Shown: positions 1-64,000 of the stretch, piece after piece | How the letters are laid out: each line of letters begins with the position of its first letter | Position numbering within the stretch: position 1 is the stretch's first letter | NCBI GenBank assembly: GCA_027624715.1 | Contig: JAQBTV010000002.1 | Coordinates: 1-64,000 of the forward strand | Reading direction: 5' to 3' | Length of the DNA stretch: 64,000 bases | Source: Pseudomonadota bacterium | Lineage (GTDB): Bacteria; Pseudomonadota; Gammaproteobacteria; Burkholderiales; Eutrophovitaceae | Position numbers and translations under genes: made by a program | Notes under the pieces: generated by a model | What the model was told of the DNA's origin: nothing | The model's database searches: none | Seen by the model: only the letters and a program-made list of their open reading frames with translations

Positions 1-189
1 GCAGCTAAGAAAAAGCCAGCAGCTAAGAAAAAGCCAGCAGCTAAGAAAAAGCCAGCAGCTAAGAAAAAGGTAGCGGCTAAGAAAAAGCCAGCAGCTAAGA
101 AAGTAGCAGCTAAGAAAAAGCCAGCAGCTAAGAAAAAGGCAGCGGCTAAGAAAAAGCCAGCAGCTAAGAAAGTAGCAGCTAAAAAGCCA
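1..189 (+). repeat. In-frame tandem repeat (18-bp and 15-bp units) coding AAKKKP/AAKKV
   Basis: The 18-bp unit gcagctaagaaaaagcca occurs three times perfectly from position 1 and then with single-base variants. It is interspersed with 15-bp units encoding AAKKV. A larger period of 69 bp (23 residues) is visible from about position 61. All unit lengths are multiples of three, so gain or loss of units changes only tail length. The repeat is coding and has no spacers, so it is not a CRISPR array. Confidence 0.9.
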
Positions 190-273
190 GTTAGAAGAAC
201 AGCTGCAGCACCACGCTCTATGGCTGCGCCCGCAGCTTGGCCATTTCCGGTCGCTGGTAACCGACTCGGCTAG
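1..273 (+). CDS. Histone H1-like Lys/Ala-rich protein, C-terminal part (partial)
   Basis: Frame 1 is open from the window edge to TAG at 271-273, giving 90 residues with no start inside the window. Residues 1 to about 63 are tandem AAKKKP / AAKKV units. A short non-repeated tail follows, containing PVRRT and ending PAAWPFPVAGNRLG. Lys/Ala/Pro repeats of this type occur in bacterial histone H1-like nucleoid proteins and in PhaF-type phasin tails. The AWPFP ending is one I associate with betaproteobacterial H1-like proteins, which bind DNA non-specifically. The missing N-terminus prevents excluding a phasin-like or other protein with a basic tail. An inverted repeat lies just downstream at 282-328. 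Confidence 0.75.
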   Translation, partial: AAKKKPAAKKKPAAKKKPAAKKKVAAKKKPAAKKVAAKKKPAAKKKAAAKKKPAAKKVAAKKPVRRTAAAPRSMAAPAAWPFPVAGNRLG

Positions 274-281
274 TCCTCGAT

Positions 282-328
282 ACTCGCAGATTGGTATTCA
301 ATTTTTATTTAGCTGCTGATCTGCGAGT
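282..328 (+). terminator. Possible transcription terminator stem-loop
   Basis: A perfect 10-bp inverted repeat (ACTCGCAGAT at 282-291 and ATCTGCGAGT at 319-328) lies directly after the H1-like stop codon. The loop is about 27 nt and AT-rich, and only a short T run follows. It could be a weak terminator or a protein-binding palindrome; the long loop makes this uncertain. Confidence 0.4.
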
Positions 329-441
329 TTATCTAAGGGCTGGTCCCAGGTCGGGATTGCCTTCCCTATTTTGTCGCATGTTTGAGTTAGCCAGTAAATT
401 ACGTTAGACTCAGTTTACGGTAATTTCAATTCAGCTAGCTA

Positions 442-930
442 ATGCGAAACAAAATTTATTTAACAATTTTTGTTATTTATGTATCGGCCCTTTTTTCGAC
501 CACTTCCAATGCGAATGATGTTGCAGAGCTTGTAACGGTCGTACCGATAGGGGGTGCGTTTAGTGATGTGAGGGACAGAGTAATCTTCGCTGTTGAGAGT
601 CAAGGGCTTGTGGTTGATCATGTGTCTGATGTCGGCGGTATGCTTTTTCGTACAGGTAAGGATTTGGGGGAAAACGAAACAATTTACGAAAATGCTGAGG
701 TACTGGAGTTTTGTAGCGCTCTGTATTCAAGGCGTATGGCGGAATTTGCACCAGCGTTTCTAGCTTTTTGTCCTTATGCAATTTCGGTCTACACCCTGTA
801 CGGAGAGCCGCACATTACCTATGTGGCGTTTAAACGCATTGCTCGAAATGTTGCAGATGATAAAACTCGGGAAGTACTCCAGCAAATTGATGACCTCTTA
901 AAGGATATTGTTAGAGAGGCTTCCTTATAA
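442..930 (+). CDS. Secreted DUF302-family protein
   Basis: A 162-residue protein of the DUF302 (TT1751-like alpha/beta) family. Residues 1 to about 24 form a signal peptide (basic start, hydrophobic core, cleavage near TSNA-ND), implying export to the periplasm. Family hallmarks are FCSA at 90-93 and FCPYAISVY at 109-117, each with one conserved Cys. The biochemical role of DUF302 is not established; members have been linked to small-ligand binding and to sulfur or metal contexts. It appears to be a single-gene unit, with no partner on its strand and a convergent gene downstream. Confidence 0.85.
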   Translation: MRNKIYLTIFVIYVSALFSTTSNANDVAELVTVVPIGGAFSDVRDRVIFAVESQGLVVDHVSDVGGMLFRTGKDLGENETIYENAEVLEFCSALYSRRMAEFAPAFLAFCPYAISVYTLYGEPHITYVAFKRIARNVADDKTREVLQQIDDLLKDIVREASL

Positions 931-966
931 AATATTCGATTGCGGATATCTTATAAGTCACTGTAT

Positions 967-1569
967 TTAACATTCGGCAGAGCCATCTGGTGGCGTCGGA
1001 TGCGGATTGAAGTGAAACGCGTGATGCACCTCGTCTTCGTGTATAAAAGCGATGTCATATCGTTTTTGATTAAGTAGCGTAATGAAAGGCGTTTCACCTT
1101 TTGACAAAGTTGATTTTAGAATCTTTTCTAAATCACTTGCGTTGATTGGATCGTAGGGTTTATTTTTATGCGCCAAATGCTCAATCAGCATAGGTAGGTC
1201 TCGGTCAGAGATTAGTCCGATATGCCGGTTCCAAGATCCGAGCATTCGACCATGATTATCAAGCCACAATTGATCGAGGCTTGGGATAACTTCATTGGTC
1301 TGTGTCTTGAAATGAATTGATGTATCGTCCGATCCAATAGACAGTACGTAAGGTGTGTATTTAAGTGATACAAATACTCTTTGTGGACCATTTTGGAAAA
1401 ACCACCTACCTGTTTTATCCTCTGTATAGTGTGCATTAATAAAATCTATTAATCCTTGATGATGTATTTTTTCTCTTTTGATCAGCCAATTACCCCGATT
1501 GTCCAGTGTTAGCCAGTTATAAACGTCTGGGACATTAGGCCATTTTATGTTAGGTTTAGTTATCAGCAT
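967..1569 (-). CDS. Conserved hypothetical protein (DUF2946/DUF2944-like, betaproteobacterial)
   Basis: A 200-residue soluble protein with no signal peptide or membrane segment. The N-terminus (KWPNVPDVYNWLTLDNRGNW) and the middle (RWFFQNGPQRVFVSL, near residues 55-70) resemble a conserved family of unknown function that I know from Burkholderiales, where members begin with a similar WPNVP-x-WLxLD-RGxW block. I cannot fix the Pfam number from memory. The extra C-terminal 40 residues (HHAFHFNPHPTPPDG) look low in conservation. It converges on the DUF302 gene, and a GST relic lies directly upstream on the other strand. No function can be given. Confidence 0.6.
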   Translation of the reverse strand: MLITKPNIKWPNVPDVYNWLTLDNRGNWLIKREKIHHQGLIDFINAHYTEDKTGRWFFQNGPQRVFVSLKYTPYVLSIGSDDTSIHFKTQTNEVIPSLDQLWLDNHGRMLGSWNRHIGLISDRDLPMLIEHLAHKNKPYDPINASDLEKILKSTLSKGETPFITLLNQKRYDIAFIHEDEVHHAFHFNPHPTPPDGSAEC

Positions 1570-1603
1570 AAGTGGAAAATAACCTATTTCCGTAAGAATA
1601 AAT

Positions 1604-1800
1604 ATGATTGATTTCTATTATTTATCAGGGTCTCCCTATGCTTGGCGTGTTTGGTTGGCTCTAGAGCACAAGAGTTTGCAATATCAATGAATCAACCTCT
1701 CGGTCCAAAATGGAGACTTTAAAAAAGAATCTTTCCTAACAATGAACCCTCGTGGCAAAGTTCCTGTGCTCGTCGATGGAAAGTCAAAAATTAATTGATG
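1604..1800 (+). pseudogene. Glutathione S-transferase N-terminal relic
   Basis: ATG at 1604 opens a 28-codon frame (MIDFYYLSGSPYAWRVWLAL...) that stops at TGA 1688-1690. It matches the GST N-terminal thioredoxin-like fold, where SPYxxRVxLAL is the glutathione-site region. After a frameshift the reading resumes near 1695 as LSVQNGDFKKESFLTMNPRG followed by KVPVLVDG, which is the next GST segment (NPxGKVPxLxDG with the conserved cis-Pro). It stops again near 1797. The helical C-terminal domain is absent; dusA on the opposite strand begins 55 bp later. This is an inactivated, truncated GST gene. Confidence 0.85.
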
Positions 1801-1855
1801 GTGGGACACGTATCGATTTGCCCGGTACTCCTGCATCTTTGAGAGGGAGAGCGCG

Positions 1856-2827
1856 TTAATAAACTTCTTGGTAGGCGCGCATAATTAAGTCTGGATCATT
1901 GTGTTTTAGATGATTTGGATTGGAAAGGGCGCGCCTCCACATTCTCGCCCCTTTGCGACCATGAAAGAGACCCATAAGATGTTTGGTAACTGATTTTAAT
2001 GGGATACCGCTGCGAACTTGATCTACAGCGTAGTTATGTATTCGTAACATGATGTTGTCTAGATTTTGAGTAGCACTTCCATGAATGGATTGACTTAATT
2101 TCCCTAGGAGCTCAGGAGAATGGTAAATGGCCCGCCCAATCATGACACCATCAACTTTTTTCAAAATAGAGTCGAACTCAGTGTGTTCGTTTAGTCCGCC
2201 ATTTATGACGAATGTGCAATCCGGATATTCTTGCTTCAGTCTATAGACAAATTCGTAGTTAAGCAGAGGTACTTCACGATTTTTCTTAGGGGACAGTCCT
2301 TTTAAAACGGCAATACGTGCATGGACGATAAAGGTTGTACAACCAGCATCGCGTATTGTCCCGACAAATTGAGAAACAAAATCATAGCTATCATAATCAT
2401 CGACGCCCAAGCGATGTTTGACTGTGATGGGAATATTTGTTGCCTCGCTCATAGATTTTACGCATTGAGCAACTAATTCATGCTTGAGCATTAGCGAAGC
2501 GCCAAAGTTACCTTTTTGAACGCTCTCAGAGGGGCATCCACAATTGAGATTGATTTCGTCGTAGCTCCAACGAGATGCGAGTGTTGTACAGTATTTTAGT
2601 TCCTCTGGAGCGCTCCCACCCAATTGCAGCGCAAGTGGATGTTCTTCCTCAGAAAAGTCTAAATGACGTTTCTGATCCCCATGGATAATTGCTCCAGTGG
2701 TGACCATCTCGGTGTAGAGCATTGCGTGTGGTGCAAATAGTCGGAATAAAAACCGGCAGTGCCTATCTGACCAATCAAGCATCGGTGCGGTACATAGTCT
2801 GTGTGGATCTTCAAGTACTGTACTCAT
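1856..2827 (-). CDS. dusA: tRNA-dihydrouridine(20/20a) synthase DusA
   Basis: A 323-residue flavoenzyme that reduces uridine to dihydrouridine in the tRNA D-loop using NADPH and FMN. Visible features are CTAPMLDWSDRHCR at 12-25 (FMN-binding start of the TIM barrel), NLNCGCPS at 93-100 with the catalytic Cys, a VKHRLGVDD phosphate/tRNA segment, VINGG and the IGRAIY phosphate grip. Length and the C-terminal HLMGLFHGRKGAR segment fit DusA rather than DusB or DusC. It lies downstream of the FAH-family gene on the same strand with a 150-bp gap, so probably has its own promoter. Confidence 0.95.
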   Translation of the reverse strand: MSTVLEDPHRLCTAPMLDWSDRHCRFLFRLFAPHAMLYTEMVTTGAIIHGDQKRHLDFSEEEHPLALQLGGSAPEELKYCTTLASRWSYDEINLNCGCPSESVQKGNFGASLMLKHELVAQCVKSMSEATNIPITVKHRLGVDDYDSYDFVSQFVGTIRDAGCTTFIVHARIAVLKGLSPKKNREVPLLNYEFVYRLKQEYPDCTFVINGGLNEHTEFDSILKKVDGVMIGRAIYHSPELLGKLSQSIHGSATQNLDNIMLRIHNYAVDQVRSGIPLKSVTKHLMGLFHGRKGARMWRRALSNPNHLKHNDPDLIMRAYQEVY

Positions 2828-2979
2828 TGAGCTTAATAGCTTTTTGATGCTTTAACTTTATTCACGTCTTAGCTCAGCCTAGCAAGTATTACAACTTTTG
2901 AATGAAAAAAAGTTGAGAGTTATGGGGTGTCTTAAGCCTTTCGGGGGGGTGAGGTTTCAAAATGCTTGACGGTTACATT

Positions 2980-3828
2980 TTATCGATCGGCTACAACAGC
3001 TTGTTTCTGTTCACCTAAGCCATCGATACCAAGCCGCATTTTATCTCCAATCTTTAGGAATACGGGCTCAGGTTTGGTTCCCATGCCAACTCCTGGAGGT
3101 GTGCCGGTAGAAATAATATCGCCGGGATGTAGCGTCACAAAGTATGAGAGATAGGAAATTAATTTTTCGATACCAAATATCATGGTGTTGGTATTTCCTG
3201 TTTGCCTCCTCTTGCCATTGAGGTCTAGCCACATCGCTAAGTTGTGCGGATTCGTGATTTCATCTTTGGTAACTAACCAAGGTCCTACGGGTGCGAACGT
3301 GTCAAAGCTTTTCCCTTTTGACCATTGGTTACCATGCTCCAGTTGCCACTCACGCTCGGAAACATCGTTACATATTGTGTATCCCGCAACATGTGAGAGC
3401 GCATCTGATTCATTGACGTTCTTGGTTTTTTTTCCGATTACAACAGCCAGCTCTACTTCCCAATCGCCTTTGATTGAGTTTTTAGGCAGCCTAACATCGT
3501 CGTTCGGTCCGTTGAGTGAACTAATTGCTTTCATAAACACGACTGGTTCAGTTGGAATCGGCGCATTAGATTCTTTGGCATGATCAGCATAATTAAGACC
3601 AATGCAGATTAACTTAGATATGCCAGATACCGGTATTCCAAGTCGCGGGTTGCCGGAGACTTTGGGTAGAGTGTTTAAGTTCAGTTTGGTAATTTCCTCT
3701 ATTCCGCCGCGGCTAAGGAAGTCTCCGTTAATATCCGAGATCGTGTTAGACAAATCACGAAGACTCCCCTCAGAATCGAGTATTCCAGGTTTCTCTTGCC
3801 CAATGTCTCCGTAACGTAAAAGTTTCAT
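2980..3828 (-). CDS. Fumarylacetoacetate hydrolase-family protein (probable 2,4-diketo-3-deoxy sugar-acid hydrolase)
   Basis: A 282-residue FAH-superfamily enzyme. Metal-ligand positions are visible as DWEVELAVVIG (Glu124, Glu126) and NDVSER (Asp155), followed by KGKSFDTFAPVGPW and STGTPPGVGMG, the substrate-loop motifs of the family. These enzymes cleave C-C bonds of 2,4-dioxo acids with Mg2+ or Mn2+. The adjacent SDR gene ends 29 bp upstream on the same strand and a UxaA-type dehydratase is divergent. I infer the last step of a non-phosphorylative L-fuconate/L-rhamnonate-like route (2,4-diketo-3-deoxy acid to pyruvate plus a hydroxy acid), as in LRA6-type hydrolases. A ureidoglycolate lyase or oxaloacetate decarboxylase role cannot be excluded by sequence alone. 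Confidence 0.85.
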   Translation of the reverse strand: MKLLRYGDIGQEKPGILDSEGSLRDLSNTISDINGDFLSRGGIEEITKLNLNTLPKVSGNPRLGIPVSGISKLICIGLNYADHAKESNAPIPTEPVVFMKAISSLNGPNDDVRLPKNSIKGDWEVELAVVIGKKTKNVNESDALSHVAGYTICNDVSEREWQLEHGNQWSKGKSFDTFAPVGPWLVTKDEITNPHNLAMWLDLNGKRRQTGNTNTMIFGIEKLISYLSYFVTLHPGDIISTGTPPGVGMGTKPEPVFLKIGDKMRLGIDGLGEQKQAVVADR

Positions 3829-3857
3829 TTAGATCTCCCCCTGTATTAATTATGAGT

Positions 3858-4601
3858 TTAGATAGTTATTCCGCCGTCAACCGCGATTGTTTGCCCAGTC
3901 ATGAACTTCGATTCATCAGACGCGAGGTACACCGCTATATGGGCAATTTCTTCTGGTGTTCCAAGCCGGCCCATGGGTTGTCGGCTAATGAAATTTTTTC
4001 GAGCCGCAGTGATATCTCCAGTGGCTTGCATTCTCTCCGATAGACTTGGTGTGTCGACAGTGCCTGGGCAAATGGCATTTGCACGAATGCCTTGCGCCAC
4101 ATAATCAGCTGCTATTGATTTAGTGAGCCCAATTACCGCGGCTTTTGTAGCACCATAGGCGAAGCGGTTTACGAATCCCTTGATTGATCCTGCAACCGAG
4201 GCAATATTAATAATACTGCCATTTTTCTTAGCTAATAGATGAGGTAAAAATGATTTGGTGACCATAAACATACTTTTAACATTTAGGTCAAACGAATAGG
4301 CCCAGTCTTCTTGGCTACATTCCATAATGGTGCCGTGATGTACGTAGCCAGCGCAGTTGAGGATCACGTCTATGTTGTCGTACTCAACTGCTGCCGACTG
4401 GATAGCCGCATGATCTAGAACGTTCAGAACCTTGGTTGTGACTCCACTAATATCTGCCAATTCTCTCAGTTTGTCCTTATTTACGTCAGTGGCAATTATG
4501 CGTGCACCTGCTTGTGCAAAGGCAATTACTGACGCTCTCCCAATGCCTTGTGCACTTGCAGTTACGAATATTGTTTTTCCAGCGAGTCGATTTGAAGGCA
4601 T
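3858..4601 (-). CDS. SDR oxidoreductase (probable 2-keto-3-deoxy-sugar-acid 4-dehydrogenase)
   Basis: A 247-residue classical short-chain dehydrogenase. The open frame extends upstream to 4754, but the added 51 residues (Cys/His-rich, no homology to SDRs) would run into the divergent promoter. I therefore choose ATG at 4601, which gives MPSNRLAGKTIFVTASAQGI. Cofactor motif TASAQGIG is at 14-21 with an Asp after beta2 (TDV), suggesting NAD+. NCAG follows, with Ser135, Tyr149 and Lys153 as catalytic residues. It resembles the BDH2 / 2-keto-3-deoxy-L-fuconate dehydrogenase branch. Being next to the FAH hydrolase and opposite the dehydratase supports a 4-oxidation step producing the 2,4-diketo acid. 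No strong Shine-Dalgarno is seen. Confidence 0.85.
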   Translation of the reverse strand: MPSNRLAGKTIFVTASAQGIGRASVIAFAQAGARIIATDVNKDKLRELADISGVTTKVLNVLDHAAIQSAAVEYDNIDVILNCAGYVHHGTIMECSQEDWAYSFDLNVKSMFMVTKSFLPHLLAKKNGSIINIASVAGSIKGFVNRFAYGATKAAVIGLTKSIAADYVAQGIRANAICPGTVDTPSLSERMQATGDITAARKNFISRQPMGRLGTPEEIAHIAVYLASDESKFMTGQTIAVDGGITI

Positions 4602-4819
4602 AATTAGCATGATTGATTTGGGATGATACAATATTGTGCCATAGTGTGGGGCTAAGCTTAGATAGCGGAACAGACTAAGTTTTGGAAGGTGTGACTTTTC
4701 TCTTTCAAGGCAACCGGCAAATGTATGGTGACACCAGAAGCATCGTTTTTTCACTGTTTCAGATTGCCACGGTCGGATAAGAACACAAACATATAACTAC
4801 TTACTTAAGGAGTAGATCA
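4602..4819. promoter_or_regulatory. Divergent promoter region of the sugar-acid cassette
   Basis: A 218-bp gap separates the SDR (leftward) from the UxaA-family gene (rightward). It must hold both promoters and any operator. A good Shine-Dalgarno (AAGGAG at 4807-4812) precedes the rightward ATG. No operator could be assigned by eye and no regulator gene is adjacent. Confidence 0.5.
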
Positions 4820-6343
4820 ATGCTTCAAACGGCAGACCTTACAATAAGACTAAATGCTGCGGATGATGTAGTGATTGCGAGAACTGAACTCCCGCGGGGG
4901 ACGGAAATTCTAAAGGAGAAAATCAGAACTACGGGGGTTATACCCGCTGGACATAAGGTAGCGGTGAGGTCTTTGAACATTGGGGACTGTGTGCGAAGAT
5001 ATAATCAAATTATTGGCTTTGTCACTCAGCCAATAATTTCGGGTGATCATGTGCATGTGCACAATTTGGCGATGGGTGACTTTGAGCGAGATTATGCATT
5101 TTGTGAGGACTTCGTACCCACTGAACTAAATCCTCATCCAGCTACATTTATGGGGATTAAACGAACGGATGGGCGTGTCGCCACCCGCAACTACTTAGGT
5201 GTTATTTCCAGCGTGAATTGTTCGGCACATGTGTGTCGATTGATTGCCAAATTTTTCAATGACGAAGTAATGGCGGATTATCCGAATATTGATGGGGTAG
5301 TGCCAATACATCACCGTACAGGCTGCGGTATGGCGGCAGAAGGGGAGCCCATGGAATACCTGAGACGGACTCTCGGTGGGTATGCCATACATCCTAACTT
5401 TTACTCGACATTACTGATTGGTCTCGGTTGTGAGGCTAATCAAATTAATAATTTGCTTGCGGCACAAGGTTTGAGTAGGAGTGACCAATTAAAAGCCTTC
5501 ACGATTCAAGAGGTCGGTGGAACTCGAAAGACTGTTCAACAAGGTATCGATATGATCAAGGAGATGCTAGCTGATGCGAACAAAGTCGAACGTCAACCAG
5601 CTTCAGCGAGTCATTTGATTCTTGGGCTGGAGTGTGGCGGGTCTGATGGGTATTCAGGAATCTCAGCAAATCCTGCATTGGGTGCGGCGGCAGATCTTCT
5701 TGTACAAAATGGCGGTACTGCCATTTTGAGTGAAACCCCAGAGGTTTATGGCGCAGAGCATTTATTGACACGTAGAGCAGCGTCGAGGAAGGTTGGAGAA
5801 AAGCTGGTTGAACGGATTAAATGGTGGGAAGACTATACGACGAAACTGGGTGGGGAGATGAACAATAACCCATCTCCGGGAAATAAAGCTGGTGGTTTAA
5901 CAACGATTTTAGAAAAATCTCTTGGGGCTGTAGCAAAAGGCGGCACGGAATGCATGATGGAGGTGTACAAGTATGCGGAACAAGTTACTCAAAAGGGTTT
6001 TGTATTTATGGATACTCCGGGTTATGACCCAGTATCAGTAACAGGACATGTTGCTGGTGGAGCTAATATAGCTTGTTTTACGACCGGTCGAGGCTCCGCA
6101 TACGGCTGCAAGCCTTCTCCGAGCATTAAATTGTCAACCAACACCTCTTTATTTAATAAGCAAGAAGATGACATAGATATCAATTGTGGCACTATTGTCG
6201 ATGGTACTTGCACAGTTGAGCAGGTTGGTCAGGAAATATTTAATCGAATTCTCGAAGTTGCTTCCGGAGATCAAACCAAGAGCGAGCAGTGGGGGTATGG
6301 CGAGGATGAGTTTGCGCCTTGGGTTCTCGGTCCTACGATGTAG
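4820..6343 (+). CDS. UxaA-family altronate-type dehydratase
   Basis: A 507-residue member of the D-altronate/galactarate dehydratase (UxaA/GarD) family. Residues 1 to about 90 form the small SAF-like N-terminal domain. The remainder is the large dehydratase domain with RTDGRVATRNYLGV, HRTGCGMA, GLECGGSDGYSGIS, ANPALGAAADLLV and the C-terminal NCGTIVDG. These enzymes remove water from aldonates, with Fe2+ or Mn2+, to give 2-keto-3-deoxy acids. The start is supported by AAGGAG eight bases upstream. The FAH and SDR genes opposite make an L-fuconate, L-galactonate or D-arabinonate type substrate more likely than D-altronate, since altronate catabolism would normally neighbour kinase and aldolase genes. 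Substrate is inferred, not seen. Confidence 0.85.
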   Translation: MLQTADLTIRLNAADDVVIARTELPRGTEILKEKIRTTGVIPAGHKVAVRSLNIGDCVRRYNQIIGFVTQPIISGDHVHVHNLAMGDFERDYAFCEDFVPTELNPHPATFMGIKRTDGRVATRNYLGVISSVNCSAHVCRLIAKFFNDEVMADYPNIDGVVPIHHRTGCGMAAEGEPMEYLRRTLGGYAIHPNFYSTLLIGLGCEANQINNLLAAQGLSRSDQLKAFTIQEVGGTRKTVQQGIDMIKEMLADANKVERQPASASHLILGLECGGSDGYSGISANPALGAAADLLVQNGGTAILSETPEVYGAEHLLTRRAASRKVGEKLVERIKWWEDYTTKLGGEMNNNPSPGNKAGGLTTILEKSLGAVAKGGTECMMEVYKYAEQVTQKGFVFMDTPGYDPVSVTGHVAGGANIACFTTGRGSAYGCKPSPSIKLSTNTSLFNKQEDDIDINCGTIVDGTCTVEQVGQEIFNRILEVASGDQTKSEQWGYGEDEFAPWVLGPTM

Positions 6344-6662
6344 TAAATGATTTCTTCTGTGCATTGGGTAATAATGAGTGATGTTTCCGGAGCCAAAGAT
6401 TTGGACTAAATAGTTTCAAAAACTATAGGATTGGCTCGGCGCGTAAATTTTAGGGCTAGGCCAACTAACGATAGATCCTAGAAAAATTGAGAAAAAATTA
6501 CTAAATTAATAGTCGTAGATGCAAATGTCCGCCAGTGGGCAGGGTTAGGGCTGCTGAAAAATTAAACAAATTAAATAAAGATAAAGTAGTAGTCAAAGTG
6601 TCCAACGGAGAGCAATCACGCAATTTTTAAAGGTACAGTTTGGGAGCGTCGAATATACGGCG
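6344..6662. other. Gene gap with possible TusA-like remnant
   Basis: This 319-bp gap holds many stops in all frames. The only recognisable piece is a 41-codon plus-strand frame at 6505-6630, described separately, and the likely 5' extension of the GNAT gene (open from about 6585). Nothing else was identified. Confidence 0.5.
6505..6630 (+). pseudogene. Possible TusA-like sulfurtransferase remnant
   Basis: An open frame without a normal start codon reads INSRRCKCPPVGRVRAAEKL, then NKLNKDKVVVKVSNGEQSRNF and stop. The pattern resembles the TusA/SirA fold (D-x-RGLxCPxPVLxAxKAL followed by a VxVxxxDPGSxxDF strand), including the CPxP-type Cys. It covers about half the family length and is preceded by a stop codon. 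The match is by eye and short, so it is tentative. Confidence 0.35.
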
Positions 6663-7052
6663 ATGCTCAATTTAAGGGAGCGTCAACTTAGAGCACCTAT
6701 AGGCTTGACTCTCACTAATTCCGACCTAGAAAATGAACGCAGGCAGCATCACTTTGGCCTCTTTAATTCATCTGGAGATCTGTGTGCTTGCGTTGTATTG
6801 TCAATGGAAAACTCTGGTCAGCAAGGTAAGTTGCGCCAGATGGCCGTTGCAAAAAAGTATCAGTTGTGTGGGATGGGACGTCTGCTTTTTGAGCACGTTG
6901 AGTCTTGGTGCCGCGTGCATGGAGTAAGTCAAATTGTGCTGAATGCACGCACATCGGTTAAAGGGTTCTATCATAAGTTAGGGTTCACCGAATATGGCGT
7001 CGAGTTTGTTCAGGCGACTTTGCCACATATTAAGATGTTAAAAACATTGTAA
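6663..7052 (+). CDS. GNAT-family N-acetyltransferase
   Basis: A 129-residue (from ATG) GNAT protein. The acetyl-CoA motif is KLRQMAVAKKYQLCGMGRLL (beta4 and the Q/R-x-x-G-x-G/A loop), followed by LNARTSVKGFYHKLGFTEYG (beta5-alpha4). Homology appears to start before the ATG: in frame upstream are codons for FLKVQFGSVEYTA, and family members carry an equivalent strand ahead of the LRxxxLRxPxGL block. No ATG, GTG or TTG lies in that upstream part; a GGAG at 6607-6610 precedes an ATC codon at 6615. Either translation begins at 6663 with a shortened first strand or at an unusual codon. The substrate is unknown. Confidence 0.75.
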   Translation: MLNLRERQLRAPIGLTLTNSDLENERRQHHFGLFNSSGDLCACVVLSMENSGQQGKLRQMAVAKKYQLCGMGRLLFEHVESWCRVHGVSQIVLNARTSVKGFYHKLGFTEYGVEFVQATLPHIKMLKTL

Positions 7053-7063
7053 TACACGGGTGA

Positions 7064-7420
7064 TGCTACTCTGTTAATTTTTATCATTTTAGCAAAATGT
7101 CTCTTGCAAGAGACATAATTATTGAGCGATGTCCTACATTAGAGGTTGAGGGGCAGATATATGGAGACTCCGGTTTAGGCGAGTAGATTCGATAGACAAT
7201 TTTTCGTAATTCTCAGATTACTGATGAGACTAATTTATTAATTATGCCTAATCTGGATGCGGTAAATATTACCTTTAAATTTGATGAAGGTCACTGTGGG
7301 AAAAGTTATTTCCATTGGCCCCATACTGCTTGGTCTGAATAGGGTCGTACTGTACCGACGCCAAAGACCGTGGTAAGCCGATTAGTGAATATGTCTGGGT
7401 TGTATTAGTCGATGCCGCAA
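7064..7420 (+). pseudogene. Relic of malic enzyme/phosphotransacetylase C-terminal domain
   Basis: Broken frames read, in order, SVNFYHFSKMSLARDIIIER, CPTLEVEGQIYGDSGLGE, stop, IR, stop, TIFRNSQITDETNLLIMPNL, DAVNITFK, then after frameshifts IGPILLGLNR and PTPKTVVSRLVNMSGLY. The order and content match the end of MaeB/Pta (KM...[58 protein letters not shown]), seen intact in maeB at 35766-38054 of this window. At least two in-frame stops and two shifts show it is dead. The N-terminal malic domain is missing. Either a lost paralogous maeB or a lost pta gene. Confidence 0.85.
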
Positions 7421-7439
7421 CGAACAGCTGATTTGTGGG

Positions 7440-7763
7440 TTAGTTTGTAGGCTGTCGATTTAAGTCTTCAATGGGTATGTTTTCCCAATCGAATTCTCCG
7501 GTTGTTGGTTGAAGACCCGAGAGTTCTCTTGCCGCATTAATGAGATCCATAGCTTTGTTTTCTTCCCCATAAAAGCAATATCGTTTTGCACGCAGAATTC
7601 GATCGTTTAATAATTGGGTTTGTTGCGGCGACAGTTTGATATCAACCAAATCATCGCCTAAAATACGAATTTCTGTAGAGCACCCCGCCACACTCTGTTG
7701 TTGGGCGATGGCGCCTAGAAGGGCTGTGCAAAGTATGATTCTTAAGAAGCGTGAATAAACCAT
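7440..7763 (-). CDS. Small exported hypothetical protein
   Basis: A 107-residue protein with a signal peptide (residues 1 to about 26, hydrophobic core LRIILCTALLGAIA, cleavage near VAG-C). A Cys follows immediately (AGCST), but the preceding residues do not make a convincing lipobox. A second Cys (RYCFYGEENKA) could form a disulfide. The end is acidic (GEFDWENIPIEDLNRQ). I recognise no named family. It stands alone, pointing away from the Nudix gene that begins 102 bp away. Confidence 0.65.
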   Translation of the reverse strand: MVYSRFLRIILCTALLGAIAQQQSVAGCSTEIRILGDDLVDIKLSPQQTQLLNDRILRAKRYCFYGEENKAMDLINAARELSGLQPTTGEFDWENIPIEDLNRQPTN

Positions 7764-7865
7764 AAGGCATATGTCTCAGAATTTTTGGAAACGTATTCGT
7801 ATTTTTGTTGATTTGAGATTATGTAATACTAGTGTAGTTGAAGATTGATTTAAAAAAATACGGAA

Positions 7866-8468
7866 ATGTCACTATTGCTTACTCGTCAAACTATATCTAA
7901 AAGATTAGCGTCGTTCAAGCCAATGGTTGAAAATACAGGGCATCTGATGTTTAAGCACTCTGTTGAGGTGAGGCCTATTTCAGCCGCGGTGCTGGTTCCA
8001 ATTATTCATCGAGCTAATCGGTTGTCTATTTTATTGACGAAACGAACTGGTCATCTGAAAAATCATGCAGGTCAGGTCAGCTTTCCCGGGGGAAGGGTTT
8101 CGGATGATGATGAGAACAGGAAGACAACCGCTTTGAGAGAAACAAAAGAGGAGATCGGTTTAAGGCTCGACGATTCTGACTTATTAGGACAGTTACCTGA
8201 ATATGATATTCGAACAGGTTTTAGGGTCACTCCGTTTGTTGCCTGGATTGAGGCTCCTATTGATTGTGTTTTGGATTCTTTTGAGGTGGAGTCAATATTT
8301 GAAGTGCCAATGGATTTTGTTTTAAACCTTGGGAATTATAAAATCTCCTCAAGCCCTGACGATTTTGGTGAACGATGTTTTTACCGTTTACCCTATCTTG
8401 ATCACGAGATCTGGGGAGCGACTGCTGGAATGCTACATATTTTGGCGTCCGCACTGTTGGAGGTTTAA
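7866..8468 (+). CDS. Nudix hydrolase, CoA pyrophosphatase (NudL-like)
   Basis: A 200-residue Nudix protein of the UPF0035 CoA-pyrophosphatase group, which cleaves coenzyme A and acyl-CoA to 3',5'-ADP and phosphopantetheine. The UPF0035 motif SILLTKRTGHLKNHAGQVSF is at residues 54-73. The Nudix box runs 75-99 with the RETKEEIG core (Glu92, Glu95, Glu96) that binds Mg2+. Length is typical. The YbaK-like gene starts 5 bp after its stop, so the two are probably co-transcribed. Confidence 0.9.
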   Translation: MSLLLTRQTISKRLASFKPMVENTGHLMFKHSVEVRPISAAVLVPIIHRANRLSILLTKRTGHLKNHAGQVSFPGGRVSDDDENRKTTALRETKEEIGLRLDDSDLLGQLPEYDIRTGFRVTPFVAWIEAPIDCVLDSFEVESIFEVPMDFVLNLGNYKISSSPDDFGERCFYRLPYLDHEIWGATAGMLHILASALLEV

Positions 8469-8473
8469 CTCAA

Positions 8474-8959
8474 GTGAAATCACCAGTCACGGCAGCTGTT
8501 CGATTCCTGAGAGCGCATAAGGTACCCTACGCTGAACACTTATACGTCTATCAGGAACGGGGAGGGACAAGTGTTTCTGCTTATGAATTGGGTGTTCCGG
8601 AGCATGCCGTGGTGAAGACGCTTATCATGCAAACTGAAAATAGTAAGCCTCTGATTGTGCTAATGCATGGCGATAAAAATGTCTCTACCAAAGGTCTAGC
8701 TCGCCTGATTGGGACAAAGAGTATTACAACGTGCGACCCTAACGTCGCGAGTAAGCATTCGGGCTATGTGGTTGGAGGGACGTCCCCCTTTGGTACCCGC
8801 AAGGATATGCCGATTTACATAGAGAAATCGATTCTCGATCTGCCCAGAATTTATATAAATGGTGGGGCAAGGGGTTTCTTAGTGAGTCTTGCGCCTAGTG
8901 TGTTATCAGATGTACTCAATGTCGTACCTGTGAGCGTGGCAATTGAAGGTGAGCTATAG
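8474..8959 (+). CDS. ybaK: YbaK/EbsC-family aminoacyl-tRNA deacylase (Cys-tRNA(Pro) deacylase)
   Basis: A 161-residue trans-editing protein of the INS superfamily that hydrolyses mischarged Cys-tRNA(Pro). Lys48 in AVVKTL is the conserved functional lysine, and GGTSPFGTRK at 101-110 is the substrate-loop signature that separates YbaK from ProX and other INS members. Length is typical. It lies 5 bp behind the Nudix gene in a probable two-gene operon. It converges on the HtrA-type protease, whose stop is 18 bp away. Confidence 0.9.
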   Translation: MKSPVTAAVRFLRAHKVPYAEHLYVYQERGGTSVSAYELGVPEHAVVKTLIMQTENSKPLIVLMHGDKNVSTKGLARLIGTKSITTCDPNVASKHSGYVVGGTSPFGTRKDMPIYIEKSILDLPRIYINGGARGFLVSLAPSVLSDVLNVVPVSVAIEGEL

Positions 8960-8976
8960 CGGTGGTATAAGAGAAT

Positions 8977-10101
8977 TTATGTACCTTGGACGCTAACGAC
9001 AACATCTAAATTCTCACCATGACGATGAATTGTAAGTGTAATTTCTTCCCCAACTTTAAAATTATCCATTAAGCCATAATATTTGCTGATTGACTCAACT
9101 GGTATCCCCTGGACCTTGGTAATTATATCTCCAGGGACAATAACACCATCCGATCTTAGTCTGGCAGCCTCAAGCCCGGCCTTTGCAGCCGAAGATCCTG
9201 GAAAAACTCTGAGAATGGCCGCTCCCTCAATGCCCATGGTTTCGGTAATGCGCTTATTGAGGTCAGGATCAAGCTGTATACCGATGCTTGGCGGCGTGTA
9301 TTTTTTGTGTTGTATTAACTGAGGGACAACTCGATTGATCGTATCAACTGGAACTGCAAATCCAATACCAGCAGAAGCTCCTGATGGGCTATAGATAGCC
9401 GTGTTGACTCCGATTAATCGTCCATAAGAATCAAGCAAGGGCCCTCCTGAGTTTCCAGGATTAATTGCGGCATCCGTTTGAATTAGGTGTTCAATATTCT
9501 GCCCGCTTTCCGTACTGAGGCTGCGATCAAGAGCAGAGACTATTCCGGTTGTTAGCGTCCAATCCAAGCCAAATGGATTACCTATCGCATATACTTTTTG
9601 TCCTACTTTAAGGTTCTCACTTTCCCCAATAGGGATCGGGGGCGGTGATTGGGTCGTGACTATAATTTTGAGAACCGCAAGATCGTGCGATGGACTAACG
9701 CCGACTAAGCTGGCTTTATAGTCTCTTCCATCCTCTAGCCTGATAGTAGCTTCGCTACTACCCTTGATAACATGAAAATTAGTGATCACATGTCCTTGTG
9801 AATCCCATATTAATCCGGAGCCTGTTCCGCTTGGAACTGAAAATATATTGCGTGTCCAATAATCTCTAACGCGATGTTTTGTACTGATAAAAACCACTGA
9901 TTTTTTAGCGTGTTCAAAAATAGATATGGTTGCGTTTTCTTCATCAGTTAAGGGGCCTCTAGGAGTTACCGCTCGTGGCTCTGTTTTATTTGGATCAATC
10001 GAGGCATTAAGGTAGACCAACCCTCCTGTAATGCAGGTAATAATCAATACCATAAGTATCGAGACCCGTGATCCAGATCTCTTTTGACCGAGTTTAAACA
10101 T
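8977..10101 (-). CDS. HtrA-type S1C serine protease with one PDZ domain (DegS-like)
   Basis: A 374-residue periplasmic protease anchored by an N-terminal membrane segment (residues about 13-31). The trypsin-like domain has the full triad: His110 in VITNFHVIKG, Asp140 in SHDLAVLKI and Ser218 in NPGNSGGPL. A single C-terminal PDZ domain spans about 265-370. A single PDZ and a membrane anchor are the DegS layout, rather than the two-PDZ soluble DegP layout. DegS-type enzymes trigger the envelope-stress sigma-E response by cutting an anti-sigma factor; whether that applies here is inference. The degenerate relative at 32233-33207 contrasts with it. Confidence 0.9.
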   Translation of the reverse strand: MFKLGQKRSGSRVSILMVLIITCITGGLVYLNASIDPNKTEPRAVTPRGPLTDEENATISIFEHAKKSVVFISTKHRVRDYWTRNIFSVPSGTGSGLIWDSQGHVITNFHVIKGSSEATIRLEDGRDYKASLVGVSPSHDLAVLKIIVTTQSPPPIPIGESENLKVGQKVYAIGNPFGLDWTLTTGIVSALDRSLSTESGQNIEHLIQTDAAINPGNSGGPLLDSYGRLIGVNTAIYSPSGASAGIGFAVPVDTINRVVPQLIQHKKYTPPSIGIQLDPDLNKRITETMGIEGAAILRVFPGSSAAKAGLEAARLRSDGVIVPGDIITKVQGIPVESISKYYGLMDNFKVGEEITLTIHRHGENLDVVVSVQGT

Positions 10102-10126
10102 AGACTGAGTATTATTGATATTTTTT

Positions 10127-10900
10127 TTAAGATTTGTTTCTTTTCAGGTTTTCTAGGAGAGTATCAATTCGTTCATGATTTTCCTTTGATCCAATATAAG
10201 TCCTAAATAACCACTCTTGAATGCGCATGCTGCTTTCGAGATCTTGATTGAGTAATTGATTTGAAAGTTGTTTAGTTTCAATAAGACATTGTCTGTCAAA
10301 TTTGGCCATATTTATTGCGATTTCGAGAACATGATCTAACAGCTCTCCAGTTGGATAAACCTCATTGATAAAACCAATTTCTTTTGCTTCTAGTGCATCA
10401 TAAAGGCGACCAGTAAGTGTTAACTCCTTGGCCCTACCTAGACCAATGATGCGCCAAAGGGGATCGAGTATTGGTGTTAGCGATAACGCTATTTCACGCT
10501 GCCCGAATTTGGCTTTTGTCGACGCGTAACGGAAGTCGCACATCATCGCAAGATCGAATCCTCCAGCTATAGCTGGGCCACCAACAGCGCATATCACGGG
10601 TAATGGACAAAACAAAATAGACCGATAAGTTCGGTGAAACATAGCTGTATAGGATTCATTATTCAGTTTCTCAAGCTTCCTAATCTCATTTAAATCGAAG
10701 CCAGCCGAAAAGTACTGCTCTCCTCCGGTAAATACTACTACGTGTGTTCCAGTTTCTTGGGGTAACGTCTCAAAGGCCGTCGTGACCTCTTGTAGAACCT
10801 CAGGGGATAGAGCATTTCGTTTTTCTGGTCGGTTGATAGTCACCATAGCGACCTTTTGATTTATTGTGATATTCACGTGCTTAAAATTTGAAGTCTGCAT
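10127..10900 (-). CDS. Enoyl-CoA hydratase/isomerase family protein
   Basis: A 257-residue crotonase-fold protein. MVTINRPEKRNALSPEVLQE at 20-39, then FSAGFDLNEIRKLE (oxyanion-hole loop), and VGGPAIAGGFDLAMMCDFRY (second oxyanion Gly and helix) are all present. After the second loop the position equivalent to the catalytic Glu of hydratases reads REIALSLTPI, and the second conserved Glu is not obvious, so it may be an isomerase, a hydrolase or a hydratase-like enzyme. It lies 25 bp upstream of the HtrA-type gene on the same strand and may share a transcript with it. Confidence 0.85.
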   Translation of the reverse strand: MQTSNFKHVNITINQKVAMVTINRPEKRNALSPEVLQEVTTAFETLPQETGTHVVVFTGGEQYFSAGFDLNEIRKLEKLNNESYTAMFHRTYRSILFCPLPVICAVGGPAIAGGFDLAMMCDFRYASTKAKFGQREIALSLTPILDPLWRIIGLGRAKELTLTGRLYDALEAKEIGFINEVYPTGELLDHVLEIAINMAKFDRQCLIETKQLSNQLLNQDLESSMRIQEWLFRTYIGSKENHERIDTLLENLKRNKS

Positions 10901-11342
10901 AAGATTTTATTTTTTGAATATTGAGCTGAATAGGTTACTGGCTAATAACGTTTATTCTAGTTAAGTTTTGATAGGCGTTTTGAAATGGTATATACAAAGG
11001 TATACTGGTTTGTATATTTTCATAATTTATAGTTTTCGTTTAGTAACAAATTTCTTTCGTGAAAATAATTGCGTGAAATTTCTTGTATTTATTAGTAAGG
11101 TGATTTGCAGCTGTATTTTTGATGATCAGTTAAAGATGGTAATCCATGATTTTTTGAAGCACTTTTTTCTGGATTTCTATTTATTATCTTGGTAATCACG
11201 TAACTTATTTTTTTAAAAAGTCTACCTTTGTTGTTTAGTTTGTATGTCTTTACTCCGGCTATCATGTTTTATTTTTCTGACGAGTGACTCATCTTAGTGG
11301 CGTTCGTTTTGCATTGCTTTTTATTATCGGTACTTGTCTTGT
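10901..11342. other. AT-rich gap without a recognisable gene
   Basis: This 442-bp gap is clearly more AT-rich than its surroundings and strand-biased (T-rich on plus). A 57-codon minus-strand frame (11092-11265, starting MIAGVKTYKLNNKGRLFKKI, Lys-rich) and a 75-codon plus-strand frame (10968-11195) are open, but neither resembles a known family or has a Shine-Dalgarno, and both fit chance in such composition. It lies downstream of rsgA and upstream of the enoyl-CoA hydratase gene, so it should contain that gene's promoter. Confidence 0.5.
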
Positions 11343-12275
11343 TTATATCAGACTTTTTAATTTGATAGGATTCAGGAGGTACGTTCCTTTTACCGAATGC
11401 CCGATTATTTCTGCCAATATCGCTTTGTATTCTTCCCATCTAGTAGAGAGAATAAGCTTATCTTTAACGGCGGTAATCACATGGCAGTTCGGCTCTACCG
11501 TGTGTGTACAGTTGGAAAATTGGCACTGACTGAGATAATTACGGAATTCCGTGAAATAATCGGCTAGGTGTCGTGGATTGATATGGTTCAGTCCGAATGA
11601 TTGTAATCCAGGGCAGTCAATCAATGATGTTGAATCGTTTAATCGATAGAGTTGGGCATGAGTCGTTGTATGTCTCCCAGTTCTTAACTTACTGGATATG
11701 GACTTCGTTTTAGCGTGTGCCGCACTGATAATATTATTTACGATTGTTGATTTTCCAACCCCAGATTGGCCAACAAGTACTATTCTTTGATCCTTAATTA
11801 TTTCCTTTATCGATTTTGTGTCGGTGATTGCGGAAACAGCAATAGGGTCGTATCCGAGACTCCTATATTGCTTGATGAAGTTGTTCGATGAGGTGTTTTC
11901 ACCCAAGTCTGATTTATTAACTAGGATCCTCACTGAAATGCGCTGTTCTTCCGCAGCAACTAAGCAACGTGTAATCAGAGAGTAATTAATGGGCAGGTCA
12001 GTCGCTACCACTAAGATAATCATGGTTACGTTTGCCGCGATTAGCTTTTGTTTAAAGGTGTCGGATCGCCAAAAAATAGATGAACGGTCATCAATGGCAA
12101 TGATTCTGCCCTCTGAGCCTTTTACGCTGAGAAGGCATTCATCTCCGCAGGCATATTTCGTTGATCTACCTCTAGGATAAGCCATGATGATAAATCCATC
12201 AGTTAGCTCCACGGAGTAGTGCCTTCCGTGAGCCGATATGATCGTACCTTTCAGTTGTGACGATTCGGTATTCAA
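11343..12275 (-). CDS. rsgA: Ribosome small-subunit-dependent GTPase RsgA
   Basis: A 310-residue circularly permuted GTPase that acts in late 30S maturation. Domains in order: OB-fold (1 to about 70), permuted G domain with G4 NKSD at 120-123, G1 GQSGVGKS at 169-176 and G3 DCPG at 220-223 (Cys in place of the usual Thr), then a zinc domain with Cys251, Cys256, His258 and Cys264. The G4-G1-G3 order is diagnostic. The order rsgA, pterin dehydratase, M48 peptidase with divergent orn is one I know from Burkholderiales. Confidence 0.95.
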   Translation of the reverse strand: MNTESSQLKGTIISAHGRHYSVELTDGFIIMAYPRGRSTKYACGDECLLSVKGSEGRIIAIDDRSSIFWRSDTFKQKLIAANVTMIILVVATDLPINYSLITRCLVAAEEQRISVRILVNKSDLGENTSSNNFIKQYRSLGYDPIAVSAITDTKSIKEIIKDQRIVLVGQSGVGKSTIVNNIISAAHAKTKSISSKLRTGRHTTTHAQLYRLNDSTSLIDCPGLQSFGLNHINPRHLADYFTEFRNYLSQCQFSNCTHTVEPNCHVITAVKDKLILSTRWEEYKAILAEIIGHSVKGTYLLNPIKLKSLI

Positions 12276-12324
12276 ACGAACAGTTTCATTGCGTTAGTGA
12301 TGCAGCGGGAATAATGGGAGTGGT

Positions 12325-12669
12325 TTATAAGTCAAAGAGGTAGTCGACTTTAGCTGCACAAATAAAATCATTCTCGCTGAGCCCATTGATTGCATCGGTT
12401 GTGTAGCTCACATTGCATGTTTTGTATCCAACTGAGAGATTCGGATGATGATCTTCTCGATGAGAAATCCACGCTAATGCGTTGACGAATGCAAGTGTCT
12501 GATAATGATCCTTAAATTTATATTCTTTACTAATGCGATTTTCAGTGTAACTCCATCCCGACAAGCCGTTGAGCATGAGATGAACTTGAGTTTCAGGAAT
12601 GGGATCTACGCCACCTTCGCAAGGCTTACATTTTTGTTTTATAAGATTCTGAGTAATTTTATTGTTCAT
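12325..12669 (-). CDS. 4a-hydroxytetrahydrobiopterin dehydratase (PCD/PhhB family)
   Basis: A 114-residue pterin-4a-carbinolamine dehydratase, the small alpha/beta protein that recycles tetrahydrobiopterin or acts in related pterin chemistry. The signature [20 protein letters not shown] holds the conserved His-His-Pro block that forms the active site, followed by a strand-helix-strand end with the D-x-G-L-S motif. Length is typical. The position between rsgA and the M48 peptidase is conserved in betaproteobacteria. No phenylalanine hydroxylase is seen in the window. Confidence 0.92.
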
Positions 12670-12687
12670 TTTTTTGTTATTGCTAAA

Positions 12688-13941
12688 TTAATTAATACGT
12701 GCTTCAAGTCTTGAAATTCGTGCTGCGGCTGGTGGGTGTGAGTCATAGAACGCTGAGTATAATTTATCAGGCGTTAACGTCGACGAGTTATCTTTGTAGA
12801 GTTTTATGAGTGCTTTAATTAGATCTTTCGCGGGAGCTTGCTGCGCGGCATACGCATCTGCTTCAAATTCATTTTTTCTTAGGTAGGCTGCAAATAATGG
12901 TCGAAATAGAAACAAGAATGGCGGTAGACCAAAATAAAAAGCGGCCAACAGCAAAGAAGACGAGCCGAACGCGTGTAGATTGAGTGCTGCGTGGATAAAT
13001 TCTGACTGTTGAAGCGCGCTAAGTAATGCAAAGAACACCAGGCTAGTAAGAACTAAAAAGCATGTTAATTTAAACACGTGTTTCAACTTAAAATGTCCCA
13101 ATTCGTGTGCTAGAACAGCCTCAATTTCATCTGCGCTATGTTTGTTAATCAGTGTATCAAAAAATACGATTCTTTTGGATTTCCCGAATCCAGTGAAGTA
13201 CGCATTCCCGTGACTGCTTCTGCGGCTACCGTCCATTATAAATAACCCGCTAGACTGAAAGCCACACTTCTTTAGTAAGCTCTCAATACGTTCTTTTAGT
13301 TTGTCGTTATTGAGTGGTGAAAATTTATTGAACATTGGCGCTAAGACCGTTGGGGAGATATACTGGATAAAGAACCAGAACGTGATAGCAAGCAGCCAGG
13401 CATACCACCACCAGTTAACACCTGCCGTCTCCATTACCCAAAGTAGCCCAGCGATGAAAATTGACCCGATAACCGCTGAGACTGTGAGCCCGATTATCAA
13501 ATCTTTAAAAAATAATGAAAAAGACATCTTATTGAATCCGAATTTTTCTTCTAGGATAAATGTCTTGTATAAGTCAACGGGTAATTGGACCATGGATATA
13601 AATAGACCAAGGAGCCCAAAGAAAAATAATCCCGACAGAATGGTCCCTGATTCGGTCGCCGATGAAAAGTCATGAAGCCAATTCAGTATGCCTCCGAATG
13701 TTAAAGCAAGAAGCAAAGCCGCATCCACAAAGGTGGCAACATTTGATAGCTTCATTTTTTCTTCTGTATAGTTTGCAGCCTTTTTATGAGATTCCAGAGA
13801 AATGTCTTCAGAGAAGGCTGTAGGCACTCGATCTTGGTGGGATTTCACGGCCTTGATTTGGCGCATAGAGAGCCAAACTTTTATACTTGCTGAAGATAAT
13901 ACGAAAAGCAGAAAGACATAAGAAAATGCATTATTCATCAT
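12688..13941 (-). CDS. M48 family membrane metallopeptidase (Ste24/CAAX protease 1-like)
   Basis: A 417-residue integral-membrane zinc peptidase. The M48A N-terminal domain contributes several membrane helices (about residues 5-25, 68-85, 101-125, 148-172 and 178-200). The zinc motif HELGH is at 279-283, with the third ligand Glu in NEFEADAYA near 358. The family's N-terminal FGFNKMS segment is present. Bacterial Ste24 homologues process or degrade membrane proteins; no specific substrate is known here. It lies 18 bp upstream of the pterin dehydratase and is probably part of the same transcript. Confidence 0.93.
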   Translation of the reverse strand: MMNNAFSYVFLLFVLSSASIKVWLSMRQIKAVKSHQDRVPTAFSEDISLESHKKAANYTEEKMKLSNVATFVDAALLLALTFGGILNWLHDFSSATESGTILSGLFFFGLLGLFISMVQLPVDLYKTFILEEKFGFNKMSFSLFFKDLIIGLTVSAVIGSIFIAGLLWVMETAGVNWWWYAWLLAITFWFFIQYISPTVLAPMFNKFSPLNNDKLKERIESLLKKCGFQSSGLFIMDGSRRSSHGNAYFTGFGKSKRIVFFDTLINKHSADEIEAVLAHELGHFKLKHVFKLTCFLVLTSLVFFALLSALQQSEFIHAALNLHAFGSSSLLLAAFYFGLPPFLFLFRPLFAAYLRKNEFEADAYAAQQAPAKDLIKALIKLYKDNSSTLTPDKLYSAFYDSHPPAAARISRLEARIN

Positions 13942-14017
13942 AATTAGTTGACTAGTGTTAGGTGTTACGAATTTTATCGAATAACTTCATGGTCAATGAT
14001 AGTTATAATCATGAATT

Positions 14018-14563
14018 ATGCCTCAAAGTACTGAAAATTTAATTTGGCTTGATATGGAGATGACGGGGCTCAATCCGGAGCGCGACCGTATTATCGAGTT
14101 GGCGATCGTTATCACTGACTCCGAATTGAATATTTTGGATGATGGTGGAGTTTGGGTCATTCATCAATCTGAGGATATTCTTGATGGGATGGATGATTGG
14201 AATAAAGGAACTCATGGGAAGAGTGGCCTTATTGAGCGCGTCAAGATGTCTACGAGTCATGAAAGCGAGGTAGAGCAGTCAGCGCTTGAGTATTTAAAGC
14301 GGTTCTTGCCCCCGAATACATCCCCTATGTGTGGTAATTCAATTTGTCAGGATAGGCGCTTCATGGCTAAATGGATGCCAGAATTGGAATCTTATTTCCA
14401 TTACCGAAATCTTGATGTATCAACTTTGAAAGAGCTGGCTAAGCGTTGGAAGCCCGAGGCAATCAAAGGGCTAGTGAAGCATGGGAAGCATGAAGCCCTA
14501 GCCGATGTGCAGGAGACAATCGATGAACTTAAATATTATCGAGAACACTTTATTGTTAGTTAG
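14018..14563 (+). CDS. orn: Oligoribonuclease
   Basis: A 181-residue DEDDh 3'-5' exoribonuclease that degrades 2-5 nt RNAs, including linear pGpG from c-di-GMP turnover. WLDMEMTGL at 10-18 supplies the first Asp and Glu, DLDxxxW-type motif and the later HxAxxD block ([12 protein letters not shown]) complete the active site. Length matches the family. It is divergent from the M48 peptidase gene and overlaps the end of pgi by 8 bp in a convergent arrangement. Confidence 0.95.
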
Positions 14564-16220
14564 ATCTTTGTTTTAGCGTGCTGATACGTTCTATTAGATT
14601 GGCGCTGGACTTAAGTTTTTCGTTGGATTGATCATCCGAGCCTAACTGTTCCTCAATCGTTTTTGCGAGCGATTTGCCAAGTTCAACGCCCCATTGGTCG
14701 AAAGAATTAATGTTCCAAATGACCCCCTGAACAAATACTTTATGTTCATATAAAGCGAGCAGGCTACCCAATGATTTTGCATTTAATTCGTCCAATATAA
14801 TTACATTGGATGGGCGATTCCCCTCAATGATTCGTGAAGGCTTTGTTTCTTCATCAGATCTCTTTTGGCCTCGATTGCCGAATGCTAAGGCTTCGATCTG
14901 CGCGAGGCAGTTGGCGAGCAAGGGTTTGACGCTTTGATGGTTTTTAGCGTCGTCTACGACAGCAATAAAGTCGCAGGGGGTTACGATTGGACTTTGGTGC
15001 AGGTGTTGTGCGAAGCTGTGTTGGAAGTTCGTTCCTCTAGCGCCCCAAATGATTGGAGCGGTGGTGTGTTTTATGGGATACTCGGATCTGTCTACCATTT
15101 TACCGTTAGACTCCATTTCGAGTTGTTGCAGGTATTCTGGCAACAATGAAAGATGCTCTGTGTAAGGGAGTATCGCGTGAGCGCAGTGATTTCTAAAGTT
15201 AACATGCCAAATACTGACTAGTGCGAGCATGATTGGTAAGTTAAGCGCAGAGGGAGCGCTATTAAAGTGTAGGTCCATTTCTTCAGCGCCTCTTAGAAGT
15301 GCTTCGAAATTCTCAAATCCTAGTCCTAGCGCAATCGGAAGGCCAACTGCAGACCAAAGCGAATAGCGACCGCTAACCCAATCGCAGAATTGAAAAATAT
15401 TTTTTGACTTGATTCCGAATTCTTCTGCGGCAGAGGGGTTTGCCGTAGTTGCGACAAAATGGTGCTCAAGTGCACTATCTTCGTCAACGTTTAATGTTTG
15501 CGTAAGCCACGATAGTGCTTTTTTTGCATTTGTAATCGTTTCCACTGTTGTGAAGGTTTTAGACGCTATTACGAATAATGTCTTAGCTGGTTTAACGTTT
15601 CTCAGTTTTTCAGTTAAGTCTGATTCGTCAATATTAGATACGAATAGAACATGTGGATCGTGATGGTTCTTCAGCGCTGAATATACTAATTTAGGTCCTA
15701 AGTCTGAGCCGCCAATGCCAATATTAATGACGGCATCAATCTTTTGTCCTGTGGCACCAATGAGTGCGCCATCTCTAAATTTATTACACAGTATGCGCAT
15801 CTGTGCCAGATTGGCATCGGTGGATATTCTTATTTCTTTTAGTGGGCCCTCGGGGGTTTTTTTACCGCTAGACCTTAGAGCGGTATGCAACGCGGCTCTA
15901 TTTTCCGAGGTGTTGATTTTTTTCCCCAAAAACATCGCTGTGATTTGATCTTTTAAGTGCGTGTGATCACAAATAGTTAAAAGTAAGTCTCGAGTTTTTT
16001 CGTTAATTTGATTTCGAGAATAATCGAGATAGAGTCCACCGAGCTCAAGTGAGAATTTTTTGGGTCTACTAGGATCTTTATTAAAGAGTTCTGCAATCGT
16101 TGCAAGGTTTGGATCTTGCCCACAATTCTCAAGACTTTTCCATGTTTCTGAGTTAAAAATTCTAGGCATATGGTAAAGAGGATACTCGTTTCTTCCACGT
16201 AAATAGCGGTATTCAATCAC
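14556..16220 (-). CDS. pgi: Glucose-6-phosphate isomerase
   Basis: A 554-residue enzyme interconverting glucose-6-phosphate and fructose-6-phosphate. Signature segments are visible: [11 protein letters not shown], the sugar-phosphate loop [12 protein letters not shown], the second PGI signature near [18 protein letters not shown] with the QLEMESNGK stretch (active-site Glu), and the C-terminal [17 protein letters not shown] motif ([15 protein letters not shown]) with the catalytic Lys. Length is normal. It converges on orn with an 8-bp overlap. Upstream is a gap containing a thiolase relic, so its promoter lies in 16221-16607. Confidence 0.96.
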
Positions 16221-16607
16221 TATGGTCGGTATGTTAAAAATCCATCCTAATGCCGCATAGTAAGGTTGGCTGGGTAAAGCGTCAAACTGAAAAAAACCTT
16301 AATTAACATTAATAGAGGTTTTCTAGGTTTTAAGCATGGCGGAGCCTTTAAGAGAGCCGCCATAATCCCCAATCGTTGCCCTTACTCCAGGTATAACTGC
16401 GACTTCGCGATCATCTATCATTTTCTTCCCCTTCTGAATTATTTACTTCTCGGCTATGTTGGCGCAACGCTCACGACCATCGATGTTGTATTTTTATAAT
16501 CTTTGAAACAATGTTTTGATCCGACTAAAACGGTGTAGCGTAGCAACCTTGCCGTAAGTATAATTACTTATGATTTTTTGCTAAGTTGTCGCGATATACA
16601 ACGTTAT
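16221..16607. other. Gap with thiolase relic between Hsp15 gene and pgi
   Basis: This 387-bp gap holds a 32-codon minus-strand thiolase remnant at 16323-16421. The remainder shows stops in all frames and no recognisable motif. The pgi promoter must lie in its left part, unless pgi is read from the hslR side. Confidence 0.6.
16323..16421 (-). pseudogene. Thiolase (acetyl-CoA acetyltransferase) N-terminal relic
   Basis: ATG at 16421 with a purine-rich GGGGAAG upstream opens a 32-codon frame reading MIDDREVAVIPGVRATIGDY, GGSLKGSAMLKT, then TAG. Thiolases begin with the closely similar pattern REVVIVGAVRTPIGxFGGSLK followed by SAxxLGA. Only the first 5 to 10 percent of the usual 390 residues is left, and nothing recognisable as thiolase follows. 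The retained start and Shine-Dalgarno suggest a deletion removed the body of the gene. Confidence 0.75.
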
Positions 16608-17003
16608 TTAACTTTTATTTTGTTTGAAGCGGATAATTTGTTGGCGCCCCCTCTTGGTTGGTCGGCTTCCGTAATTAGGAGTTTGCAGTTGTTTTGCCAA
16701 TTTCAGTGTTTCGGTTAGCGTATTTCTTTGAGCCTGACTTTCATCGGACTCTTCATAGAAGTTTTTAGCCAAATCGGCTGCAACACGTTGGTTGGAGAGT
16801 TCTTTGACTTGGATATCCCATGAAACTGGAATCAATTGGATATTAATTTTGTCGTCTACATTAAGTTGTTTTGAGGGTTTAGTTCTTACGCCATTGACCT
16901 TAACTCTTCCGGCGGTTACTGCATTAGCGGCGAGGGCTCTGGTTTTGTAGAAACGTGCAGCCCAGAGCCACTTGTCTAATCGTACTTGTTTTCCATCAGC
17001 CAT
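16608..17003 (-). CDS. hslR: Heat-shock protein 15, S4-domain RNA-binding protein
   Basis: A 131-residue Hsp15 (HslR). The S4 RNA-binding domain covers about residues 7-70 (VRLDKWLWAARFYKTRALAA, then GRVKVNGxRxKPS), followed by a basic C-terminal tail (RPTKRGRQQIIRF). Hsp15 binds stalled 50S subunits carrying nascent chains and helps recycle them. It is followed upstream by hslO with a 41-bp gap, the same pairing of heat-shock genes seen in other proteobacteria (hslR-hslO), so the two are probably co-transcribed. Confidence 0.93.
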   Translation of the reverse strand: MADGKQVRLDKWLWAARFYKTRALAANAVTAGRVKVNGVRTKPSKQLNVDDKINIQLIPVSWDIQVKELSNQRVAADLAKNFYEESDESQAQRNTLTETLKLAKQLQTPNYGSRPTKRGRQQIIRFKQNKS

Positions 17004-17044
17004 GACGTAATATTAGGTGGTTAGGTATACAGGCACTTCGCCTA

Positions 17045-17926
17045 TTAGTTTATAGAGCCATGAGTCTTTTGCGTGGCTTCTCGAGATTCACAGGAAAATA
17101 TTCGATCAATCCCAGAGGGTGAGTAAATATAATTCTTCCCGCAGAATTCGCAAGTAATGTTCACGTTGCCTTCTTCGCTTAAAATAGCTCTTACTTCTGA
17201 CTCCCCGAGAGATTGAAGCATGCTATCAGTTCTGTTTTCTGAACATGAGCACAAAAATGTAACGGGGTTTTCTTCAAATACCCGAATGGTCTCCTCGCGA
17301 AATAGTCTAGTGAGGATTGTTGCAAAGTCTAAGGTTAGCAATTCTTCGTTTGTAACTGTAGCCGCGAGAGTTGTGATTCGACGCCAATCATCTGATGCAT
17401 CATGGTGTTTTGTTGGTAATTTTTGCAGCAAGATGCCAGTAGCTTTTTGGTCATTTGACGCAAGCCATAGTCGCGTAGTCAATTGCTCAGAATGTTCCAT
17501 ATAGTCCTCTAAAGATTTCTGAACAGAGTCACTACTTACATTTACGAGGCCCTGGTAGGCTTGCCCTGATTTTTTTGGTGTAATAGTTACCGCGAGTGTT
17601 CCTTGTGCTAAAAGATTTACATTTGATTCTCCAAGTTCTACATTATCTTGCCACTTTGCGGTAGATCTAAAGCTGGATATGCCCGTAGTTTCTGCGAGCA
17701 ATAACAGCAATGCGGATTGGCCTTTGAATTGGATCGATAAGTTCCCGTCGAGTTTTATTGTTGCAGATAGCAAGGCTGTAGCCGCAGTAATTTCCCCCAA
17801 CAATTTTTTGACTGAAGGTGGATAGTCCCTGCGCTCTAATACACTTTGCCAAGAACTGTCGAGGCTTACAATCTCACCACGTATGTCCGAGTGTTCAAAC
17901 AAAAATCGTTGCACAGTATTTTCCAC
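17045..17926 (-). CDS. hslO: Redox-regulated chaperone Hsp33
   Basis: A 293-residue holdase activated by oxidation. The frame is open to 18010, but homology begins at VENTVQRFLFEHSDIRGEIV. I choose GTG at 17926, whose first base is also the last base of the TAG of the upstream glycosyltransferase (TAGTG overlap), implying translational coupling. The C-terminal redox switch carries CSC (CSCSEN) and CEFC, the CxC-x(27-32)-CxxC zinc motif. The N-terminal core includes the KLDGNLSIQFKG and EYMEHSEQL segments. It is paired with hslR. Being coupled to a membrane glycosyltransferase is unusual. Confidence 0.92.
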   Translation of the reverse strand: MENTVQRFLFEHSDIRGEIVSLDSSWQSVLERRDYPPSVKKLLGEITAATALLSATIKLDGNLSIQFKGQSALLLLLAETTGISSFRSTAKWQDNVELGESNVNLLAQGTLAVTITPKKSGQAYQGLVNVSSDSVQKSLEDYMEHSEQLTTRLWLASNDQKATGILLQKLPTKHHDASDDWRRITTLAATVTNEELLTLDFATILTRLFREETIRVFEENPVTFLCSCSENRTDSMLQSLGESEVRAILSEEGNVNITCEFCGKNYIYSPSGIDRIFSCESREATQKTHGSIN

Positions 17927-19590
17927 TAATTTAAACCTACTTTTCTTTTGTATAGTCTGTAGCGTTCCGCTGGATCCCCTGCGCGGCCGCCTTCCCAAAT
18001 TAAAGACCAAGGTAATCCAATGTGGTTATCAACTTCGGAATGATCTTGATAAATAAGGTAGTCACAGCTTCGACCATTTTTCCCTATATAAATATCGGTG
18101 GTTACAATTTTTCCAAAGTAATGAATTAGGCCTCTTTGTGCGGGCCCTACTTGGGCGATGATACATTCGTAATGCGGATCGATGTGTTGCATCATTGAAT
18201 GAACCATTGGCGCATACGTCTTGCGTTCGTCAACATAATGAAAAAGTAGTAAGACAACCAGTATCCAGCCGAATGTCAAATTGATCGCCCAGATTAAAAT
18301 AGAGCTTTCCGGCCGCTTCTTGATGTTAAAAAGTAGTAAAAACCAAGTCGCAGTAATCAGAGCGGCAGCCAATACGGTAATATTTCTACTCTCAGATACA
18401 TACCCGGGTTGCAATCGCAATAGGTGTTCAGATAGGCCTTGTGGAAATCCGTAATAAGAGGCTGAAAAATATACCCAGGTCGCTACAGTGAAGAATGCCG
18501 AGGCCATGATCGCAAACCAGTAAAGTGCATTGCCAACACTTCTGGGTATACGGGCTGCGGCAATGGATCCAATTAAAGCAAAGGGTAATAAGACTGGGGC
18601 TACTTCAGATTCTTCATTTATGTTTGTGAACCCTAAAACTAAGGTGATTGTTATCCATAGTACGATCGGTAATTGTAGTTCTTTGCGTTTGAGTCCCTCT
18701 CTTCCTTCAACCCATAGTGACCAAATCAAAAAGATCCAAGTGGGCCAGGTAAACCATGGGAATATCGAGGCCGGATAAATCAGGTCATTCACAGAGGGAA
18801 CCCTAAATGCCTGCGTTGATTCTGACCAAGTATGAGCAATCCAGCGTGCTGGAAGCGCAGAATCGCTTTGATAAAGAATAGTCAGCCATATTCCATCAGC
18901 AGCGATAACAATTAAACCTGCAATTGCTAGAGAGGATGTAAATCTCAATCCACGGTATCTGAGATTCACAAGTGACATCAAAACAATAGTAAGAAGCGGA
19001 ATAGCAACATTTTGAGTGGGAGTTCCTAAGAGAATAATTGAGACCCCTAGTCCTAGCCATATTCCGCCAATCATCGATCGTCGTGGTGCGGTGGCAAGAC
19101 CATAAAAGAAGATTGCTAACCCAGAAATGAGTACGGGAGTGGCTGATAGCTGGTGCGATTTAACTAAGAGTCCTACAGAGCTTATAAGGAGCAGAGGCGC
19201 TACCCAGGATTGGGTGCGTCCCCATAACTCACCGGCTGTCAGCCCGGTGAATATTATCGCGGACAAAAGCCAAATAGATAGGGCAAGTCTAGCGGCATCG
19301 TGAGGTGCGAGGATAGAGCCCCAAGCCTCAATAAAACCAAGCGCGGTCGCATAGAACAGTGGTCCAGCTAATGGCAGACCGTTTATGGCTAGTAGGTCAA
19401 GGCAGAAATCACCGCTTGTGAATTGGGATAAGTGACCAACAAGTATCGCTTCTTCTGATTTCCAAGGGTCATGACCGATGAGGCCGAATATTGTCCACGC
19501 GAAGCAGAGCAGGGCAGTTAGCAACATCGGATTGTTGGTAATGCGGACTGCCGTTTGTTCGTGCCTAAAGTAAGATCCTGGTCTTAGCAT
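17926..19590 (-). CDS. ArnT-like polyisoprenyl-phosphate-dependent glycosyltransferase (GT-C)
   Basis: A 554-residue integral-membrane protein with roughly 11-13 predicted helices. The first periplasmic loop, after the first helix, contains GHDPWKSEEA, matching the acidic D-x-W-x-x-E/D-E-A catalytic motif of GT39/GT83 enzymes such as ArnT and PMTs. These transfer a sugar from a lipid-phosphate donor to lipid A, a glycolipid or a protein. A soluble C-terminal region of about 100 residues follows the last helix. Donor and acceptor are unknown. The stop codon overlaps the hslO start by one base. Confidence 0.85.
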   Translation of the reverse strand: MLRPGSYFRHEQTAVRITNNPMLLTALLCFAWTIFGLIGHDPWKSEEAILVGHLSQFTSGDFCLDLLAINGLPLAGPLFYATALGFIEAWGSILAPHDAARLALSIWLLSAIIFTGLTAGELWGRTQSWVAPLLLISSVGLLVKSHQLSATPVLISGLAIFFYGLATAPRRSMIGGIWLGLGVSIILLGTPTQNVAIPLLTIVLMSLVNLRYRGLRFTSSLAIAGLIVIAADGIWLTILYQSDSALPARWIAHTWSESTQAFRVPSVNDLIYPASIFPWFTWPTWIFLIWSLWVEGREGLKRKELQLPIVLWITITLVLGFTNINEESEVAPVLLPFALIGSIAAARIPRSVGNALYWFAIMASAFFTVATWVYFSASYYGFPQGLSEHLLRLQPGYVSESRNITVLAAALITATWFLLLFNIKKRPESSILIWAINLTFGWILVVLLLFHYVDERKTYAPMVHSMMQHIDPHYECIIAQVGPAQRGLIHYFGKIVTTDIYIGKNGRSCDYLIYQDHSEVDNHIGLPWSLIWEGGRAGDPAERYRLYKRKVGLN

Positions 19591-19655
19591 CGTAATTTTG
19601 TGCGATTAAGTGTTCCCTAGAGGTACTGAAAAATATTAAAAATGTTCAGAATTGA

Positions 19656-19679
19656 AAAAGGCAGCCATGGCTGCCTTTT
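19656..19679 (-). terminator. Rho-independent terminator of rpmE
   Basis: The perfect palindrome AAAAGGCAGCCATGGCTGCC plus TTTT spans 19656-19679. On the minus strand it is a GC-rich stem (GGCAGCC/GGCTGCC with almost no loop) followed by five T, 26 bp past the rpmE stop. Being symmetric it could also stop plus-strand transcripts. The near-zero loop means the actual hairpin opens the central CATG. Confidence 0.8.
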
Positions 19680-19704
19680 AACATCATACCTAAAATCAAC
19701 CTTA

Positions 19705-19926
19705 TTACTTTCCAGCTTTGACTCCGAGATTTGCATACTTTTGCTTGAATCGTTCAACTCTTCCCGCTTTATCTACGATCTTTTGCTTTCCTGTGTAGAA
19801 AGGGTGACAGACGGAGCAGACCTCAATTGAGATGTCTTTGTTGCTTGTCGAGCGAGTCTGAAAAACCTCTCCGCAACTGCAGGTAACTGTGACTGAGAAG
19901 TAACCTGGATGGATATCTGCTTTCAT
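19705..19926 (-). CDS. rpmE: 50S ribosomal protein L31 (zinc-binding form)
   Basis: A 73-residue L31 of the C+ type. Cys16, Cys18, Cys37 and Cys40 (CSC and CSVC) form the zinc site that separates RpmE from the zinc-free paralogue YkgM. The middle ([20 protein letters not shown]) is the family signature. It lies 135 bp downstream of rho on the same strand, the order known from betaproteobacteria, and ends at a strong terminator. Confidence 0.96.
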
Positions 19927-20061
19927 TTTGTAATAATCCTAAGAAAATAGTGTGGCGGAATTTGCGCCAAGTGTTACTTAAATTTGCTATTCGTGTCCGT
20001 CAAAAGAGCCCTAATTATCCGTGAAACTGGGCAATTTTACAAGAAATCATGTAATTATGAC

Positions 20062-21321
20062 TTAACCTTTTTTCATGCTATCAAAGAATTCATTGTTATT
20101 CTTGGTGGCTTTTACTTTTCCGGTTAAAAACTCAGTTGCTTCCAATTCATCCATAGGGTAGAGCAGTTTTCGTAGAATCCATACTTTCTGTAATATTTCT
20201 GGCTCGAGCAAGAGTTCTTCTTTACGCGTTCCGGAGCGGTTCACATTGATAGAAGGGTAGATCCGTTTCTCGGCCATTCTTCGATCAAGATGAATCTCCA
20301 TGTTCCCTGTCCCTTTAAATTCCTCATAGATAACATCATCCATTCTAGAGCCAGTTTCGACAAGTGCGGTTGCAATAATGGTGAGCGATCCACCTTCCTC
20401 GATATTTCTAGCAGCACCAAAAAAACGTTTCGGTCTTTGGAGTGCATTGGCATCTACACCGCCGGTCAAAACTTTTCCTGAGGCTGGCGCAACAGTATTG
20501 TACGCACGAGCGAGTCGGGTGATTGAATCTAGAAGAATCACAACGTCTTTTCGATTCTCTACAAGACGCTTCGCTTTTTCCATGACCATTTCTGCTACTT
20601 GTACGTGTCGTGTTGCCGGTTCATCAAAGGTTGATGACACGACTTCCCCGCGTACCGAACGTTGCATTTCGGTCACCTCCTCCGGTCGTTCGTCAATGAG
20701 AAGGACGATGAGATAAACATCGGGATAGTTTGATGCAATTGAATGGGCAATATGCTGAAGCATGACTGTTTTGCCGCTTTTTGGACTAGCGACGAGAAGT
20801 CCCCTTTGGCCTTTTCCGACTGGGGCAATGATGTCTACAATCCGACCTGTTAAATTCTCATCGGATTTAATGTCTCTTTCCATTTGAAGCCTATCTGTTG
20901 GAAAGAGAGGTGTCAGGTTTTCAAAAAGTGTTTTGTGTTTGCTGTTCTCTGGCACCTCATCGTTAACTTTGTCTACCTTAACGAGGGCAAAGTAACGTTC
21001 CCCCTCTTTTGGTGTCCTGATTTCTCCATCGACAGAATCTCCTGTATGCAGGTTAAATCTTCTTATCTGAGATGGGCTGATATAGATGTCGTCTGGGCCA
21101 GCTAGATATGACGTGTCAGGCGAGCGCAGGAAACCAAACCCATCTGGAAGGACTTCTAGCGTGCCAGAACCAGAAATGCTTTCCCCTTTTTTTGCTTGAT
21201 TTTTTAATAGTGCGAATATGAGGTCTTGTTTGCGCAGGCGATTAGTGTTTTCAACGTCGTTAGCCATTGCCATTTCAATCAGCTCGCTAATGTGGAGGTC
21301 TTTTAAATCAGATAGATGCAT
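20062..21321 (-). CDS. rho: Transcription termination factor Rho
   Basis: A 419-residue hexameric RNA helicase. The N-terminal helix bundle ([18 protein letters not shown]) is followed by the RNA-binding cold-shock-like fold with [18 protein letters not shown] (RNP motif). The ATPase domain has a Walker A in [15 protein letters not shown], Walker B near [15 protein letters not shown], the Q-loop and the R-loop region of the [15 protein letters not shown] block. Full length without insertions. It is followed by rpmE and preceded by trxA on the same strand, a conserved order. Confidence 0.97.
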
Positions 21322-21416
21322 AAAGTTGATTGTATAAAAGGAAGAAGAAAATTAGCAAAACATTTAGAGAATAAATTATTTAAAATTTTAATCTTAAAGT
21401 TGCTGGGAGGAGGGGG

Positions 21417-21743
21417 TTAAATGTTACTGTCTATAAAAGTTGTCAGTTGAGATTTCGAAAGCGCGCCTACCTTAGTTGCTTCCGCATTCCCTTTTTTAAA
21501 TAACATTAAGGTTGGAATTCCCCGAATGCCAAATTTAGGCGGAGTTCCTTGATTTTCGTCAATGTTGAGTTTGGCGATTTTTAGTCGCCCGGAATATTCG
21601 GCAGCCACTTCGTCAAGAATAGGGGCAATCATTTTGCATGGACCACACCATTCAGCCCAGTAATCAACTAAAACAGGTAACTCGGAATTAAGAACTTCGT
21701 CTTGGAACGAGTCGTCGGTCACATGATGAATTTGTTCACTCAT
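21417..21743 (-). CDS. trxA: Thioredoxin 1
   Basis: A 108-residue thioredoxin with the WCGPCK active site, the buried Asp (LVDYWAEW) and the cis-Pro ([10 protein letters not shown]). The frame is open to 21758, but I choose the second ATG at 21743, which gives the family length and has GGATG nine bases upstream. It provides disulfide reduction for ribonucleotide reductase and other partners. It lies 95 bp upstream of rho, an order shared by many betaproteobacteria. Confidence 0.96.
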
Positions 21744-22054
21744 TATTAAAGCATCCAATTTAGGTTTATAAAAAAGAACTTGTTTGGGAATTTAAGTTTG
21801 GAATCTTCACAAACTCGACAGTTTGATTATTGGTGAGCCTTACACCGCCAGCTAAAGACCACCACTAACTACTGCTTATTATAAAACTATTCTTACCTCT
21901 TAATTGCTTTATTTTTTTTTGCTCAAATGGGGTGTTAGCTGATCAAGATGAAACTTTGGGTTTTATAATAGCTATTTATGTAAAGGTTATTCTTAATTTG
22001 TTAGAATACCCAAGTCAGTTTGGGTTCAATGTCAAAATATTCTAAGGCTATTCA
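21744..22054. promoter_or_regulatory. Divergent trxA / fdxA intergenic region
   Basis: A 311-bp AT-rich gap between two divergent genes, expected to hold both promoters. For fdxA a TAGAAT at 22002-22007 sits 17 bp behind TGTAAA at 21979-21984, an acceptable -10 with a weak -35. No ORF, hairpin-plus-T terminator or known operator was recognised. Confidence 0.4.
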
Positions 22055-22378
22055 ATGACTTATGTTGTGGTTGAGACTTGTATCAAATGTAAGTGGACGG
22101 ACTGCGTGGATGTATGCCCTGTAGATTGTTTCCGAGAGGGGCCAAACATGTTGGTCATCGATCCAGATGAATGTATCGATTGCACACTTTGTGTTGCGGA
22201 GTGTCCCGAAGAGGCGATTTACGCTGATGACGATGTGCCAGAGGATCAAAAAGACTTCATAGCATTGAATGCCGAATTGGCGAAGCATTGGCCTAGCATT
22301 ACTGCGCGCAAAGATGCGCCTCCTGATGCGGCAGACTGGCAAAACAAGCCGAATAAGCGAGACCTACTGGAAAGGTAA
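22055..22378 (+). CDS. fdxA: Seven-iron ferredoxin FdxA ([3Fe-4S][4Fe-4S])
   Basis: A 107-residue ferredoxin of the Azotobacter FdI type. Cysteines at 9, 12, 17, 21 and 25 and at 40, 43, 46 and 50 ([17 protein letters not shown] and [11 protein letters not shown]) match one 3Fe-4S and one 4Fe-4S cluster. The C-terminal extension of about 50 residues is typical. It is a soluble electron carrier whose partner is not indicated here. The next gene's frame is open into fdxA, but its likely start lies 28 bp past the fdxA stop. Confidence 0.95.
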
Positions 22379-22406
22379 GTCCCCACCTAGCATAAGTATA
22401 GGTCCT

Positions 22407-25148
22407 ATGAAAGGAATTTTAAGACACGATAAGGTATGGCCCCACCAGCTGATTGATGTTTTGGCCTCACGGATTCTGAATGATTCAGATTCTGATGATG
22501 GGTTTGATTTTTCCGATATTGTTGTTGTCTTGCCATCTTTAAGCGCAGCTTCTGCTTGTTCACATCGCTTGTTGGCGTTGACCGGCACCGGAGTGCTTCT
22601 TCCATTTTTTACCACCTTTGATGCTTGGTCACGCCAAGTGGATCTACCTTTTGGAGTGGAAGCCAAGCGTTACCGTGAGCTTCTGATTTATCACGAACTA
22701 CAGAAGTATCAATGGCTAGATCAGGGCAATAATTGGAATTTAGCAGTGGATATGGCTGAGCTGATCGGTGAGTTGGACTTGTATCAACCTGGTATCGATT
22801 TAGACTTGGAGGCGTTGAGTGACCGATTCAGTCAGGCCTATCAAACTCGTTCCCCAAAACTCGTTGGATTTGAAGCACGCTTGTTATTTGATACGTGGAA
22901 TGCTTTTGCTGGCGTTCGAGAGGGGCAGGCATCGGAACAATATGCCTATCGTTACCGCCTCTCGCGTCTGTTAGAACGTGAGACGCGACGGTTATATGTT
23001 CTAAAGTACCCTGAGCTGAGTTCTGTCGAACAAAGTTTTATAGAGAATTATGCCAGCCGAAATTGCGCCACTGTTTTAGAGGCTGACGTGAGTACTGCCA
23101 GCGGTGACGCGAGAGCCGAATTTTGTAGAAGCGTTTATCAAAACGAAACTAAAAAACTGCTGGTAACACAATCCGAAACGATCCGTCTGAAAGATAGTCC
23201 ATGGTCGTCTACGATCAATTATTTCTCTGCGATTAGCCTAGATCAAGAGGTTCGGGCTATTAAAATTAAAATTCAACAATGGCTAGCAGCGGGCAAAAAG
23301 AATATTGCAATTGTAGCGTTTGACCGGAAGGTCGCTCGTCGTCTTAGGGCGCTCTTGCAGCAGTCTGAAATTCTAGTACGAGACGAATTTGGATGGAAAA
23401 TGTCGACGACGTCTGTTGCTACTACGCTCGTTGATTGGTTGGAATTGCTTGCATGTGATTTAGAGGTAACCAAGTTAATTCGTTTTTTAAAGCGGCCGAC
23501 GATCAGTCAGATGTTTGGAGCAGATCAATTTCGAGTGGCTTTAGAAAATGCTTTAAAAAAAAATAGAAAAGAGACTACTGCGATCGGTTTTCATAAGGTA
23601 GCTAGAGAAGTTGGTATTGACCAGGCGCGAGAAGTTGCTGACAAGCTCTTTGAAGTGAAGCGTCAATTCGATAGTCTAAGATCGAGAAATCATCGGAATT
23701 GGATACGCGCTGTTTTGGTGAGCCTGGAGTTTGCTGATATTAAAGTTATCCTCAAACAAGATGACGCCGGGATCCAGCTTTTGCAATTGCTAGATACGTT
23801 AGAAGCGGAGCTCAATCATTTTGATCGAAAAGTTAGTTTTACCACTTGGCTGGATTGGTTCAAAGCGCAACTGGAAGCTAGCACCTTCAAAGACGCACAA
23901 ATAGACAGTCCGATTAGCTTTACCCACCTCAGCGCCGCACGACTCAGAAGCTTTGATGGAGTAATTTTTGCTGGAGCTGATGATATTAATTTTCCATTAG
24001 CTCAGTTCAAAAGTGTTCATTTTGGAGATGGAGTTCGAGCTCAGCTAGATTTGAGAACGAGAGAGGACTTTATATATGCAGATAAGGTCGATTTACTTGG
24101 ATGTTTACTCTTAAGCCAAACAGTCTTTGTTACCTGGCAAAGACAAAAAGATAACGAGGATAATCTTTTAAGCCCTTGGTTTGAAAATTTTAGGTTGTAC
24201 CACACAATGCTTTGGGGGGATGACCTCAGAGACGAAGAGTTAGAGTCACAACTTCACTTTTTCGAAGCTCGGCAAAGGCAATTGCAAGACAAGCATGAGC
24301 CTTTACCCGAGCCTCATATTAGTATCGTCTCATCAGAAATTCCGACTCAAATATCAGTCAGGAGTTATCAAAGTTTGCTCGATTGTCCTTATCAGTTTTT
24401 TGTGCAATATGTGTTGCGGACTCGAGAGCCCGATTCGCTTGATGCGGATCCAAGTAAGCGCGAATTGGGTAAGGTCATTCATAAGGTTCTTGAGAAATTT
24501 CATACTCGATATCCGAAATGTATCAACGTTGACTTAGAAGTTCTGCAACAGGAAATGATCAATATTGCCCGTGACACGTTGGCAGCGCTTGTTGGATCGA
24601 GAGGCATCGTTCACGGTTGGATGACTCGGCTTCGTGGTTTGTTTGAACATTACCTTGAGTGGCAAGTGCAGAGGGAAAAAGATGGCTGGACCATTGTTGA
24701 AATGGAAGCAGATTTCGAGCGGAATTTCATGACTGAAGGTGGTATATCTAGAAAATTTTTCGGTAGGGTGGATCGAATTGATGAGCAGAGTGTCAATGGA
24801 GACCGAAAGCGGGTAGTCATTGATTATAAATCTCGGGCTAAGGGTATTTTAAAAAAGATTATTTCTTCTTACGATGAGGATACTCAATTGATATCGTATG
24901 TGTCCCTACAACCCGATAATAAAACTAAGGCGATGTACCTTGCTTTAGATAAAAATGCTGTAGATGTTGTGGAGTTAGAAACACAAGATATTGAATCCTC
25001 CATTGAGGAGCATTTAAATCGGTTAGAGAGTCTTTTTAGTCAGATGGAAAAAGGTCAGGTATTACCCGCAAATGGCGCACCGTCTATTTGTCGCTTCTGT
25101 GATGTGCAGGGCTTATGCCGAAAGGATTTTTCTTGGCTACCCGAGTGA
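22407..25148 (+). CDS. AddB-like PD-(D/E)XK nuclease/inactive helicase subunit
   Basis: A 913-residue AddB-type subunit. The frame is open to 22269 inside fdxA, but that extension has no family character; ATG at 22407 gives MKGILRHDKVWPHQLIDVL. The N-terminal helicase-like region lacks a Walker A. The C-terminal third holds a nuclease domain: a first Cys in LLDCPYQFF (about 659), VVIDYKSRA (about 803, catalytic D-x-K) and CRFCDVQGLC (about 894), forming the four-Cys iron-sulfur staple of AddB nucleases. It works with the AddA-like protein in double-strand-break end resection. The AddA start overlaps its stop. Confidence 0.88.
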   Translation: MKGILRHDKVWPHQLIDVLASRILNDSDSDDGFDFSDIVVVLPSLSAASACSHRLLALTGTGVLLPFFTTFDAWSRQVDLPFGVEAKRYRELLIYHELQKYQWLDQGNNWNLAVDMAELIGELDLYQPGIDLDLEALSDRFSQAYQTRSPKLVGFEARLLFDTWNAFAGVREGQASEQYAYRYRLSRLLERETRRLYVLKYPELSSVEQSFIENYASRNCATVLEADVSTASGDARAEFCRSVYQNETKKLLVTQSETIRLKDSPWSSTINYFSAISLDQEVRAIKIKIQQWLAAGKKNIAIVAFDRKVARRLRALLQQSEILVRDEFGWKMSTTSVATTLVDWLELLACDLEVTKLIRFLKRPTISQMFGADQFRVALENALKKNRKETTAIGFHKVAREVGIDQAREVADKLFEVKRQFDSLRSRNHRNWIRAVLVSLEFADIKVILKQDDAGIQLLQLLDTLEAELNHFDRKVSFTTWLDWFKAQLEASTFKDAQIDSPISFTHLSAARLRSFDGVIFAGADDINFPLAQFKSVHFGDGVRAQLDLRTREDFIYADKVDLLGCLLLSQTVFVTWQRQKDNEDNLLSPWFENFRLYHTMLWGDDLRDEELESQLHFFEARQRQLQDKHEPLPEPHISIVSSEIPTQISVRSYQSLLDCPYQFFVQYVLRTREPDSLDADPSKRELGKVIHKVLEKFHTRYPKCINVDLEVLQQEMINIARDTLAALVGSRGIVHGWMTRLRGLFEHYLEWQVQREKDGWTIVEMEADFERNFMTEGGISRKFFGRVDRIDEQSVNGDRKRVVIDYKSRAKGILKKIISSYDEDTQLISYVSLQPDNKTKAMYLALDKNAVDVVELETQDIESSIEEHLNRLESLFSQMEKGQVLPANGAPSICRFCDVQGLCRKDFSWLPE

Positions 25149-28100
25149 ATCCTAGGCTCAGTAACAAAGCGTTTGTTCTTGATCCGCGCAACGACGTGAT
25201 TATTGAGGCGTGTGCAGGATCTGGTAAGACGTGGTTACTGACTTCGCGGATTATTAGATTACTTTTGTCAGGAACCAAATCGTCGGAAATATTAGCGATT
25301 ACCTTTACTCGTAAAGCGGCTCAAGAAATGAGATCCCGTTTAACCGATTGGTTGAGAACGCTGACTATTTCTGATGACGAGCAAGTTAGAGAGTTTTTAA
25401 TAGAGCGAGGTGTCAGCCTTGATGATGTAGACGCATGTATTCCTCGCGCCAGAAAACTCTATCGAGAATATTTGTCTACCCCTTCCGGCGTGAATGTGAA
25501 TACATTTCATGGATGGTTTTTACAAATTCTACAGTTGGCCCCATGGGCAGCTCAATCAGGCCGTGGTCGGGAGTTATCAGATAGTGACGGTTTGATTCTC
25601 CGCGACGCATTAGAGTTATTTTTTAAAAATATTTCCTTTAATAGAGATGTCAGTGATGCTCTTGATTATCTTTATGGGATATATGAGCTTCAGAATACAA
25701 GTGAGATACTTGAGCGATTCGTGGCGAGTCGGTTGGATTGGTGGGCCAGTTTGGAAAGCAGTGAAATTCGAGAAACTGTGCTGGCTTGGCGTAGCAATCA
25801 AAATAAAGATCCTTTAGATGACTTTCTATGCGACCAGACATTTCTCTCTAATTTTGTCGAATTTAAGATTTTGATTAAAAAAAACAAACTACCCAGTGAG
25901 ATGGAGGCGCTTGAAGTACTGGAATCGATTGAAGCATTCGATAATCCTGAGGGTTGGTTTGTGTGTTTGCAAAAATTATCTAAAAAAAGGGGGTTATTGC
26001 AAGCCATGATAAGCAGGATGGGGGTTGCTGATGCGGAGAGTTACGTTCGTGTTAGTGCAGACTTAAAGGCCCTCGTAGATCAGCTGAAGGCAGTACGAGT
26101 AGAGTGGTTTGCTGCTCAGTTAGATCGTGCTGTGAAAATCGTCGGAGATTGCTTACTTAAAACATTTCAGTCGGTTAAGAGTAGTTCTAACATCATAGAT
26201 TTTGCAGATCTTGAATGGAATGTCAGATCATTACTTCTAGATGATGATCAGGCAGATTTTGTACTGCATCGGTTAGATTCTCGCTATACGCATTTGTTGG
26301 TTGATGAGTTTCAAGATACGAACCCAATTCAGTGGACTATTCTGAAATCTTGGATCGATGCTTCGAATCAAGCAGGCACAGCCATTAAGTTATTTTTTGT
26401 GGGGGACCCAAAGCAATCGATTTATCGCTTCAGAAGGGCTGAGCCAAGGCTTTTTGGGGTGGCAGAGAAGCTAATTGTATCTGACTTGGGCGGACGTAAG
26501 GTTATTCAAAATCAGAGTTATCGAAATGCTCCTGGAATTACAGAATTGGTTAATACGTGTTTTGAAACTAGGATCAACAACTTCGTCCCGCAACAGTCGG
26601 TGTATACAGAACTATCCTCGGAGTTAGCAGTATTGCCATTGGTTGAGGCGGTTGGGCCTGTGGACGCTTGCGATGTCTCTCGCTGGAGAAATCCTCTGTT
26701 ATCTTCCAGGTTAGAGCAAATGGATGACCGGTATCTTCAAGAAGGTCTAATGATTGGGGAAAAGATTCACTTGTTAATCTTGAGCAAAGCTATCGACGAC
26801 GAAGGCGGGTGTCGCTCTATTAGGTTTTCAGACATTATGATTCTTCTGCGGCGTCGGACGCACTTAAAGAGCTATGAGGACGCACTCAGAACATCAGGTA
26901 TCCCATTTTTCAGTCAAAGGAATGGATCACTTTTAGAGTCGCTGGAGATTCAAAGCGTCATTTCGCTATTACAGTTTCTCCTGACGCCGCACGTTGATCA
27001 CTATTTGATTCATGTCCTTAAGTCACCGATATTTTCGTTTGATGATGCTGCATTAAAAACCTTTATTAAACGCGGTGATCAATCCATTTGGAGCATATTG
27101 GTCGACGGTCAAGGCTGTGAACAATCGAACTCTTTAGCTGAATTTGATTCGGCTGTAAGATGTTTGTCTAGTTGGATTAAAAATATCGACACGGTACCGG
27201 CCCATGATTTACTAGACATGATTTACGGAGAATCCGATCTAATCAATCGATATGCCGGCCATGCATTATCGCACCTCGCTGAGCGTGTACGATCAAACCT
27301 AATTGCATTTTTGGAGTACTCACTAGATTTTTCTGCTGGGCGATATCCTAGTTTGGAGCGTTTCCTCGAGAAAATTCGATTAGTGCGAGCAGAGGAGGGA
27401 GTGGGTCCGGGGGAGGGGCTGCAGTCGGCGTCTCTGAATGCTGTTCGTATTATGACGATTCATGGTGCGAAGGGGTTAGAGGCCCCTATTGTTTTTTTGG
27501 CTGATGCCGATGCTGCAGTAGGTGTTGATAATTGGGACATTCTGGTGGATTGGACGCCCGGAGAAAAAGAGACGAATCATTTTTCAGTCTATAGTTCAAA
27601 GATACAGCGAGGAGAAGCGCGATCTGAGTTGTTTGCGCGTCACGAAGCTCTTAATAGAGTAGAAGATACTAATCTATTGTATGTCGCTGTAACACGTGCA
27701 CGTCAGGCATTTTTTGTGTCTGGTGTAGCACAACCAAGAGAAAATCCAAATTCATGGTATTCCTTATTACGAGATGCAATACGGCAGTGCAGTCAGAATA
27801 AAGGTCTTGACGTAGTAGCCGAAGATATTAAGCTTAGAGAGAAAATAAATAGCGATAGCAGTTCTAAAGATATTATTGAAAGCGATGCCGTTGCCGAGCA
27901 GTTCTCGTTAGGAACAAGAAAAGAGCGTTGTACCAATTCCGATATTGAATTCGGGATACTGGTGCATAAAATTCTGGAAACTATAACTGCTGATGTTGAC
28001 TTGATCAGTAAGGAGGCTACCCAGCAGCTATGTGGAGCGTCGTCGCCCAACTTTGACGCCGCTTGGGATGTTAGTCTTCGCATTGTGCAAGCCCCACAAT

Positions 28101-28390
28101 TAAAGCGTTTCTTTATGCCGGGCAATTACCTTAAAGCTATGAATGAAGTTGCTTATGTGAATAATGACGGTAACATCAAGCGGATTGACCGTCTTGTTGA
28201 GTTTGATGATGAACTTTGGATTCTTGATTACAAAATTTCATCGGATCAAAGTGTGCACCCTAACCACGATATTCAAAGTCAATATAAAAAGCAGTTGACT
28301 CAATATCGCGATGACTTACTGCAGATTAAAAAGATGAAGCCGATTCGTATAGGGGTAGTTTTGAGTAGTGGTGAGCTGGTTGAGTTTTAA
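25115..28390 (+). CDS. AddA-like UvrD-family helicase-nuclease
   Basis: A 1091-residue SF1 helicase with a C-terminal nuclease. Walker A is EACAGSGKTWLL (about 31), motif II VDEFQDTNPIQW (about 396), motif III GDPKQSIYRFRR (about 430), motif V TIHGAKGLEAPIVF (about 781) and motif VI YVAVTRARQ (about 855). The nuclease core is RIDRLVEFDDELWILDYK (about 1022-1040). ATG at 25115 overlaps addB by 34 bp and has CAGGG upstream; a GTG at 25145 in a GTGA overlap is an alternative. It forms the motor of an AddAB-type recombination complex. Its end overlaps a convergent gene by 3 bp. Confidence 0.9.
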   Translation: MPKGFFLATRVNPRLSNKAFVLDPRNDVIIEACAGSGKTWLLTSRIIRLLLSGTKSSEILAITFTRKAAQEMRSRLTDWLRTLTISDDEQVREFLIERGVSLDDVDACIPRARKLYREYLSTPSGVNVNTFHGWFLQILQLAPWAAQSGRGRELSDSDGLILRDALELFFKNISFNRDVSDALDYLYGIYELQNTSEILERFVASRLDWWASLESSEIRETVLAWRSNQNKDPLDDFLCDQTFLSNFVEFKILIKKNKLPSEMEALEVLESIEAFDNPEGWFVCLQKLSKKRGLLQAMISRMGVADAESYVRVSADLKALVDQLKAVRVEWFAAQLDRAVKIVGDCLLKTFQSVKSSSNIIDFADLEWNVRSLLLDDDQADFVLHRLDSRYTHLLVDEFQDTNPIQWTILKSWIDASNQAGTAIKLFFVGDPKQSIYRFRRAEPRLFGVAEKLIVSDLGGRKVIQNQSYRNAPGITELVNTCFETRINNFVPQQSVYTELSSELAVLPLVEAVGPVDACDVSRWRNPLLSSRLEQMDDRYLQEGLMIGEKIHLLILSKAIDDEGGCRSIRFSDIMILLRRRTHLKSYEDALRTSGIPFFSQRNGSLLESLEIQSVISLLQFLLTPHVDHYLIHVLKSPIFSFDDAALKTFIKRGDQSIWSILVDGQGCEQSNSLAEFDSAVRCLSSWIKNIDTVPAHDLLDMIYGESDLINRYAGHALSHLAERVRSNLIAFLEYSLDFSAGRYPSLERFLEKIRLVRAEEGVGPGEGLQSASLNAVRIMTIHGAKGLEAPIVFLADADAAVGVDNWDILVDWTPGEKETNHFSVYSSKIQRGEARSELFARHEALNRVEDTNLLYVAVTRARQAFFVSGVAQPRENPNSWYSLLRDAIRQCSQNKGLDVVAEDIKLREKINSDSSSKDIIESDAVAEQFSLGTRKERCTNSDIEFGILVHKILETITADVDLISKEATQQLCGASSPNFDAAWDVSLRIVQAPQLKRFFMPGNYLKAMNEVAYVNNDGNIKRIDRLVEFDDELWILDYKISSDQSVHPNHDIQSQYKKQLTQYRDDLLQIKKMKPIRIGVVLSSGELVEF

Positions 28391-28767
28391 ATGGCGGCTT
28401 CAGCATCGATTATTTCTTTAGCATTTTTAAATGAGTCAATAGCTGCAGGTACTCCGCCATAAATAGCCACTTGTAATAAAATTTCGCGAATCTCTGCTGT
28501 CGTCACTCCGTTCCTAAGCGCGCCGCGAATATGCAACTTAAATTCATTGGGGCGATTGAGTATGGCTAACATCGCGATATTCAGCATGCTTCTGGTTTTT
28601 TTGGGCAGTTCCTCACGACCCCAAACAGCTCCCCAACAGTATTCACTCACAAGTCTTTGCATGGGTTCATTGAATTCGTTTGCATTTGCAAGCGATTTTT
28701 CCACGTATTCCGATCCTAAAACATCTTTTCTGATTTTCAGGCCTTTTTGGTATAAGTCATCATTCAT
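28387..28767 (-). CDS. Carboxymuconolactone decarboxylase family protein (PcaC-like)
   Basis: A 126-residue AhpD-fold protein with the PcaC-type pattern EYCWGAVWGREELPKKTRSM and a following LHIRGALRNGVTTAEIREIL block. PcaC decarboxylates 4-carboxymuconolactone in protocatechuate degradation, but many relatives serve other decarboxylations and no other pca gene is present. The start overlaps the end of the 3-hydroxyisobutyrate dehydrogenase-like gene by 8 bp, implying translational coupling in a catabolic operon. Its stop overlaps the convergent addA stop. Confidence 0.88.
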   Translation of the reverse strand: MNDDLYQKGLKIRKDVLGSEYVEKSLANANEFNEPMQRLVSEYCWGAVWGREELPKKTRSMLNIAMLAILNRPNEFKLHIRGALRNGVTTAEIREILLQVAIYGGVPAAIDSFKNAKEIIDAEAAI

Positions 28768-29680
28768 TATTTTCTCCTAGTGATTTTTTTCTGACTGCCA
28801 CTTGTGCCCAATTCTCAACTAAACGGCAAAGAGAGGTGAAATCTGAATCGTCGCCAAACTCGGCTTTTGTGGCAGCTAACATTTGTCGAACAGTTGAACC
28901 TAGAAACATCGGAATGCCCATCGCTTCTGCCTCATCAATACATAGGCTTATATCCTTGTACGAGAGTCCTGTTGAAAAGCCAAAGTCAAATGTTCCAGTA
29001 AGGACTGATTTAGGAAACTTATGCTCAGTCGCTGTGTTTTTACCAGTACTGGCATTAATAATTTCAAGCATCTGCTCTGGATCTAGACCCGCTTTAGTTC
29101 CCATAACCATGGCTTCGGACGTGATCGCAATTGCTGCGCATGATAGTAGGTTGTTTGCAAGCTTCATGGACTGGGCTTGGCCTGCACTTTCGCCGACGTG
29201 ATACGGTCTCCCGAAAATGTTTAAGAGATTCTGCTGTTCTTTGAATAGGATTTTTGGACACGCAACTATGACCGATAGTGTCCCTTCACGCGCACCTTTT
29301 ACGCCACCACTAATTGGACAATCAATGTAAGCTATTTTTTGTTTTTTAACTAGATCATTAATGAACTTTGCAGCTCTCGCTCCAATGGTTGAAAAGTCGA
29401 TGATCGTTTTAACTTGATCGCCATGTATCAAGCCTTTTTCTGAAGTCACTACCGCCTTAACAATATCTGGGTTTGGGAGACTAAGCATAATGACCTCCGC
29501 TCGGTGGCCCACATCGAGAGTAGATTTAGCACGTAGTCCGCCAAGGGCGACCGCGGCGTCCAATGCATCGTGGTTGGTGTCATAAATAATAATTTTTCTG
29601 CCAGACTCGATTAATCGTCGCAACATGGGTTGTCCCATCTTGCCTAAACCAATGAATCCTAGAGTTTGGTCTTTTGCCAT
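28760..29680 (-). CDS. 3-hydroxyisobutyrate dehydrogenase-family (beta-hydroxyacid) dehydrogenase
   Basis: A 306-residue NAD(P)-dependent beta-hydroxyacid dehydrogenase. The nucleotide motif is LGFIGLGKMGQPM at the start. The substrate motif DCPISGGVKGAREGTL and the catalytic Lys in QSMKLANNLLS are intact. The cofactor strand ends IIYDTN, where an Asp suggests NAD+. Candidates include 3-hydroxyisobutyrate, tartronate semialdehyde or 2-(hydroxymethyl)glutarate-type substrates. It overlaps the CMD-like gene downstream and lies 49 bp from the SDR gene upstream, all on one strand. Confidence 0.9.
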   Translation of the reverse strand: MAKDQTLGFIGLGKMGQPMLRRLIESGRKIIIYDTNHDALDAAVALGGLRAKSTLDVGHRAEVIMLSLPNPDIVKAVVTSEKGLIHGDQVKTIIDFSTIGARAAKFINDLVKKQKIAYIDCPISGGVKGAREGTLSVIVACPKILFKEQQNLLNIFGRPYHVGESAGQAQSMKLANNLLSCAAIAITSEAMVMGTKAGLDPEQMLEIINASTGKNTATEHKFPKSVLTGTFDFGFSTGLSYKDISLCIDEAEAMGIPMFLGSTVRQMLAATKAEFGDDSDFTSLCRLVENWAQVAVRKKSLGENNE

Positions 29681-29729
29681 AAAAGCTCCGCTAATTTTAA
29701 AGGTTTTTCTAAAATCGAAGCTGTAGTTG

Positions 29730-30500
29730 CTAGATGGGTATGCCTAAGTGTAGCCCAGCATCTACGAGAATGGTTTCTCCTGTGACCAATCTAGCTGAGG
29801 AGAGCAACCAAATAACGCTATCGGCAATATCCTCAGGCGTTGCTGCGGACCTTAAGGGTACTGTTTTTTCATAATTTTCAAGAAATGATTTATATTCTTT
29901 TTTCGAGAAGCGTTTTGAGTGCCACTCGGTATCTACAAGCCCAGGGCATACTGCATTGATGCGGATCTCCGGAGCCAGTGCACGGGCAAGTGCGACGGTC
30001 ATTGCATTTAACGCTGCTTTGGAAGCGATGTATGCGGTAGAAGATCCAATTGCTTTTATTCCAGCAATAGAGGAGATGTTCACGACAGAGCCACGTGACG
30101 TTTTGAGATGCTCGGCGCACGCGCGAATCATCTGGTAGGAACCAACTACGTTGGTCGAGTATAAATCGATGAAGTCATTGGAGCTCAGAGCTTCGAGATC
30201 TCGAGGTGCGGCGAATTTGGTGATGCCTGCGTTATTAACCAGCCCATCAATCCTCCCCCATCTCTCTATTGCCTCGGCGGCTATTTTTTTGCAATCATCA
30301 TCTAGGACGACATTACCTTGCGTCGTAATTGCGTCGCCTCCTAATTGTTTGCACTTTTTCGCTACTGCAAGCGCGCCTACTTGGCTTTTGTTGTAGTTAA
30401 TGACTACTCGGGCGCCACATTTAGCCAAAACTTGCGCGCAGGCTGCGCCAACTCCAGTGCCCCCTCCGGTAATAATGATGACAGCGCCCTTTAGGTCCAT
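29730..30500 (-). CDS. Short-chain dehydrogenase/reductase
   Basis: A 256-residue classical SDR. IITGGGTGVGAACAQVLAK is the cofactor loop, followed by NYNKSQ after beta2 (basic rather than acidic context, suggesting NADP(H)). NNAG, NISSIAG (catalytic Ser) and YIASKAALNAM (Tyr, Lys) follow, ending LVDAGLHLG. The substrate is not evident. It lies 17 bp downstream of the D-aminoacylase-like gene and upstream of the HIBADH-like gene, so it probably belongs to that four-gene run. Confidence 0.88.
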   Translation of the reverse strand: MDLKGAVIIITGGGTGVGAACAQVLAKCGARVVINYNKSQVGALAVAKKCKQLGGDAITTQGNVVLDDDCKKIAAEAIERWGRIDGLVNNAGITKFAAPRDLEALSSNDFIDLYSTNVVGSYQMIRACAEHLKTSRGSVVNISSIAGIKAIGSSTAYIASKAALNAMTVALARALAPEIRINAVCPGLVDTEWHSKRFSKKEYKSFLENYEKTVPLRSAATPEDIADSVIWLLSSARLVTGETILVDAGLHLGIPI

Positions 30501-30517
30501 ATTGATTACCTTATGTT

Positions 30518-32206
30518 CTATCTTATAAGGCGTCCTGGTAGATTTCCAGTTTGTTCGTCTTGATGAATAATTTCTGTTCCAGATACAAATGTGTGACGGT
30601 AACCTCGCGCTCTTTGAATTAAGCGTTTTCCACCGGCAGGTAAATCATAGACAATCTCAGTATCTAATAACGATAACTGTTCATAATCAATAACATTAAG
30701 GTCTGCTTTGTATCCAGCTTGAATCAACCCTCGATCGAGAAGTCCATAGCCACTTGCGCTAATGGACGTATGTTTCTTTACTAAAAATTCTAAAGGAATT
30801 GTTGGTCCTCGTTTCCTGTCACGACTCCAGTGCGACAGCAAATAGGTTGGCGCACCCTCATCGCACACAGTACACACATGTGCTCCTCCATCACCGAGAC
30901 CCATGATAGTGCCTTCGTCAAGCAACATTTCTCTTATTACCTCAAGATCACCATCAAAATAGTTTTCGAAAGTATGCGCCAGTAGCCCTTTGCCTTCGTT
31001 TTGAAGCATTCTGTCTAGGGCCACCTCGAAAGGACTTACGCTTTTCTTCCGAGCAATTTCGCAGATGTTATCTTCTGGTGAGGGCTCGTAATCAAACCCT
31101 TTATTCATTAAGAACGTCCTGGGCAACCATTCTTTAATCCGTCTTGTATGTTCGTCGTTAGGCAATTGGTGGATTAAATTGTGACGCAACTGTGCGTCAT
31201 TTTTTATTCTTGAAAGACGTTCTAAAGGTGTGAGTGATGACAATTGTATCCATTTCGGATGCGTCGAAAACGGATTAATTGTGGTTTCGAGCCCCATAAT
31301 GAGGACGATGGGTCGACAGCCTACTTGACCGGTGACGTTCAGACCTTGCGCTCGGGCTTGATGGATTTGATCTCGAGTTTGTCGCCAAAGATCGGGAGAA
31401 TTATTAGTCTGGAGAAGTAGGATAGACAGAGGACGACCTGACACTTCGCTGACCATGCGCATGATTTCAAATTCACCTGGACCAAAGTCGGAGTTAACCT
31501 CAATAATCCCTTTGTCAGCACGTTTCATAGCAAGGGCTAATCCAAGGAGTTCAGCATGTTTTGCCGATAGGCTCGGCGTATTTTTTCCGTCACGACTCAA
31601 GTGTTTGGTTGTTCTGGACGTGGTAAATCCAATAGCTCCAGCGGTTAATGATTCCTCGAGCATCAAGCCCATAGACTCTATTTCTTCATCAGTGGGAATT
31701 GCATGGTGATCCGCTCCTCTTTCACCCATCACATAAAATCGCAGGGGGCCGTGCGGTACTTGAGCACCGATATCTATAGCTTTGGGGGACGAGTCAAGAA
31801 CATCGAGGTATTGCGGAAAGGATTCCCAATTAAAATCCACACCTTCTGATAACACGGATCCAGGTATGTCTTCGACTCCTTCCATTAGATTGATCAGGTA
31901 GGGAACATCGTTTTTTCTAACTGGAGCGAATCCAACCCCACAATTTCCAAACACAGCAGTAGTGACGCCGTGAAACGTCGAAGGGGTTAAATACGGATCC
32001 CAGGTGACTTGCCCATCATAGTGTGTGTGTACATCAACGAATCCTGGGGTGACAAGGAGGCCATCCGCATCGACAATTCGTGCCGCTATGCCTAGATTAT
32101 TGCCAACGCCATTTATGAGTCCATCTTTAATAGAGATGTCTCCTACGAATCGATCTTGTCCTGATCCATCGATAATTATTCCGTTTTTGATTAAAAGGTC
32201 ATTCAT
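30518..32206 (-). CDS. N-acyl-D-amino-acid deacylase family amidohydrolase
   Basis: A 562-residue amidohydrolase-superfamily enzyme. The N-terminal beta-sandwich (LIKNGIIIDGSGQDRFVGDI) is followed by the metal motif VDVHTHYDGQVTWD, and later GNCGVGFAP (Cys ligand of D-aminoacylases) and GLGDGGAHV with the catalytic Asp. D-aminoacylases hydrolyse N-acyl-D-amino acids, but the large related group includes dihydroorotase- and hydantoinase-like enzymes. As first gene of the CMD/HIBADH/SDR run it probably begins a catabolic pathway for an amide or a cyclic compound. A 26-bp gap separates it from the pseudoprotease gene upstream on the same strand. Confidence 0.87.
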   Translation of the reverse strand: MNDLLIKNGIIIDGSGQDRFVGDISIKDGLINGVGNNLGIAARIVDADGLLVTPGFVDVHTHYDGQVTWDPYLTPSTFHGVTTAVFGNCGVGFAPVRKNDVPYLINLMEGVEDIPGSVLSEGVDFNWESFPQYLDVLDSSPKAIDIGAQVPHGPLRFYVMGERGADHHAIPTDEEIESMGLMLEESLTAGAIGFTTSRTTKHLSRDGKNTPSLSAKHAELLGLALAMKRADKGIIEVNSDFGPGEFEIMRMVSEVSGRPLSILLLQTNNSPDLWRQTRDQIHQARAQGLNVTGQVGCRPIVLIMGLETTINPFSTHPKWIQLSSLTPLERLSRIKNDAQLRHNLIHQLPNDEHTRRIKEWLPRTFLMNKGFDYEPSPEDNICEIARKKSVSPFEVALDRMLQNEGKGLLAHTFENYFDGDLEVIREMLLDEGTIMGLGDGGAHVCTVCDEGAPTYLLSHWSRDRKRGPTIPLEFLVKKHTSISASGYGLLDRGLIQAGYKADLNVIDYEQLSLLDTEIVYDLPAGGKRLIQRARGYRHTFVSGTEIIHQDEQTGNLPGRLIR

Positions 32207-32232
32207 CTGAGTATCTTACCAGCGAGTTTTTT

Positions 32233-33207
32233 TTAATGAGTTTTTGGTTTAAGAAGAAAATCATTTCTATCTACCGAATTAATTATAAATTGTAAGTAGT
32301 TTCCTTCTCGGTTTATATTTAGTGGCACTGAAACCCCTGCGGATCCAAGATTCCAAACAGATCGAAAGAAATTAGCGAGAGTAGACGTCTTGTCCTCGCC
32401 AATAGATATGATTTGATCTCCTTGTAAGATACCAGCGAGTTCCGCAGGGCCGTAACGAGCTAAGCTACTCACTATTAATTTCCCACCAATTTCCACTGTG
32501 TACATGCCGATCCAAGGCCTGGCAGGGGTTAATGGTCGTCCGAATTCTAATAGGTCACTTAGGATTGGTTCTAAAAGGTGGGTGGGTATAGCGAGATTGC
32601 CTTGTTGGCTTTGTCCTTCAAAAACTTCTTGAAGAAACAGTGAGCCTATTCCTATGACATGTCCTCGTCCATTAAATATGGCGGCGCCTCCCCATTGCGG
32701 ATGGGGTGGCGAGGTGTAGATTGCTTCATCTAAAACATATTCCCAGTACCCAGCGAATTCGTCGACACGGACAATTTTTGAATGAAGGGCATGCTCAAGA
32801 CCTCCGTGACTGACAAAGTAAACATCATCGGATGGCTTCATCAGATTACTTGTCTCGAGGTTTGAGGGCTCAATATGTAACTTTCCAAGAGCCTGTATCA
32901 AACCAAGTCCAGTCGCTTGATCATAAGCTACAACGTGTCCTGGGACACTTTGGTTAAGGTTCGTTGTTATCCAGACTGATTCGGCTTCCGTCAGAAGGTA
33001 GCCTACTGTAAGGATTAACCCATGTTCGTTAATCAAGACGCCACTGCCGATGCGTTCTGTTCCAAGAATGTCGGCCGTGAATGCTTCGGCCGATATCGCC
33101 GTTCGAACCTTTACAACAGAATTCACTGCTCTACTGAGGTTGAACGTCAGATTTTTTGAACTAGGCCTCAAAGATTGAGGGAATGTCCACTCGTCGGTAT
33201 TTTGCAT
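32233..33207 (-). CDS. HtrA-fold pseudoprotease with PDZ domain (catalytic triad lost)
   Basis: A 324-residue protein aligning along its length with trypsin-like S1C domain plus one PDZ (about 220-310), but with no signal peptide. All three catalytic positions are changed: the His site reads LTVGYLL (Tyr70), the Asp site DQATGLGLIQ (Gly100) and the Ser site PHPQWGGAAI (Trp172). The flanking HtrA framework (RIGSGVLINEHGLILT and DQIISIG) is intact, so this is not random decay. I recall a conserved family of such proteins in proteobacteria, often annotated as serine protease. A non-proteolytic binding or scaffold role is inferred. It heads the minus-strand catabolic run. Confidence 0.85.
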   Translation of the reverse strand: MQNTDEWTFPQSLRPSSKNLTFNLSRAVNSVVKVRTAISAEAFTADILGTERIGSGVLINEHGLILTVGYLLTEAESVWITTNLNQSVPGHVVAYDQATGLGLIQALGKLHIEPSNLETSNLMKPSDDVYFVSHGGLEHALHSKIVRVDEFAGYWEYVLDEAIYTSPPHPQWGGAAIFNGRGHVIGIGSLFLQEVFEGQSQQGNLAIPTHLLEPILSDLLEFGRPLTPARPWIGMYTVEIGGKLIVSSLARYGPAELAGILQGDQIISIGEDKTSTLANFFRSVWNLGSAGVSVPLNINREGNYLQFIINSVDRNDFLLKPKTH

Positions 33208-33442
33208 AGCGAATTCGGTTAATTGTACTATCTGTCTGGGCGGTCTCTTTTTATTTCACGCGGAACCCAAACGGTTAAAGAATAGAGTCAGCCGCTAATC
33301 GCGGCCTATTTCGCAAGCATAGACCACTTGATTTTTTAACTTTAGCCCCAATCTATGTTTGTAACAAGACGCCTTGCCATGAACTCCTAACAAAATGAAC
33401 AGGAGCGCTCAAAACAAAATTTCTGCTACCTAAGGAATTGTC

Positions 33443-34333
33443 ATGATTGCATATCTTATTCTGATTCATCGATATCCAGAACAATTTAAACGAATGTTTA
33501 AAGCAATCTATCATCCTCTTAATCATTATCTAGTTCATATAGATAAAAATGCAGGATATGAGCTTTTTGAAAATATTCAACTTTTTTTAAACGATTACCC
33601 GAACGCCACTACCCTTAAACAAGAGAAAGCATTATGGGGTGGTTATAGCTTAGTAAATATCGTACTTAGAGGAATGGTACATCTTTTAGAAACAAGTAAA
33701 GATTGGACGTATTTCATTAATCTTAGCGGCCAAGATTTCCCATTAAAAACCCAGGAGTTTATCCGTCAATTTTTAACTGAAAATTCAGGTAAAGAATACA
33801 TTCGCGCATTCAATCAAGCTCAAATTCGCCCAGAAACTATGCATAGAGTATTAGACATATGCTTTGAGTTCGGAAACCGTATATATAGACCAAATATTTC
33901 TCGAAGATTCCTTAAAGGTGTGACTCCATATATTGGAACACAATGGATGATTGTAAGTAGAAGTTTTTGTGAGTTTGTATCAACGAGTACTGAGACTACG
34001 CGATACAAAAAATTCTACAAAAATTCATTTATATCAGATGAAGGTTTTTTCCAAACTATCATGATGAATAACGATTGCCATGGAGATATAGTACAAGATG
34101 ATTTACGTTTTATTGATTGGGTTCCTGATGGAATGATCAAACTAAGGCCACGCACTTTTACTACCGCCGATACAAGACAGCTTATTATCAATTCTAATCT
34201 ATTTGCTCGAAAATTTGATTCTACAGAGGATGCTGTTGTATTAGATGAAATTGAACTTCATTTAAGTGGCGGATTTCAGTACGAACTGCAACACGGTTTA
34301 ACGAGGTGTGAAACACCTCGTGGGGTGTCTTGA
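33443..34333 (+). CDS. GT14-type glycosyltransferase (core-2/I-branching family), C-terminus altered by IS30 fragment
   Basis: A 296-residue protein of the beta-1,6-N-acetylglucosaminyltransferase / xylosyltransferase-like family. MIAYLILIHRYPEQF and YLVHIDKN form the nucleotide-sugar N-terminus, followed by WGGYSLV, FINLSGQDFPL (family signature) and GTQWMIVSR. The gene is visibly more AT-rich than its neighbours. The last 18 or so residues (from about YELQHGLTRCETPRGVS) are encoded by the antisense of an IS30 transposase end, so the native C-terminus has been replaced. Function may survive, as most of the fold is present. It probably acts on a surface polysaccharide. AAGGAA at 33433-33438 serves as Shine-Dalgarno. 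Confidence 0.82.
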   Translation: MIAYLILIHRYPEQFKRMFKAIYHPLNHYLVHIDKNAGYELFENIQLFLNDYPNATTLKQEKALWGGYSLVNIVLRGMVHLLETSKDWTYFINLSGQDFPLKTQEFIRQFLTENSGKEYIRAFNQAQIRPETMHRVLDICFEFGNRIYRPNISRRFLKGVTPYIGTQWMIVSRSFCEFVSTSTETTRYKKFYKNSFISDEGFFQTIMMNNDCHGDIVQDDLRFIDWVPDGMIKLRPRTFTTADTRQLIINSNLFARKFDSTEDAVVLDEIELHLSGGFQYELQHGLTRCETPRGVS

Positions 34334-34436
34334 ATCCCAGCCGCTTTCTGGGCCGGTGATTCAATCTGTTTTTGATCATAGTCAACTCCTCATCGGTGAC
34401 ACTTTCCATGCGCCGCTTCTTGGGAATGTATTTGGC
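34278..34436 (-). mobile_element. IS30-family transposase C-terminal fragment
   Basis: On the minus strand this reads YIPKKRRMESVTDEELTMIK, NRLNHRPRKRLGFKTPHEVF, HTSLNRVAVRT, which is the well-known end of IS30-family transposases (NRLNHRPRKxLGFxTPxEVF). Normal elements stop right after RT; here the frame runs on into the glycosyltransferase gene and stops at 34221. The upstream DDE portion and the left end are missing and no terminal inverted repeats were found, so it is a non-mobile remnant. Its edge defines the glycosyltransferase truncation. Confidence 0.85.
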
Positions 34437-34486
34437 ATTCCCCCAAACCTGTAGGCACTTTCACAGATGCGGATTTTCCGATCCAG

Positions 34487-34708
34487 TCAAACCCAACCCT
34501 GCCGCCACACGCTGTCGTCTTGCAAGTCACGCCAAGCAATGACCTGCACAGCTTTGGAAAACACCGCTTCGATCTCCACCTGTTCAATGGGATCGGCGGG
34601 CTGTTCGGGTTGAATGACGCGGCTGACCAAAAAGTGCTTTTGCTTGGCCACGGGTTTGACAGCTGTCCACTTGGTCAGCAGCAATTTTTTGGGGTTGAGC
34701 GGGTTCAT
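34487..34708 (-). CDS. TIGR02450-family Trp-rich conserved protein
   Basis: A 73-residue protein beginning MNPLNPKKLLLTKWTAVKP and continuing KHFLVSRV, the signature of the TIGR02450 family (NPKKLLxSKWTAVxPxxKEKHFLV). The end is basic-aromatic (RDLQDDSVWRQGWV). A GAGGGA Shine-Dalgarno precedes the ATG. Function is unknown. The gene is GC-richer than all around it and sits between a gene remnant and the IS30 fragment, so it probably arrived with them from another organism. Confidence 0.8.
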   Translation of the reverse strand: MNPLNPKKLLLTKWTAVKPVAKQKHFLVSRVIQPEQPADPIEQVEIEAVFSKAVQVIAWRDLQDDSVWRQGWV

Positions 34709-34727
34709 ACTCGAATTCCCTCAGGGC

Positions 34728-34802
34728 TTGCCCATTTTCAGCACCACCGCCTCGGCCAGTTCGATCACCGCCATGGCATAGTAGCTGCTGAGGACAGCTT
34801 AA
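34728..34802 (-). pseudogene. C-terminal fragment of an unidentified gene
   Basis: Just upstream of the TIGR02450 gene on the same strand an open frame reads AVLSSYYAMAVIELAEAVV, LKMGKP, then TGA. It is helical and GC-rich like its neighbour, and has no start: the foreign GC-rich patch ends abruptly at about 34802, where AT-rich host-like sequence resumes. I take it as the tail of the gene that preceded TIGR02450 in the donor. Too short to name. Confidence 0.45.
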
Positions 34803-34865
34803 AATCATTTTTTCTATTGGCAGTCTTTGCCTTAATAACGCAATACCTTTTAAGATGGTCGTTTT

Positions 34866-35657
34866 TTATATTGAGGCGGTTTGTTCAAGCTCGGCACCTT
34901 GGTCGGATAGAAATTGGCTCTTGATATGACTTTGATCGTATCCGTTAAAGAGATGTCCTAGCAAGCCGCGATCAAGGTCGCTGGTACCCATATACCAATC
35001 TGTGATTGGATAGGTTAAATTCATATTTCTGGCCATCATAATATGTTGGCTGTGGTGCGCGGCGTGGTGTCGACGAATTGTATTCACTAGAGGGCAATTG
35101 CGAACAAACCAATTCTCCTTAACGTGGCAACATAAATGAAAGGTTTCATAGTTTAAGTAATAAAAAGGCGTGGAAAGCATCAGTATATATCCAGCATTCG
35201 GGCTCCACAATTGACCTATCAGGAATGCTGGAGGGACAGTTCCAATCAGGAAAATTAACAGGGCATAAGGTGGAAATAAAACAATGCGCCATTCCCGGTT
35301 TGTATCGTACGTCATTCTTCTTGAGGTGAAATATTGGTGATGCTGATGTACATGTCGGTGAAACACTGGGATTATGGCCCCACCGAACCCCTTGATTGGT
35401 TTATGCATTGCATTTTTATGAATCCACCATTCGTTGAAGTTATAAATGATGACAATGGGTATTATCAATGAAATTTCTAACCAGTTAGGATTTTTAATGT
35501 GCCGCATACAAAAGGCTATGACGAGGAGTCCGGGCGCATATATTGATAGGAGGTGTCCCCAGCCTGTATACCAATTGGCTATATTTTTTTTATACTCGTC
35601 ACGGAATAGACGTTGTTTTTCCGTCATTTCTCCAGAAAATAAATTTTGGTCAGACAT
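34866..35657 (-). CDS. Fatty acid hydroxylase/sterol desaturase superfamily membrane protein
   Basis: A 263-residue integral-membrane di-iron protein. Histidine clusters match the superfamily: HKNAMH, then HRHVHQHH, and RRHHAAHH near the C-terminus, with about four membrane helices (about 33-50, 63-82, 125-150 and 155-175). Members hydroxylate fatty acids, sterols or carotenoids using O2. The substrate cannot be judged; no ceramide, hopanoid or carotenoid gene is nearby. AGGAAG in the leader (minus strand, upstream of 35657) is a good Shine-Dalgarno. The C-terminus lies 64 bp from the foreign patch. Confidence 0.87.
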   Translation of the reverse strand: MSDQNLFSGEMTEKQRLFRDEYKKNIANWYTGWGHLLSIYAPGLLVIAFCMRHIKNPNWLEISLIIPIVIIYNFNEWWIHKNAMHKPIKGFGGAIIPVFHRHVHQHHQYFTSRRMTYDTNREWRIVLFPPYALLIFLIGTVPPAFLIGQLWSPNAGYILMLSTPFYYLNYETFHLCCHVKENWFVRNCPLVNTIRRHHAAHHSQHIMMARNMNLTYPITDWYMGTSDLDRGLLGHLFNGYDQSHIKSQFLSDQGAELEQTASI

Positions 35658-35765
35658 CTTTACTTCCTTTTTATTGTGCGTGACAACTCTCGCGAATGTT
35701 TGTCGTTGCTTAAAATGAATGCGTCATTTATTCTATATTGAAATCCCATAAACTTAAAAAGTTAT

Positions 35766-38054
35766 CTATCGAGCCATTGCGTTAACTCTAGAGGCGGCAT
35801 CGACTGCCGCTAAAGCCGTCATATTAATGATTCTGCGAACCGTTGCGGTAGGAGTGATGATGTGCGCTGCCTTTTTAGTCCCCAATAGTATTGGGCCAAC
35901 GGTTATCCCGTCACTACTAGCCATCTTCAGGAGATTAAAGGAAATATTAGCCGCTTCTAAGCTCGGCATGATCAATAGGTTTGCCTCACCTTTTAGTTTT
36001 GAGTCGGGATGTATTCGTTGTCGTATGATCTCGTTTAATGCCGCATCACCATGCATCTCTCCATCGATCTCCATAGTGGGGTCTAGTTTTTCTATGATAT
36101 CGAGCGCAGCGCTCATTTTTTTCGCTGATGGGCTCTCGTCAATCCCGAAATTTGAGTGAGAGATAAGCGCAACTTTAGGTTTAAGGCCAAAACGCTTAAC
36201 CTCATCAGCCGCCATAAGAGTTATTTCCGCAATTTCTTCAGTAGATGGATTGTGGTTAACGTACGTATCACTGATAAATAGCGTTCGATTCTGCATAGGT
36301 AATAAATTCATTGCTGCAAAAATAGACGTATTTTCTTTCTTGCCAATCACGTCAGCAACGTGTTTTAGATGATCTTTGTACCGTCCGATAGCCCCGCAGA
36401 TTAGTGCATCGGCGTCCCCTCGTCGCACGAGCATAGCTGCAATGAGCGTTGTATGGCTTCTAACGGCCATCTTGGCATCATCAGGAGATACTCCTTTTTT
36501 TCTCATGATTTTATAGTATTCCTGCCAGGTTTCTTTGAAGCGTTCGTCGTTTTCTGGATTTACCACCTCAAAGTGTTGTCCAGCTTTTATTCTAAGTCCA
36601 GCTCTCTCAATTCTTGAATCGATAACGTCGGGTCGTCCAATGAGAATTGGAAGACAAAGTTTCTCATCGGAAAGCACTTGAACCGCTTGTAACACTCTTT
36701 CATCCTCACCTTCCGCGTAAATAACTTTCTTTAGATCAGCTTTCGCGGCTTCAAAGACTGGTTTCATCACAAAGCCAGTTTGATATACGAGGTTGGAAAT
36801 TTTTTCCCGATAGGCCGACATATCTTTAATGGGGAGTGTTGCGACTCCGCTGTCCATCGCGGCCTGAGCAACTGCCGGCGCTATTAGAGTGATAAGTCGT
36901 GGGTCGAACGGTGTCGGGATAATATAGTCAGGACCGAAACTCAATTCTTGACCTTCATAAGCTGTTGCGACGATATCCGAGCGTTCGGCTTGAGCTAGGT
37001 CTGCGAGAGCGTAAACACACGCCAGTTTCATTTCCTCGGTGATTTTACTTGCACCGACGTCCAAAGCGCCTCTGAAGATAAATGGAAAACATAGAACGTT
37101 GTTGACCTGGTTTGGGTAATCAGAACGTCCCGTGGCGATCACAGCATCAGGGCGTACCGATTTGATTTCTTCGGGCATGATTTCCGGTGTGGGATTTGCG
37201 AGTGCCAAGATTAAGGGTTTATCTGCCATTTTGGCGACCCAATCTTTTTTGATCGTGCCTGGCCCTGATAGTCCGAGAAAGATATCAGCTCCTCGCATCG
37301 CTTGATCTACAGACACAAAGGGTGTGTCACTGGCATAGATGGCTTTATTCTCGTCCAGCGTACCACTGCGATTTTTAGAGAGCACGCCTTTTGAATCGCA
37401 TACTATGATGTTTTCTTTTTTTATGCCTAGGATGGTGAGTAAATTAAGACATGCTATAGCTGCGGCACCTGCTCCTGCACAAACAAGTCGGACCTCGCCT
37501 AGGTTTTTACCGACTACCTTCAGCCCGTTAATGATCGCGGCACCTACGATAATCGCAGTTCCATGCTGATCATCGTGAAAGACAGGAATATTTAGTTTCT
37601 CTTTCAGTTTCTTCTCAATATAAAAACATTCTGGGGCTTTGATATCCTCTAGATTAATCCCTCCGAACGTGGGCTCTAATGCTGCAATAATATCGACTAA
37701 TTTATCTGGGTCAGTCTCTGCCAACTCGATATCAAAAACGTCAATACCTGCAAATTTTTTAAATAAACATGCTTTACCTTCCATAACAGGCTTCCCTGCT
37801 AGCGGACCAATGTTGCCTAGGCCCAGCACAGCAGAACCATTGGTAATAACTGCGACTAGGTTCGCTCTGGAGGTGTATTTGGCAGCCAGGCTAGGGTCAG
37901 CTTCTATCGCTTTACATGCATAAGCGACCCCAGGTGAGTACGCGAGTGCCAGGTCTCGCTGATTGCTTAGCACTTTTGTTGGAACAACTGATATTTTTCC
38001 AGGTCTGGGGCTTTCGTGGTACTCGAGCGCAGCAGCTTTTAGTCCATCTGACAT
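35766..38054 (-). CDS. maeB: NADP-dependent malic enzyme with phosphotransacetylase-like domain
   Basis: A 762-residue MaeB. Residues about 1-430 form the malic enzyme: [15 protein letters not shown], the substrate Lys region, [25 protein letters not shown] and the NAD(P) motif [10 protein letters not shown]. Residues about 440-762 are the Pta-like domain, which lacks acetyl-transfer activity but senses acetyl-CoA in E. coli. It ends [15 protein letters not shown]...VGPILLG...[13 protein letters not shown]. It converts malate to pyruvate with NADPH. AGAGGGA precedes the ATG. A decayed copy of the same C-terminal segment lies at 7064-7420. Confidence 0.96.
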
Positions 38055-38358
38055 TCGTGTTTCCCTCTTTAGGTCGCGTGTGTTATCCTGTGCATCCTTA
38101 TATTAATGATTGAGTGGTTGCAAAGCCACTAAAACATCTAAGAGTTTAAAGGTTGTGACGGCTAAAATTTATTTTGACGTGACTAGCTTTATACGTTGTA
38201 AGGCGCATGCAAGATTATCAAGCTGGGGAAGATATTTAACGATGTCGTACCAGTTTCTCACCTAATTAAGAAAATATTCTTAGTATCTGGTATCTGGTGA
38301 AAGACGGTCTCTTCTTGAAGTTTTGGCATTTATTTTATTATTTTCAAGGAAAGACATA
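38055..38358 (+). promoter_or_regulatory. Promoter and long 5' leader of the cold-shock gene
   Basis: A 304-bp gap between divergent maeB and cspA-type genes. A sigma-70-like pair is visible for the plus strand: TTGACG at 38174-38179, a 17-bp spacer and TGTAAG at 38197-38202. Transcription from there would give a 5' UTR of about 150 nt, close to the long structured leader of cold-shock cspA mRNAs that controls translation with temperature. A GTATCTGGTATCTGGT direct repeat lies in the leader. This is inferred from spacing and context. Confidence 0.5.
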
Positions 38359-38565
38359 ATGAGTACTGGTACAGTTAAATGGTTTAATGATTCAAAAGGT
38401 TTCGGGTTTATCACTCCCAATGATGGCGGTAAAGATTTGTTTGTGCATTTTTCAGCAATTCAATCGAATGGCTTCAAGACCCTAGAAGAAAATCAAAAAG
38501 TATCGTATGACGTTACGAGCGGCCCTAAAGGCGATCAAGCGACTAATATCAAATCGATAGACTAA
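38359..38565 (+). CDS. CspA-family cold-shock protein
   Basis: A 68-residue cold-shock-domain protein that binds single-stranded nucleic acid. [17 protein letters not shown] (RNP1) and DLFVHFSAI (RNP2) are intact. The frame is open upstream to 38323, but ATG at 38359 gives the family start MSTGTVKWF and has AAGGA seven bases ahead. It has a long leader upstream and a hairpin downstream, so is a single-gene unit. It may be cold-induced or constitutive; the leader favours the first. Confidence 0.95.
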
Positions 38566-38585
38566 TAGTTTAAAAGTTGTACTTT

Positions 38586-38606
38586 GACGGGAGCTTGTCT
38601 CCCGTC
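38586..38606 (+). terminator. Terminator-like hairpin after the cold-shock gene
   Basis: An 8-bp perfect stem (GACGGGAG at 38586-38593, CTCCCGTC at 38599-38606) with a 5-nt loop lies 20 bp after the stop codon. The T-run behind it is poor (GAAAATTCTTCT), so termination strength is uncertain. Confidence 0.6.
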
Positions 38607-38745
38607 GAAAATTCTTCTGTAAAAAACCCTTCAATCTGCAATATAGAATATTTGGCTCGAGGTCTTAGCATAAATACCCTCAGGTAGGCCATCTGCCGCG
38701 CCAGTTTTTTGTTAACATTTCATTAACTTAAAAACGGCATGCCGC

Positions 38746-40356
38746 ATGTTACTCAGAGCAAATTCCTATCAAGTACTGATTAGTCAATTTAAATGGCATG
38801 TGCCTCAATGCTACAACATAGCGTGGGATATATGCGACAAGTGGATTGAGAACGATAATCGTACAGCTATGGTGTACGAGACGGTCGATAGTATTCAAAA
38901 ACGGTACACGTTTAAAGATATTTATCTACTATCGAATAAACTGGCAAACGTGTTTTCCGTATTTGGTCTGCGGCGCCTTGATCGGGTTGGTATTTTATTG
39001 CCGCAACGTCCTGAAGTGGCTGTGACGCACTTAGCGAGTTATCGGTCGGGCGCAATAGCGGTGCCGTTGTTTACACTTTTTGGCCAAGATGCTTTACGGT
39101 ATCGATTGCGAGATTCTGGTGCAAAGTTTGTTGTTACCGATTCGGTTGGAGTAAATTCTATTGCTGCAATTCGAGACGAATTACCAGATCTGAAAATCGT
39201 TCTCAATGTCGACGGTGCCTGTGACGGTACAGAGGACTTTCACGGATTACTTCAGCGCGCCTCTGATTCGTTCGAATCAGTGCAAACGATGGCAGATGAT
39301 CCGGCGATGATTATTTATACCTCAGGCACAACGGGCGACCCAAAGGGGGCACTGCTGCCACATCGTACGATGATTGGCCACATGCCGGGAGTTGAGTTTT
39401 CTCATGATTTTCTAGGGCAAGAAGGTGATTTGATTTGGTCTCCAGCAGATTGGGCTTGGATTGGCGGTCTAGTTGATGTGCTGTTTGCTGCATGGCAAGT
39501 AGGTGTTCCAGTCATTGCAAGACGTTTTGATAAGTTTGAACCTGATTTAGCGCTTGATTTGATGATCCGACATTCCATTACAAACGTATTTATGCCTCCA
39601 ACTGCTTTGAGAATGATGCGGGCCATTCCAGTAAAAAATTTTAGTGCGTTAAAACTAAGATCGTTAGCTAGCGGAGGCGAGTCGTTGGGATTTGAGTTGC
39701 AGGATTGGTCCCAAAATGCATTAGGTATTTTTATTAATGAATTTTATGGGCAGACGGAATGCAATATGACGGTGAGTGGCTGCTCATCGCTTTATGCGTT
39801 AAAACCAGGATCGATTGGCCGCGCGGCGCCTGGGCACACAGTTGCAATTGTTGATGAGGATGGAAATGAAAAACCTCACGGACAGGCTGGTATGATCGCA
39901 GTGTCTGCACCGGACCCTGTAATGTTCCTTGGCTACTGGAACAACGAGCAGGCAACGAAGGAGAAATTTGTCGGTAACTGGCTCATTACGGGGGACACGG
40001 GATCTATTGATGATGAGGGCTATATTACATTTGTTGGACGTGATGATGATGTGATCACTAGTGGGGGGTATCGTATCGGGCCTGGCCCCATAGAAGATTG
40101 CTTGACTGCTCATCCATTTGTGCAATTAGCAGCTGTAGTCGGACAGCCTGACGAGACACGGACCGAGATTGTTAAGGCCTATGTCGTGTTGCGAGATGGT
40201 TACACTCCAGATACTAAATTAGTAGAAGAGTTGCAGGGATGGGTTCGGGAGCGGCTTTCAAAGCATGAGTATCCTAGAGAAATTGAGTTTTTGTCTGATT
40301 TGCCAAAAACTAATACCGGTAAGATTATCCGTCGTCTCTTACGAGACTCAAGCTGA
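38746..40356 (+). CDS. AMP-binding acyl-CoA synthetase (acetyl/medium-chain type)
   Basis: A 536-residue ANL-superfamily ligase that activates a carboxylic acid via an acyl-adenylate to the CoA thioester. The P-loop-like motif IIYTSGTTGDPKGALLPH, the aromatic-binding EFYGQTECNM, the TGDTGSIDDEGYI hinge region and the catalytic A10 Lys in PKTNTGKIIRR are present. WSPADWAWIGGL resembles medium-chain and propionyl/benzoyl-type synthetases. The start has no strong Shine-Dalgarno. No neighbour on its strand, so the acid is not predictable. Confidence 0.9.
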   Translation: MLLRANSYQVLISQFKWHVPQCYNIAWDICDKWIENDNRTAMVYETVDSIQKRYTFKDIYLLSNKLANVFSVFGLRRLDRVGILLPQRPEVAVTHLASYRSGAIAVPLFTLFGQDALRYRLRDSGAKFVVTDSVGVNSIAAIRDELPDLKIVLNVDGACDGTEDFHGLLQRASDSFESVQTMADDPAMIIYTSGTTGDPKGALLPHRTMIGHMPGVEFSHDFLGQEGDLIWSPADWAWIGGLVDVLFAAWQVGVPVIARRFDKFEPDLALDLMIRHSITNVFMPPTALRMMRAIPVKNFSALKLRSLASGGESLGFELQDWSQNALGIFINEFYGQTECNMTVSGCSSLYALKPGSIGRAAPGHTVAIVDEDGNEKPHGQAGMIAVSAPDPVMFLGYWNNEQATKEKFVGNWLITGDTGSIDDEGYITFVGRDDDVITSGGYRIGPGPIEDCLTAHPFVQLAAVVGQPDETRTEIVKAYVVLRDGYTPDTKLVEELQGWVRERLSKHEYPREIEFLSDLPKTNTGKIIRRLLRDSS

Positions 40357-40437
40357 GCCTTGGCTAGATTTGAGTCCCCATCGTATCGACATGTTCTCTA
40401 TAACGAATTTGTGTTATTGAATGTTATCGTTGAGATA

Positions 40438-41319
40438 TCAGGCAGGATCGCCCGCTACTGTCGTTCTTCTCATATCTCGCTTCTCTTTCGTGTCCTCAAA
40501 TCGCGTCGCTCGATGCATTGTGCGTCGGTTATCCCACATCACTAAATCATAATGTTTCCATTTGTGGGTATAGACGTATTCCCTCTGCGTGGCTATTTCA
40601 GTTAATTCTTCAAGAAGTAATTTGGCGTCAGCTATCGGCCAGCCCACTATTCGGCCCGCGTGTGACGCAAGAAATAGGGATTTTCGCCCAGTTGCGGGAT
40701 GCGTTCGAACCAAAGGTTGTATTACGGGTTTGAAATCTTCTTTTTCTTGCTCAGTAAAATAGTCCATACCAAGCCGAGCACGAGAATACATAAGAGAATG
40801 CTCGCATCGAAGGTCCGCAATAAGCTCCTTCATTTCAGAGCTGAGTCGTTCATATGGTGTATGCATATCTGCGTATTGAGTGTCACCACCTTTGCTCGGA
40901 ATTTCTCTGGCCGATAATAAGGAGTATCGCGCTGGATTTGGACGAAAAGCGCTATCAGAGTGCCATATTCTGTTTCCTAAATTAAAGATTCGTTGCCTTG
41001 ATTCTGTTTCGTGAACTTCGTTATTTTTATTGAGGTTAGAGATGTCAGCTAACATATTGGATAGTCTGCGGTCCTCCTGTTTCGTAATATTGTTTTTAGT
41101 GTCAGCGATCTCAATTTCCCCAAAATATCGAGTGAATGCAATTTGTTGGTCATTCGAAATATTTTGATCTCGAAATACCAATATGCCATGTTGGTCAATT
41201 AAATTCTGAATTTGAGTTTGAATTGCTGGCGATAATGGCATGCTAATGTCCAGGCCTTTAACCTCTGCGACAAATAGAGAATGCATCGGTGTGATTGTTA
41301 GTGCCACAAATAATCCCAT
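40438..41319 (-). CDS. TauD/TfdA-family alpha-ketoglutarate-dependent dioxygenase
   Basis: A 293-residue Fe(II)/2-oxoglutarate dioxygenase. The facial triad is His120 and Asp122 in WHSDSAFRPNP and a distal His269 in WDNRRTMHRATRF; the 2OG-binding Arg lies in the C-terminal KRDMRRTTV. The SLLSAREIPSKGGDTQYADM segment and the MHSLFVAEVKGLDIS start resemble TfdA, which cleaves 2,4-D, more than sulfonate dioxygenase TauD. Real substrates of such relatives vary widely. It converges on the acyl-CoA synthetase gene and stands alone on its strand. Confidence 0.88.
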   Translation of the reverse strand: MGLFVALTITPMHSLFVAEVKGLDISMPLSPAIQTQIQNLIDQHGILVFRDQNISNDQQIAFTRYFGEIEIADTKNNITKQEDRRLSNMLADISNLNKNNEVHETESRQRIFNLGNRIWHSDSAFRPNPARYSLLSAREIPSKGGDTQYADMHTPYERLSSEMKELIADLRCEHSLMYSRARLGMDYFTEQEKEDFKPVIQPLVRTHPATGRKSLFLASHAGRIVGWPIADAKLLLEELTEIATQREYVYTHKWKHYDLVMWDNRRTMHRATRFEDTKEKRDMRRTTVAGDPA

Positions 41320-41359
41320 TTTGGAAATATTGGAATAGTACCCGTGATTTTAACCAAAA

Positions 41360-42007
41360 TTAAATGCCCGTTACAAGGTCCCCTACATACGGGTTAGTCT
41401 GTCTTTCCCTTCCAAAAGTCGAAGTTGGTCCATGCCCAGGAAAAAATGTGACATCGTTGCCTAAGGGCCACAGTTTGTTTGTGATTGCTTCGATGAGCGT
41501 GTCGTAATCCCCTCGCGGGAAGTCGGTTCGTCCAATGGAGCCACTGAAAATCACATCACCGACAATCGCAATTTTTTCTTCGGGTGAAAAGAAGATAACA
41601 TGGCCTGGTGTATGCCCTGGACAGTGCTTTACCAATAATTTAATTGCTCCAAATTCTACAGTTTCATTATCGTTTAAGTATCTATCGGGAATGAATGAAG
41701 AGGCATTGGGTAATCCAAATTGTTTGCTTTGCTCTTCGAGTTGGTCAATCCAGAATTGATCATCCTTGTGTGGCCCTTCAATCGAAATATTGAGCCGATC
41801 CCGAATGTTTTTACTGGCACCACAGTGATCTAGATGCCCGTGTGTGAGTAGAATTTTTTCTACAGCTACTGATTCTTCGTTGATCACGTCAAATATGCGA
41901 TCAATATCTCCGCCAGGGTCAACTAATGCTGCTTTTTTAGTATTTTCACAAATAAGTAACGAGCAGTTTTGCGAAAAAGGGGTAACGGGGATGATTCTGA
42001 TTTTCAT
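41360..42007 (-). CDS. MBL-fold hydrolase (YcbL-like, glyoxalase II family)
   Basis: A 215-residue metallo-beta-lactamase-fold protein. The metal motif LTHGHLDHCG, the second His region CPGHTPGHVIFF, GDVIFSGSIGRTDFP and the final FPGHGPTS are all present. The short single-domain form and the start MKIRIIPVTPFSQNCSLLI match YcbL, a glyoxalase II-type thioesterase. The frame is open to 42028, but the ATG at 42007 begins where YcbL begins. Function in methylglyoxal detoxification is plausible but not proven. Confidence 0.9.
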   Translation of the reverse strand: MKIRIIPVTPFSQNCSLLICENTKKAALVDPGGDIDRIFDVINEESVAVEKILLTHGHLDHCGASKNIRDRLNISIEGPHKDDQFWIDQLEEQSKQFGLPNASSFIPDRYLNDNETVEFGAIKLLVKHCPGHTPGHVIFFSPEEKIAIVGDVIFSGSIGRTDFPRGDYDTLIEAITNKLWPLGNDVTFFPGHGPTSTFGRERQTNPYVGDLVTGI

Positions 42008-42218
42008 CATTTGAGGGGATTTGTACATTTTAATATATCTAATTTTAAGTGATTTATGCGATTCGCGATGGCTTAACCTTGAGCTTGGCGGCGGAATTTA
42101 GCTGTCAGGCCAGTCTTTAAGCTTAGCTACTGTCCATCAATTTATATCCCTCAAGGCACTAATACGTTAGGAAGTAGGCAATTAATACAGTGATCTTTAG
42201 CAGAAAATGAATATATAA

Positions 42219-42233
42219 TGAAAATCATTCTCA
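42219..42233 (+). promoter_or_regulatory. Fur box upstream of feoAB
   Basis: TGAAAATCATTCTCA matches the 7-1-7 Fur core TGATAATNATTATCA at 13 of 14 fixed positions minus one (two mismatches), and lies 17 bp ahead of the feoA ATG. Placement over the expected promoter of an iron-uptake operon supports Fur repression under iron sufficiency. Confidence 0.85.
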
Positions 42234-42249
42234 TTTAGGTTTAGATGCT

Positions 42250-42489
42250 ATGGATAAAAGAAAACTCTCCGATATGAAGCTTGGAGAGCAGGCGAAAATT
42301 ACCAATGTGGTTCAAAATTCTGCAAATGATTCGATAGCGCGCAGGCTTAGAGTCCTTGGGTTTATTGAGGGAGAGGAAGTAAAGTTAATTACTTTTGGTC
42401 CTATCGGTCAAGATCCACTCCTAGTGCAAATCGGATTCACGAGATTCGCGCTTCGTGCGAGCGAAGCAAGTCGCGTGGAAGTTCAGTAG
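42250..42489 (+). CDS. feoA: Ferrous iron transport protein A
   Basis: A 79-residue SH3-like cytoplasmic protein that partners FeoB. KLSDMKLGEQAKI and RRLRVLGFIEGEEVKLI are the family motifs, and the end (TRFALRASEASRVEV) matches FeoA. It is 7 bp upstream of feoB in a three-gene operon headed by a Fur box at 42219-42233. Confidence 0.93.
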   Translation: MDKRKLSDMKLGEQAKITNVVQNSANDSIARRLRVLGFIEGEEVKLITFGPIGQDPLLVQIGFTRFALRASEASRVEVQ

Positions 42490-42496
42490 CTGACGG

Positions 42497-44320
42497 ATGA
42501 CTGGCATGAGAGTCGCTCTAGTTGGTAATCCAAATTCAGGGAAAACAGCGCTATTCAACTTGTTGACTGGTAGTCGGCAAAAAGTGGCTAATTACCCCGG
42601 AGTTACAGTTGAAAAAAAGTCGGGTTTGATGCGTTTGGGTGGCAATCAAGAATGGGAGATTTTAGATCTGCCGGGTGCTTACTCTTTTGATACCGAGAGT
42701 TTAGATGAAATCGTTACCAAGGATATTTGCTTGGGTAATGTTTCAGGTGAGAGATGCCCTGATGTTATTGTTTGCGTTGTTGATGCAACAAATCTAAGGT
42801 TACATTTAAGATTTGCTCTGGAAGTTAGGGCGCTCGGAATTCCGATGATTTTGGCGCTCAATATGTCTGATGCAGCAAAACGACGCGGCATAACAATAAA
42901 TATTCAGGGGTTGTCAGAGCAACTTGGCATCCAAGTCATACAAACCATCGCTGTTCGTAAAAATGGTGCAGATCAGTTAATTAATGAAATAAAGCAAAAC
43001 CTGCCCCAAATCTCGCCTTGGTTCGCTGACGATATAGATTATCACGAAGAGGCTAAAAGGCTAATTTTCTCTAATGTGGGGATGCCCAACAAAACTTCCC
43101 GTACGGATGATGTTTTAGATAGCGTTTTTTTACACCCAGTTGCTGGTCTAATCATTTTGGCGTTGGCTATGTTCTTGATGTTCCAGGCGGTCTTCTTCTG
43201 GGCCGCCCCGTTCATGCAGCTGATTGACGCAGGTATCAGCGGATTCGGACGTTTTGTGGAAATAGTTTTGCCGGAGGGGCCGTTGAGAGGGCTCATTGTC
43301 GAGGGTCTGATAGGTGGCGTGGGCAGTGTCGTAATCTTCTTGCCTCAAATTTTATTTCTATTTTTATTCATTTTAATTTTGGAAGAATCGGGTTATCTTC
43401 CACGAGCGGCATTTCTACTAGACCGTTTTATGGTTGGGGCAGGGCTTTCGGGACGTTCGTTTATCCCCTTGCTCTCTAGTTTTGCCTGCGCGATCCCAGG
43501 GATTATGGCAACCCGTACGATCCAGAATCAGCGAGATCGCATTACTACAATCCTTGTGGCGCCTTTGATGACTTGTTCTGCGAGGCTTCCCGTCTATGCG
43601 CTGTTAATAGCGGCTTTCATCCCAGATCAAACTGTTTGGGGGTTGTTTAATTTGCAAGGGATAACCTTGTTTGCCCTGTACGCTGCGGGAATCATCAGCG
43701 CACTTATCGTCTCATTTGTAATGAAAAAACTAAGACGTAGTAGCCTCCAGGCTGCGACGTTATTGCTAGAGCTCCCTTCGTATCGATTACCTAATGTGCG
43801 GGATATCTTGCTTGGGTTGTGGGAGCGTACACGTATTTTTCTTCTAAGGGTGGGAAAAGTGATTCTGGCAATCACAGTGATACTTTGGGTACTTTCAACG
43901 TATCCAACTCCTCCGGAGGGATGGGTTGGTGTCCCGATTGATTACAGTATTGCGGGTCGAATTGGCCATGCGATCGAATGGTTATTTCAACCGATCGGGT
44001 TTAATTGGCAAATTTGTGTTGCGTTGATACCCGGTTTGGCTGCTCGAGAGGTAGCGGTTAGCGCCCTGGGGACGGTCTACGCGATTTCAGCAAGTGTTGA
44101 GGATCCCTCGGCTCAGCTTTTACCAATCGTATCTGCCTATTGGAGCTTTGCAACCGGAATGTCCTTACTCGTCTGGTACATTTTCGCACCGCAGTGCTTA
44201 GCTACATTAGCAGTTATTAAAAAAGAAACACAATCATGGAAGGTTGTTCTAGTCGCCACGACGTATTTGTTTGGCTTGGCGTATTTGGCGTCCTTATTGG
44301 TCTACCAACTCTTTTCTTAG
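42497..44320 (+). CDS. feoB: Ferrous iron transporter FeoB
   Basis: A 607-residue inner-membrane Fe2+ transporter with a cytoplasmic GTPase domain. G1 is GNPNSGKTALFN (about 9-20), followed by the switch NYPGVTVEKKSG, G3 DLPGAYS and G4 LNMSD. The membrane domain has two Gate motifs (for example LPRAAFLLDRFM...GLSGRSFIPLLSSFACAIPG, the Cys/Ser-containing pore helix). At 607 residues it is shorter than the 770-residue E. coli protein but normal for the short form. It is followed at once by a small Cys-rich membrane protein. Confidence 0.96.
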   Translation: MTGMRVALVGNPNSGKTALFNLLTGSRQKVANYPGVTVEKKSGLMRLGGNQEWEILDLPGAYSFDTESLDEIVTKDICLGNVSGERCPDVIVCVVDATNLRLHLRFALEVRALGIPMILALNMSDAAKRRGITINIQGLSEQLGIQVIQTIAVRKNGADQLINEIKQNLPQISPWFADDIDYHEEAKRLIFSNVGMPNKTSRTDDVLDSVFLHPVAGLIILALAMFLMFQAVFFWAAPFMQLIDAGISGFGRFVEIVLPEGPLRGLIVEGLIGGVGSVVIFLPQILFLFLFILILEESGYLPRAAFLLDRFMVGAGLSGRSFIPLLSSFACAIPGIMATRTIQNQRDRITTILVAPLMTCSARLPVYALLIAAFIPDQTVWGLFNLQGITLFALYAAGIISALIVSFVMKKLRRSSLQAATLLLELPSYRLPNVRDILLGLWERTRIFLLRVGKVILAITVILWVLSTYPTPPEGWVGVPIDYSIAGRIGHAIEWLFQPIGFNWQICVALIPGLAAREVAVSALGTVYAISASVEDPSAQLLPIVSAYWSFATGMSLLVWYIFAPQCLATLAVIKKETQSWKVVLVATTYLFGLAYLASLLVYQLFS

Positions 44321-44584
44321 GTGCGGATGATGTCTTATCAGGTGATTGAATCTGTTGTTCTACTGTTGGTTGTATCGGGTAGTTTGATCTATCTCATGAA
44401 TAGGTGGCTTCCCAATCAAAAGGTTGCTATTTCACAAATAGTTCTTAGATTTTTTCCGTGGGCTAATAGTTTCATAACGATACCCGATGCGGCGGCTGGT
44501 TTCCGAGGAACTAAGAGTGCCAAAGGTTGTTTCGGATGCGAACCTACGGGTGCTTGTGGAAAGTGCCCAACAAACAATAGTTAA
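44321..44584 (+). CDS. Small FeoB-associated membrane protein (DUF6587-like)
   Basis: An 87-residue protein beginning directly after the feoB stop (GTG at 44321, or ATG at 44327/44330). One N-terminal membrane helix (VIESVVLLLVVSGSLIYL) is followed by a basic linker and a Cys-rich tail (KGCFGCEPTGACGKCP, four Cys spaced CxxC and CxxC). I recall such proteins behind feoB in betaproteobacteria in place of FeoC. The four Cys could bind iron or an Fe-S cluster; this is inference. Confidence 0.8.
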   Translation: MRMMSYQVIESVVLLLVVSGSLIYLMNRWLPNQKVAISQIVLRFFPWANSFITIPDAAAGFRGTKSAKGCFGCEPTGACGKCPTNNS

Positions 44585-44648
44585 AAAATTAGAGATATAA
44601 AGGCTTGAGTGTTACAAGTGACTGCAGTGTCTAAGTCAGCGAACAATT

Positions 44649-45737
44649 ATGGCATCTAAACTTTTTTCCCATTTTCGGTTAGGCCCGATTGATTTGCTCA
44701 ATAGAATCGTCGTCTCTCCCATGTGTCAATACATGGCTGAAGAGGGCAGGGCTAACGACTGGCATTTAATGCATTACGGCAATTTATCAATCGGAGCTGG
44801 CGGCTTGTTGATTTTTGAGGCAACACATGTTTCTGCCCAAGGTCGTATATCGCATGGGTGTCTTGGACTCTATGATGAAGAGACAGAGCGTGCATTGGCG
44901 CACGTGGTGACGTTTTGTAAAAAGCATGGTCAGTCGAAATTAGGCATTCAGCTCGCGCATGCTGGGAGAAAAGGATCAGCGAAAACACCGAAGATGGGAG
45001 GCTCGGCACTTAAAGCAAACGAGAATCCTTGGGAGACGGTAGCTCCAAGTGCGTTAGCGTTTACGGACGGTTGGCATGTGCCAAAAATGATGGAAACTGA
45101 GGATCTTTCCAGAATTAAAGCTGAATTCGTTGATGCGGCTAAGAGGGCGGTGCGTCTCGGGTTTGATGTTGTAGAGCTTCATGCGGCTCACGGGTATCTT
45201 CTTAATCAATTTACCTCCCCTCTTTCTAATAAGCGAACTGACACATACGGTGGGAGTGATTTGTCTAATAGGCTCAAATATCCCCTCGAGGTTTTTGATG
45301 CCGTCAAGGCCGTTGTTCCGGATCGTATTGCACTAGGGGCTCGCATTTCTGGATCGGATTGGGTGCAAGATGGTTTAAATCCGGAAGAGATGATTGTATT
45401 TGCGAAAGAATTACAACAACGAGGGTGTCACTTTGTTGATGTGACATCGGGTCAACTTGATCCTCGTCAGCAAATCGAATTTGCGCCCGGGTTTAATTTA
45501 CCATTCTCGAAGAAGGTTAAGAGTGATACTACGATGGCAGCTATGGGTGTTGGTATGATTACAACGCCTGCACAAGCGGAAGAGGCGATAACTTCAGGTG
45601 CCGCAGACCTTGTCGCTATTGCGAGAGCGGCAATGGATGATCCTCGATGGTCATGGCGCGCGGCGCAAGCATTAGGTGTAGATATTGATTACGGGCCCAA
45701 TTATCAGAGATGCCATCCTAGTGTTTGGAAGCGTTGA
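44649..45737 (+). CDS. NADH:flavin oxidoreductase, old yellow enzyme (YqjM/XenA class)
   Basis: A 362-residue FMN-dependent ene-reductase of the thermophilic-like OYE class. Cys26 in VVSPMCQYMAEEG is the class-specific redox Cys. HAGRKGS holds the substrate His, HAAHGYLLNQFTSP the active-site pair, and YGGSDLSNR follows. These reduce activated alkenes such as enones, nitro compounds and maleimides. It is 64 bp downstream of the feo operon and convergent with the hydratase gene; its native substrate is unknown. Confidence 0.92.
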   Translation: MASKLFSHFRLGPIDLLNRIVVSPMCQYMAEEGRANDWHLMHYGNLSIGAGGLLIFEATHVSAQGRISHGCLGLYDEETERALAHVVTFCKKHGQSKLGIQLAHAGRKGSAKTPKMGGSALKANENPWETVAPSALAFTDGWHVPKMMETEDLSRIKAEFVDAAKRAVRLGFDVVELHAAHGYLLNQFTSPLSNKRTDTYGGSDLSNRLKYPLEVFDAVKAVVPDRIALGARISGSDWVQDGLNPEEMIVFAKELQQRGCHFVDVTSGQLDPRQQIEFAPGFNLPFSKKVKSDTTMAAMGVGMITTPAQAEEAITSGAADLVAIARAAMDDPRWSWRAAQALGVDIDYGPNYQRCHPSVWKR

Positions 45738-45747
45738 GTCAACTTTT

Positions 45748-46536
45748 TTAATCGAAGTGACAGATCGTTTTTCCAATTCCTGCTATTTCCATTTCCAATG
45801 TATCACCGGAATGTATAGGAAACATGATCGATAACGAGCCAGACAGGATGATCTCCCCAGCTTTAAGACCCATGCCTAGGCTCCCTAACATATTGGCAAG
45901 CCATGCGACCGCGTTGAGTGGGTGATCTAGCGTTGCCGCCCCAACGCCTGTACCGATTATTTCTCCATTTTTTTTTAACACCATGCCGCAAGTCGCCAGG
46001 TCAATACCTTTGATGCTCCTTTGAGGAGAGCCAAGCACAAAGGCTGCAGCTGAAGCATTGTCTGCTACTGTATCTTGAATTTTGATATTCCAATTTTTAA
46101 TGCGTGAGTCTACGATCTCAAAAGCGGGCACCACGCAATCAATTGCGGTTATTACTTGATCCGTTGTGATGCCTGGTCCCATGAGATCTTTTCTGAGCAG
46201 AAATGCGATTTCTCCCTCTCCTTTAGGCTGACAAAATGTTTCGAAGGGTAGGCTTTGCGATTCTTTAAATTGCATCCCGGACATGAGGTGTCCAAAATCT
46301 GGTTGATTGACGCCCAACATGTTCATGATGGCTTTAGCAGTAATCCCAATTTTCTTTCCAACGATTGACTCACCTTGCAATAGTCGTCGATTAATCATGC
46401 TTAGTTGAACCTGATAAGCCTCTTCAATTGTAATGCCAGGTACGGAGTCCGTGATGGGTACAATTTGAGTGGCATTATTCCAAGCTTCGTATAGCTGATT
46501 TCCTAAGTCATTTATGATTGTCTTACTTAAACTCAT
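45748..46536 (-). CDS. 2-oxo-pent-4-enoate / 2-oxo-hept-3-ene-dioate hydratase family protein
   Basis: A 262-residue member of the FAH-like hydratase group (MhpD, HpaH, DmpE and decarboxylase DmpH). GKKIGITAKAIMNMLGVNQPDFGHLM, the metal residues EGEIAFLL with a later Glu-containing IVDSR segment, and DNASAAAFVLG are the family's key segments. The LGV-x-QPDFGHL motif is typical of the HpaH/DmpH side. The enzyme adds water to, or decarboxylates, a meta-cleavage product. No other meta-cleavage gene is adjacent, so pathway assignment is open. Confidence 0.88.
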   Translation of the reverse strand: MSLSKTIINDLGNQLYEAWNNATQIVPITDSVPGITIEEAYQVQLSMINRRLLQGESIVGKKIGITAKAIMNMLGVNQPDFGHLMSGMQFKESQSLPFETFCQPKGEGEIAFLLRKDLMGPGITTDQVITAIDCVVPAFEIVDSRIKNWNIKIQDTVADNASAAAFVLGSPQRSIKGIDLATCGMVLKKNGEIIGTGVGAATLDHPLNAVAWLANMLGSLGMGLKAGEIILSGSLSIMFPIHSGDTLEMEIAGIGKTICHFD

Positions 46537-46628
46537 TCTCAGTCTTACCAGTTGCGGATATTTTGAACTATTTGTTACTCATGATTTTAATCGGATTGTT
46601 AGCCTTTAACTTTGAGCAGAAATGATGC

Positions 46629-47180
46629 TTAACGGATACTTTTAATGATAGATACTATGTCGGGTTGTGACCAATCAATATCACCAACAATTTTGTAGAC
46701 AATTTTATGATCTTGATTAAGCACAACAGTTGTTGGAAGTCCTATATCGATCCAAGCTCTGATGTTTTGAGCGCCAGGATCTATAAGTGTAATCTCCCCC
46801 TCGCCAATTTCGGCCCACTTTTTTTCTATCTGGGTTTTTGATTCTCCGTAGTTTACAAAGACGACTGCAAAATATTTTGCAGGCAATCGTCTCTTGAGTG
46901 CTAAAAGCGAGGGAATTTCTTTTAGGCAAGGGGCGCACCACGTTGCCCAAAAATTTAGGATGACTACTTTCCCTAAAAATTTTTTAAGACTGGTTGCTTC
47001 CCCTTTTAGCGTGGTGACGTTGAGGGTTGGGGGGGCTGGATTCTCTCCCCAGGGAACAAATTTGTTTATTGGCGCGCTGAAGGCGGTCGACACAAATAGA
47101 CTGAACACAAACAAGCCAATTTTAAGCACAGCTGAACTGCAAAGGTCTGGACGTTCCCCCATCATTTTGATGACTACCAA
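46629..47180 (-). CDS. TlpA/ResA-like thioredoxin-fold protein
   Basis: A 183-residue exported or membrane-anchored thiol-disulfide protein. A hydrophobic segment at about 19-36 (KIGLFVFSLFVSTAFSA) serves as signal or anchor. The thioredoxin core has WATWCAPCLKEIPS (CAPC) and the cis-Pro in IGLPTTVVL. ResA/TlpA proteins reduce disulfides during cytochrome c maturation. It lies 28 bp downstream of aceE on the same strand and may be co-transcribed with it. No cytochrome-maturation gene is near. Confidence 0.88.
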   Translation of the reverse strand: MVVIKMMGERPDLCSSAVLKIGLFVFSLFVSTAFSAPINKFVPWGENPAPPTLNVTTLKGEATSLKKFLGKVVILNFWATWCAPCLKEIPSLLALKRRLPAKYFAVVFVNYGESKTQIEKKWAEIGEGEITLIDPGAQNIRAWIDIGLPTTVVLNQDHKIVYKIVGDIDWSQPDIVSIIKSIR

Positions 47181-47208
47181 GAGTGACTATAAACTTTTGT
47201 TAAACAAA

Positions 47209-49905
47209 TTAAACGTCCCATGGGTTTGGTCTGTTGCCTTCAAGGCCATACTTTTGGATTGCTTTTGAGAGTATCTTTTTTGCAACTGCTCCATCATCAG
47301 CGAGTGCTTTGAGCGTTGCAAGGGTGATATGAAAGCGGTCGACTTCGTAGAAATCTCTTAAGGATTTCCTTGTATCACTTCGTCCGTATCCGTCGGTGCC
47401 TAAGGTTATATAGCGCCTAGGAACCCAGGTTCGGATGAGGTCGGGTACGGAACGCATGTAATCGGTTGTGGCGATGATTGGCCCCTTCGTGGCTTTAAGA
47501 CACTGCTCAACCCAGGTACTTTTTTCTGCCACTTCAGGGTTGTACATGTTTTCTCGATCGATACTTAAGCCATTACGTCTGAGCTCAGTAAAGCTTGTAA
47601 CGCTCCAAACATCTGTCGATACATTCCAGTCAGCTTGTAGTAGTTCTGACGCAGCCAAAACTTCTCGAAGAATTGTTCCTGACCCCAGCAATTGGGCATG
47701 CGCGCCTTTGTGTGTGTCGCACTCTTTGATGCGATACATACCTTTAATAATACCCTCTGAAGCGTTGTGAGGCATGGCTGGATGGAGGTAATTCTCATTC
47801 ATTACTGTGACGTAGTAGAAAACATCGTCTTGCTCTTCGAGCATTCTTCTCATGCCGTCTTGAATAATAGTCACGACTTCATAACCGTATGTGGGATCAT
47901 AAGCCACGCAGTTCGGAACGGTTGAGAATAAAAGGTGGCTCGAGCCATCTTCATGTTGTAGCCCTTCGCCTGATAGCGTGGTACGTCCGGCCGTTGCGCC
48001 GAGTAAGAATCCTCGTGCTCGAGAGTCTCCAGCTGCCCAGACTAGATCACCGATTCGTTGAAAGCCAAAGCATGAATAAAAAATATAAAAGGGAAGCATC
48101 GTGGTGCCATGTGTGGAATACGACGTGGCAGCTGCTATCCATGATGATATTGCTCCCGCTTCGGTAATACCCTCTTCGAGTATCTGACCATTTTTAGCTT
48201 CTTTATAGTAGAGCAGCTCATCCCGATCCTCAGGGTCATACAGTTGACCGAATGGGGAGTAGATCGCAACTTGTCTAAATAAGGACTGCATACCAAAGGT
48301 GCGCGCTTCGTCGGCCACAATGGGAACCACGCGACTGCCAAACTCTTTATTTTTTAATAACTGGGAGAGCATTTGTACGAATACCATCGTGCTCGACTGC
48401 GCTCTTTCTCCCGTACCGCCAGTGAGCTTTGCAAATTCTTCTAATTTTGGGGCGATTATAGGTTTTACGTGTCTGACCCGAGCAGGCAGGTAGCCGCCCA
48501 GCTTTTGTCGTTGGCCATGCAGATACTTCATTTCTGGTGTTCCAGCCTCAGGCATATAAAAAAGAAGGTTTTCTACATCTTCGTCGGACAAAGGAATAGA
48601 GAAGCGATCTCTAAAAGCTAACAACGCGTCATTCTCTAATTTTTTCTGTTGATGGGATGTCATTTTCCCCTGGCCCCAATGGCCCATGCCGTACCCTTTT
48701 TTGGTTTGCGCAAGAATAACTGTCGGCCTTCCTTTGTGGTTTACAGCGGCGTGGTAGGCCGCATAAATCTTAATCGGGTCGTGCCCGCCACGCTCGAGAC
48801 GGTCAATATCTTCATCGGATAGATGAGATACGAGTTTTTGTAATTCTGGATATTTATTGAAAAATGCTTCGCGGTTAAATTGCCCATCTGTTGCGGCATA
48901 TTTCTGGAACTCACCATCGACCGTTTCATGCAGTCTTTTAATGAGGACGTTATCGTGATCCAGCGCAAATAATGGATCCCAATCGGAGCCCCACATCACC
49001 TTGATTACATTCCAACCCGCACCTGCAAAAAGGCCTTCAAGTTCTTGAACAATAGAACTGTTGCCACGAACGGGGCCATCTAGTCTTTGTAAGTTACAGT
49101 TAACTACGAAAATAAGGTTGTCGAGCCCTTCACGCGAAGCTATCGAAAGACCAGCAATTGATTCTGGTTCATCCATTTCACCATCGCCTACGAAGCACCA
49201 TACTTTTCGATCGCTATCGGCATGTATCTCTCTATTTTCGAGATATCGCATGAATCGCGCTTGGTAGATTGCAGTAATTGCGCCAAGCCCCATTGACCCT
49301 GTTGGGAATTGCCAAAAATCAGGCATGAGCCATGGATGGCAATACGATGATAAGCCTACTCCTCCGGTCTCTTGTCTATAGTTGGCAATATTCTCTTCGC
49401 TCAGTCGGCCTTCTAAGAAGGCTCGCGCGTAGACGCCTGGGGCAGAGTGGGGTTGAAAGTAAACACAGTCACCAACTTGCCCAGCTTTAAAGAAGTGGTT
49501 AAAACCGACCTCAAACAGATCGGCTGATGAGGTGTAGGTCGCAATATGTCCACCCAAATCGGAATTCACACGGTTTGCTCTGACAACCATGGCAAGGGCA
49601 TTCCATCTGATGATGGCGGAGAGTTTGGCCTCAGTCTCGAGGTTGCCTGGGAATGGGGGCTGATCCGATAGCGATATGGTATTAGAGTAAGGTGTGTTAA
49701 GGATTGGCGGCATTGGAACGCGCAGGCGTCTTGCTCGCTCGATAAGCTTCATCAGTAAAAAGGTCGCCCGTTCTTCGCCTTGGATTGCGATCAGTTGATT
49801 GAAGGCGTCGATCCACTCTTGCGTTTCGGTGGGGTCTAAATCTTGGGGCAGTACACGCCAGAACGCGGATACATTCATTTGTTTCTGATCGGAGATGTCA
49901 GTCAT
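47209..49905 (-). CDS. aceE: Pyruvate dehydrogenase E1 component (homodimeric)
   Basis: An 898-residue E1 that decarboxylates pyruvate with thiamine diphosphate and hands the acetyl group to E2 lipoyl domains. The ThDP motif is GDGEMDEPESIAGLSIASRE with the second part NLIFVVNCNLQRLDGPVRGN. The family's N-terminal segment (ETQEWIDAFNQLI) and C-terminal segment (RTWVPRRYITLGTDGYGRSD) are present, and length is normal. Unusually, aceF is not next to it; a TlpA-like gene follows. It is divergent from an Lrp-type regulator. Confidence 0.96.
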   Translation of the reverse strand: MTDISDQKQMNVSAFWRVLPQDLDPTETQEWIDAFNQLIAIQGEERATFLLMKLIERARRLRVPMPPILNTPYSNTISLSDQPPFPGNLETEAKLSAIIRWNALAMVVRANRVNSDLGGHIATYTSSADLFEVGFNHFFKAGQVGDCVYFQPHSAPGVYARAFLEGRLSEENIANYRQETGGVGLSSYCHPWLMPDFWQFPTGSMGLGAITAIYQARFMRYLENREIHADSDRKVWCFVGDGEMDEPESIAGLSIASREGLDNLIFVVNCNLQRLDGPVRGNSSIVQELEGLFAGAGWNVIKVMWGSDWDPLFALDHDNVLIKRLHETVDGEFQKYAATDGQFNREAFFNKYPELQKLVSHLSDEDIDRLERGGHDPIKIYAAYHAAVNHKGRPTVILAQTKKGYGMGHWGQGKMTSHQQKKLENDALLAFRDRFSIPLSDEDVENLLFYMPEAGTPEMKYLHGQRQKLGGYLPARVRHVKPIIAPKLEEFAKLTGGTGERAQSSTMVFVQMLSQLLKNKEFGSRVVPIVADEARTFGMQSLFRQVAIYSPFGQLYDPEDRDELLYYKEAKNGQILEEGITEAGAISSWIAAATSYSTHGTTMLPFYIFYSCFGFQRIGDLVWAAGDSRARGFLLGATAGRTTLSGEGLQHEDGSSHLLFSTVPNCVAYDPTYGYEVVTIIQDGMRRMLEEQDDVFYYVTVMNENYLHPAMPHNASEGIIKGMYRIKECDTHKGAHAQLLGSGTILREVLAASELLQADWNVSTDVWSVTSFTELRRNGLSIDRENMYNPEVAEKSTWVEQCLKATKGPIIATTDYMRSVPDLIRTWVPRRYITLGTDGYGRSDTRKSLRDFYEVDRFHITLATLKALADDGAVAKKILSKAIQKYGLEGNRPNPWDV

Positions 49906-50064
49906 CTAAACCTACTCCAGCCTTTGTGCTATAACGTTAAAATTCAGGCCCATATCATAGCTAATTTCTTTCAGCATGTGATTCTGTTTATGCTTATAAA
50001 TAATGGTAAATAAAGCATAATCATGTTATAAATACTTCAAATACAAAATTTAATATTGTTTATT

Positions 50065-50538
50065 ATGCTTGATGCAATTGATTGGGAGATCTTACGACTC
50101 CTCCAGGACAACGCAAGAATTACAAATGTTGAGCTCTCCAAAGCTATTGGACTTTCCCCTTCCCCGAGCTTAGCTCGAGTTAAAGCTCTCGAGCAGTCTG
50201 GATATATCAGCCAGTATGTGTCATTGGTTGATTCATTGAAGGTTGGGCTGAAGGTGAGTGTGTTTATCAATGTTGCATTAGAGCGACAAGTTGAGTCCGC
50301 ATTGGAGCGATTCGAAGAGTCGATTCAGTCACGACCAGAAGTCATGGAGTGTTATCTCATGACAGGAGAATCTGATTATTTGCTAAGAGTCGTAGTTGCT
50401 GATATTCAGGCGCTACAGGATTTTATTTTAAATTTTTTGTCAAGGATACCTGGCGTTGGTAACATCAAATCAAGCTTTGCGCTCAAGCAAGTTAAGTACA
50501 AAACAGCTTTGCCATTGCCTGGAAAATATCACACATGA
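50065..50538 (+). CDS. Lrp/AsnC-family transcriptional regulator
   Basis: A 157-residue regulator from ATG at 50065 (the frame is open to 50056, but homology starts at [13 protein letters not shown]). The N-terminal winged HTH has [20 protein letters not shown] and [13 protein letters not shown], and the C-terminal RAM/AsnC ligand domain spans about 65-150, including [18 protein letters not shown]. It is divergent from aceE with a 150-bp gap and overlaps the LOG-family gene by 4 bp (ATGA). Regulation of aceE or of the downstream gene is possible but unproven. Confidence 0.92.
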
Positions 50539-51116
50539 TTCAGCGTATTGCAGTTTATTGTGGATCCAAAAAAGGGATCTCGAAACATTATGAATCTATG
50601 GCGACTCAGCTTGGTAGGGTTCTTGTCGAATCGGGTATTGAGCTAGTTTATGGCGGCGGTAAAGTCGGGTTGATGGGGGTTGTGGCGGATACGGTTATCG
50701 CTCATGGTGGTCGGGTGACTGGCGTGATACCACATGGACTATGCGGAGAGGAACGCGCACATCAAAACTTAACTGAGTTGGTGACGGTGGTAGGAATGCA
50801 TGAGCGTAAAGCGAAGATGATTGATTTGGCCGATGCATTTATAGCGATGCCTGGAGGCATAGGCACGATGGACGAGCTCTTTGAGGCGTGGACTTGGTAC
50901 CAATTAGGCATTCATGTAAAGCCGGTAGGGATCTTGAACGTAGAAGGATATTTTGACGGATTAATTGGATATCTCCATCAGATGGTAAGTAAGGAGTTTT
51001 TGAGTCAACGGCATCTGGATAGCTTGCATATTTCTCATTGTCCGCTTGACTTAATTAGCCAGATGCAAGCCGCTGAACGAGAGCTGGAAACTATTTGGGT
51101 CGCTGATAAAAAATGA
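50535..51116 (+). CDS. LOG-family protein (TIGR00730 phosphoribohydrolase)
   Basis: A 193-residue Rossmann-fold protein with the LOG signature [17 protein letters not shown] and an N-terminal VYCGSKKG and GVIPHGL loop. LOG proteins cleave cytokinin-riboside or other purine 5'-monophosphates to the free base and ribose 5-phosphate. Bacterial members are often annotated as lysine decarboxylase-like, which is a misnomer. It is translationally coupled to the Lrp-type gene through an ATGA overlap and converges closely on the RND pump gene. Confidence 0.92.
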
Positions 51117-51118
51117 AC

Positions 51119-54100
51119 TTAACGCGAGAACGTTTTATAAAGCAGGGGGATCACAAATAACGTCATTAAGGTAGACACACCCAGCCCCCACATAATTGCC
51201 GACGCAATCGGTCCCCATAATAGAGAGTTTCCGCCAAGACCTAATCCGAGTGAGAGTAATCCTGCGATCGTCGTGAAAGAGGTAATCAAAATAGGAATAA
51301 CGCGCCGACGTGCTGCGAATACGATGGCTTGAGTACTATTCATACCTTCTTTCCTGCGAGTATTCGCAGCATCGATTAGAACGATTGCGCTATTCACAGA
51401 AATTCCAGCAAGGGCGACAACGCCGTACATCGTGTATAGACTCAGCGGATGCTGCGTAATGATGAGGCCAATAACGACCCCTATAAATGTTAAGGGAACG
51501 GTAACTAGAATCATCAGTGGTTGGAAGTAACTTTTGAATTGTGTTCCTATCAATAAGTAAATGAGACTGATACCGAATAGGAAAAGTAACAGCATGGCAT
51601 CTAGGCTTTCTTGTATATCGTCCAATGTACCTGAGAAATCGAGCGAGACATTAGGGTGATCTAACTTGATTTTTTCCCATTCATTCTTAATGAGACCATT
51701 AACTTCTATTTCGTTGATTTTTTCTCGATCAATATCCGCTTCAAGCGTAATGGTTCTTCGAAAGTTGTGATGTTGAATGCTCTCGCTTGACCTTCCTGTT
51801 TCGACATGTACTAATTCTCGCAACGCGACCTGCTCGCCCGAGGGCGTTGAAATCGAACGGGATAGAAGTTCATCTATTCCCGCTAAGTCGTTTGATTGAG
51901 CTTTAACACGAACCTCTATTTTTTCACCTTCCGATTGTAGGAAAGTGACGATTTCACCATCGACGAATAATCGGATTGATCGAGTTACCGATAGGGGGTC
52001 TATTCCGATCTGATTGATTGATTCGTAATTAAGTTTCAAATTTAATTCGTTTCGACCTGGACTATCGTCACTACTGATATCCGATACAGATTCGATCGTG
52101 CCCAGAAAGTTTTGCAAGTGAGAGGTAACCGCTCTTAAGTCCCCAAAATTATCACCTCGGATTTTGACGCTAATAGGTTTGGTGAGAGGAGGTCCTCCCG
52201 AGATGCGGGTAAACGTTACATTCGCGACCCCATTGTTAGTGCCTACCTCAGCCCTCATGTCTTCGATCACCATATCTACTTCCCTAAGATTGCCCTCATG
52301 CGGTTTGAGGCTAACAATCACCTGACCATAACGGCTTTCATAAAGCGGAGCAGTATCCGTATATTTGATACCCGCTATTGATGTGATGGCACGTTCTTCT
52401 TCAGGAGAGACGTGATTTCTAACTTTTGCTTCGATCTTTTTAGTCCATCGCATGGTCTCTTCTAATGGGGTGCCAGAGGGCATATCAACGTTGACATAAA
52501 AAATACGTATGGGATCAAAGGCGAAAAATTGAATCTGCACGAAGCCCGCCACGCATGCATATACCGCGATGGCAAAACTAAGTCCCGTAATTGATAAAAA
52601 TGTTTTTGGCCATCTGATAGCAAACAGGAGTGCTTTGCTATATCTGTGTCGTATCAATCGTGTCTTACTTTCTCTGATGCGGTGCACGCGGGATTTACTG
52701 TTTAAGTTTAGCTTCATAGCCATGATGTGCGCGGGTAGGATCCAAAACGCTTCCAATAAACTAAATGCAAGTGCCAGCGTCACAACAGCGGGCACCACGA
52801 GCATAAATTTCCCCACAATTCCAGGTAGCAGCATGAGTGGCAAAAAGGCCGCAACTGTTGTGAGTACAGACGTCAGTACAGGGGCAAAAACTTCTCGCAA
52901 CCCTTCTATAGAAGCTGTAGCTGCGTCAAACCCTCTTGAAAGTCGATAGTAAATTGCCTCTACAACAACAACAACGTCATCCACCAACATGCCTAAAGCA
53001 ATTACGACCCCAAGGAGTATGGATACGTTAAGTGTCCAACCAATGGCATAAATAACGGCGAAGGTTCCTGCAATTGAAAATGGAATACCGAGGCTGATCA
53101 AAATGGCCATACGACTACCGAGAAAAGCCCAAGTTGTTACGAGGACCAATAACAATCCAAAGCCGGCATTGGCCTGCATGACGTTGATGGCTTCTTTGGT
53201 CGGAATGGTTTGGTCGTCCACTAAGTTCAGACTGATACCGTTTTTAAAAAGAGTGGTATTTTTTTCATCAAGATAAGCGCTAATACGATCAACCAGATCA
53301 ATCGTATTCGTATAGCTTTTTTTGGTGACTGATAGAAGTATGCCGTGTTGCCCATTTTGGCTAGCAAGTTGAATGGGTTTTTCTCTGGATGTCGAAACGT
53401 TAGCTACTGCTGATAGTGGGACATAATCGGCGTTTTTAATCAGCTTAACCGGAATGGAATTCAGAAATTCCGGGTCATTTTTTTTCCCCACTAAACGAAC
53501 TAGCCAATCTTGGTTGCCCGCCGTGATGCCGCCAGCAGAAACGTCTTGAAACCACGCAAAGACCGAATCTGCAACATGGGTTGGGGATACTTGATGTGCT
53601 TCTAATTGTCTAGGATTGAATTCGACGAGCAATTCTGGGTCATGTAACCCAACGGCAAATACGTCATCTACCCCTGATAACCTTTCTAACTCATCACGTA
53701 CTTGACGTGCCGAATTGCGTAATAGTTCGTCATCAGCTTGACCTAAAACTAAAACCATTGCCGATGGAAAACCGTTGGATGTCGTCACTTCTATAATGCG
53801 TGGATCACTGACTCCAGCTGGCAATTCTTGACCGGCTTTGTTTTGTATTTCTCGACGCAAATCGTTAATACGTTTATCAAAGGTTGCGCTCGAGAGATCT
53901 TGAAAACGTACCAGTATGGTGGAAACGCCCTCTTGGCTGCGCGATGACACATAACGAATGTCCGAAACTTGTCGAATTGCATCCTCTAGTGGCTGCGTTA
54001 CCAATTTCTCTATATCTTCGGTTGAGGCACCTCTCAATCCAGTAGTGACATTGATCCAATTAAAATTAATTTCTGGATCTTGCTCTCTTGGTATCGAGAG

Positions 54101-54187
54101 ATAACCACCAATGCCCATGAGTATGACGATCACAAATGTCAAGTTTGCGATCACATGATTGGATAAGAATTGCTTAATCAGTGACAT
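51119..54187 (-). CDS. RND-family efflux transporter permease (AcrB/HAE-like)
   Basis: A 1022-residue inner-membrane transporter. It has twelve expected helices and the paired Asp of the proton relay in MLVDDVVVVVEAIYY, a start of VIANLTFVIVILMGIGG and a duplicated GISVNSAIVLIDAANTRR on the C-terminal half. PREQDPEI near 34 is typical of this subclass. Large periplasmic domains fall about 40-335 and 560-850. It pairs with the adaptor gene 22 bp upstream on the same strand. No outer-membrane channel gene is adjacent, so a TolC-like protein elsewhere must serve it. Substrates are not predictable. Confidence 0.92.
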   Translation of the reverse strand: MSLIKQFLSNHVIANLTFVIVILMGIGGYLSIPREQDPEINFNWINVTTGLRGASTEDIEKLVTQPLEDAIRQVSDIRYVSSRSQEGVSTILVRFQDLSSATFDKRINDLRREIQNKAGQELPAGVSDPRIIEVTTSNGFPSAMVLVLGQADDELLRNSARQVRDELERLSGVDDVFAVGLHDPELLVEFNPRQLEAHQVSPTHVADSVFAWFQDVSAGGITAGNQDWLVRLVGKKNDPEFLNSIPVKLIKNADYVPLSAVANVSTSREKPIQLASQNGQHGILLSVTKKSYTNTIDLVDRISAYLDEKNTTLFKNGISLNLVDDQTIPTKEAINVMQANAGFGLLLVLVTTWAFLGSRMAILISLGIPFSIAGTFAVIYAIGWTLNVSILLGVVIALGMLVDDVVVVVEAIYYRLSRGFDAATASIEGLREVFAPVLTSVLTTVAAFLPLMLLPGIVGKFMLVVPAVVTLALAFSLLEAFWILPAHIMAMKLNLNSKSRVHRIRESKTRLIRHRYSKALLFAIRWPKTFLSITGLSFAIAVYACVAGFVQIQFFAFDPIRIFYVNVDMPSGTPLEETMRWTKKIEAKVRNHVSPEEERAITSIAGIKYTDTAPLYESRYGQVIVSLKPHEGNLREVDMVIEDMRAEVGTNNGVANVTFTRISGGPPLTKPISVKIRGDNFGDLRAVTSHLQNFLGTIESVSDISSDDSPGRNELNLKLNYESINQIGIDPLSVTRSIRLFVDGEIVTFLQSEGEKIEVRVKAQSNDLAGIDELLSRSISTPSGEQVALRELVHVETGRSSESIQHHNFRRTITLEADIDREKINEIEVNGLIKNEWEKIKLDHPNVSLDFSGTLDDIQESLDAMLLLFLFGISLIYLLIGTQFKSYFQPLMILVTVPLTFIGVVIGLIITQHPLSLYTMYGVVALAGISVNSAIVLIDAANTRRKEGMNSTQAIVFAARRRVIPILITSFTTIAGLLSLGLGLGGNSLLWGPIASAIMWGLGVSTLMTLFVIPLLYKTFSR

Positions 54188-54209
54188 GATTTAGCGGGAC
54201 ATTAATAAT

Positions 54210-55283
54210 TTACTGACCACCAGAAATCGAAACAGGTTGGCCGTCTTGCAGTCTATATTGATCTTGATGAATCACTAAAGTTTCGAGTGGAAGGTTAATG
54301 AATGCTGGGCTTCCCTCTAATGCATGAGGAAGTGCCAAGAATCTTGCTTTCCCCGCGGTGTATGTAAATAAGCCTAGTTGTCCATTTCTTTTAACTATTA
54401 AACTCGCTGGCGCATGCGGTTTATTGGTGTACCACATAATGGTTCCGGCTGACCCTATTGGTGGTTTCTTTTTCAGAAACCGTAAACGAACCTTTTGATT
54501 GCGGTCTTTCTCGTTCACCACGGAAACGATCCGCTTAATTGTTACAGGGTAGGATTGCTCGCTACTTATAAACTTAACGGAGGAGCTGGCTCTTAGAGAT
54601 TCAACATCTCTAGGTTGAATTTTGGCTTCAACCTCTATTTTCTCAAGATCGCTCAATCGTAGCAGAGAAAAGCCTGGTGTTGTAATTTCGCCAACTTGGC
54701 CCAACCGTTCTCGAATGATCGATTTAAACGGCGCTCTAATCGTACATTTTGCTACCGATCGCTTTGCAGCCTCATACTGTGCTCGATAGAGGGCGACCAA
54801 AGATTCAGTGCTCGCAAAGTCGGTTTCCTTCACGTTTAGCGCTTCCGAAGAAATGAATCCTTTGGAGACTAATGCTTGCGCTCTGTCTAGTTGTCTTTTG
54901 CTGAGATCAAACTTAGATTGAGCGGATGTCAGATTTGCTTCTGCCTGTTGCAATGCAATATTGTGATCTGTTGGATCTAGCTTGATTAAGACATCACCTT
55001 TTTCAACCACTTGACCTATTTCTACGTTGATGGCCAAGATCCTAGCGGACACCTCTGCAGATAATCTACTGTCGTTAAGTGTTATGACGGACGCGAAGGC
55101 GGTCGTGCTTGGGTAGGTCACAATTTCTCCCAAACTTATGACTGACACATTAGTTGATGCTGCATGCGCAGAAATGAAGAACCCGCCGACAAAAAGTAGA
55201 AGAATTCTCCCTAATAAATATATGATTAAGATCTGTCTTACTGATGCCACAAACGTATTGTCATTGTTAAAATAATATTGCAT
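54210..55283 (-). CDS. RND efflux periplasmic adaptor (membrane fusion protein)
   Basis: A 357-residue HlyD/AcrA-type adaptor with an N-terminal export segment (IYLLGRILLLFVGGFFISAHA, about 21-41). The lipoyl half-motifs (ARILAINVEIGQVVEKGDVLIK and CTIRAPFKSIIRERLGQVG) flank a coiled-coil hairpin rich in LxQAEANLTSAQSKFDL repeats. It links the pump to an outer-membrane channel. It is translated first in the two-gene operon with the RND permease. The start at ATG 55283 is followed by a hydrophilic stretch before the hydrophobic segment; a shorter start may be real. Confidence 0.9.
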   Translation of the reverse strand: MQYYFNNDNTFVASVRQILIIYLLGRILLLFVGGFFISAHAASTNVSVISLGEIVTYPSTTAFASVITLNDSRLSAEVSARILAINVEIGQVVEKGDVLIKLDPTDHNIALQQAEANLTSAQSKFDLSKRQLDRAQALVSKGFISSEALNVKETDFASTESLVALYRAQYEAAKRSVAKCTIRAPFKSIIRERLGQVGEITTPGFSLLRLSDLEKIEVEAKIQPRDVESLRASSSVKFISSEQSYPVTIKRIVSVVNEKDRNQKVRLRFLKKKPPIGSAGTIMWYTNKPHAPASLIVKRNGQLGLFTYTAGKARFLALPHALEGSPAFINLPLETLVIHQDQYRLQDGQPVSISGGQ

Positions 55284-55438
55284 TGCTTTAATTGCTACAG
55301 TTATTACGTTTGATTAGGCGGATATTTGTGCTTTGCAAAAATGGTGGCATAAGTTAAAAAAAATAGTATTGGCTGTATTAGTGTTAGCATTCTTTAATTA
55401 ATTCAAAACTAAAAAATATTTAGTTAGGAGAATACATT

Positions 55439-55531
55439 ATGAACGTTCTAACCCTCATGTGCATTATCGTCGTCGGCTATTGGGTAATTGCTATGACCTA
55501 TGTAGCTAGAAAATCAGATTGGGAAAAATGA
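55439..55531 (+). CDS. Symporter small accessory protein (30 residues)
   Basis: A complete 30-codon ORF, with TTAGGAG at 55425-55431 as Shine-Dalgarno, encodes MNVLTLMCIIVVGYWVIAMT followed by YVARKSDWEK. It is a single-span micro-protein with an N-terminal membrane helix and a charged C-terminus ending K-S-D-W-E-K. It sits 57 bp ahead of the sodium:solute symporter on the same strand. Families of such small proteins are known upstream of SSS transporters, and this fits. Function as a subunit is inferred from position and fold. Confidence 0.75.
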   Translation: MNVLTLMCIIVVGYWVIAMTYVARKSDWEK

Positions 55532-55587
55532 AGTATCTAAGTGCAATTTAGTCTCGTTTTAAATTTTTTTTAGAGAGCAAATAATCT

Positions 55588-57105
55588 ATGGATACGTATA
55601 TCGGAATGTGGGGATGGGGTTTATTAGCCGCGTCTATATTGATGTTTATCGGTATTGGTTTTGCGGGGATGAAGAAAACCAAAACAGACGAGGACTTCGC
55701 GGTGGCTCGTGGCGCTTATGGCCCCGTAACGTTGGCATTTGCTTTTGCCGGAACAATCGCGAGTGGGGCGACGTTCATGAGTGTGCCGGGAATGGCTTAT
55801 TCCAAAGGTTTCGCAGCAATTTGGTATCCTGCGACATATCCGATTGCGATTTACTTAGGGATGCTTTTAGCGATCAGACTGATTAAGCGTGCTGGAGATA
55901 AGTTTCGCTCAAATTCACTGCCTGAATTCTTGGGGCAGCGTTATAACAGTGACTTTTTGAGAATTGGGTTTGCGCTCGTCTCGATTTTGCTGGTGTATTA
56001 TATAGCCGCTCAAATTGTTGCAGCAGCTACAATATTTGAGGTATTACTCAATCTAAATTATAAAGTTGGAGTTATAGTCAGTGTTGGGGTGATTGCCCTT
56101 TATGTTGCTATGGGCGGTTCTCATGCTGACATTATGACGGATGGCATACAAGGTGTAGTGATGGTTTTGGTCGCGCTTTTCATTGCCGTGATATTTTTCA
56201 TGGGTGTCGGTCTCGAAGGTACGGGTCCATCGGTCATTAACGACGCCTTGGTCCTGCAAGACCCGAGTTTGGGTTGGGATAACTACTTTAAGGAGGGTGA
56301 CTTATACTTCGGTAGTTTCTGGTTGGTTACATTGCTTTTCGTTGCGCACCTCCCGTTCGCTATGAATCCACATGTCGGAAAGTTAGCGTTTGCGCTCAAA
56401 GACCCCAAACAAATTCGTACATTCATGCTAATCGCCATTCCAGTCGGTTCCATCTTAGGCTTTACTGTTTTGGGTGGATTGCACGCTCGAGCATTATTTG
56501 GTGCAGACATTAAACCTGATGCGGCCATTCCTGTTTTATTCACACAACTCTTACACCCGTTTTTTGCTGGACTCTTAGGCATTGGTGTGTTGTCAGCCAT
56601 TATGTCGACGGCTGATGGCCTATTTATCTCCATCGCGGTTATTTTCAGTAACGATCTGTATAAAAGGACCTTTGCACCAGTCATCCATAAACACAAATCC
56701 AAAGAGCAAATTGAACAAATAGCGCTCAATATTTCTCGAGTTGGCGTTGTTTTGGTTGGCGTGGTGGCTTGCTGGCTAGCGTGGGAACCACCGCAGTTTT
56801 TGGTGGTGTTATTGTGGATTGGGGTTGGTGGCATTCTCTCCGGAGCAACGGGACCTCTCTTGATTGGTGCTCTGTGGAGAAGGGCTACTAAGGCTGGGGC
56901 AATTGCCTCATTCTTGGTGGGTGTGTTTGGTTTTGGAGCCAGCATCATCTATTGTTATGTGCTTAAAGATGAGCCCTATAAAAATCCGTTTTCGATCGCA
57001 GGCCTATGCATTATTGCGGCAGCAGTCACGATGATCGTGGTGAGTCTATTAACAAAACGTTTACCACAAGCACACGTTGACGATATGTTTGGTAAGTCAG
57101 CCTGA
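55588..57105 (+). CDS. Sodium:solute symporter family transporter
   Basis: A 505-residue SSS transporter with about 13 helices. The FAFAGTIASGATFMSVPGMAY helix, the NSLPEFLGQRY loop, the DIMTDGIQGVVM segment and the GVLSAIMSTADGLFIS helix (sodium-site Ser residues) are the family signatures. It takes up a small solute, probably an organic acid or related anion, with Na+. A short accessory protein precedes it and an SDR gene follows 38 bp downstream on the same strand, so it may supply the substrate for the catabolic set at 57-64 kb. Confidence 0.93.
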   Translation: MDTYIGMWGWGLLAASILMFIGIGFAGMKKTKTDEDFAVARGAYGPVTLAFAFAGTIASGATFMSVPGMAYSKGFAAIWYPATYPIAIYLGMLLAIRLIKRAGDKFRSNSLPEFLGQRYNSDFLRIGFALVSILLVYYIAAQIVAAATIFEVLLNLNYKVGVIVSVGVIALYVAMGGSHADIMTDGIQGVVMVLVALFIAVIFFMGVGLEGTGPSVINDALVLQDPSLGWDNYFKEGDLYFGSFWLVTLLFVAHLPFAMNPHVGKLAFALKDPKQIRTFMLIAIPVGSILGFTVLGGLHARALFGADIKPDAAIPVLFTQLLHPFFAGLLGIGVLSAIMSTADGLFISIAVIFSNDLYKRTFAPVIHKHKSKEQIEQIALNISRVGVVLVGVVACWLAWEPPQFLVVLLWIGVGGILSGATGPLLIGALWRRATKAGAIASFLVGVFGFGASIIYCYVLKDEPYKNPFSIAGLCIIAAAVTMIVVSLLTKRLPQAHVDDMFGKSA

Positions 57106-57143
57106 TACTTGAGGTGACTTAGTTCGGTAGTGGTAAATCGGGA

Positions 57144-57953
57144 ATGGAGCATGAAGTCACGACGGATCAGCTCATGACGGATCGGTTTTCCATGTCTTCT
57201 TTTCGACTTGACGGGCGAGTGGCGCTGATAACAGGAGCTGGCCAAGGCCTTGGTGCGTCGATTTCCATGGCTTATGCTAAGGCCGGCGCGTCAGTTGTTT
57301 TACTTGGGCGGACCGAAAGTTACCTACAAGAAAATGCTGATTCCATACGCCAGAATGGTGGTGAGGCCTCTGTAATCGTCTGCGATGTTACGAATGACAG
57401 AAACCTACGCAGTGCGATAGGCGGGTTATCACGTTTAGATATTCTTGTTAATAATGCGGGTACAAATTTTCCAGAACCTTTTCTCGACGTCAGTGACGAT
57501 CATTTGGATATTATGCTTGATTTAAATGTTCGGGCTTGTTTTGTAGTTGCGCAGTCAGCAGTCCAAGTGATGCTGAAGTCTGCAGATTTAGTTGAGAAAG
57601 GTGCGAGTGTCGTCAATATGTCCTCGCAGATGGGGCATGTGGGTTCTCCGAATAGGACTGTTTATTGTATGACCAAGCATGCGATTGAGGGGCTCACTAA
57701 AGCGATGGCAGTCGAGTTGGCTGATAAAAATATCCGCGTTAACAGCATTGGCCCAACATTTTCAGAAACACCTATGGTCAGGCGTATCGTAGATACGCCT
57801 GAGAAGAAAGACTTTGTCACTTCTAGAATTCCAATGGGTCGTTTGGCCAAAATGGAAGATGTGGCTGCCGCTGCTGTTTATTTGGCATCTCCGGCAGCGG
57901 GTATGGTGACTGGCACGCACTTGATTGTTGATGGAGGCTGGACCGCTCAGTAG
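57144..57953 (+). CDS. Short-chain dehydrogenase/reductase
   Basis: A 269-residue SDR with the cofactor loop ITGAGQGLGASISM, Arg after beta2 (LLGRTES, suggesting NADP(H)), NNAGTNFPEPF, VVNMSSQMG (Ser), YCMTKHAIEG (Tyr, Lys) and the end LIVDGGWTAQ. The first 16 residues are weakly supported; ATG at 57177 or 57192 (MTDRFSMSSF or MSSFRLDG) may be the true start. The family resembles gluconate 5-dehydrogenase or 3-oxoacyl reductase types. It follows the symporter on the same strand and probably acts on its substrate or a product. Confidence 0.85.
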   Translation: MEHEVTTDQLMTDRFSMSSFRLDGRVALITGAGQGLGASISMAYAKAGASVVLLGRTESYLQENADSIRQNGGEASVIVCDVTNDRNLRSAIGGLSRLDILVNNAGTNFPEPFLDVSDDHLDIMLDLNVRACFVVAQSAVQVMLKSADLVEKGASVVNMSSQMGHVGSPNRTVYCMTKHAIEGLTKAMAVELADKNIRVNSIGPTFSETPMVRRIVDTPEKKDFVTSRIPMGRLAKMEDVAAAAVYLASPAAGMVTGTHLIVDGGWTAQ

Positions 57954-58017
57954 AAGAGCTAAGCTTGGTTTGATGCTCCATCCAAAATTAGTAGGTTTCG
58001 GAGTGGTAGTGGATCCG

Positions 58018-58884
58018 TCAGAAAAAATCATTTAATGCCTTAATTGTTTGTTCGGGTTCTTCTTCGGCCAGGTAATGTCCGCAATCAATCTCGAAGCCTT
58101 GAACAGTGCTTGCCCATGATCGCCAGATATCGAGAGTGTCATACCACTGTTCTAGTTTTGCTTGTTTCCCCCATAGAGCTAATACTGGGCAGGTTATTTT
58201 ATTGCCACTCTTCTGATCGGCGAGATCATGTTCACAATCAATTGATATGCCAGCTCGGTAGTCTTCACACATGGCGCGAACGGTTTCAGGATTTTTAAAG
58301 CATTTGAGATAGTCATCAACAGCTGCTTCCGCAAAGAAGTTTCTTGTTGGCCGATTGGTATGCCAGTGCCAAAACCATTCAGAGTTTTGGTTTATTAGAG
58401 TTTCGGGTAATGGGCTGGGTTGAGCCAAGAAAAACCAGTGGTAATACCCTAAGCCAAAGTCTGAATTGGAGCGCTGGAACGATTCCAGTGTGGGAATAAT
58501 GTCAAGAACGGCTAGTTTTTTGATACTGGCTGGATGATCTAGTGCCATTCGGTAGGCGACTCGACCGCCCCGGTCATGGCCGGCAACGCTGAATTGTTTA
58601 AATCCGAGTTTTCTCATTACCGCAATCTGATCGCTAGCCATAGATCTTTTGCTGTAAGCCCCATGGTCAACAGACGATGCAGGTTTGGAGCTTTCGCCGT
58701 ATCCAGTTAAATCGGTGGCGACAACGGTAAAGCGTTTACTGAGCTCGGGAGCGACTAAGTGCCACATGACATGTGTTTGTGGATTACCATGCAACAACAG
58801 AAGAGGCGGGCCATCTCCCCCTATTCTTAGTCGTATCGAAACATCCTCAACTTCGATCGTTTTTAATTGAAATCCTTCAAACAT
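58018..58884 (-). CDS. Alpha/beta hydrolase, fluoroacetate/haloacetate dehalogenase-like
   Basis: A 288-residue hydrolase of the haloacetate dehalogenase H-1 group. The nucleophile is Asp104 in AGHDRGGR, with Arg105 and Arg108 for carboxylate binding, Asp129 and His270 (DCGHY) completing the triad, and His150-Trp151 in YYHWFF in the halide pocket. This set, rather than a Ser nucleophile, marks dehalogenases that hydrolyse 2-haloacetates, possibly including fluoroacetate. Epoxide hydrolases share the Asp but not the Arg pair or the His-Trp pair. It lies alone between the SDR (convergent) and the Zn-alcohol dehydrogenase genes. Confidence 0.88.
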   Translation of the reverse strand: MFEGFQLKTIEVEDVSIRLRIGGDGPPLLLLHGNPQTHVMWHLVAPELSKRFTVVATDLTGYGESSKPASSVDHGAYSKRSMASDQIAVMRKLGFKQFSVAGHDRGGRVAYRMALDHPASIKKLAVLDIIPTLESFQRSNSDFGLGYYHWFFLAQPSPLPETLINQNSEWFWHWHTNRPTRNFFAEAAVDDYLKCFKNPETVRAMCEDYRAGISIDCEHDLADQKSGNKITCPVLALWGKQAKLEQWYDTLDIWRSWASTVQGFEIDCGHYLAEEEPEQTIKALNDFF

Positions 58885-58905
58885 AATGTTGACGTATGTT
58901 CAGTT

Positions 58906-59958
58906 CTAAGAGGGATCAATGACGCCTTTTCCAGAATGTTGCAGATCAAATAGCTCGTAGGCCTCTTTCGCTTGATCTAACTTCCACTCATGTGTGAAGA
59001 GGGCATCTAACGAAATTTCTTTATCAGCCACATACTCAGCACATTTAGCTTGTCCAACTTTTGAGAAGGTCCAGGAGCCAATGATTGTGACCTGACGTCT
59101 TAACATATCGTTACTGACATTCAGTGTCACGATATCCCCTTCACCAACAAAGCAAGCTTTACCCCAAGTGCGCACGCACTGCACCGCTTGCGTGCGTGCG
59201 GCAGGAGCGGATGAGCAGTCCAGAGAGGCGTGTGCACCACGACCGTGTGTTGCGTCACGGATCGCCTGAACCACATTTTCTGTTTTGGCAGGGTTAATCA
59301 GTACATCAGCTCCAAATCCCTTTGCTCGTTGTAGGCGTTCTTCACTTGTATCAAGGGCGATTACTCGAGAGCCCATTCGCGAGGCAAGGAAGGTGGCAGA
59401 TAATCCTACGGGACCTTGGCCAAAAACTGCGATTGTCTGATCGCCCATCAGTTCCAGTCGTTGTAATGCACCCCAGGCTGTACCTGTGCCGCAGGAGATT
59501 GCGGCTCCTGATTTAAATGAGAGTTCGTCAGGGAGCGCTACAAGCGTCCTTGCGGGACATTTCATATATTTAGCATGTGCACCATGCCCGGTTACTCCGA
59601 AAACTTCCTTGACTCCATCAACGCAAAGTTGTTCCCATCCCGTTGAGCAATGATCACATGAACCACAACCACGGTAGTGGTGCTGCATGACTCGCATACC
59701 TTTTTGTGCAACATTTTTTGGTACCCCTTGACCAACAGCAACAACAACACCGCATGGTTCGTGACCAGCGATGATAGGCCCATCAAAATCGCCCAGACCA
59801 AGGGACGAGGCCCCTCCCTCTGCTCTATAGAACTTTAGATCACTGCCGCACATGCCAGACGCTTTAATCTCTAAAACCACCTCTCCAGGTCCTGGAGTTG
59901 GGTCTGGAAAGTTTAAGATTTCTAGTTTTTTCTTGCCGGGGAAAACGATGCCTTTCAT
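58906..59958 (-). CDS. Zinc-dependent alcohol dehydrogenase (MDR family)
   Basis: A 350-residue medium-chain dehydrogenase. The catalytic zinc ligands are Cys37 (MCGSD), His66-Glu67 (AGHEP) and the later Cys151 region; the structural zinc set is Cys98, Cys101, Cys104 and Cys112 (RGCGSCDHCSTGWEQLC). The Rossmann motif FGQGPVGLSA is followed by an acidic strand end (ALDTSEE), suggesting NAD+. The sequence resembles threonine or polyol dehydrogenases. It lies 28 bp downstream of the aldehyde dehydrogenase gene, so the two plausibly oxidise an alcohol to an acid in sequence. Confidence 0.9.
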   Translation of the reverse strand: MKGIVFPGKKKLEILNFPDPTPGPGEVVLEIKASGMCGSDLKFYRAEGGASSLGLGDFDGPIIAGHEPCGVVVAVGQGVPKNVAQKGMRVMQHHYRGCGSCDHCSTGWEQLCVDGVKEVFGVTGHGAHAKYMKCPARTLVALPDELSFKSGAAISCGTGTAWGALQRLELMGDQTIAVFGQGPVGLSATFLASRMGSRVIALDTSEERLQRAKGFGADVLINPAKTENVVQAIRDATHGRGAHASLDCSSAPAARTQAVQCVRTWGKACFVGEGDIVTLNVSNDMLRRQVTIIGSWTFSKVGQAKCAEYVADKEISLDALFTHEWKLDQAKEAYELFDLQHSGKGVIDPS

Positions 59959-59986
59959 AATGAAACTCCCTAAAGAATATGTGTTG

Positions 59987-61471
59987 TTATTTTAGGACGA
60001 ATGGATTTCCAGTTTTGGCCCCTATGTTGATCCAAACACTCTTTGTCTGTAGGTATTGATAAATCGCTTCAATACCGCTTTCCCGGCCCACACCGGAATC
60101 TTTGTAACCCCCGAATGGAGACATGTAGCTCACTGCGCGATACGTATTCACCCAAACTGTTCCTGCTTGAATTTTTTCTGACATCCTGATGGCTCGACCA
60201 ATGTCACTGGTCCAAACTCCAGAGCCTAAACCGAATCGAATATCGTTTGCAATTTCGACCGCTTCCTCTTCGTCTTTGAACTTAATCACAGAGAGTACCG
60301 GTCCGAATACTTCTTCTTGCGCGATCCTCATGTCATTTGTAACCCCTGTGAACACAGTTGGCTCGATGAACCATCCATCACCGCATTCTGGTCGGGTGGC
60401 CGCTGTGCCACCGAGGGCCAAATTAGCACCTTCATTTTTAGCCACATCAATATAACTAAGAACTTTGTCGTACTGTGGTTTTGTGGTGATCGGTCCTACC
60501 TGGGTCTCGGTACTCATGGGATTACCCATGCGAGCAGTTCTAGCAAGCGCAATGAGCTTTTCCATGAATTCGTCATGAATGTTTTCCTGTAAAAGCAAAC
60601 GCGATCCAGCAATACACGTTTGTCCGGTTGCTGCAAAGATGCCTGATACTGCACCGTTAACCGCATCCTCTAAGTTAGCGTCGTCAAAAACAATGTTAGG
60701 GGATTTTCCACCGAGTTCGAGTGTGACCCGTTTAAATGATTTCGCAGCTACTTGATTGATGGCTCTTCCAGTAGCATCAGAGCCAGTAAACGCAATTTTT
60801 CGAACGAGCGGATGAGAGGTAAGTGGTTCGCCGACGTCTTTTCCATAACCCGTAACTACGTTGACAACGCCGTCTGGAAAGCCTGCCTCTTTAATGAGTT
60901 TGATAAACTCTAAGGTGGATGCCGAAGTAAACTCTGAGGGCTTGATCACGACTGTGCATCCTGCCGCTAACGCTGGTGCCAGTTTCCATGCTAGTAATAG
61001 CAGCGGTGAATTCCAAGCGGTGATCGCGGCGACAACGCCGAGAGGTTCATGGCGTGTGAAATTGAAGTAGCCTTTTTTGTCGAGCGGAATCACTGAGCCT
61101 TCAATTTTATCGGCTAGGCCGCCAAAGTAGTAATACCACTGAGGAACGTAGTTGACTTGACCTAGCATTTCTGCGATTAGTTTTCCGTTGTCTTTCACTT
61201 CCATTTCTGCAAGTTTTTGCGCGTCTCTAGCGATTAGATCACCGAGCCTATGAATTAGCATGCCACGCTGACTCGCGGTCAATTCTGACCAAGGGCCGCT
61301 GGTAAATGCTCGATGTGCTGCCTGCACAGCCCGATCCACATCTGCTGGGCCACCTGCAGCCACCTGTGCCCAAACTTTTCCAGTGAAAGGGTTAAAGCTG
61401 TCAAACCATTCGCCTGAAGCCGCTTCGATAAAATCACCATCTATGTACATCTTGAATTGTTCCATCCCCAT
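59987..61471 (-). CDS. NAD(P)-dependent aldehyde dehydrogenase
   Basis: A 494-residue class-I-type aldehyde dehydrogenase. The general base Glu is in LELGGKSPNIVF, the nucleophile Cys in GQTCIAGSR, and the cofactor segment NVVTGYGKDVGEPLTSH and PFGGYKDSGVGRE are normal. It oxidises an aldehyde to the acid. It is upstream of the Zn-alcohol dehydrogenase and 28 bp downstream of the ketopantoate reductase-like gene, so the three probably form an operon. Specificity is not predictable; benzaldehyde, betaine and other aldehydes share the fold. Confidence 0.92.
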   Translation of the reverse strand: MGMEQFKMYIDGDFIEAASGEWFDSFNPFTGKVWAQVAAGGPADVDRAVQAAHRAFTSGPWSELTASQRGMLIHRLGDLIARDAQKLAEMEVKDNGKLIAEMLGQVNYVPQWYYYFGGLADKIEGSVIPLDKKGYFNFTRHEPLGVVAAITAWNSPLLLLAWKLAPALAAGCTVVIKPSEFTSASTLEFIKLIKEAGFPDGVVNVVTGYGKDVGEPLTSHPLVRKIAFTGSDATGRAINQVAAKSFKRVTLELGGKSPNIVFDDANLEDAVNGAVSGIFAATGQTCIAGSRLLLQENIHDEFMEKLIALARTARMGNPMSTETQVGPITTKPQYDKVLSYIDVAKNEGANLALGGTAATRPECGDGWFIEPTVFTGVTNDMRIAQEEVFGPVLSVIKFKDEEEAVEIANDIRFGLGSGVWTSDIGRAIRMSEKIQAGTVWVNTYRAVSYMSPFGGYKDSGVGRESGIEAIYQYLQTKSVWINIGAKTGNPFVLK

Positions 61472-61499
61472 CTCCTGTTTTAATTATCTTGAATGACTT

Positions 61500-62426
61500 T
61501 TAACGGACACCCATTTGTTTTTCTTTATTTCTTACTAAAGCGCTGATCGCTGAATTAAACGGAGTCTCAACGCTTACTTGTAATCCGACATTCGGTATTG
61601 CACCGTTAATGGCATCGATCTCAGACATCCGCCCCGCTAAGTGATCAAGCAGCATCGACGGTTTAGCGTTTAGTATTTTTGATCCGAAATTTTTGACATA
61701 TTTGATAGGATCATCAATTCGAACATTAATGTTTTTAGCCATCGCAACGTTAAAAGCTTCCCGTGCACAATTCGACGCGCAAATCCATGCGTCCGCATCT
61801 TCCATCACCTCTCCTACTGTGAGACCTGTTATCGTACAAGTCCCCGAGAAGCACACGTTGCAGATTAGTTTTTCCCAGATTAGTTGGTCAATGTCATCAA
61901 AGCACTCTACGCGAAATCCGCCGGACTCCCACGTTGCCGCAATCGTGCGGAGTCTATCGGTCACTGGCCCAGAAAACTCACCCAACCTAACGAGTTCCCA
62001 GCCATTGTGGTGGGCGTACCCTGGTTCTTTAATGGACGCGCCGAAGCCACCAACCACACCAATTGCTACTTTCTCAAATCCTAGTATTTTTGCTGCGGCT
62101 TCAGGACCTCCTAAGCCATTTTGAATCGAGAGTACCACTGTGTTGACACCCATCAAAGATACGGCTGACTCTGCGGCGGCCCCTACATGCATTGCCTTGG
62201 TCGCGATGATGACTAGGTCACACTCTCCAACTTCACTTGTATCTGTTGTGGCATTTAGTTTGACAATTCGAGATCCAGATGCGCCCTCTAAGCGCAAGCC
62301 ATTTTTTTTGATCGCTTCTACGTGATCTTGCCAGGTATCAACTGCCCATACGTCATGACCTGCGTCAGCCAATAGGGCAGCGTAGACGCTGCCCATAGCA
62401 CCGCACCCTAATATCCCGATTTTCAT
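61500..62426 (-). CDS. 2-dehydropantoate 2-reductase family protein (PanE-like)
   Basis: A 308-residue KPR-fold dehydrogenase. ILGCGAMGSVYAALLADAG starts the Rossmann fold, followed by NGLGGPEAA, a catalytic Lys in DQLIWEKLICNVCFSG and the C-terminal KPSMLLDHLAGRMSEID block. True PanE makes pantoate for CoA; duplicates occur in catabolic clusters, where they probably reduce other 2-keto acids. Its place between an aldehyde dehydrogenase and a VOC protein makes a catabolic duplicate more likely. Confidence 0.87.
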   Translation of the reverse strand: MKIGILGCGAMGSVYAALLADAGHDVWAVDTWQDHVEAIKKNGLRLEGASGSRIVKLNATTDTSEVGECDLVIIATKAMHVGAAAESAVSLMGVNTVVLSIQNGLGGPEAAAKILGFEKVAIGVVGGFGASIKEPGYAHHNGWELVRLGEFSGPVTDRLRTIAATWESGGFRVECFDDIDQLIWEKLICNVCFSGTCTITGLTVGEVMEDADAWICASNCAREAFNVAMAKNINVRIDDPIKYVKNFGSKILNAKPSMLLDHLAGRMSEIDAINGAIPNVGLQVSVETPFNSAISALVRNKEKQMGVR

Positions 62427-62481
62427 AGTTTTCCCTTCAATCTACTGATTAAAGTGTAATGGTTGGTGGCGCTAGCCTAAA

Positions 62482-62808
62482 TCAAACGCTTGCGTTTTCT
62501 GCGTAGATTTCAACACAATTGCCTTCAGGGTCGAGTACTTGAAAGGATGTGAACTCAGGTCCAACTTTCAGTGCCTTGTCGAACCGATCTCTCCACTCAT
62601 GCAGTTTTGCCATATTGCGCACTCTAAATCCGAGGTGAAGCACTGCAGGTTGGTTGATAGGGGTGCCTTGTTGGAACGCGATTAAGATCCCATCACCTCT
62701 CACCACATGTTGATCTGCTGCTAACTTGAAGGTTTCAGCGTACCATTTCGCCAGATCATGAGGGTTTTGAGACGGGATATTGGCATGTTCTAATCGGAAA
62801 TCAGACAC
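62482..62808 (-). CDS. VOC-superfamily (glyoxalase/dioxygenase-like) protein
   Basis: A 108-residue single-module VOC protein with the pattern LEHANIPSQNPHDLAKWYAE (first beta-alpha-beta with His) and the end VLDPEGNCVEIYAEN (Glu metal ligand). VOC members include glyoxalases, extradiol dioxygenases and resistance proteins. It lies 55 bp upstream of the PanE-like gene on the same strand. Function is not assignable. Confidence 0.85.
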   Translation of the reverse strand: MSDFRLEHANIPSQNPHDLAKWYAETFKLAADQHVVRGDGILIAFQQGTPINQPAVLHLGFRVRNMAKLHEWRDRFDKALKVGPEFTSFQVLDPEGNCVEIYAENASV

Positions 62809-62874
62809 GATATTTTCCTATATTTATAGTTAAAATTGAAGGGCAAATCTCTTCTAGTCTTTTTTGGTGACTGC

Positions 62875-63165
62875 CTACATTGAAGCTTGAATAATCCCAA
62901 TTTTAAATTGGTCAAGTATCCTACAACGATGGATGCCTATCTGTCCAAAAAAACTAAGAGTTAACCATTTGACGGATTGCTTTAGGCTGCCCCCAGCAGA
63001 AAATACGGCCCTACTTCCATTGATGATGGCGGCTTTAATTTTTTTATTCGAATCAATCTTATCCCAGATACTGACAAATTCATCAGCTGCGGTATTGCCC
63101 GTCAGTGCATTACGAGTTTCTGGCTCATTCATCGCCAAAGTTACGATATGCCCCTCTTCTTGAAT
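62875..63165 (-). pseudogene. Enoyl-CoA hydratase relic
   Basis: A minus-strand frame reads NIQEEGHIVTLAMNEPETRN, ALTGNTAADEFVSIWDKID, then KKIKAAIINGSRAVFSAGGSL. This is the N-terminus of an enoyl-CoA hydratase, up to the FSAGG oxyanion loop. From there the sequence leaves the family pattern and stops at 62875. Upstream is an in-frame stop (TAA) with no start codon between. Both ends are therefore missing, and about one third of the gene remains. Confidence 0.82.
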
Positions 63166-63218
63166 ATTTAGGAATTACGATATTCGATATCCTCTAAGCA
63201 CATTGAACTATTTGAGGT

Positions 63219-64000
63219 TTACGTAAATGAATTGGCAATCGCTTTACCAACATCGGAGGTTGCAGCTGATCCGCCAAGATCAGGAGTAACAGGACCGGAA
63301 ACCAAACACGCTTCAATACTATTGGTGATCGCTCTAGCGGCAGCGTGTTCGCCAAGATGATCTAGCATCATTGCGCCCGACCAAATTTGAGCGATTGGGT
63401 TTGCGATATTTTTGCCATAAATATCAGGAGCTGAGCCATGCACTGGTTCAAATAGGGATGGAAAGTTTCGCCCAGGATTGATGTTTGCAGATGGCGCTAT
63501 ACCAATGGTTCCTGCAGTGGCTGGCCCAATGTCTGAGATAATATCGCCAAACAAGTTAGAAGCGACGATAACATCGAACCGCTGCGGATTTAAAATGAGT
63601 TGGATTGTGAGGCCATCAATGTGATATTGGTCTGTAGTGATGTTTGGATGTTCAGCCGACACTACTTTAAAGCGTTCATCCCAGTAGGGCATGGTGATCG
63701 CAATACCATTTGATTTGGTAGCTGATGTCACATGTTTTCTATCTCTCTTTTGCGCTAATCCGAAAGCGTATTGCATGATGCGGTCTACACCTTTTCGCGT
63801 AAAAACTGACGTTTGTGTGACCGTCTCTCGATCGGTGCCTTCGAACATTCTGCCGCCGATGGAAGAATACTCACCTTCGGTATTTTCACGAACAACCAGA
63901 TAATCGATGTCACCTGGCTTGCGATCGGCTAATGGACACTTCACTCCTGGTAGGAGTTTGACTGGGCGCAAGTTTACGTATTGGTCAAATTCCCTACGAT
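63219..64000 (-). CDS. Tartrate dehydrogenase / isopropylmalate dehydrogenase-family decarboxylating dehydrogenase (partial)
   Basis: The C-terminal 260 residues of a metal- and NAD-dependent beta-decarboxylating dehydrogenase; the 5' end is outside the window. RPVKLLPGVKCPLA, DYLVVRENTEGEYSSIGGRM, the catalytic Lys/Asp region (KSNGIAITMPYWDERF), NLFGDIISDIGPATAGTIG and EPVHGSAPDIYGKNIANP are the family landmarks. The RENTEGEYSSIGGR segment favours tartrate dehydrogenase/malate decarboxylase (TtuC) over leucine-biosynthetic LeuB. It probably belongs to the same catabolic region. Confidence 0.88.
   Translation of the reverse strand, partial: RREFDQYVNLRPVKLLPGVKCPLADRKPGDIDYLVVRENTEGEYSSIGGRMFEGTDRETVTQTSVFTRKGVDRIMQYAFGLAQKRDRKHVTSATKSNGIAITMPYWDERFKVVSAEHPNITTDQYHIDGLTIQLILNPQRFDVIVASNLFGDIISDIGPATAGTIGIAPSANINPGRNFPSLFEPVHGSAPDIYGKNIANPIAQIWSGAMMLDHLGEHAAARAITNSIEACLVSGPVTPDLGGSAATSDVGKAIANSFT

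Follow-up and report, generated by a model that had tools for sequence, protein, structure and literature searches.

Downstream of a GNAT-family acetyltransferase gene in the genome of a Pseudomonadota bacterium lies a short stretch of DNA that resembles the end of a malic enzyme or phosphotransacetylase gene and is broken by stop codons and frameshifts. This raises the question of which gene it once belonged to and how the rest of that gene was lost. We analysed the locus within a window of 64,000 nucleotides (G000:C2:1-64000) taken from an assembly of 1.77 Mb in 32 contigs with a completeness of 97.2%. The family has an old pair of hybrid malic enzyme genes of the MaeB type, and we put the probability at about 0.96 that positions 7094-7431 on the plus strand are what remains of the second of them, maeB2, namely its 3' end.

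Identity and extent of the relic

A sequence-only reading had described the interval 7064-7420 as a decayed C-terminus of the malic enzyme/phosphotransacetylase type, paralogous to an intact maeB in the same window. This description is borne out by tblastn, by shuffled controls and by the phylogeny presented below. Used as tblastn query against the whole 64-kb window, the MaeB1 protein of 762 amino acids matched itself and the region 7094-7402 (+) with an E value of 2e-14 and 38% identity over 103 residues, with internal stops. The retained paralogue maeB1 (35766-38054, minus strand) is intact as had been stated: it is full length and all three Pfam domains PF00390, PF03949 and PF01515 match. 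PF01515 is the sole Pfam match on the relic, where the malic N-terminal and NAD-binding domains are absent, and a search of the whole own genome with PF01515 found maeB1 and the relic (G000:C2:7091-7282, E = 5.4e-10, two TAG stops inside) and no third place. We also compared the tblastn scores of the relic region with those of 1000 triplet-shuffles of 7050-7440. The MaeB1 query scored 68.6 bits on the real sequence versus at best 23.5 bits on shuffled sequences (any match in 913 of 1000 shuffles), and the MaeB2 protein of G001, a relative of the same genus, scored 92.8 bits versus at best 25.0 bits (any match in 908 of 1000).

The recognisable MaeB homology covers 7094-7431 (+) and corresponds to the last 112 codons of hybrid MaeB, codons 646-757 of an ancestral gene of 757 codons. 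A TGA at 7429-7431 closes the homology at the position of the native stop codon. The homology first noted at 7064-7420 is thus real but its bounds need refinement, since 7064-7093 is spacer that follows the GNAT gene and lies outside the MaeB homology. The conserved blocks, quoted earlier as carrying stops and shifts, are present. Premature TAG stops occur at 7184-7186 and 7193-7195, and three single-base indels were identified, namely an insertion near 7275 and deletions near 7350 and 7406. The GPILLG block is found in a different forward frame because of a one-base insertion upstream of it. The relic lacks a start codon and codons 1-645, and its MaeB2 frame halts after 30 codons. It makes no working malic enzyme and is probably without any function.

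The maeB2 site in relatives and the probable course of the gene loss

In the window, the relic is flanked upstream by a gene of the UxaA/GarD-like altronate/galactarate dehydratase family (4820-6343, +) and by the GNAT gene (6663-7052, +), whose frame is open here, followed by the 41 bases that are left of the GNAT-maeB2 spacer (7053-7093, +) and end at the deletion junction. Downstream lie a gene for a hypothetical protein of 107 amino acids without Pfam match (7440-7763, minus strand) and a Nudix hydrolase gene (7866-8468, +). All four genes served as synteny markers. Inspection of the equivalent site in sister genomes, proposed as a check by the sequence-only reading, revealed a full maeB2 of 757 codons in five genomes of the same genus (G001, G002, G003, G005 and G007), in the order UxaA-like gene, GNAT gene, maeB2, reverse hypothetical gene and Nudix gene as in the window; the maeB2 of G002 includes some unread bases. 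The conserved site with both flanks is therefore seen in 5/5 same-genus genomes in which the whole site is assembled. Each of these five genomes encodes two PF03949 malic enzyme domains, and in the own genome that of maeB1 is the only one found.

Partial support comes from two further members of the genus that show maeB2 only in part. G004, whose GNAT gene is closest to that of the window (82% identity), keeps roughly the first 229 maeB2 codons before its contig ends, and in G008 the final 137 codons are retained at a contig end. An intact gene in G004, the nearest relative by GNAT, is thus not part of our case. PF01515 has no match in G004, as the contig end cuts maeB2 before that domain, and a maeB1 of G004 was found neither by PF01515 nor by PF03949. 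In G006 the UxaA-like, GNAT and Nudix genes were all not found and the maeB2 site was not located.

Outside the genus, the same markers enclose a full gene in G011, G013, G015 and G016, where its distance to the GNAT gene is 2.2-6.5 kb, and in G009 a full gene shares one contig with the UxaA-like and Nudix genes. In the three members of genus g3 (G010, G012 and G014) an SDR gene, the hypothetical gene and the Nudix gene adjoin (L075, L076 and L077), and the UxaA-like/GNAT/maeB2 block is absent between them. The single maeB found in these genomes is of the MaeB1 type and a UxaA-like gene of 55% identity is located on another contig; the block was either lost from this genus or absent from the start. 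Overall, 12 of 16 relatives from the family have maeB2 (10 whole, 2 in part), 3 are without it at the site and 1 could not be judged, in a comparison that relies largely on draft assemblies, the g3 members being 66-81% complete.

Some further observations were made around the GNAT gene and at contig ends. The gap that separates the UxaA-like gene from the listed start of GNAT (6344-6662, about 320 bases) contains no open reading frame of at least 60 amino acids that lies wholly inside it. A search of this gap for further maeB remains gave nothing significant, with one tblastn match at E = 0.25. The open frame of the GNAT gene comprises 155 amino acids in the window and 153-176 amino acids in five same-genus sisters; the true GNAT start may therefore lie upstream of 6663. 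In G001 the GNAT gene beside maeB2 is split into two pieces in different frames (L056:9082-9466), which is due to misassembly or else to the decay of a second gene in the genus. The maeB2 frame of G004 (L057, contig C224) runs into VSYTHLTLPTNRE at the contig end. This looks like read-through of a sequencing adapter, a common artefact.

The comparison with the sisters suggests how maeB2 was truncated. In 5/5 complete sisters the homology to the relic starts 1935 bases past the start codon, at codon 646. The GNAT stop and the maeB2 start are separated by about 55-63 bases in the sisters; in the window, 41 bases lie between the GNAT stop and codon 646, and similarity to the sister spacer ends just before the relic begins. 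Taken together, the spacer lengths and the missing codons 1-645 point to a deletion of about 1.95 kb. We propose that a single event brought codon 646 next to the GNAT-maeB2 spacer once this lineage had diverged from its nearest sequenced sisters, and that the retained maeB1 may have made the loss of maeB2 tolerable. In the sisters, both of the ends that would have been joined are A-rich with a short AG-AAA-like block, a faint hint that the deletion possibly occurred via a short repeat.

The surviving codons have accumulated changes in a pattern that differs from that of the working paralogue. Counted over the sites that are identical in G001 and G008, the relic deviates at 16/108, 15/108 and 16/66 of codon positions 1, 2 and 3, respectively. 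For codons 1-585 of maeB1 the same two genomes gave 16/559, 12/570 and 62/399. Codons 646-750 of maeB1 were compared with G001 and G002 only, because maeB1 of G008 is cut at codon 591, and yielded 3/97, 4/99 and 6/46. Positions 1 and 2 of the relic have thus changed at about 14% versus 2-4% in the maeB1 controls, a rate roughly four to six times that of the working paralogue, whereas the rate at position 3 is raised less than two-fold. A stricter count that required four sisters to agree gave 14/93, 13/104 and 3/21, which is even across positions, although with few third positions. In the alignment of the relic tail, those of G011, G013 and G016 were left out, and that of G015 was aligned but excluded from the counts. 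The relic drifts under little constraint. As a rough estimate from these rates of change, constraint on maeB2 may have been absent for about half of the period since this lineage diverged from G001 and G008.

We examined one genome of this species, a draft in 32 contigs, and the deletion itself could reflect an assembly join, with maeB2 still whole in the living organism. However, the two stops, the three indels and the changes at about 14% of positions 1 and 2 within the surviving 112 codons are not produced by misassembly and are independent of any join at the deletion. We consider this explanation highly improbable. The loss of maeB2 in this species is an ordinary case of pseudogene formation, in which one of two similar genes was lost in a small-genome lineage.

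Descent of the relic from maeB2

A decayed maeB tail could also stem from a recent duplication of the window's own maeB1, with which the relic has blocks in common in addition to the tblastn identity given above. However, the relic forms one clade with the six MaeB2 sequences of the genus (support 100/99), and over 112 columns it is 62-70% identical to these six versus 48% to its own MaeB1. Forcing the relic together with its own MaeB1 cost 35.4 log units and was rejected (p-AU 0.0016). For this tree the relic was read with the frame of G001 as a guide, which biases the result somewhat towards MaeB2, but a plain tblastn search without a sister frame gave the same order, with 53% identity to MaeB2 of G001 and 38% to the own MaeB1 over 103 residues each. 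The branch of the relic is long (0.53) and its place inside the maeB2 clade is unsure. In a full-length tree of 53 rows, the relic again grouped with maeB2 and not with maeB1 (SH-aLRT 98); this tree was built by a quick method with SH-aLRT support only and a midpoint root, and it left out stand-alone or partial PF01515 matches and the G008 fragments. Together with the intact maeB2 at the equivalent site in the sisters, these results rule out a duplicate of maeB1, to which we assign a negligible probability.

The full-length tree places the MaeB1 and MaeB2 sequences of the family in separate parts with no more than one copy per genome in each. Of the two copies of G038, a member of another family, one stands beside MaeB1 and the other beside MaeB2. 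Based on these positions, the MaeB1/MaeB2 pair looks older than the family.

A further possible source of the relic is a stand-alone phosphotransacetylase gene that was lost except for its tail. The earlier reading had left open whether the ancestor possessed two maeB genes or a pta gene, and had suggested aligning the relic to both families. Pta and the remnant share the PF01515 family, and Pta models do match the relic, the best of them being TIGR00651 with 51.0 bits. However, the NCBIfam model of NADP-dependent malic enzyme, NF009501, scores 91.8 bits (E = 2.8e-26) and is matched at its very end, at positions 653-763 of 764. Moreover, the syntenic sister gene of G001 bears malic enzyme domains, which are absent from Pta, and a search of the own genome for acetate kinase (PF00871) gave no match. 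Of the two proposed ancestors, the one with two maeB genes is upheld by the full gene at the sister sites, and model scores, synteny and the tree rule out a pta origin, the chance of which we regard as vanishingly small. Finally, activity of the remnant, such as that of a short peptide or an untranslated RNA, is favoured by nothing other than its survival and is scarcely credible given that the MaeB2 frame is open for 30 codons only, that positions 1 and 2 have changed so often and that 6300-7900 contains no Rfam match at gathering score.

Metabolic meaning and comparison with known systems

With the relic assigned to maeB2, a bearing of its loss on acetate and carbon metabolism, as previously suggested, can be reassessed. 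A second malic enzyme has indeed been lost, but the link to acetate was overstated. According to the pertinent passages on hybrid malic enzymes, their PTA-like C-terminal domain has no PTA activity (PMC12704298, PMC4960864) and senses acetyl-CoA (PMC7902834, PMC12704298). With this domain reported to be inactive as a PTA and acetate kinase not found, the loss concerns the conversion of malate to pyruvate rather than an acetate pathway. In Bdellovibrio MaeB, a passage of PMC7902834 describes NADP binding by aspartate, arginine and lysine at set spacings from a GAGA motif. Both paralogues keep the three residues at these spacings (positions 233, 242 and 250), and a division by cofactor is therefore not indicated. 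Judging from these residues, MaeB1 and MaeB2 would use the same cofactor and have overlapping roles.

The assembled genome is left with a single malic enzyme, and the locus represents one step of gene loss caught in a small-genome lineage. For annotation, neither a second malic enzyme nor pta should be called at 7094-7431. The locus adds one data point on which malic enzyme paralogue survives and leaves the general understanding unchanged. It is tempting to speculate that small-genome lineages of the family drop MaeB2 in parallel and keep MaeB1, the species of the window by decay in place and g3, with genomes of 1.4-1.7 Mb and the block lacking between the SDR and hypothetical genes in 3/3, by an absent block. 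If true, this would indicate a distinct, dispensable role of MaeB2. However, we consider such a trend unlikely, as maeB2 is retained in same-genus sisters with genomes of 1.8-2.1 Mb, and as the block may never have been present at this site in g3.

Among known proteins, the closest comparison is with hybrid NADP-dependent MaeB. Both the maeB2 product of G001 and MaeB1 of the window align with 8jzo_A, the former over residues 1-755 (996.5 bits) and the latter likewise (1033.8 bits). We take PDB 8jzo to be MaeB of E. coli and PDB 6zng to be that of Bdellovibrio. Like hybrid MaeB, both MaeB2 of G001 and MaeB1 of the window consist of malic N-terminal, NAD-binding and PTA-like domains, whereas maeB2 of the window is a broken remnant of 112 codons with no malic enzyme domain left.

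The presence of two hybrid malic enzymes in one bacterium has a counterpart in DME and TME of Sinorhizobium meliloti, both of which are described in the relevant part of PMC4960864 as having a PTA-like C-terminus with undetected PTA activity. In S. meliloti, however, the two enzymes differ in cofactor, NAD being preferred by one and NADP used by the other, whereas here both paralogues keep the predicted NADP-binding aspartate, arginine and lysine. A decaying maeB is not described in the maeB passages of PMC3994516, PMC8076611, PMC6117051 and PMC2700814. The last of these, in its passage on Geobacter sulfurreducens and G. metallireducens, reports relatives that likewise differ by one malic enzyme gene, with maeB in both and a second enzyme in one. 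Still, that second enzyme, mleA, is without a PTA-like domain, whereas in the family studied here both enzymes are hybrids, and one of them persists in the window as a remnant.

Follow-up and report, generated by a model that had tools for sequence, protein, structure and literature searches.

What does a protein built like an HtrA protease do once all three of its catalytic residues have been replaced, and is such a gene a relic or a working one? The question is raised by a gene at positions 32233..33207 (minus strand) of the window, meaning here the whole stretch of 64,000 nucleotides analysed, which forms part of a contig from the Eutrophovitaceae (GenBank JAQBTV010000002.1). Recognised as an open reading frame and by its Pfam Trypsin_2 and PDZ_2 matches, the gene runs from an ATG at 33207 to a stop codon at 32233-32235 and encodes a protein of 324 amino acids, the plus strand of the same interval being dense with stop codons. 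Judging from sequence comparison, its product belongs to a genuine, conserved, and mis-annotated family of pseudoproteases, for which a function in binding is proposed below.

Domain architecture and predicted fold

The chymotrypsin-fold domain (Trypsin_2) occupies residues 54-187 (32647..33048, minus strand; Pfam E 9.8e-14, with a fold match to DegQ and DegS) and is followed by a PDZ domain (PDZ_2) at residues 232-307 (32287..32514, minus strand; Pfam E 1.7e-7), both matches exceeding the curated gathering cut-offs of Pfam. A trypsin-like fold succeeded by a PDZ domain is the domain order of HtrA, DegP, and DegS (S1C). The same window holds a DegS-like gene (8977-10101, minus strand) which the preliminary description had put forward as a normal protease for comparison; with Trypsin_2 and PDZ_2 matches and an intact His-Asp-Ser triad, it can indeed be used as a control, and its Trypsin_2 score of 134 bits compares with 52.7 for the pseudoprotease. 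The NCBIfam equivalog scores of the latter are all far under the respective cut-offs.

An AlphaFold2 model built from 10 sequences is of medium confidence (mean pLDDT 70.8, pTM 0.58) and is poor in the L1, L2, and L3 loops and in segments near 149-154, 162-166, 189-202, and 220-226 in a model numbering that equals the full protein minus one. On the strength of its matches to DegQ, DegS, AlgW, and Mtb HtrA, with E values down to 1e-21 and TM scores of 0.50-0.68 among the matches listed, the modelled fold of the window protein is that of HtrA.

The position of the PDZ carboxylate-binding loop was assigned by alignment to LTPARPWIGMY (residues 226-236; 32500..32532, minus strand). Going by alignment and by general features of HtrA structures, the WIGM of the window protein is taken to be the counterpart of the YIGI loop, which in DegS binds the carboxylate of the peptide. 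Conservation of this loop across the family is moderate overall, with Trp232 and Gly234 being invariant. The C-terminal tail, SVDRNDFLLKPKTH (32236..32277, minus strand), contains an invariant Arg314 and, in the family's cytoplasmic branch, terminates with either His or Gln.

Loss of the catalytic triad

Alignment with HtrAs encoded in this genome and in related ones places the HtrA segment LTN-A-HVV over LTVGYLL, which puts Tyr70 (32998..33000, minus strand) in the catalytic His slot, and TDLAVI over TGLGLI, which puts Gly100 (32908..32910, minus strand) in the catalytic Asp slot. Both sites had been read in this way in the preliminary description, whereas its choice of Trp172 for the Ser site was one residue off. 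Since NPGNSGGPLLDSYGRLIGV lies over HPQWGGAAIFNGRGHVIGI without a gap, the Ser slot corresponds to Gly173 (32689..32691, minus strand) and Trp172 (32692..32694, minus strand) to the preceding Asn194; in the relatives that retain a Ser (WSGAAL, HSGAAL), it stands precisely in the Gly173 column. The reading of Trp172 as the Ser site matches a single gapped phmmer alignment in which Trp172 is set opposite the Ser.

The comparison was extended to 101 intact family members from the Burkholderiales, other Gammaproteobacteria, and the Alphaproteobacteria, with one active HtrA control and the two pieces of a split Neorhizobium galegae copy being kept outside this number. Asked whether the replacements are conserved, as had been suggested beforehand, these members give Tyr70 and Gly100 in 101 of 101, and a Ser slot filled by Gly in 89, Ser in 10, and Ala in 2. 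The His-Asp-Ser triad, the retention of which in homologues had been named as a sign of decay, is absent from all 101 relatives examined. The oxyanion Gly193 of the GNSGG motif is also replaced, the window protein reading QWGG with Gln171 at chymotrypsin position 193, a change that should disturb the oxyanion hole too. Elsewhere in the family this position is usually taken by Q, N, S, H, D, A, M, or F, and a single distant member (L102) has Gly. With the base, the acid, and the nucleophile all lost and a residue other than Gly at position 193, peptide hydrolysis by the serine-protease mechanism would be impossible for the window protein.

The most conserved long block of the protein, DEFAGYWEY...HPQWGGAA (residues 146-178; 32674..32772, minus strand), replaces the L3 and L1 loops of HtrA, and an insert of three residues relative to HtrA precedes L1. 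With conservation computed under redundancy weighting (~25 effective sequences), 46 positions of the family alignment are at least 93% conserved; the 14 residues of the former His loop rank second among 311 stretches of equal length, and the L3 and L1 block ninth among 292.

Distribution and selection

Identity to the window protein is 72-87% within its own genus, 45-52% in several families of the Burkholderiales, and 34-40% in a second, distant group, with a clear gap separating the family from ordinary HtrAs, nearly all of which lie at or below 28%. Searches of GTDB contigs and plasmids add MAGs of the Caulobacteraceae and Granulosicoccaceae together with Azospirillum, Rhizobium, Neorhizobium, Pararhizobium, and Phyllobacterium, and a search of a phage collection returned ordinary DegS-like matches only. 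A family member is carried by 29 of the 299 genomes in a phylum-wide draw, by 15 of the 17 genomes of the window's own GTDB family, and by 116 of 118 in one alphaproteobacterial genus (g332), where genomes are mostly 7-10 Mb and the gene is single-copy and free of inner stops. The GenBank names of the relatives, 'S1C family serine protease' and 'signal protein PDZ', agree with the earlier expectation that the family would be described only as a serine protease. On the Neorhizobium galegae VafX2 plasmid (L141:8001-8905), the annotation divides the pseudoprotease into two overlapping pieces, probably owing to a frameshift.

Omega is given only for the closer pairs, dS being saturated at ~72% identity with the window protein. 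It amounts to 0.119 (dN 0.068, dS 0.57) when the window genome is compared with G004, the nearest congener to carry the gene; for the active DegS-like gene, this pair of genomes gives 0.124. The median for the pseudoprotease within g332 is 0.123 over 527 pairs. The preliminary description had regarded the protein as a conserved pseudoprotease and a dN/dS near 1 as the mark of decay; with a value equal to that of the active paralogue, the invariant Tyr and Gly, and the near-universal presence in g332, conservation is the view that stands. These comparisons strongly support a genuine, selected family of non-proteases.

The gene is not essential, being dispensable in at least one congener: in the closely related G001 it is deleted, with a match to the last 19 codons only (L195:9104-10190), and the upstream LysR gene, the amidohydrolase gene, and DegS are retained. 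The contig of G008 starts inside the amidohydrolase gene and therefore allows no judgement on absence.

Branches of the family and their predicted location

In a tree of 40 family members and seven active HtrAs, all the members are separated from the HtrAs by a branch whose SH-aLRT support is 100%, which suggests that the family is monophyletic relative to the seven active HtrAs sampled, a small set that may hide an active sister. As had been stated at the outset, the window protein has no signal peptide; no hydrophobic N-terminus was found in it or in its branch either, so that the periplasmic or membrane location of HtrAs is not predicted here. In the second branch, at least nine members have a hydrophobic, signal-like N-terminus, and the family is predicted to consist of a cytoplasmic branch and an apparently exported one.

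The members of the second branch (L023, L024, L025, L040-L044, L102, and L103) mostly have N-terminal hydrophobic segments, and several of them have a Ser at the nucleophile position but neither the catalytic His nor the Asp. Both branches occur together in some genomes (G018, G021, and G026).

Gene neighbourhood

Neighbouring genes were called with a codon-usage caller, and those with neither a Pfam nor a GenBank call were named from their sequence by eye. An Amidohydro_3 gene (30518..32206, minus strand) lies 26 bp past the stop of the pseudoprotease gene, and the two are likely to be co-transcribed. The pairing is kept in two genera of the window's own GTDB family (g1 and g4), with the amidohydrolase gene following at ~26-62 bp, and most of these loci have genes for a LysR regulator and a malic enzyme upstream of the pseudoprotease; the linkage to all three is almost wholly limited to that GTDB family. 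Elsewhere, the neighbour is an alpha/beta-hydrolase-like gene (g332), a TrmFO-like gene (a genus of f223), or a LysR gene (part of f236), with sulfatase, thioesterase, epoxide hydrolase, xanthine-dehydrogenase-like, or MFS genes adjoining in single lineages, and DUF992 and glycerate kinase genes, beside pca genes, on Neorhizobium and Rhizobium plasmids. A preference for catabolic operons is possible. The suggestion made in the preliminary description, that the protein acts on the neighbouring catabolic enzymes, finds no support, given that the neighbours change with lineage and the amidohydrolase is nearly confined to one family. A fixed neighbour gene as the partner was considered and rejected, there being no common candidate across lineages.

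Several features of individual loci may be recorded here. In the window, a Core-2/I-branching glycosyltransferase gene (PF02485; 33443-34333, plus strand) stands where most congeners have LysR upstream, a lineage-specific replacement. Genes resembling PcaC (carboxymuconolactone decarboxylase) and 3-hydroxyisobutyrate dehydrogenase lie beside the operon (28387-29680, minus strand) in the window genome only, being absent from this place in the three congeners examined. A 263-residue protein rich in His boxes (34866-35657, minus strand) resembles fatty-acid hydroxylases and desaturases, has no Pfam or NCBIfam match, and is kept beside the malic enzyme in the family. In the Rhizobiaceae (L139, L140, L141, L138, and L122), the pseudoprotease gene comes after the DUF992 gene, the product of which is probably secreted, and faces the glycerate kinase gene, and such loci often adjoin the pca (protocatechuate) operon.

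Comparison with known systems

The window protein shares its fold and its protease-PDZ order with HtrAs of the DegS/DegQ type (MEROPS S1C), at ~20-27% identity, but differs from them in having Tyr-Gly-Gly for His-Asp-Ser, a residue other than Gly at position 193, and neither a signal peptide nor a membrane anchor. Searches of the literature for an earlier account of such a family yielded MamO and PflC only. MamO, a magnetosome-specific pseudoprotease, carries a transporter domain as well as a di-His metal site, and offers a precedent for a binding or scaffold role (PMC4794232). Descent from HtrA, a degenerate triad, a non-Gly residue at position 193, and a bulky Trp in L1 are common to MamO and the window's cytoplasmic branch, whereas the family has neither the transporter domain nor a His that is invariant throughout. 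The NCBIfam model of MamO (NF040961) gave no match at E <= 0.001, the only one being to MamE, which scored 19.4 bits where the cut-off is 800. PflC is likewise derived from HtrA, without a catalytic triad, and serves as a scaffold in the medial disk of the Campylobacter flagellar motor, being periplasmic with two PDZ-like domains and a domain swap (PMC12222027). The window protein, in contrast, has one PDZ domain and no signal peptide, and flagellar genes are absent from its recurrent neighbours. The family is neither MamO nor PflC, and these two precedents establish that reuse of HtrA without cutting does happen. A conserved His-to-Tyr replacement is also described for the pseudoprotease family of bacterial pseudo-orthocaspases (PMC6426788), which have the unrelated caspase fold.

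Proposed function and competing explanations

The preferred reading, to which a probability of roughly 0.55 is given, is that of a cytoplasmic binding protein of HtrA fold in which the PDZ domain would read peptides and the rebuilt cleft would hold a constant partner or ligand. It is supported by the lack of a signal peptide, the HtrA fold of the model, the conserved core of the PDZ loop, and the conserved face of the rebuilt cleft. C-terminal peptides or exposed hydrophobic ones would be the ligands of the PDZ domain, and the cleft (Tyr70, Glu74, Gly100, Phe151, Gly153, Trp155, Glu156, Tyr157, and Asn204) would accommodate one constant partner or ligand, which is probably not the product of a fixed neighbour gene. 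Peptide binding may then switch or recruit the cleft partner, such that the HtrA relay from PDZ through L3 to the active site would be reused for regulation or scaffolding and not for cutting. A wider and distinctly more tentative proposal is that, in a broadly distributed proteobacterial family, the HtrA fold moved to the cytoplasm and had its cleft rebuilt once, into the invariant Tyr70/Gly100 and FAGYWEY site, which would serve the control of metabolism through a ligand-binding or catalytic function that is new.

A conserved pocket is compatible equally well with a new enzyme activity, and a repurposed enzyme, in which the invariant Tyr70, Asp96, Glu74, Glu156, Arg52, and Asn204 would form a new catalytic site acting on a small metabolite, is the main rival. 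The cleft motifs exceed the rest of the protein in conservation, several of the invariant residues are polar or charged, and small-molecule catabolic neighbours (amidohydrolase, esterase, xanthine dehydrogenase family, thioesterase, epoxide hydrolase, and LysR regulators) are frequent, yet their diversity indicates no common substrate and the low-confidence loops of the model are too uncertain to give the geometry of the candidate residues. We know of no trypsin-fold protein with such chemistry, and the explanation is held to be unlikely. Ranked behind it is the idea of a partner that regulates another protease, such as an active HtrA, through mixed oligomers or activation by PDZ contact, in the way MamO serves MamE. 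That carrier genomes also hold active HtrAs would suit this idea, as would the promotion of MamE-dependent proteolysis by MamO (PMC4794232), but the window branch is predicted to be cytoplasmic and the HtrAs periplasmic or membrane-anchored, the gene is not adjacent to an htrA, and G001 still has DegS without it. The exported second branch could be such a partner.

The features common to MamO (degenerate triad, non-Gly 193, and Trp in the L1 loop), along with His169, which never varies in alignment A2 of the cytoplasmic branch (where it is numbered 168), also bring a metal-binding pseudoprotease to mind; without a His invariant across the whole family, and with the MamO and MamE models failing to reach their thresholds, this is improbable. 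An active protease that cuts by means of an unusual catalytic site, for which the retained fold of the model and the Ser kept by 10 of the 101 members might be cited, is more improbable again, seeing that the slot is Gly or Ala in all the others and that base and acid are never present. Least credible is a decaying protease under relaxed selection: the loss of three catalytic residues, the split Neorhizobium galegae copy, and the deletion in G001 might suggest it, but it is refuted for the family by an omega of ~0.12 and the invariant replacements Tyr70 and Gly100, and no matched genome has an inner stop in the gene.

Significance

The public label 'S1C family serine protease' is wrong for the whole pseudoprotease family, and nearly every genome of one alphaproteobacterial genus carries a member mislabelled in this way. 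As far as literature searches show, no HtrA pseudoprotease family was previously known to be widespread, to have a main branch predicted to be cytoplasmic, and to stand apart from magnetosomes and flagella. It opens the question of what job the HtrA scaffold performs without cutting, and does so in hosts amenable to genetics, Azospirillum and Rhizobium among them.
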